Of a stretch of DNA of 22,787 nucleotides, positions 1 to 22,787 are shown piece after piece. How positions within the stretch are numbered: the stretch's first letter is position 1; the number at the start of each line of letters is the position of its first letter. Both the position numbers and the translations under genes were made by a program. The notes below the pieces were generated by a model. The model did no database searches and had not been told where the DNA came from. It was given only the letters and a program-made list of their open reading frames with translations. The DNA lies in contig JAHBMJ010004954.1 in NCBI GenBank assembly GCA_018398765.1, forward strand, positions 53,138 to 75,924, written 5' to 3'. This stretch comes from Chromera velia. Its lineage: Eukaryota > Sar > Chromeraceae.

Positions 1-298
1 TTTCGTCTCCACCATGTTCCATTTATATATTCATTTCTGGAATGCTTCGCGTACTTGTGTTCATGGTGGTATATATCATCAATGTGTTCGCTCTCTCGTT
101 CATGAACACAGAGAGGAAAGCAAAGTAGATCGCCAGCCATCGATTCCTCATTTCTCTGCCCGGCATGTGACCTCTTACCAAGGATGGCATTTTCAGCCAG
201 AAGCCCCTTTGACCCCCCTCGTGTTTCTGGTGTGTATATACATCCGTATCCTTGTGGCAAAAAGACATTGCATGGAATTCACACAAGTTATGCGTGTC

Positions 299-322
299 AG
301 CCAGCCAGCCAGCCGGCCAGCC
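299..322. repeat. (CCAG)n-like short tandem repeat
   Basis: Imperfect tetranucleotide tract of CCAG units with one variant unit (CCGG). Confidence 0.8.
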
Positions 323-440
323 ATCAAACGACCCAACCACCCAAGCAACTAATCAACCACCCAACCAACCTGCCAGAAAACACACAGGAAGGGAACCAAT
401 TCGACAAGTACAGAGGTACTCAGGCAGTCACTCATGACAG

Positions 441-497
441 GCGAGCAAGCAGAGCAAGCGGGCAAGCAGGCAGGCAAGCAGGCATGCAGGTAGGCAA
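441..497. repeat. GCAAGCAGGCAG-type tandem repeat
   Basis: Degenerate repeat of GCAAG and GCAGG units. Its translation gives the SRASGQAGRQAG-like peptide of the overlapping open frame, which I regard as non-coding. Confidence 0.75.
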
Positions 498-877
498 AGG
501 CACACACACTTGTTTTGGACTCTCTGCGACTCTCTGTTTTGTTTGCCCCCCGATCCATGAGTAAAGAGGTCAACCTGGTGGTTTGCAATTTTTGCGTTTT
601 TCTTGCCGACTGTACTCTCTCTCGAACCGTCTAAGTCTACTTTGCTTGTCCAACTATGCGAAGAAAGTTGAGCGGCCAGAAGCACAAAGTGTACGCTGAT
701 GCTGCTCACAACATGCAAGCAAACGGTTAAAGAAACAAAGAACGACTCGAATACTCCGCCAGTTGAATCTGAACGAAAGTCACAAGTCCCTTTTATTCAT
801 TCACCGCCCACTCATTCGAAAGTTTCGTCCATTGATTGCTGTCCGTCATTCATTCTTTTCTCCCTTTCATCCTGCAG

Positions 878-1110
878 CAAAATCTCTCGCAGCAATGTCG
901 CCCGAAGAAGCCCCGACTGACCTCGCCAGCGCGCGGAGGCCGAGCAGGCTGAATCTGGGAAGGAGCGCGAACTTCGTGAGAAAGCCTTTGAGCCAGCAGG
1001 ACGAGGACGAAGAGATCATCTCTCCCCAGGTGTCTCCACAGGGGGGGGGCGTGCAGCTGCAGCAGGGCTCACGAGAACAAAGCAGCTCCTCTTCTGATAA
1101 AATGGTTTGA
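878..1110 (+). CDS. Probable terminal exon of an unidentified gene (partial)
   Basis: The exon follows a CCTGCAG acceptor and, read with one base carried in from an earlier exon, stays open to a TGA at 1108-1110. It includes an ATG at 895. The roughly 77-residue peptide is hydrophilic and low in complexity: it contains SARRPSRLNLGRSANFVRKP, an acidic run (DEDEE), then glutamine- and serine-rich sequence ending SSSSSDKMV. This looks like a disordered C-terminal tail with basic Arg-Ser sites. No domain is visible, so no function is assigned. The upstream exons would lie outside the window. Alternatively ATG 895 is a true start with a donor inside the exon (CCCCAG followed by GTGTCT near 1030), but I see no convincing following exon. 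Confidence 0.5.
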
Positions 1111-1468
1111 GTGTTTCAGGGGACCGGAAATGAATCTGAAAGGGGAAATTAGAACGAAGTTTTGTTTGCATGCTGTGCGAGAGAGGGTGGGAGGGTCGGG
1201 AGAGGGGAAACGTTTAGGAGGGAGTTGAGCCTCCCATCTGGGATAGTAGGAGACGGACTGACAGAGGGAAAGGGCAGGTGTGAATGGAAAGAGATCGATG
1301 GAGAGCTTGTTTTTTGTTGTGTCAGTACACCCTCGTTCGTTTGCACAGGAACTAAGTGGATTCCTGTCACGACAGCCATGCACTGCATGCTGTTTTCTCT
1401 CTACGTGTCCGATCGGCTGCTCGATCATGCGGGCCTTTCGGTGTACTTCGAACTCATTCAGTTAATCA

Positions 1469-1541
1469 CGCACTCATGCACTCACGCCTTCACTCACTCA
1501 CTCACGCACGCACGCACTCACTCACTCACTCACTCACTCAT
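1469..1541. repeat. (ACTC)n / (ACGC)n microsatellite
   Basis: Tetranucleotide tract of CACT and CACG units. Translation gives a THSLTHARTHSLTHS-type peptide, which is an artefact of the repeat. Confidence 0.85.
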
Positions 1542-2135
1542 CTTTTTGAAAATTGGAATGGAGGTCAAGGTTCTGTCTGACCTCTTTTTCATTTGGATGC
1601 CTCCCGTCATCCACTCGGCCTTGAAGAAATTCATCAAATGTGCCAATCAAAGCTTCGATCGCTTATTCCCAGAGAGAGTGGCACCAATCAATCATTCCAG
1701 CGAAGACATCAGACACAAGGTCACTTATTTTGTTTCTGTTGGGCTCCGCATTGACGGTGACTTTGCTTGAAGAAAACTGATGAAAAAAAAGTCGACTCAG
1801 TTAACGTAATTGAGCGCGAGTGTCTGCCAGTGAGCGATCCCGGGAAGGTGTCGCCGGCAAATTCAGCGCGGCACCCGCCGCTCTCTTCTCTTCATCGACT
1901 TCTTACTCGATGACTGATTGTTTGAATTTTTGAATCCAAGCTTACATTGAAAGACAACCAAATCAGCCTCACTCGAAATCGCACTGCATAAACTACTAGC
2001 CTACAAGCTATAGCTCAGGCAAGACCTAAATATATACCTACGTAAGACCCAAATATATTTTGAAAGTAAATAGAATCAGTCTATGATAATATGCCATGAT
2101 TGAGCCTTGCTAGGGGCGATCCCATGATGGCCTAC

Positions 2136-2220
2136 GAAGGTCTAAACCTAGCCTTGTTCCCTAAGTTCAAACCTAGCTTTAAACCTAGCTTGCTCACTGG
2201 CAGGCTTACTAGCAGGCTTA
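2136..2220. repeat. Short degenerate repeat with AAACCTAGC units
   Basis: AAACCTAGC occurs three times within about 60 bp and GCAGGCTTA/GGCAGGCTTACT occurs twice just after. This is a small diverged minisatellite-like patch in AT-rich intergenic DNA. Confidence 0.5.
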
Positions 2221-3046
2221 TATAGTATAAGAAACCTTAATGATTGTTATCATATCATCATCATCATAAGTTTATTGAATGTGAGAGTAATTTCATAAAT
2301 TAATTTGATTGTTATACATACAGATTCTAAGCCAGTTAATGAATTTCTTTTCATGATTTACTAGTTGCACATTTATTCAAAAATGTTTAATTTTTAGTAA
2401 ATACATGTAAATTCGAGTCTAGGGGTAATTTTTTTTTTAAAAAATCATTTTCACTTTTTTATTTTTTATTTTTTTTTTGTTTGCTTGTAAGAAATGTGTG
2501 GTTCTCTAGTGTTTTTGCATCCCCCCCATGGTTGTGAAAACAAAAAAAAAAATGGCCCGGAGAGCAATTTTTTTTGTTTGTTTTTGTGTTTGAAAATTAT
2601 CCCTAGATGTAAATATCTGATGTTGGAAATTACTTTAAAATATGCCAAGGGAAAGCATGTAGCTATAACTATGTTACTAAGTTACTATTGTGCAGCTAAG
2701 AACCATGAATGAGTCGCTTGGTGACTCGCAGCTAGGAAACAAATGCACCAGAAAAAATATAAATTAAACTATTTGCACCATATTTTTTTAACTTTTGTAA
2801 AATGAAGCCTGTGTTTATGTTTGTGTCATGCAGCAACAGTATGAACGAGCGACTCATGCTGGGTGTGATGTTTGTACCGCATGTGCACAAAATTGTCCGA
2901 CCATATGCCTTAACATACAAGACACATCTCTGCCTTGGCAGGTCTCTCAGATGCTGTACGTTGCAAGTGATTTTACAGTCTCGTTCCCTTAATACCTTGG
3001 TTCAACCTGTAAATTCCGGCCTCTTTGGCCTCTTCCCCACGCTACC

Positions 3047-3679
3047 TCAACCCTTGCATGCCCAAACCCCCCCAAGCCTCTTGCCCCCGCCAGGAACAAG
3101 CTTCACTGCATGTCTTTTCTGGCACTCCTCCAGGAAAGTAGCCTCGTGGTTCTTCATCGTTTTCTGCGCCTCCTTCTGGGTCTGGGGGAAGTCAACGCCG
3201 GTCAGTTTGTAGTACCAGGGCGCGTCCGCAGGGTAGAGAAGATTCGGCCCTGCGCGTACGATACCAGCAGGAAACAACAAAAGTGGTATTTGGATCAATG
3301 AAAAAACATAGTTCCGTGTGCGCAACATGCAGGTCTGGATATGTGACAATTCTAGCAATGTGTGCAGAGATGGAGGCTCATCATCATGGAGCCAAGGTTT
3401 CAGCCGCAGAGATGGACAGGCCCACGATGGAGGAAGTGCAGTGAAGTGAGACAAAAAATGCCGAGAGTGAGAGACGGTGGAGACGGAAGAATGGTGATCC
3501 CATTAGGCAAAGCAAAAGAGAAACAAAAGATGCAGACAGATAGACTATGTGATTCTTTTTTTCCTTCAGACAGACAGACTATAGCGTCTTTTCTGTCCCT
3601 TTTTCTCTTTTTTCACCCTCTTCCGTTTGTTTCTTTCTTCTTTTGACAGACAGACTGTATGGTTTCTTTCCCTTTTGAC

Positions 3680-3711
<32 letters not shown>

Positions 3712-5505
3712 TGACAGACAGACGGATGCACAAACAGACGGACATGCAGACCGACAGCCACTCAAACATTCACTCACGAGCAGCAAGGGCCTTAAACGCC
3801 TCCGATCCGTTCTCCACGCGTGCATACTCCATCTTGGGGTACACATGCCACACTGCAGGACAGAATTAAGTCAAAGAAGCGAATTAGTCGTCAAGTGGGA
3901 GGGATCAAAATGGTCGATTAGAATGATCATATCGATCTGCAGTCACGTGCTCGAAAGCACAAAGCAGAAAAGTACAGAAAAAGCAGAGGCTTCACTTGGT
4001 ATCGCAAAAAGGCCTCTCGCAAAACATGTCGCTATCACACAATGACATTTGATCCAGCAGCAACTCATGAAACTTTCCACCCTTTTGATCTAGCTTTTGA
4101 TTCCCCCCCCCCCACCTCCGACCAAGATTCTTGGTGGCAACTGACAGTGTCTCTCATTTGGATCATGCGTGAAATACACAGCGCAGCAGCCCGCAGTCTT
4201 CGCGAAAGAGTCAACCTCTGCCATGAGCCTGCATGCGCTTATGAATGTCGTGGCTCCCCTGAGAGACAAATATCAGTTCTCCAAGTTAGAGAATAGCAGG
4301 CCACACACCCATACATGCACTCCCCGGGCCGAAACTAAAAGAAGATGGACGATCAAAATTCATACAGAGAAAACAAGGCAGTTCAGAAAGAAGCACCTAG
4401 CAATACGTATATCGAAGTGTTTTTACTTTCCGAAGGCGTCATGCCACGCTGTGTCCTTTGGTCTATTTCAGTGTCCCTTTTGCATCTTCACGATACTTTT
4501 TGATTCTACCTGCTCAATCACTTCTCTGGCCAGCGAATAAAAAACAGAATTAGTCGAGAAGAACAGAGAGGAGAAGCAAAGAAAAAGATGCGCAGAGCCA
4601 AATTGAATGACGAAGAGAGAGAGAGCGAAAAAGGCAGGGAGGAAAACAGTGAAGAAACAGAATTGAAAAAAATGGGCGGGAGGGAGCTTCACAGACTCCG
4701 AGAACTCCGAGTCGGGTGGAAGAGACAGAAAAGAAATGCATGCATGCTCGCCTACCCTAATGCCGGCCACTCCTAGCGGCCATCCACTCACTGACTGACT
4801 TTTTTGATAGTCCTCTCTGCTGGTAGTCAATATTCGTGCCTTGAAACTCGACGTACAAGTCTGAGCTCTCTGAGTCCGTGCCGATCAAGCCAGCACACAG
4901 TACCTCCTCGGGCTGACTGCAACAGGCAAACTCAATGCACGCACAAAAGCCAGAGACCCCTTGTCCGTTTCACAAGTCACTGAGCCGTGGAGGCCTCGAT
5001 GTCAGCTGCTCTGCACTTCTTGTAGCGAACGAGAAAGTCGGGCAGTTCACACAAAGCAAAGGGCTGAGCCTCGAGAAGGGGGAAAGAGCCGGCCATACGG
5101 GTAGCAACTAGCAACGGACTTTGCTTACTGATGCAAATTCTAAACCGTACATACACCTCACAAACTCCAAACCGCCCATGCTCCTCCTCACTCGTCAAGC
5201 TACCTCTCACGTACCTCTCTTTCCTCACACCGGCGATCAGAGTAGAGGCCGTGACAGACTCCCACATGGGTCCCTCTGTTTGCTTCTCGGTTCCCTCATC
5301 CTTCTTCTTCCTGAAAGCCTCCCGCAAAACCCTGCAGCAAAAGAATTAAACAATTGTCAAATTAACTCTGTGTAAAATGCTTTCCGCACAGGTTGAAAGG
5401 AAAGTTGAGATTGACGTACTTTGCAGATTCCAGGTAACGCGTCTTTTCCCTCTGTCCGAGATCCCCTGTCTCTGCAGCCTCGAGGTTGATGTGAACGAAG
5501 TACAC
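3047..5505 (-). other. Best-supported 3' coding block of the minus-strand gene
   Basis: Seven consecutive exons contribute 257 codons including the stop, each junction restoring a codon: AA+G, AG+T, CA+T, TT+G, T+TG and C+GG. The block contains charged helical sequence (REKTRYLESAKVLREAFRKK), then LEAQPFALCELPDFLVRYKK, then VYFTHDPNERHLWHVYPKME, and ends in a basic, glycine-containing tail (KLVPGGGKRLGG). Intron sizes here are about 87-630 bp. Six independent phase matches make chance unlikely. The fold is not identifiable by eye. Confidence 0.72.
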
Positions 5506-5570
5506 CTGCACGCAAAGTTCGCTAGGAAGAGTATGCACTCGCACACACATATGAATGTTCTCTCCCCCTC

Positions 5571-5604
<34 letters not shown>

Positions 5605-7199
5605 AGAGAGAGAAGCATAGAAGCACACATGCACACTGAGAGGCTCGCACACGCACTCAGTCTTACAGTCGATGATCTGATTTATACGCTTTCCCAGGCC
5701 CTCCCTCCCTCCCTCCNNNNNNNNNNNNNNNNNNNNNNNNNNNNNNNNNNNNNNNNNNNNNNNNNNNNNNNNNNNNNNNNNNNNNNNNNNNNNNNNNNNN
5801 NNNNNNNNNNNNNNNNNNNNNNNNNNNNNNNNNNNNNNNNNNNNNNNNNNNNNNNNNNNNNNNNNNNNNNNNNNNNNNTCTCTCTCTCCATCTCTATCTC
5901 TCTTTCTGTCTGTCTCCCCGCCCCTTCCACCCCTCGCAACCCCCTCCACACACACAGACACACACGAGAGGGAGAGAGAGAGAGAGAGAGAGAAAGAGAG
6001 GTTGAAAAAGGGAGACAACGATCGAAAAGGAACTCATAATACAAGCAAATGTCAACCTCACAACCCCACTGTGCTGCGCACATAACGGTCTGATGAAGCA
6101 TTCGTACGAATCCATTCACTTGTACAAATGAACCAACACCCTTTCTCTTTTTGCAAACTTAACCATACGTACTGTGGCACGACCTGTCTATCAGACAGCA
6201 GCTTCTTTTTTGTCAATCTTGTGGATGCGAAAAATGGGGCAAAAGAAGCGACTGTATGCAGGTGGATGGCGGGCAGATTTCATTTATTTCCAGGAAACGT
6301 ACGTGAATTTCGTCCTTCGACCCTGTCTTCACCTGGCTCTCTGTCGTTGCCAACACGGTCGTGGCTGCAGAAGCACTCGTATCAACAAAGCAGAGAAAAT
6401 CAGAGAAAAAAATGGTAGCTATAGAGGACAGTTTCAACCTTTCAGAAAGGACACCGCACGCAAACCCATGAAAGTTTGATGGCAGACTCCAGGTAAAATG
6501 ACTCCTGCGCTTCGTGTTTCACAAGAATGGGACCAATGCTGAATCGTCAAATGCTGCTGAGACGTTTTGGAATTAAGCAGCAAATTGAGACAGAGGCAGC
6601 AGAACGCAGGGTTGACAGAGGTAGCTCTCGAGAAAAGGAGTCAGGGCCAGTGGTCGAGGGGAAGACAGAATGGGCGGTCAAGACTCTGTCAGAGCTAGAG
6701 AGACTTCAGAGAAGAAGACGGAAACGGGGTGACAGGTTCCGAATCGATGAGCAGCAAAAGATGGAGACAGACGCCACCCATTCTTTTTTCTCTTGCTGAT
6801 CACCTCTGTTTGCGCAGATGGTCACTTACCTGTCACACTTGATGAAGAGGCTGCCTCATCTCCAAGCTGCATATTTAGATTCAGCGATTCTGATTGAAAA
6901 AGACAGCGTGGAGGGAAAGCAGACGTCACGGGCGGCGCATCAATGAACTGAAGCAGAAAGAGGATCGGTTAGCTGTGTAGAAAAATGAAGAAGGTCAGGA
7001 CATCCATTGACACATTTTGTATGCACGCACGATCACGCACATCCAAGCGTACGGGCAGGAAAGGGCAGGGAATTCAACAAGAGACGTCCCTCAAACTTCA
7101 ACAAGAGACGAATTCAACAAGAGACACAGGCAGACACAGACAGATAGACAGACTGCAGACACACAGACACACACAGACGCACAGACACAGACACACACA

Positions 7200-7247
<48 letters not shown>

Positions 7248-10200
7248 CAGACAAACACACATGCAAACGAGACGGGAAATCCAACCGCAACTACTTTTTT
7301 TGAACTCATTAACAGAACAAGACTCTCAACCGCCCACAGCCTACCAAAGCCAACAGCATGGCAGAATCCGACTTCAGCTTTCAAACCATTCACTCTTCTG
7401 TTCTGGCTTTGTTCCCTCTGGTTGCATCTTTCATCTGGTCTTTTCTTTGAGGAGCTTCCATGCGGGCTACAAGTTCCAGCGAAAGAGATGATTCTGCGCT
7501 TCAGGTCATCCGTGTCAGACTGCTTCGGCGTGAGAGGCAGATTGAGGCAGAAAGCAGATGACCCTGGTTTTTTGTTTCAGTGAAATGTAAAGGAGCATGG
7601 ACCACCCGTGGACTTAGTCTAGAATGTTGCACTATGCTGCAGGGAGGCCTGAAATGAGCTGACCTTCGGACTCCCTGCGGCGAGTCCTGCAGTTTTCTTT
7701 TTCTTAGAGGGGGTAGACGATCCTGGGAGGGGGCTCAGGGAACTTGGCTCTCTCGGCCTTCGTGAAGGCGAAAGCTGATCTGCAGGGATCGATTGTGAGG
7801 AAGTGAATTAACACGCAGTCCGGGGCTCATCATGGCCCAATCGCAATAACGAAAACGCACACAGCTCTAGATTAACAGAGGAGCAAAAGAGTGACAGAGG
7901 AGCAAACAAGGAAAGAAAAGAGCCGGGAAAAAGGCAGTCGACCAGAAAAATCAACAGAGACTTATTCGCACAACAGTATGCGGCCAGGGATATCCGATTG
8001 GTCTCACGTGAGGTGGTGCAGATATGGATGAAACGAGCTTGAAGCGATTTAGAGGCTGAACCTTCTCAAGAGGCACAGACGGACGTGTAGACAGGGGCAA
8101 AAGCGGATAGAAAGATAGAAACGAAAACCAGAAAAAGAATGGACTGACCTTTCAAACCTGACTGGAGTGCTGCCCCGGTGACCTTCGGTTGTGCTCTATC
8201 CTGAAAGAGGCAAGGTAGGAAGAAGGGGCAATAATTACACCTAGAATCAGACGGTCTCCGTGGGCTGCAGGGAGATGTCCATTCTCTACCTCATTCTTTC
8301 TCTGAGGCTCACAAACGCGCGTACGTGGAGGTCCCATCTTCGGCTACTCGCCAGACTGTACACGCGCGGTCGGAAAGGAAGCTTCAAGGACGACAGCATA
8401 GGCAGAAGCAATGACGCTCAGACAGATTGTCAAGCTTACAGCGTGCCACTGACTGCGGTTGACCAAAAGCGCTTGGAAATGTCAAAAGGGAAAAGTTTAC
8501 GAAAGTTCGTCAATCAACATGAGGAGAAAGAAGAGAAACTAAAAGACTCTGAGATCACGAAATTTCTAGACATCCAAGGCGGCACTGCACTTTCCCAATG
8601 CATCATCGATAATACAATGACGGCCTCGAGTGCAGGCGCAGGCACAGACGAAGGTTGTCCCCCATCCTCGCTGCCGTGTTTCAGAAGCGAGAGACCTGCC
8701 GAAGAACCTGTGCCCCCAATGAAACCCCCTTCCCTTTCCCTTTCCCCTTCTCCCCAACCTACCTCCTTCTCTTTCTCTTCCATCCCCGCGGTCGCAGAGG
8801 ATGAAGACGAGGCCCCCTCCCCTGCCCGCTTGGCCTCTTTCGGCCTCGAACCACCAGGCGCAGGAGGAACGGCTGCCCCCTGCCGAGAACGATCAACGCT
8901 GGCATTGGAGATGGTTCCCGTCAAACTCCCCAACTCGCCTACCTCCGTCTTCTGCAGTTTGAACGACACACTCCCAACGTTCCCTTGTCTCGCGATAAAA
9001 AGCGGACACAAAACAAGTCCCTCCCCCAACGCCCCCCATCCCCCTTCCTGTTCGGTCGGCTTGTACACGGTCCCCTCACCTAGTACTACTCCCTTGTCTG
9101 TGCCTCTTTCGCACCTTCCAGTCACCGGAGGCGTCTGACTCATACCAAAGAGACAGAACTTGATCCCGCCCGTCTCTTGCCCCATGTGCTGAACAGATGC
9201 ATCGAACGTGACTGTCACAGTATTGAAAGAACCTCCAAACTCTTGTCTGGTCTTCGCCCCTTGCTTCGCCTCCTCCTTCTGCCCCTCATGCTGACTGTGA
9301 GCTGCCTCGAGTGCCATTGCTTCTGGTGAATCAGATTTCGAAACGATAGTACACATGTCCAACTGGTATCTGCATATCATTCGATACGTGAAACTTGTAT
9401 TTTCAGTTTGCCCGCGCTTAGTACTCTACTATTACTCTACTCCACTGAATCTAAGCAATGAGCGGAATATAGTGCAATCGATCATCATCTTCATGATACC
9501 TTTGCTACAGAAGGAAGAGGGAAAACGTATTTCAGCACGAAAGCCGACTGGGACTAATTACCATCACTCTTGACCTTTGTGCAAAAGCGCGATGAAAGAG
9601 ACGAAACAGGCTGCTTGACTCAAAACCACGACACTCTGTCCAGTCTCTGGCAACCTCCTTTGATGCATGCAGGCTTGCTTGCAGGCGTCGAGAGAGAGCC
9701 GAAAATGATTTCTGAGGGACGAGACGACTTTCAATTCTCACGCACAGGTTTGCCTATCGAATCCAAGGAATAGACACATTGACACGTACTCACTGCCCTG
9801 CGCATACCCAGCGGTTCTCGGAAAGATGCATGGAAAGAGGCTTACAATGCAAGCAAACGATGAAGTCTGACGTACCGTTCGACTCCAGGTTTGGTCTTGA
9901 GAAGGACTCTCTGAACATCGACACAAACACCAGAAATAGGTGCACCTTTGGTTGCATTCTGCAGAGAAAAATCAGGGAGACTAGGGGAAACAGGAGCATA
10001 CCAACCCTGAGCAAATGTCTGGATGTTCGCGCTGATATCGACACCCAGAATCTTTCGGGGTCTGAATTTGACTTTGAAACCGGAGCCTGTTCTGGAACAA
10101 AAGAGAATCGAACAATTAAGAAGACACGAGAAGAAAAACAGAAGCTGATCTCAAGCGACACTTTTGTGGATCTATATATAATTCTCAGTCTCTATGTTGC

Positions 10201-10545
10201 CACTCCGTACAGAGGAAGCTCCAGACAGACACAAAGGCACCATGCAGATGGAGATACGCCATGCACACCCGAAGGTATTATCTCATTCTGTCGCTCAAGA
10301 CTGACTTTGTCTCTCATCAGTGTCATGTAGTTTTCCGCTTGGACGATTTTGTATAGTTCCCCATCTTTTCCACAAAATTCGTTTTTGATGTTCTCGGACT
10401 GCCTGTTGAAGTATCTGCTGATCTTTGTCTTTGGTATTCCGCAAAGAGAGTCTGCCGCCACGATCGACTCGCACCAGATAGCGGCGATCTCCGGTTTTCT
10501 CTCTCGTGGAACAAGGTAGAAGCTTGTTGAGTTTTGTCCCAACAT
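3047..10545 (-). CDS. Unrecognised 16-exon gene, ~609 aa predicted
   Basis: Hand-threaded minus-strand model with exons 10545-10269, 10086-9876, 9369-9146, 8983-8943, 8200-8149, 7779-7664, 6866-6830, 6504-6466, 6364-6303, 5505-5420, 5331-5215, 5127-4981, 4916-4857, 4228-4146, 3852-3778 and 3249-3047. They total 1830 nt, reading phase agrees at all 15 junctions, and the last exon ends in TGA. Most acceptors are TGCAG; donors include GTACGT, GTCAGT and GTAAGT. The N-terminal half is beta-strand-like (FKVKFRPRKILGVDIS, GSFNTVTVTFDASV), the middle is a Ser/Pro/Lys linker (exon 7779-7664), and the C-terminal half looks globular, with LYPADAPWYYKLTGVDFPQ near the end. No signal peptide or membrane segment is evident. 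I do not recognise the family and assign no function. The last seven exons (from 5505) are strongest; the first exon, the small middle exons and the donor at 8943 are less sure. Confidence 0.62.
3676..3724. repeat. (GACA)n microsatellite
   Basis: GACAGACA tract inside an intron of the minus-strand gene, with further scattered GACAGACAGACT copies at 3569-3583 and 3644-3656. It explains the SVCLSVCLSV-type open frames on the minus strand. Confidence 0.9.
5573..5613. repeat. (CA)n(GA)n compound microsatellite
   Basis: Dinucleotide CA tract switching to GA, within the intron between exons 6364-6303 and 5505-5420 of the minus-strand gene. Confidence 0.9.
5717..5878. other. Assembly gap (162 N)
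   Basis: Run of N flanked on the left by CCCT repeats and on the right by TCTC repeats. It falls inside a proposed intron, so it should not remove coding sequence. Its true length is unknown. Confidence 0.98.
5947..6000. repeat. (CA)n/(GA)n tract
   Basis: Short CA and GA dinucleotide runs just right of the assembly gap, in the same intron. Confidence 0.85.
7124..7262. repeat. Compound GACA / CA / GA microsatellite
   Basis: A long compound tract, first CAGACA units, then (CA)n, then (GA)n. It lies in the intron between exons 7779-7664 and 6866-6830 of the minus-strand gene and produces open frames on both strands that are repeat translations. Confidence 0.9.
8619..8899 (-). repeat. Copy of a kinase-tail segment (inverted duplication)
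   Basis: Read on the minus strand, this 281-bp block matches plus-strand 18849-19126 (278 bp). By hand alignment I count 12 substitutions and one 3-base insertion (GGG), about 96% identity, and the reading frame is kept (GLSLLKHGSEDGGQPSSVPA in both). Similarity stops sharply at both ends. In my gene model it lies in the intron between exons 8983-8943 and 8200-8149, in the sense orientation of that gene. However, the frame from 8983 stays open through the copy to 8514, so it could instead be part of a longer exon. Confidence 0.93.
10269..10545 (-). other. Proposed first exon of the minus-strand gene (frame ambiguous)
   Basis: In the chosen frame, ATG 10545-10543 opens 92 codons (MLGQNSTSFYLVPRERKPEI and onwards) and splices at a GTGTGC donor, leaving one base that pairs correctly with exon 10086-9876. 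A second frame is also open (from about 10573, containing FYELTGITCEPHN) and would splice in phase at a GTCAGT donor (about 10308), but it has no ATG and would need an upstream exon. A third frame is open too. I prefer the first because it has an ATG and a more GC-rich third codon position by hand count. Confidence 0.45.
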
Positions 10546-10939
10546 TGTGAGGCTCGCAAGTGATGCCAGTCAACTCGTAAAACCTATTCTATGATTTTCG
10601 CCTCGGTCAAACGAGAATCGACGAGAATCCTCGCAGGAAGGTTTGTAATTCCGACGGTTGAACTATCTAAGATCATGCAGGTAGTCTGACCGCTGTGTAG
10701 TGTATAGAGCGTGTTTCGTGGTGTGAGCTGTGGAAATGAAAGATTGCCAGCACGCGACAGGGCGTGAAATGTGTGAAACACTGTGAAGCAACAGGTAAGC
10801 AACAGTTATATACAGTTATTAATAATTTAAATGAACGTTAAATGCCGTCTATAATCGTCTATATATGCCGTCTACGCTGAATTTCAGTGAACTGCATGGG
10901 TGCGGCGCCAGCGCGCGAAATATTTAATTCCCCGGGTCC

Positions 10940-10967
10940 ACGCGCCGCCGCGCGTGCGGCGACGCGT
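10940..10967. repeat. GC-rich inverted repeat (12-bp arms, 4-bp loop)
   Basis: Left arm 10940-10951 (ACGCGCCGCCGC), loop GCGT, right arm 10956-10967 (GCGGCGACGCGT). The arms pair with a single mismatch. Confidence 0.85.
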
Positions 10968-11040
10968 CATTTTGCGCTATAATCTGCCATGTGGGACCGG
11001 GAATTTGTTGAAAAGTGAAACACTATCCCGCAACCACCTT

Positions 11041-11113
11041 CTGCGGCCGCCCCGGCCGCCGCGCGGCGGTCCGATGCATGCGTGCATGCGAGAGTGGGCG
11101 CGCGCTGCGCGCC
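11041..11113. repeat. Cluster of GC palindromes
   Basis: Contains a perfect 14-bp palindrome CCGCCGCGCGGCGG (11056-11069), two GCATGC boxes around 11076-11089, and GGCGCGC / GCGCGCC arms around a GCT centre (11097-11113). It sits in otherwise moderate-GC or AT-rich DNA. Confidence 0.8.
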
Positions 11114-11793
11114 GACGTTGTTGTGGTGGGTCGATAAAAGAGGGACACATACAAAAGTTCTTCTCTTTCGAGGCGTCGTGAGCGGCGCATGTCGGGATGC
11201 CTTTTTATGCACGCTCCTCTTTTGCAACACTATATACGACATTATTACTCAGAGAGACGGGGAACCCGCCAACCATTCATTCAACAATTGCCATGCAGTG
11301 TGCAGATTGAGTTGTACAACTCAAGTGAAGTAAAGTGAACTTGAGTTTCGAAGGAAAATGATGTTCAAAAGGCTTCAGAGTAATTGCGGGGGCCGGCTTA
11401 TATAGAGAGAAATTTTTATGTGTCCCTTCCAGTTGGGCCCGAATGGCAACTATGTGCGCACAAATCACTACTTGGTTATAAGCTAGCTATAGTAAGATTT
11501 GGACATGATTTGGTCCCAAAATGCAAATTTCTGCACAGGTGGTGCCCACGCAGTCATCTCAGACGCGAGTATAGTATAGTAAGATGCCGCGGCGCCGGCC
11601 GCCCGCGGCGCGGATGGCGCGCTCCAGAACGATCGATGATTCCGGTGAGTCAGTGAATGCCAGTACGTGATTGCTCCGTGACGTCGATCCTTTCCTCCAT
11701 TTTCCTCGGTCAGTCCTGCTGATATCATCAGTCCACCTCAGAACGTGTGTGATCCCTGATTGTCTTTTCTTTGACAGTCCGTAAGCAACGAAA

Positions 11794-11962
11794 ATGGCGC
11801 CCAGAGTGCTGAGGTGTGTGGTATTTCAGTTACGCAGCTTCAGGTGACTCAGAGGATTCACTTGGCAGCCTTCACCCCCTGGTCGCCGACCTACAGCTGA
11901 TTTGCAGTCCTGTTACGAAGGCTCAAGAGGAGTTTAAGCGTCACAAGAGGCAGAATATCTGA
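11794..11962 (+). other. Candidate spliced upstream ORF (24 codons)
   Basis: An ATG at 11794 begins MAPRVL. A GTGTGT donor after 11813 and a TTTGCAG acceptor ending at 11907 join in phase (AG+T) to give SPVTKAQEEFKRHKRQNI and a TGA at 11960-11962, two bases before the kinase ATG at 11965. I cannot tell a regulatory upstream ORF from chance, and neither site is supported by more than its consensus. Confidence 0.3.
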
Positions 11963-11964
11963 TC

Positions 11965-14900
11965 ATGCCACCCATAGGTCAGTTTCCGTGGCCCTCGGTG
12001 TGCTGTAGAAACGATGCCTTCACTGGAGACAAATTCAATTGATGCCCTGAAACTGTGTTGTTTGCAGAAATTCCACCCGTTCTGACGGGAAACCTTGAAC
12101 AGTACCGTCTTGTGAGTGAAATTCAGGTGAGGACTCAGGGGGGTGCACGACTCTCCGCGTTCAGGCCGTTGCCGCATGACGACTTCGTCTCGCTTTCCTG
12201 CTGTGCATGTCCTGCGGTGATGGTAATTTTTTTTCTCTCTTTCCCTCTCCTTTTTCTGCAGCAATGCCTTTACGGTTGCGTCTTCAAAGGCGTTGCCCTC
12301 ACCACAGGTGCTGTCGTGGCGATCAAAATATTCTCAAAGGTCGGACTGTCTTTTTCGTCCCATCGCTCCGATGCGTCCCTCTGCAGGGTCAGATGGAGGA
12401 CTCCACGCGTGTATTGATAGAGAGACGGCTTCAATAGTCCAACAGCCTGACGCGTCTCAGTCTGTGTTTCGTCAATCACTTCTGTGCCCTGCAAAGACCT
12501 CACACCTCTATTCTGCTCGGCCCCTTGTTCCTTCCTTCCTTGCAGTGTGAAATCGCAAAGAAGGAGAGCGAGACGGGTCAGTTGCAGAAGTTGTAGGGAA
12601 ACGACCACTGTTGATGTGTCTTCCCTCCCTTCCCTTCCTCGCAATCAGCCGCTCTCTCTGCATATCTCCAGGGACACGACGGACCTCCCCCTTGATTGTT
12701 TTTCAACGTGCTGTCTTCCCGTACCAGCTTTTCTCTTTCCTTTTGTTTGCCCTGACTGAGTAACTGTCTAACTAGTGTGTGGACGCGCCTCCCTGCAGAT
12801 TTACCAGAGACCCCCTTGGCCGAAGTATTCTTTGCGACTCTGACGGCCTCTGCCTCTGAGTACCTGACCACTCCGCGGGAGGTTTTTCACGATGAAAACT
12901 TTCATTTTGTTGTTTCCGATTTTGCAAGGGGAGAGGACCTTCTGGAACTGGTCAGTCAGTCAGTCCTCCGTCTCCCTTGTACAAACTTTCACGTGCCCCC
13001 CCGCTCTCTCTCTACCTGTCCGCCCGCTTCATGAAAAAGAGGCTGTCAGGCACTCCCCTCTCCCCTTCCTTTTTCTCAGTGCGTCTCTTCTTACATGAAT
13101 GTCAAACAGATTTACTGCAGTTGTCGAAAACCAGTGATGGGCAAAGCGGCTTCCTTCTGTTCATTTTCTCCACACCAAAAAACCTTCATTTCCTTCTATT
13201 TTCACCATCATTTGACGAGCCTCCCAAGTTTTGACACCCTCGTTTGGCCGGAGTCCCTTTGGCTTCTCTTCTCTTCTCGTCTGTCACAGTGTGGCATCAT
13301 CTGTCATGCAGCTGAAGCTCTTCCCACAGGGCATGCCGGAGCCCCAGGCGAAGTTCTACATCCGGCAAGCGACAGAGGCCCTCATGGAGTGCCACCGTCG
13401 AGGTCAGCACTTGGAAGGAAGGAAGGTAGAGGGATGAAAAAAAAAATATGGCCTCATTCGACAGCCTCACTCGCATAAGAGTTCGCGCTTGGAAGGAAAC
13501 TCAACATCCTGCCCCCCTTCCATCCCTGTCTTTTCTTGCTTCTCTGACGCTCACCCTCTCATTCAAAAGACGTCCTGTGTATATTGTTGCCGTCTTGCGT
13601 TTTCTTCCTCATTCCGACCGCGGCCTTTTCGTGTACGTGCTCCGGTTCCCTGTCTGCTCTCTTGAGTTCTCACGACGGAGGCTCCCTCCTTTCCTTTTTG
13701 AACAAACAACCGATTCCTCCTTCTCTCATATCCTTCCACACGTACACTCACTCACTCACACGATCACTCACTCGATCGTCAGGTGACCGACCCTTCGTTT
13801 CCCTTCCCTTTCCTTCCTTTCCTTTTCCCTTGTTGCATGATGCAGACTTTGCCATGCAGGACTTCTCCCTTGAGAACTGTCTCCTCTTCAAGAAAGGGGA
13901 GAGGGGGGGGCCCTTCTACTTCTCTGTGAGAGTCTGCGACCCTGGACAGGTACGTCTGTTCCTCCCTCCCTCCCTTTCTCTCTGCTCTCGCGCAGTGCCT
14001 CTCGCTCCGGTTCCATTCTCTTTTTCCTCCTCGTCTGCATTTTATTGCAGCATGTGTTTGAGAGAGAAGTGCATTCCATGCAAAACGCTGGAGTTGCATG
14101 GCTGGGGTGAGGACACCAATTTTTCTTCCTCACTCAAGCTTTATCGGATTCTCACAGAGCAAGTGTTTTCCCTCTCAACTGACTGCCACTCACTCCTTCC
14201 TGAATCCCTTCACCCTCAATTCCTCTTTTCTGCAGGCAATTCTGTTCCGACGGCACCCCTCAGGACGAGAGCTGCGGGTGCCCTACAGAGGGTGCGTCGG
14301 GAAGAAGTTCAGACCCCCCGAGGTGTTCGAGAGGAAGCCGTACCTGGCGACCAAAATCGACTCATGGGACCTCGGGTGGGCATGCTACTACTTGCTCTTC
14401 GCTCGGCAGATAGTGGGGGTGAGTCCGTTGTTGGATGTCCGCATTTTGTGCCCGATAGATGTGTGGCTTCCCCCGTCCTTTCTGTCTGCTGCGTTGGGGT
14501 GTCTTCTCTGTTGCAGAACGGTCCTTTTCTGATCGCGAGTGTGAATAGAATAATTCTTTCCGTCCGTGCAGTCGTGTGACGAGAGGGACGAGGACTGGAG
14601 GTTCGAGTTGTTCAGAAAGGGGCGGATTGCAGAGCTGATGGACAGAAATGAAATCTCCAAACCTTGGACAAATGAGGCACTCGACTTCATCCTCAAACTG
14701 ATGAGGCTTGACCCTTGCGAGAGAATGTGGGTGGGTTGTATGAAGGGAGGGCCGCTCTTTCGCGTTCTCTCTCGATCGGTGCGGTTTTCTTCACTTGTCC
14801 GTGAAACCTTTTTCTCTCTTTGGTCTTCTTGTTAGCTCGCTCTCTGTTCTCCATTTGAATGCAGAGAAAGTCAATCACACTACTCCTTCCCTTCTTTTAT

Positions 14901-17900
14901 TTCCTCCTTTCCTTCTTCTTTCCTGCTCTCCTCTCTTCCCGGAATCATGTCCTTCCATGCAGGGACATTGCCGACGCCCTCCAGCACCCCTGGCTGGATC
15001 CCAACCACGCCATTCCCATCGCGTTCTTCGACTTGAGGCCGAAGTGTTCGATAGAGCACGACCTCATCCTCCAAGCGCACCTGCGGAACGTGGACGACAA
15101 GTGAGTGAGTGAGTGCATGAGTGCGGGTGTGTAAGGAGGGAAGGAAGTCTTTGGGGGAAAAGGGCATGCTGGATGGATGGAATCTGGTTGAAGAAGAATG
15201 GAAAAAACAAGAGAGAGGTGCGTGTGGCACAGCGTCTGCAGCAGGATTTCAGTGAGTGAGTATGTCAATATGGGTGAATGCGTGTTGAATGGTGGCCTTT
15301 TTTTGTGTTGTTTCGGCCTGCCTGCAGGGCATGCAGTGAGAAGGTGAAGAGCATCCAAGAGAGAATCAAGGTGAGTGCGGAGGGTGGGGGTCCACCTCCC
15401 TGGTGTTTCTTTACTTTTGTATGTGTCGGCAGATACTCTCTCTCTCTCTCTCATTGTTTCTGTATTGGCCTGTTTTCGTCTTTCTCAGACACTGATATTT
15501 CATTTTCTCCTGCCCGACTGACCTTCTCTTGACGTTTTTTTCCTCTACCCATCTCCCTGCATATGCAATGCGTTAGACTTCACAATTCAATCTAAATTCG
15601 TTGAGTTAAAAATCGCCTCTTGTCACCCCTGCAGCAAGGTCCCGCCATTCCAGAGGCGTACAGGAAACAGTTCATGAAGCAGCTCTGTCTGTACTACAAA
15701 CCCTCAGGACACACGCTGGGACAGCTGGAGGGTCTCAGGGATTCCATCGCCCTTCCCGACAAACGCACCGCAGCTGCGGAGCCCTTGCTGTCCCTCTCCA
15801 CGATTCCCAAGGAGGAGTGGACGAAAACTTTCAACCCCACCCCGATGATCCATTCCTACAACGGGGCTGTGCTCACATTCCCGAAGACGCCTCTTCCCGT
15901 CGACCCCCCCCCCCTCTTCCCTGACCAGCCCCAGTCACAGAGCCCTCCCCTCACCCACGTACCTGGTGTCCCCACCTCCTCCTCTCCCCAATGCCATCCT
16001 GCCATTCCCTCACACCCTGGACAGCCCCTTGCAGGTGCTGCAGCACATGCACGTGGATCGAGGGCCCACTTACCGAGGTCCCCTCAGCGACCCGAAGCCG
16101 TGCCTGACAGCGCCATGACGTCACAGGCACAAGAAGCAAAGGCAAGTCCGACCACAGGGACCCGTCTGCCCCCGGGAGGTGGGGGGGCTTCTTCCTTTCG
16201 GCAAACTCCGCCTCCTCAGGTTAGCTTTCTGACTGCTGTGCTGGAAGTGAGTGAGCATCTGTTTCTCTTGGTCTCTCTGTGTGTCCGGACTTATCTCTCC
16301 CTTTTGCCCCTCGGTTTCCCTTCCGACAAGCCAATGCGTTGCATGACGGTATGCTGACCGACTCTTTTCTTCATATACACCCGCTGAACAAGTTCTTTGG
16401 AAGTCAATCAATCGCTTCTCTTGTGCAGGAACAGCAATCTGGTCGCACAAAGCCAGCGGTTGCCTCTCCTGTCGTGGAACGCCTCGAGAGAGTCCCTGGG
16501 GAGGGGCAGAGGGTGCATGTGCAGGTGCGGCTTCTGCCAGACGCTCCGCAGGCAGTGACTGTCGGGGGGCCTGGACGGGGCCGCCTGAGGGGAAGAGAGA
16601 TGGTGGGTCCAGTGGGAGGGCCCAGAAGGCATGCACAGACAGTGGAACCAGGACGGAGGGTCGGTAGAGGAGCGGTCACATTGGTGGGCCCCGGCATGCC
16701 CCTCCGAACGAGTGGGTCCCCGTCCCTGGGTCCTTGTCGGTCCCTCCTGGCAGGACCTGGAGAAGCAGGCCCAGGCCCGACGGGGTCTCTCCCGCTCCGA
16801 CCGCACCTTCCTGGTGGATATGAGAGTGTAGGTCTGTCCCTGAGTCCCTCGCAGAAGGACAGGATCAGGTCGGCAATGGAAGCTCAGATGGTGGCAGCAG
16901 GGCGGGGGCAGAGAGGAGGGGGGTCTGCTGATGAACCAGCAAGTTCTTCTGCGATCATTCAGCGGGTGCCTGTGGGAGTGGACTCTCTGCAGCTTCCTCC
17001 CTCCGGTCTGTGCGAGGACGGCTCTTCTCCCTCAAATGCTCCTCAGCAGCATGGAGCGCGACCTCTCCCTCTCCCCGGACACGCAGCAACCCTCCATTCC
17101 TGGGGAGGGGGGGGGAACGGGGCCGCTGGTACCTCCTCGGTGTTTCTTTGTATTCATCCACAGGTGTGTCTGTCGGTCTGTTCTTGCTTGCTTTTCTGCT
17201 TGCGCACGAGAATGAGAATGTACACCTTCGTCTTGTCTTGGGATTTGTGGTCATAAAGCACTGTTGTGATTGCCTTCTGTTTGATCCCTTTCTCTCAGGA
17301 AGTCTTCTTTATTCTCTGTGCAGCAAACGGAATATGGAGCCCGGCCTGGACCTCAAGCTGCGCATCCACACCTTGCTGCTTCTTCGCACCCCTTGCCGCT
17401 GATTCCCTCGGATACCGTCTCCACGTTCACGGCTGTCCGTCCAGAGACGCAAGTGGGGACGGCTGGGAGTTCGGTTCGCATGATAGACAGGGCGCGGTCG
17501 AAGGGTGAGAAGGAGAACGAAAGAGGAAGAGCCCTCGTGGGCCTCAAAAGAGGACGAGCAGCCCCACAGGGACATAGAGAGAAGCAACCGAAACCATTCA
17601 ACCCTCCAGGCAGCCACGCTGTCGAGGAGATGGCCGCTTCCTCGTCGGCACAGCCTCCAGTGGCCGCCCGGTCTCGAGACCGTCTCTATGGGGGTGGGGG
17701 GAGAATGCCTGCCCCCCTCACCCCGAATCCGTTTGCCCCAGAAGGCCGGAGGCGTGCTTCGTCTGTCCACCCTCCCGGCTTTTCCACCGTGCCCCCTCAG
17801 CCTCCCGCGTCTTCTGTCCTCATTCGGAAGTTGAGGGCCCAGCGACGTGGGGCAGAGGGGGCGCGGGGTGTCTCTCCATCCAGACGTGCCAAGTCTCCCC

Positions 17901-20714
17901 TTCGAGTGGGGGGAGAGGAACAGGGGGGAGAGGGGGGGGGGTGGAAGCAAGGGAATGAGGGGCGTCGGCGGGCGCTTGAGATGATAGCGGAGGCAGATGA
18001 GAAGGAGAAGGGGGAACGGAAAGTTTGTTCTCCCACTGCTGCATCCTTGCCCCTCCCATTTGCATTTGCAGATGCGCCCTCAGAAGCGACACGCAAAGGG
18101 GCAGAGAGACGATTCCGTCGTCTTATTCCAGGCGCCTCGGCCACAGTGCATGTACATGGAGGCCCTGGAAAGGCCCCGGAAAACGGGGGGGCACGCGTTG
18201 GAGCGTTTCTCCGAGAGTCCCATGCCGTTCCTTCGGCATCAGCGTCGGGAGCACCCAGACGGTCTGCGTCTCCTTCTCCCTCCCCAGCCCCCGCTGCAAG
18301 GCCTAAAGAGACGAAACCCAATCTGCCAGGTGCACTTCCTCGTGGGAAGGGACGGGGAACAGTTTCGGCTGCTGCCAAGAAAGCAGCAGCAGAAGCTGCG
18401 GACCGCAGAAAAAACAATCCCCCGCGTGCCCCCCCTCCGACAAGAGGGCGGACCAAACAATCGGTCGCGTCACGTGGGGCTGCGGCAGGAAGCAAAGGGG
18501 CGAGCTCAGCAGCAGCATCGTCCGCAGCATCTGGGCGTGGCGTGCTCTTGAAAGAGAAAGAGAAGGCGAAAGGGCTTACTGGCGTGGTTCCTCGGAAGGA
18601 CACGATTGCGGGTGCGGTTCTTCGGGCTGTCCGCGGAGAGGGGGGGATGGACAGGGGCCGTTCCCATCACCTCACTCGGGGGTCCTCAAACGGGCAGTCC
18701 GTCTCGGCGGCCTCGCGATCATCAAGGGCCCCCTCCGCCTCGGGTCCACGGTCGCGTGCCGGGGCCCAAGCGAAGAAGCCGCGCTCTCCTGGCGCCCCCG
18801 TTCCCTCTTCAGGAGGCCTCCGAAGGGGTGGCAGGGGACGGGGACGTGGCGTTGATCGTTCTCGGCAGGCAGCCGTTCCTCCTGTGCCTGGTGCGTCGAG
18901 GCCGAAAGAGGCCAAGGGGGCAGGGGAGGGGGCCTCGTCTTCATCCTCTGCGACCGCAGGGATGGAAGAGAAAGAGAAGGAGGTAGGTTGGGAAGAAGGG
19001 GAAAGGGAAAGGGAGAGGGGTTCCATAGGGGGCACAGGTTCTTCGGCAGGTCTCTCGCTTCTGAAACACGGCAGCGAGGATGGGGGACAACCTTCGTCTG
19101 TGCCTGCGCCTGCACCCGAGGCGGTCTCTTTTGAGGGACAGGCACCAGGTGCAGAGGTCGAGAGAGGGGGGGTCATGGGCGGGGATGGTGTGGTTGAGGA
19201 GGGCATGGGGAAAGACGAAAGTGTTTTGTTGTCTCGCGTAGATGCGCCCAGAGAGGAAAAGGAAAAGGAGGCGCAAGATGAGATGTACAAGGTTGAAGAG
19301 AGGCTAGTAGACGATTCAGTCGATGGAGAGGGTCATCAGGCAGACAGCCACGGTCGGAACAAGGAAGAGAGAAGGATACAGGAGGCTTCCCAGAACGACA
19401 CGTCTATCCTCCCAGTAGAAGCAGGAGTGCAAGTCAGCCGTGTTGCTACCCCCCCCGCCCTAGTCATTCCCCTCCAAGCGCTGCAGCAACGCTTTGGTCA
19501 GCAGCTCTGCTCCTCTTTCCACCTCCACCAACCAAATCTCAGCGGTCGCACTGACACAAGGCTACCCGCTCGCAGCACACACAACCCAGACGGCCGCCCG
19601 TCTCCCCTTCCGTCTCCCGCGCAGTCTCCGGGATCCTCTCTTCCTCTTCCGCCTGCTGGCGGGATTCCTCCTCTTAGCCTCACCGCTGTCCCCCTCTCTT
19701 CCTCTACCGCCAATATCACAGCAGCAGCAGCACCTCAAGGAAGGGCCGTCTCGGTTTTCCCTCACTACGACACGGCATCGAAGAGGATGTTGGCTGCGTC
19801 TCAGGATGCCGCTTCGCTCTCTTCTCGTGTCCCTGCCGACTCTGCACCCTCAGCGGCTTCCCACGCACACACAGTCTCACGCCATCACGTTCTCCACGCC
19901 CCTCCCGGACATTCCACGGGAAACACACCGATCCCTTTTCCCAACCCCCTAACTCAGCAGCAGCAGCCTCTTCAATCAGGGCCACTGAGCGGTTCCACTG
20001 CCGCTCTTTCCACCGCGGCGCTTCACAGCATGGCGGTACCCCAGCAACCCCCCCCACAGGGTACAGGGGCTTCTGGGCGCAGTGTCAGTGCGGCCTTCGG
20101 GGGCCCATACCGCATTCCCCTGGTGTCACAAATTCACCAGCACGCCCACTTCCTGCATCAGGGACCGCCGGTAACGCACAGAGACCGCCCTCTTGCAGAT
20201 GCGTCCCCCCGAGAAGACGAGCGAGAGAGAGCGGCAGGCAGGGGCAGGGGGGTGCTGTTTGCAGCGTTGCAACTAGCAAGCCCTCGTCGGCCTGCGGGAT
20301 CGGCCAGGCGGACAGACGCGATCCCCCCGAGGCCCGTGCCTCCAGAGCGTCCTCCTCGCGCTGTCGGTTCTGCCGGGGTCGTCCCTGCAGCTCCCGGCGT
20401 GGGCATGCCCGCAGGAGATGTCGCCTTTCTTCGCAGCCAGGGAGGCGGGGAGAAAATGCCGGGGGGCGAGCGCTCTGGCGTTCTGACTGCGAGAGCGTCT
20501 CGGTCCGATTGGTCGAAGGGGGAAGAGGGGGTCTGGTTTTCCTCCTACGCTCCTGATGGTCTGAGGGCATCCGCCTCGAGTACCCTGCAGCGACAGGCAC
20601 AGACAGGGGGGGCCCTCCCGAATCCGTCTCCATCTCTACTGACGGAAGGCCGAGCGAGTTCTCACATTTTCTCGAATTGTTTGGCAAACGGTCAGTTTGT
20701 GTGTGTGTGTGTGT

Positions 20715-20751
<37 letters not shown>

Positions 20752-21515
20752 GGAGGGAGGGAGGGAGGGAGAGAGAAAGAGAGGTGGGTTTCGTGACGAT
20801 TGGGCAGGGAGCGTGCATGCGATTCTCTTCGAGAAGGAAGTCAAGCAGCTTCATTGAAGGCAATCAAGCTGTGGACGGATTTGCATGGAGAAAGTGATCC
20901 ATCTGACCTGTCACTGCCTTTCTCCGCACTGCGTCCGTCTTTTGATATTCGTGCATTCATCACCCTTAATTTGTGTTTGGCTCAGTGTCACGAATGAATA
21001 TCCTGTCGGCTATGTATCTTATTTCCCTTTGTACCGTGCGCGTTCATGCACGCACGCATGCAGGATTCATGGGAGAAGCACGTGGAGAATCTGTCGGCCT
21101 GACAGCGTCGTCAAGCACGCTTCCCCAGACTGCTTCTGCTGGGCCAAATTTCCCCTTGAGGCACCAACAGGAGAACAGTGGGGGCATCCCCCCCCTCTCA
21201 AGGACCCCATTCGTGCCTCTGGTCCCTCACTGGCAGAACCCACACCACTACCCTCAGCAGCAGCAGCAGCAACAAGCAATGATGTACGGAGGGAAGGGGG
21301 CGGCACCCGGCGGGCAGTGGCAACAACCTGTGACAGGAGTCCCGGTGGTTGTCGGTCGCTTCTCAACACCAGAAGGGAGAGGGAGAGCAGGGGCTGCCCA
21401 TCCGGCAGGTCTCCCATTGCCTACTGTGCCAGGCCCAGCGCGGGGAGGTGCCCCCGTTGCGTTCGCAGTGCCCATGCCCGGGGGGGTGCCTTCCGGACTT
21501 CCTCGGGGGCCCTGA
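11965..21515 (+). CDS. Atypical protein kinase (kinase-like) with very long low-complexity tail, ~2061 aa
   Basis: Fifteen exons thread in phase: 11965-11977, 12068-12126, 12262-12339, 12546-12576, 12799-12950, 13312-13402, 13846-13949, 14236-14418, 14572-14726, 14963-15100, 15328-15370, 15635-16219, 16429-17163, 17324-20690 and 21064-21515, totalling 6186 nt with a TGA stop. Donors are mainly GTCAGT, GTGAGT or GTACGT; acceptors are TGCAG. Residues ~17-300 are a protein-kinase fold, ending in the usual LxHPWL-like helix (DIADALQHPWL). Residues ~301-445 look partly structured (YRKQFMKQLCLYYKPSGHTL). The remainder is Pro/Ser/Ala/Gly/Arg-rich. The start is the first in-frame ATG after an in-frame TAA at 11935. 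No signal peptide is seen, so a cytosolic or nuclear location is an inference. The kinase exons are secure; the exon 13 to 14 junction is less so, with a GTACCT site near 17130 as an alternative donor. Confidence 0.82.
13739..13779. repeat. CACT-rich microsatellite
   Basis: Degenerate CACT tract near the 3' part of the intron before exon 13846-13949. Pyrimidine-rich TTCCC repeats follow up to the acceptor. Confidence 0.7.
14051..14106 (+). other. Candidate 56-nt alternative (frame-breaking) exon
   Basis: Within the intron between kinase exons 13846-13949 and 14236-14418, this block has a TTATTGCAG acceptor and a GGGGTGAGG donor and reads HVFEREVHSMQNAGVAWL. Its length is not a multiple of three, so including it shifts exon 14236-14418 into a frame that reaches TAG near 14412. 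I left it out of the main model because the frame without it gives clear kinase sequence (GKKFRPPEVF). Confidence 0.35.
15438..15452. repeat. (TC)n tract
   Basis: Short CT dinucleotide run in the intron before exon 15635-16219. Confidence 0.75.
17324..20690 (+). other. Giant 3.4-kb tail exon, low-complexity coding
   Basis: A single frame is open for over 1,100 codons, far beyond chance even in GC-rich DNA, and it joins in phase on both sides. The peptide is dominated by Ala, Ser, Pro, Gly and Arg, with basic patches (GLRRGGRGRGRG), acidic-basic stretches (MEEKEKEVGWEEGERERERG) and alanine runs. It is probably disordered and rich in possible phosphorylation sites. Other frames show shorter open stretches with high third-position GC (18070-18551 and 18606-18986), which I attribute to the Ala/Gly/Pro/Arg-biased codons of the main frame. 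Confidence 0.75.
18849..19126 (+). repeat. Kinase-tail segment duplicated at 8619-8899
   Basis: This 278-bp coding segment of the tail (from GVDRSRQAAVPPVPG to APAPEAV) is the partner of the copy in the minus-strand gene. The two copies are in inverted orientation about 10 kb apart. Here the segment lies inside the long open frame and its ends have no visible target-site duplication or terminal repeat. Confidence 0.93.
20697..20783. repeat. (GT)n(GC)n(GA)n(GGGA)n compound microsatellite
   Basis: Alternating purine-pyrimidine GT and GC runs followed by GA and GGGA runs. It starts six bases downstream of the proposed GTCAGT donor of the giant exon, so it is intronic in the model, although the open frame runs on through it to 20857. 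Confidence 0.9.
21064..21515 (+). other. Terminal exon of the kinase gene
   Basis: The exon begins after CATGCAG, joins the previous exon in phase (G+GA), and ends in TGA at 21513-21515. It encodes about 150 residues rich in Gly, Pro, Gln and Ala, including a polyglutamine run (YPQQQQQQQAMM) from a CAG/CAA repeat at about 21258-21281. Confidence 0.72.
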
Positions 21516-22787
21516 GGGAAGTATGGGGGTGGTGGAGGGACGGTTTTTTTGCTCGGCTTTTTGTTTGTGTGCAACTGCGTCTGTGTGTGGGTGGGTCAAT
21601 GTCTGTGACTCTCTGTGTGTGGTGTCTCCATGGATTGTTTTTCCGGCCTCTTTGGCAAAGAGAAAAAGAGTCTGCGATGGCGCGTTCCGGCCAGATTCTG
21701 TCTGGTCTTGTCTGTCGGAGAAACAGGTGAGATGAGGTTTGGAAGAAGAAGAAGTCTGTCTGTCGGTCCTTTCTGAGAGAGATTATGTCAAACTGAAGCA
21801 ATCGTCTGAAAGGTCGAATGAATTTTGGAGAGAGAGGAGACCGAACCAGCATGCATGCATGGACAATCGAGTCTGCTATCTTGCCCTCCTGTTGACTGAA
21901 CACGGAGGGATGTTTTGTTTCAGTCTGTCTCTGATTGTTTGTCTGTCGTCGAATGTAAAGAAGTGGAAGAATGCATGTGGTAGTCCCTGCCTCACTGTGC
22001 TCTTTTGTGAGGACAGATGGATGGAGGGCCTTTTTTTGAAATGGGAGAATTAAAGCAATTCAGTAAGCGGCAAGGCCACACGTCGCTCGCCTTCCTATCT
22101 AATTCAAGTGACTGACTGGAGGTTCACGAACATGCGACGTTTTTTGGTCGATGCTCTGCAGGAAGTATGCGCGTGCCTGCTCTAGCGTCTCTGACAGATC
22201 TCGGTGTCTCTCTCTTTCTGTTGTGAACACAAGGGTGATAAAATCCATCGGAAAGATATGGAAAATTCACTGCGTACAGAATTCATGAGCAGTTTTGCGG
22301 GGGTTTTTGTGCTGGGTTCTTGTCTAGCTTTTTGAGACCAAGTTGTACATGACCGGAAACCGAGATATAACTCGAAGCACCATCAGTATATGATATTAAA
22401 GTTGCTGTATATCTAGCTGTATATCAAATTCCAACTCATTATATATGAATCATCATATGATTCATGATGATGTATAAATTATTCTAGGAATTATTCAATC
22501 GCTCGTTCAAGCATCATTACTATAGCGTTATTTTAATTAAAAAATGAAAATCATTTTAATTCATTATAGATTTATGATTTCAAGTTGAACTTCAAGTTTA
22601 AAATCAAATTAATTAATACTCTAGTAAATACTGCAAAAGCCCTTCAAAAAATTCTTTTTTTGTTATGCAAATTGCTATGCAGTATAACAAATCGATGGTG
22701 ATCTTATAGATGATTGATTGATTGATTGATTGATATGTTCCGCCCTAGGGCCTTCCCGCTATGTCTATCTGTCGCCAGAGCTAGCAG
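21516..22787. other. 3' flanking region, becoming AT-rich
   Basis: Likely 3' untranslated sequence of the kinase gene up to about 22060, then AT-rich intergenic DNA from about 22230 with many ATTA, TGAT and AAAT runs. I see no supportable gene. Short open frames such as 21739-22053 lack coding character and splice context. Confidence 0.6.
22711..22734. repeat. (TGAT)n microsatellite
   Basis: Six uninterrupted TGAT units in AT-rich intergenic DNA near the right end. Confidence 0.95.

Follow-up and report, generated by a model that had tools for sequence, protein, structure and literature searches.

A kinase exon fragment copied in inverted orientation, most likely into an older intron of the neighbouring gene, in Chromera velia

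Introners occur in many copies and generate new introns. Short duplications of another kind have been surveyed in Drosophila, where 83.4% of polymorphic duplications are given as shorter than 500 bp and such events as frequent (PMC6380325). Insertions templated by MMBIR are described as inverted with respect to a template located on their own chromosome, with microhomology of a few base pairs at the junctions (PMC8421209). The published assembly of Chromera velia amounts to 193.66 Mb, is divided into 5953 scaffolds and includes about 30 Mb of transposable elements (PMC4501334). Here we analyze a stretch of 22,787 nucleotides of this alga (the window), located at the end of a contig (C3647) in an assembly of 177.8 Mb and 4040 contigs that was searched as its own genome. 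Matches to chlorophyll-binding proteins number 58 in this genome and those to alveolin-like IMCp domains 11, one bacterial control having given a signal as well in either search. The window contains a kinase gene (gene A) and a divergently transcribed neighbour (gene B). Each has a paralog elsewhere, namely, A2, which is collinear with gene A and lies on contig C797, and B2, which is diverged from gene B and lies on contig C3599. The two sequences at issue are as follows.

8619..8899, minus strand: copy B, the derived copy of a kinase-tail segment, most likely within intron 1 of gene B (BLASTN, 266/281)
18849..19126, plus strand: copy A, the source, within the long tail open reading frame of the kinase gene; A2 has the segment at the same place

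An earlier note on this DNA, made from the sequence alone, had reported an inverted match of about 280 bp between these two places, and BLASTN returned the same, sharp ends (minus 8899-8619 and plus 18849-19126), with 12 mismatches, a single 3-nt gap and an E value of 8e-127. Similarity ceases at both ends in the flanks compared for the two copies (700 and 650 nt in all). The ungapped core of the match measures 259 nt, and this pair is the sole long one not made of simple repeats among the 20 inverted-repeat pairs listed for the window. The match is not due to chance. Both copies begin at an equal codon offset of their open frames, so that the frame is kept between them, as had been noted. Read in the kinase-tail frame, 8 of the 12 substitutions, located in 7 codons, replace a residue and the other 4 are silent, a result that agrees with the "about 8 of 12" counted previously by hand.

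The earlier note had left it to a genome search to distinguish a dispersed family from a two-copy event. At the DNA level the segment matched the genome at two places, each of them inside the window (2 of 2 candidates scored; repeat counts from this search are lower bounds, very common words being skipped). A dispersed repeat is not supported by this result, which bears out the earlier description of a segmental copy, here between two divergent genes. A protein search with the open frame of gene B retrieved 7 places at E values up to 1 (19 of 19 candidates scored), and the segment was clearly present at three of them, namely, gene B itself, gene A (E 5e-40) and A2 (E 6e-12, 59% identity). The others were the relative of exon 1 on C3599 (E 0.0026) and weak matches with E values of 0.08, 0.56 and 0.90, the last two of which lie on other contigs and overlap the segment's part of the query. 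A search with the whole kinase tail reached at least 32 places (best 39 of 2936 candidates scored): A, A2, copy B and 29 others, none of which extends outside residues 1063-1183 at the C-terminal end of the frame.

Other duplicates were sought in two ways. (i) With 20,000 of the 22,787 window bases as the query, at least 57 rows were obtained (best 39 of 1953 candidates scored); among those listed, 44 belong to one repeat family at 11083-11587 and 13 lie on C797, 11 of them in exons of A2 and 2 in simple repeats. The A/B pair itself is absent from this list, which thus tells nothing on other rare duplicates. (ii) A background sample for local duplicates comprised 102,384 bases from six contigs, including 5,219 N, and at 0.06% of the genome yields no rate. 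An all-against-all BLAST of this sample listed 10 same-contig pairs, the A/B pair included. Three of the nine others were compared with the genome, one of them by 120 of its 178 nt, and all three proved to be dispersed families with at least 46, at least 41 and 42 rows (40 of 67, 40 of 810 and 34 of 34 candidates scored, respectively). Of the remaining six pairs, four touch a TCTG-rich stretch of C797 and two are short (46 and 63 nt) and lie on C3647.

These comparisons also brought to light several repeats that may be recorded for themselves. A dispersed repeat of about 500 bp occupies window positions 11083-11587, in the interval that separates the 5' end of gene B from that of gene A, with its at least 44 rows spread over 37 contigs at 74 to 98% identity (best 39 of 1953 candidates scored); in a quick look at its outer 110 nt, terminal inverted repeats of at least 9 nt were not seen. 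A 276-bp dispersed family has two copies 1.4 kb apart at locus L013 (5423-5698 and 4008-4271), with at least 46 rows in the genome (40 of 67 candidates scored). The 120 nt at 1481-1600 of the same locus recur at 98 to 99% identity in at least 39 further places and, partially, in one at 95% (40 of 810 candidates scored), and apparently represent a young repeat family. An 83-nt dispersed element with 42 rows is present at locus L016 (1875-1957 and 2939-3015) and forms a close inverted pair in several contigs, such as C3753, C3786 and C885.

The direction of copying was derived from gene A and its paralog, for which the following features are relevant.

11965..15100, plus strand: exons encoding the kinase domain of gene A, put together by hand from 10 exon strings; Pfam PF00069 with E 1.8e-29 and exon-wise matches to A2
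17285..20854, plus strand: kinase-tail open frame, the source of the segment, 1190 amino acids from stop to stop; in the alignment with A2, 617 of 1007 residues are identical

The kinase domain of gene A looks atypical: the VAIK lysine is present, but MQDF and CDPG stand in place of the usual HRD and DFG motifs. A2 is collinear with gene A over the kinase exons and the long tail exon, and the segment is embedded in it at the same place, with a protein identity between A and A2 of about 60% over the segment. Since A2 carries the segment in place, gene A has it by descent and gene B is the recipient, and sequence comparison thus establishes that copying went from A to B. No relative of gene B was recognised beside A2 in C797:40001-80000.

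With A2 as the outgroup, substitutions were polarised by hand from the codon table, on an alignment that is gapped in a charged stretch. Seven of the 12 could be assigned, 6 to copy B and 1 to copy A, and 5 are ambiguous; the difference is not significant. The changes on B comprise 4 replacements and 2 silent ones (each taken singly), and A carries one silent change. One of the ambiguous codons reads Arg in both B and A2 and Gly in A, a hint that A underwent a replacement there. Assignment by hand likewise placed the 3-nt insertion on B. Fisher's test, computed on a first tally of 5:1 versus 0:2, gave a p of 0.11 on these small counts. Signs of the relaxed constraint on one copy that had been suggested earlier are therefore seen, with 6 of 7 polarisable substitutions on B, at a level short of significance. 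Gene conversion between the copies is not suggested by the longest unchanged stretch of 88 nt, which looked unremarkable by hand arithmetic.

The structure of gene B, read from the sequence and from its comparison with B2 (locus L010, C3599:1-10000, minus 5316-720), is presumed to be as follows.

8943..9380, minus strand: first exon of gene B, with 146 codons, starting MICRYQL and ending KTE; B2 starts MGCRYQL and ends ETQ at the matching donor
8937..8945, minus strand: presumed exon-1 donor GAG/GTAGGC, cut after GAG, 7.2 bits; aligned with CAG/GTAGGT of B2, 10.3 bits
8201..8942, minus strand: intron 1 of gene B, 742 nt; donor inferred from B and B2, acceptor ctttcag ending at 8201 a candidate
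3149..5336, minus strand: later exons of gene B, at about 5336-5229, 4921-4793, 4245-4168 and 3226-3149

Three of the later exons match B2 on C3599 in the same order (E 1.5e-10, 1.0e-10 and 4e-4). For the exon at 4245-4168 a match to B2 appeared in one comparison only, in which E values apply jointly to a chain containing matches in simple repeats. Conservation of exon 1 is weak, with 27% identity and an E value of 0.0026, and the reverse search gave 0.18. The exon-1 donors of B and B2 both follow a complete codon, and two lesser donor-like sites lie within 9 nt of the B2 donor (7.5 and 7.0 bits). Homology between B and B2 extends a few codons beyond the donor because GTAGGC and GTAGGT also read Val-Gly; the open frame then runs into a stop in both genes before any further homology, so that a splice is needed. 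A Pfam search at E values up to 0.1 gave no family for exon 1, the open frame or the last-exon frame of gene B. Gene B further contains a run of 162 N at window positions 5717-5878, beside simple repeats. A weak match to residues 81-132 of the gene B frame at locus L007 (C257:27017-27175; 35% identity, E 0.08, one stop) may represent a distant third relative of exon 1.

The match of the gene B frame to B2 spans exon 1 only, the segment not being included. Behind the B2 donor no credible trace of the segment was found, the one candidate being a stretch of 25% identity in the presumed intron (E 0.17). With filters off, weak matches to the segment occur elsewhere on C3599, with E values down to 2e-4, apparently in purine-rich sequence. 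B2 is too diverged from B to supply the sequence of the empty site. Since a donor is present at the equivalent position of B2, with no credible trace of the segment behind it, the copy would have entered an older intron and not have created a new one. This speaks against the "new intron segment" that the earlier note had put forward, if a new intron is meant by it, to the extent that the weak homology of exon 1 allows. Copy B thus most likely lies 43 nt inside a pre-existing intron 1 of gene B, a placement that is well supported, not proven, and it is probably not an exon.

The earlier note had also called the kept frame and the sense-to-sense placement notable. Both are real, and their weight is small: a frame match has a chance of 1 in 3, frame and sense orientation together one of one in six by simple arithmetic, and the frame of copy B is open mainly because its source was an exon. 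Of random single changes in the segment, 3.6% create a stop and 74% alter the residue; the probability that 12 random changes create no stop is about 0.64, and the 8 of 12 residue-changing substitutions observed compare with the 74% expected at random. The kept frame and the proportion of replacements would thus fit unconstrained drift, and selection on the copy is not demanded by them. An exonised module, the other possibility named in the earlier note, would be neither shown nor needed by the frame match.

The reading that we regard as probable is a one-off inverted copy of a kinase exon fragment into an older intron of gene B, where it drifts, is spliced out and is functionless. A 278-nt piece of the kinase tail exon would have been copied once, inverted, across about 10 kb, and would have landed in the pre-existing first intron of the divergent neighbour, 43 nt behind the donor. 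Most likely it would have been template-copied DNA patched in during the repair of a break or stalled fork, the presumed route being template switching, MMBIR-like, or synthesis-dependent repair. The presence of only two copies, in inverted orientation and about 10 kb apart, with a source confined to one exon and with clean ends, fits DNA-templated break filling or a template switch. No target-site duplication or poly-A was seen by eye in the 40-nt flanks of the copies, and by the same inspection the copy has no repeat-element ends. The origin is likely a one-off templated insertion or small interspersed duplication. The copy would since have changed without coding constraint and would be removed with the intron, presumably serving no function of its own. 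Certain points count against intronic drift, namely, the weak homology of exon 1, the kept frame and 3-nt indel, which are also expected of a coding copy, and the presence in the copy of a donor-like site that outscores the presumed donor (9.0 versus 7.2 bits). This site occurs in both copies.

8757..8765, minus strand: donor-like site GAG/GTAGGT in copy B, cut at 8763, 9.0 bits
18980..18988, plus strand: the same donor-like site in the kinase tail exon, copy A (source copy)

If splicing occurred at 8763, the copy would provide a new 5' splice site, in phase, that lengthens exon 1 of gene B by 180 nt, and a minor or major isoform would gain 60 residues, 14 from codons of the old intron and 46 from codons of the kinase tail. 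Scored with a donor matrix of 18 sites (10 of gene A and 8 of 10 A2 candidates, the A exon end at 14726 being omitted), the site ranks best of the 56 GT sites between 9385 and 8514, with the presumed real donor at 8943 second; it lies 180 nt downstream of that donor in the same phase with no stop between them, and the sole indel of the copy is 3 nt long, all of which would favour its use. Against this, 12 minus-strand sites in the window, that at 8763 included, score 9.0 or more, an in-phase site within 281 nt is about a 1-in-20 coincidence (by hand arithmetic and judged after the fact), the same site sits in the exon of gene A, where the frame collinear with A2 runs through it, and the changes on B look unconstrained. 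We therefore consider such exonisation unlikely, and would give a slightly smaller chance to the specific proposal that a chance intronic landing supplied the in-phase 5' site and that gene B makes a chimeric isoform with 46 kinase-tail codons. A literature search on exonised gene fragments returned no matching paper.

Three further explanations concern the origin or reality of the copy. Because the segment lies within one exon, spliced RNA could have served as the template, a piece of kinase RNA being reverse-transcribed into a break in gene B; the source spans no intron, so that no intron loss diagnostic of RNA is possible, poly-A and target-site duplication, as expected of a retrocopy, are absent at the ends by eye, and the position of source and target as neighbours 10 kb apart favours a DNA template, which makes this route quite improbable. 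It is very unlikely that the copy is an assembly artefact absent from the cell: the assembly is a draft with gaps and the N run at 5717-5878 lies in the same gene, but an artefact of this kind should yield two identical sequences, and here there are 12 scattered differences and an indel, different flanks and no N nearby. We give hardly any credence to an introner, or to another dispersed element able to form introns or to spread among genes; the sharp ends and the probable intronic position would suit it, but two copies were found instead of many with common ends, the segment originates in an exon, and the intron is apparently older than the copy, judged from the B2 donor without the segment and with the reservation of the weak exon-1 homology.

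Taken together, the duplication of this exon fragment is real, directional and represented by two copies; it most likely went into an intron and is ordinary in kind. It would be a further instance of part of a gene coming to lie in an intron, probably through copying linked to repair, in a chromerid alga, and it illustrates that an in-frame match between genes can mislead, the paralogs of both partners having given the direction of copying and the probable context. Were the site at 8763 used, the locus would represent exon shuffling between neighbours 10 kb apart at an early stage, caught in the first step.

Compared with known systems, the locus shares with introners a DNA segment in an intron and differs from them in that it is two-copy, derived from an exon and most likely placed in an older intron. 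It shows the low copy number, unrelated flanks and lack of repeat-element ends of interspersed duplications. The small segmental duplications of the Drosophila survey likewise measure a few hundred bp and are tandem or interspersed; that survey covers polymorphic duplications, and here we have one copy in one assembly (PMC6380325). The MMBIR-templated insertions are inverted with respect to a template located on their own chromosome, as is copy B, although the software described there seeks inverted copies within 100 bp of their template and the present copy of 281 bp lies about 10 kb from its own (PMC8421209).
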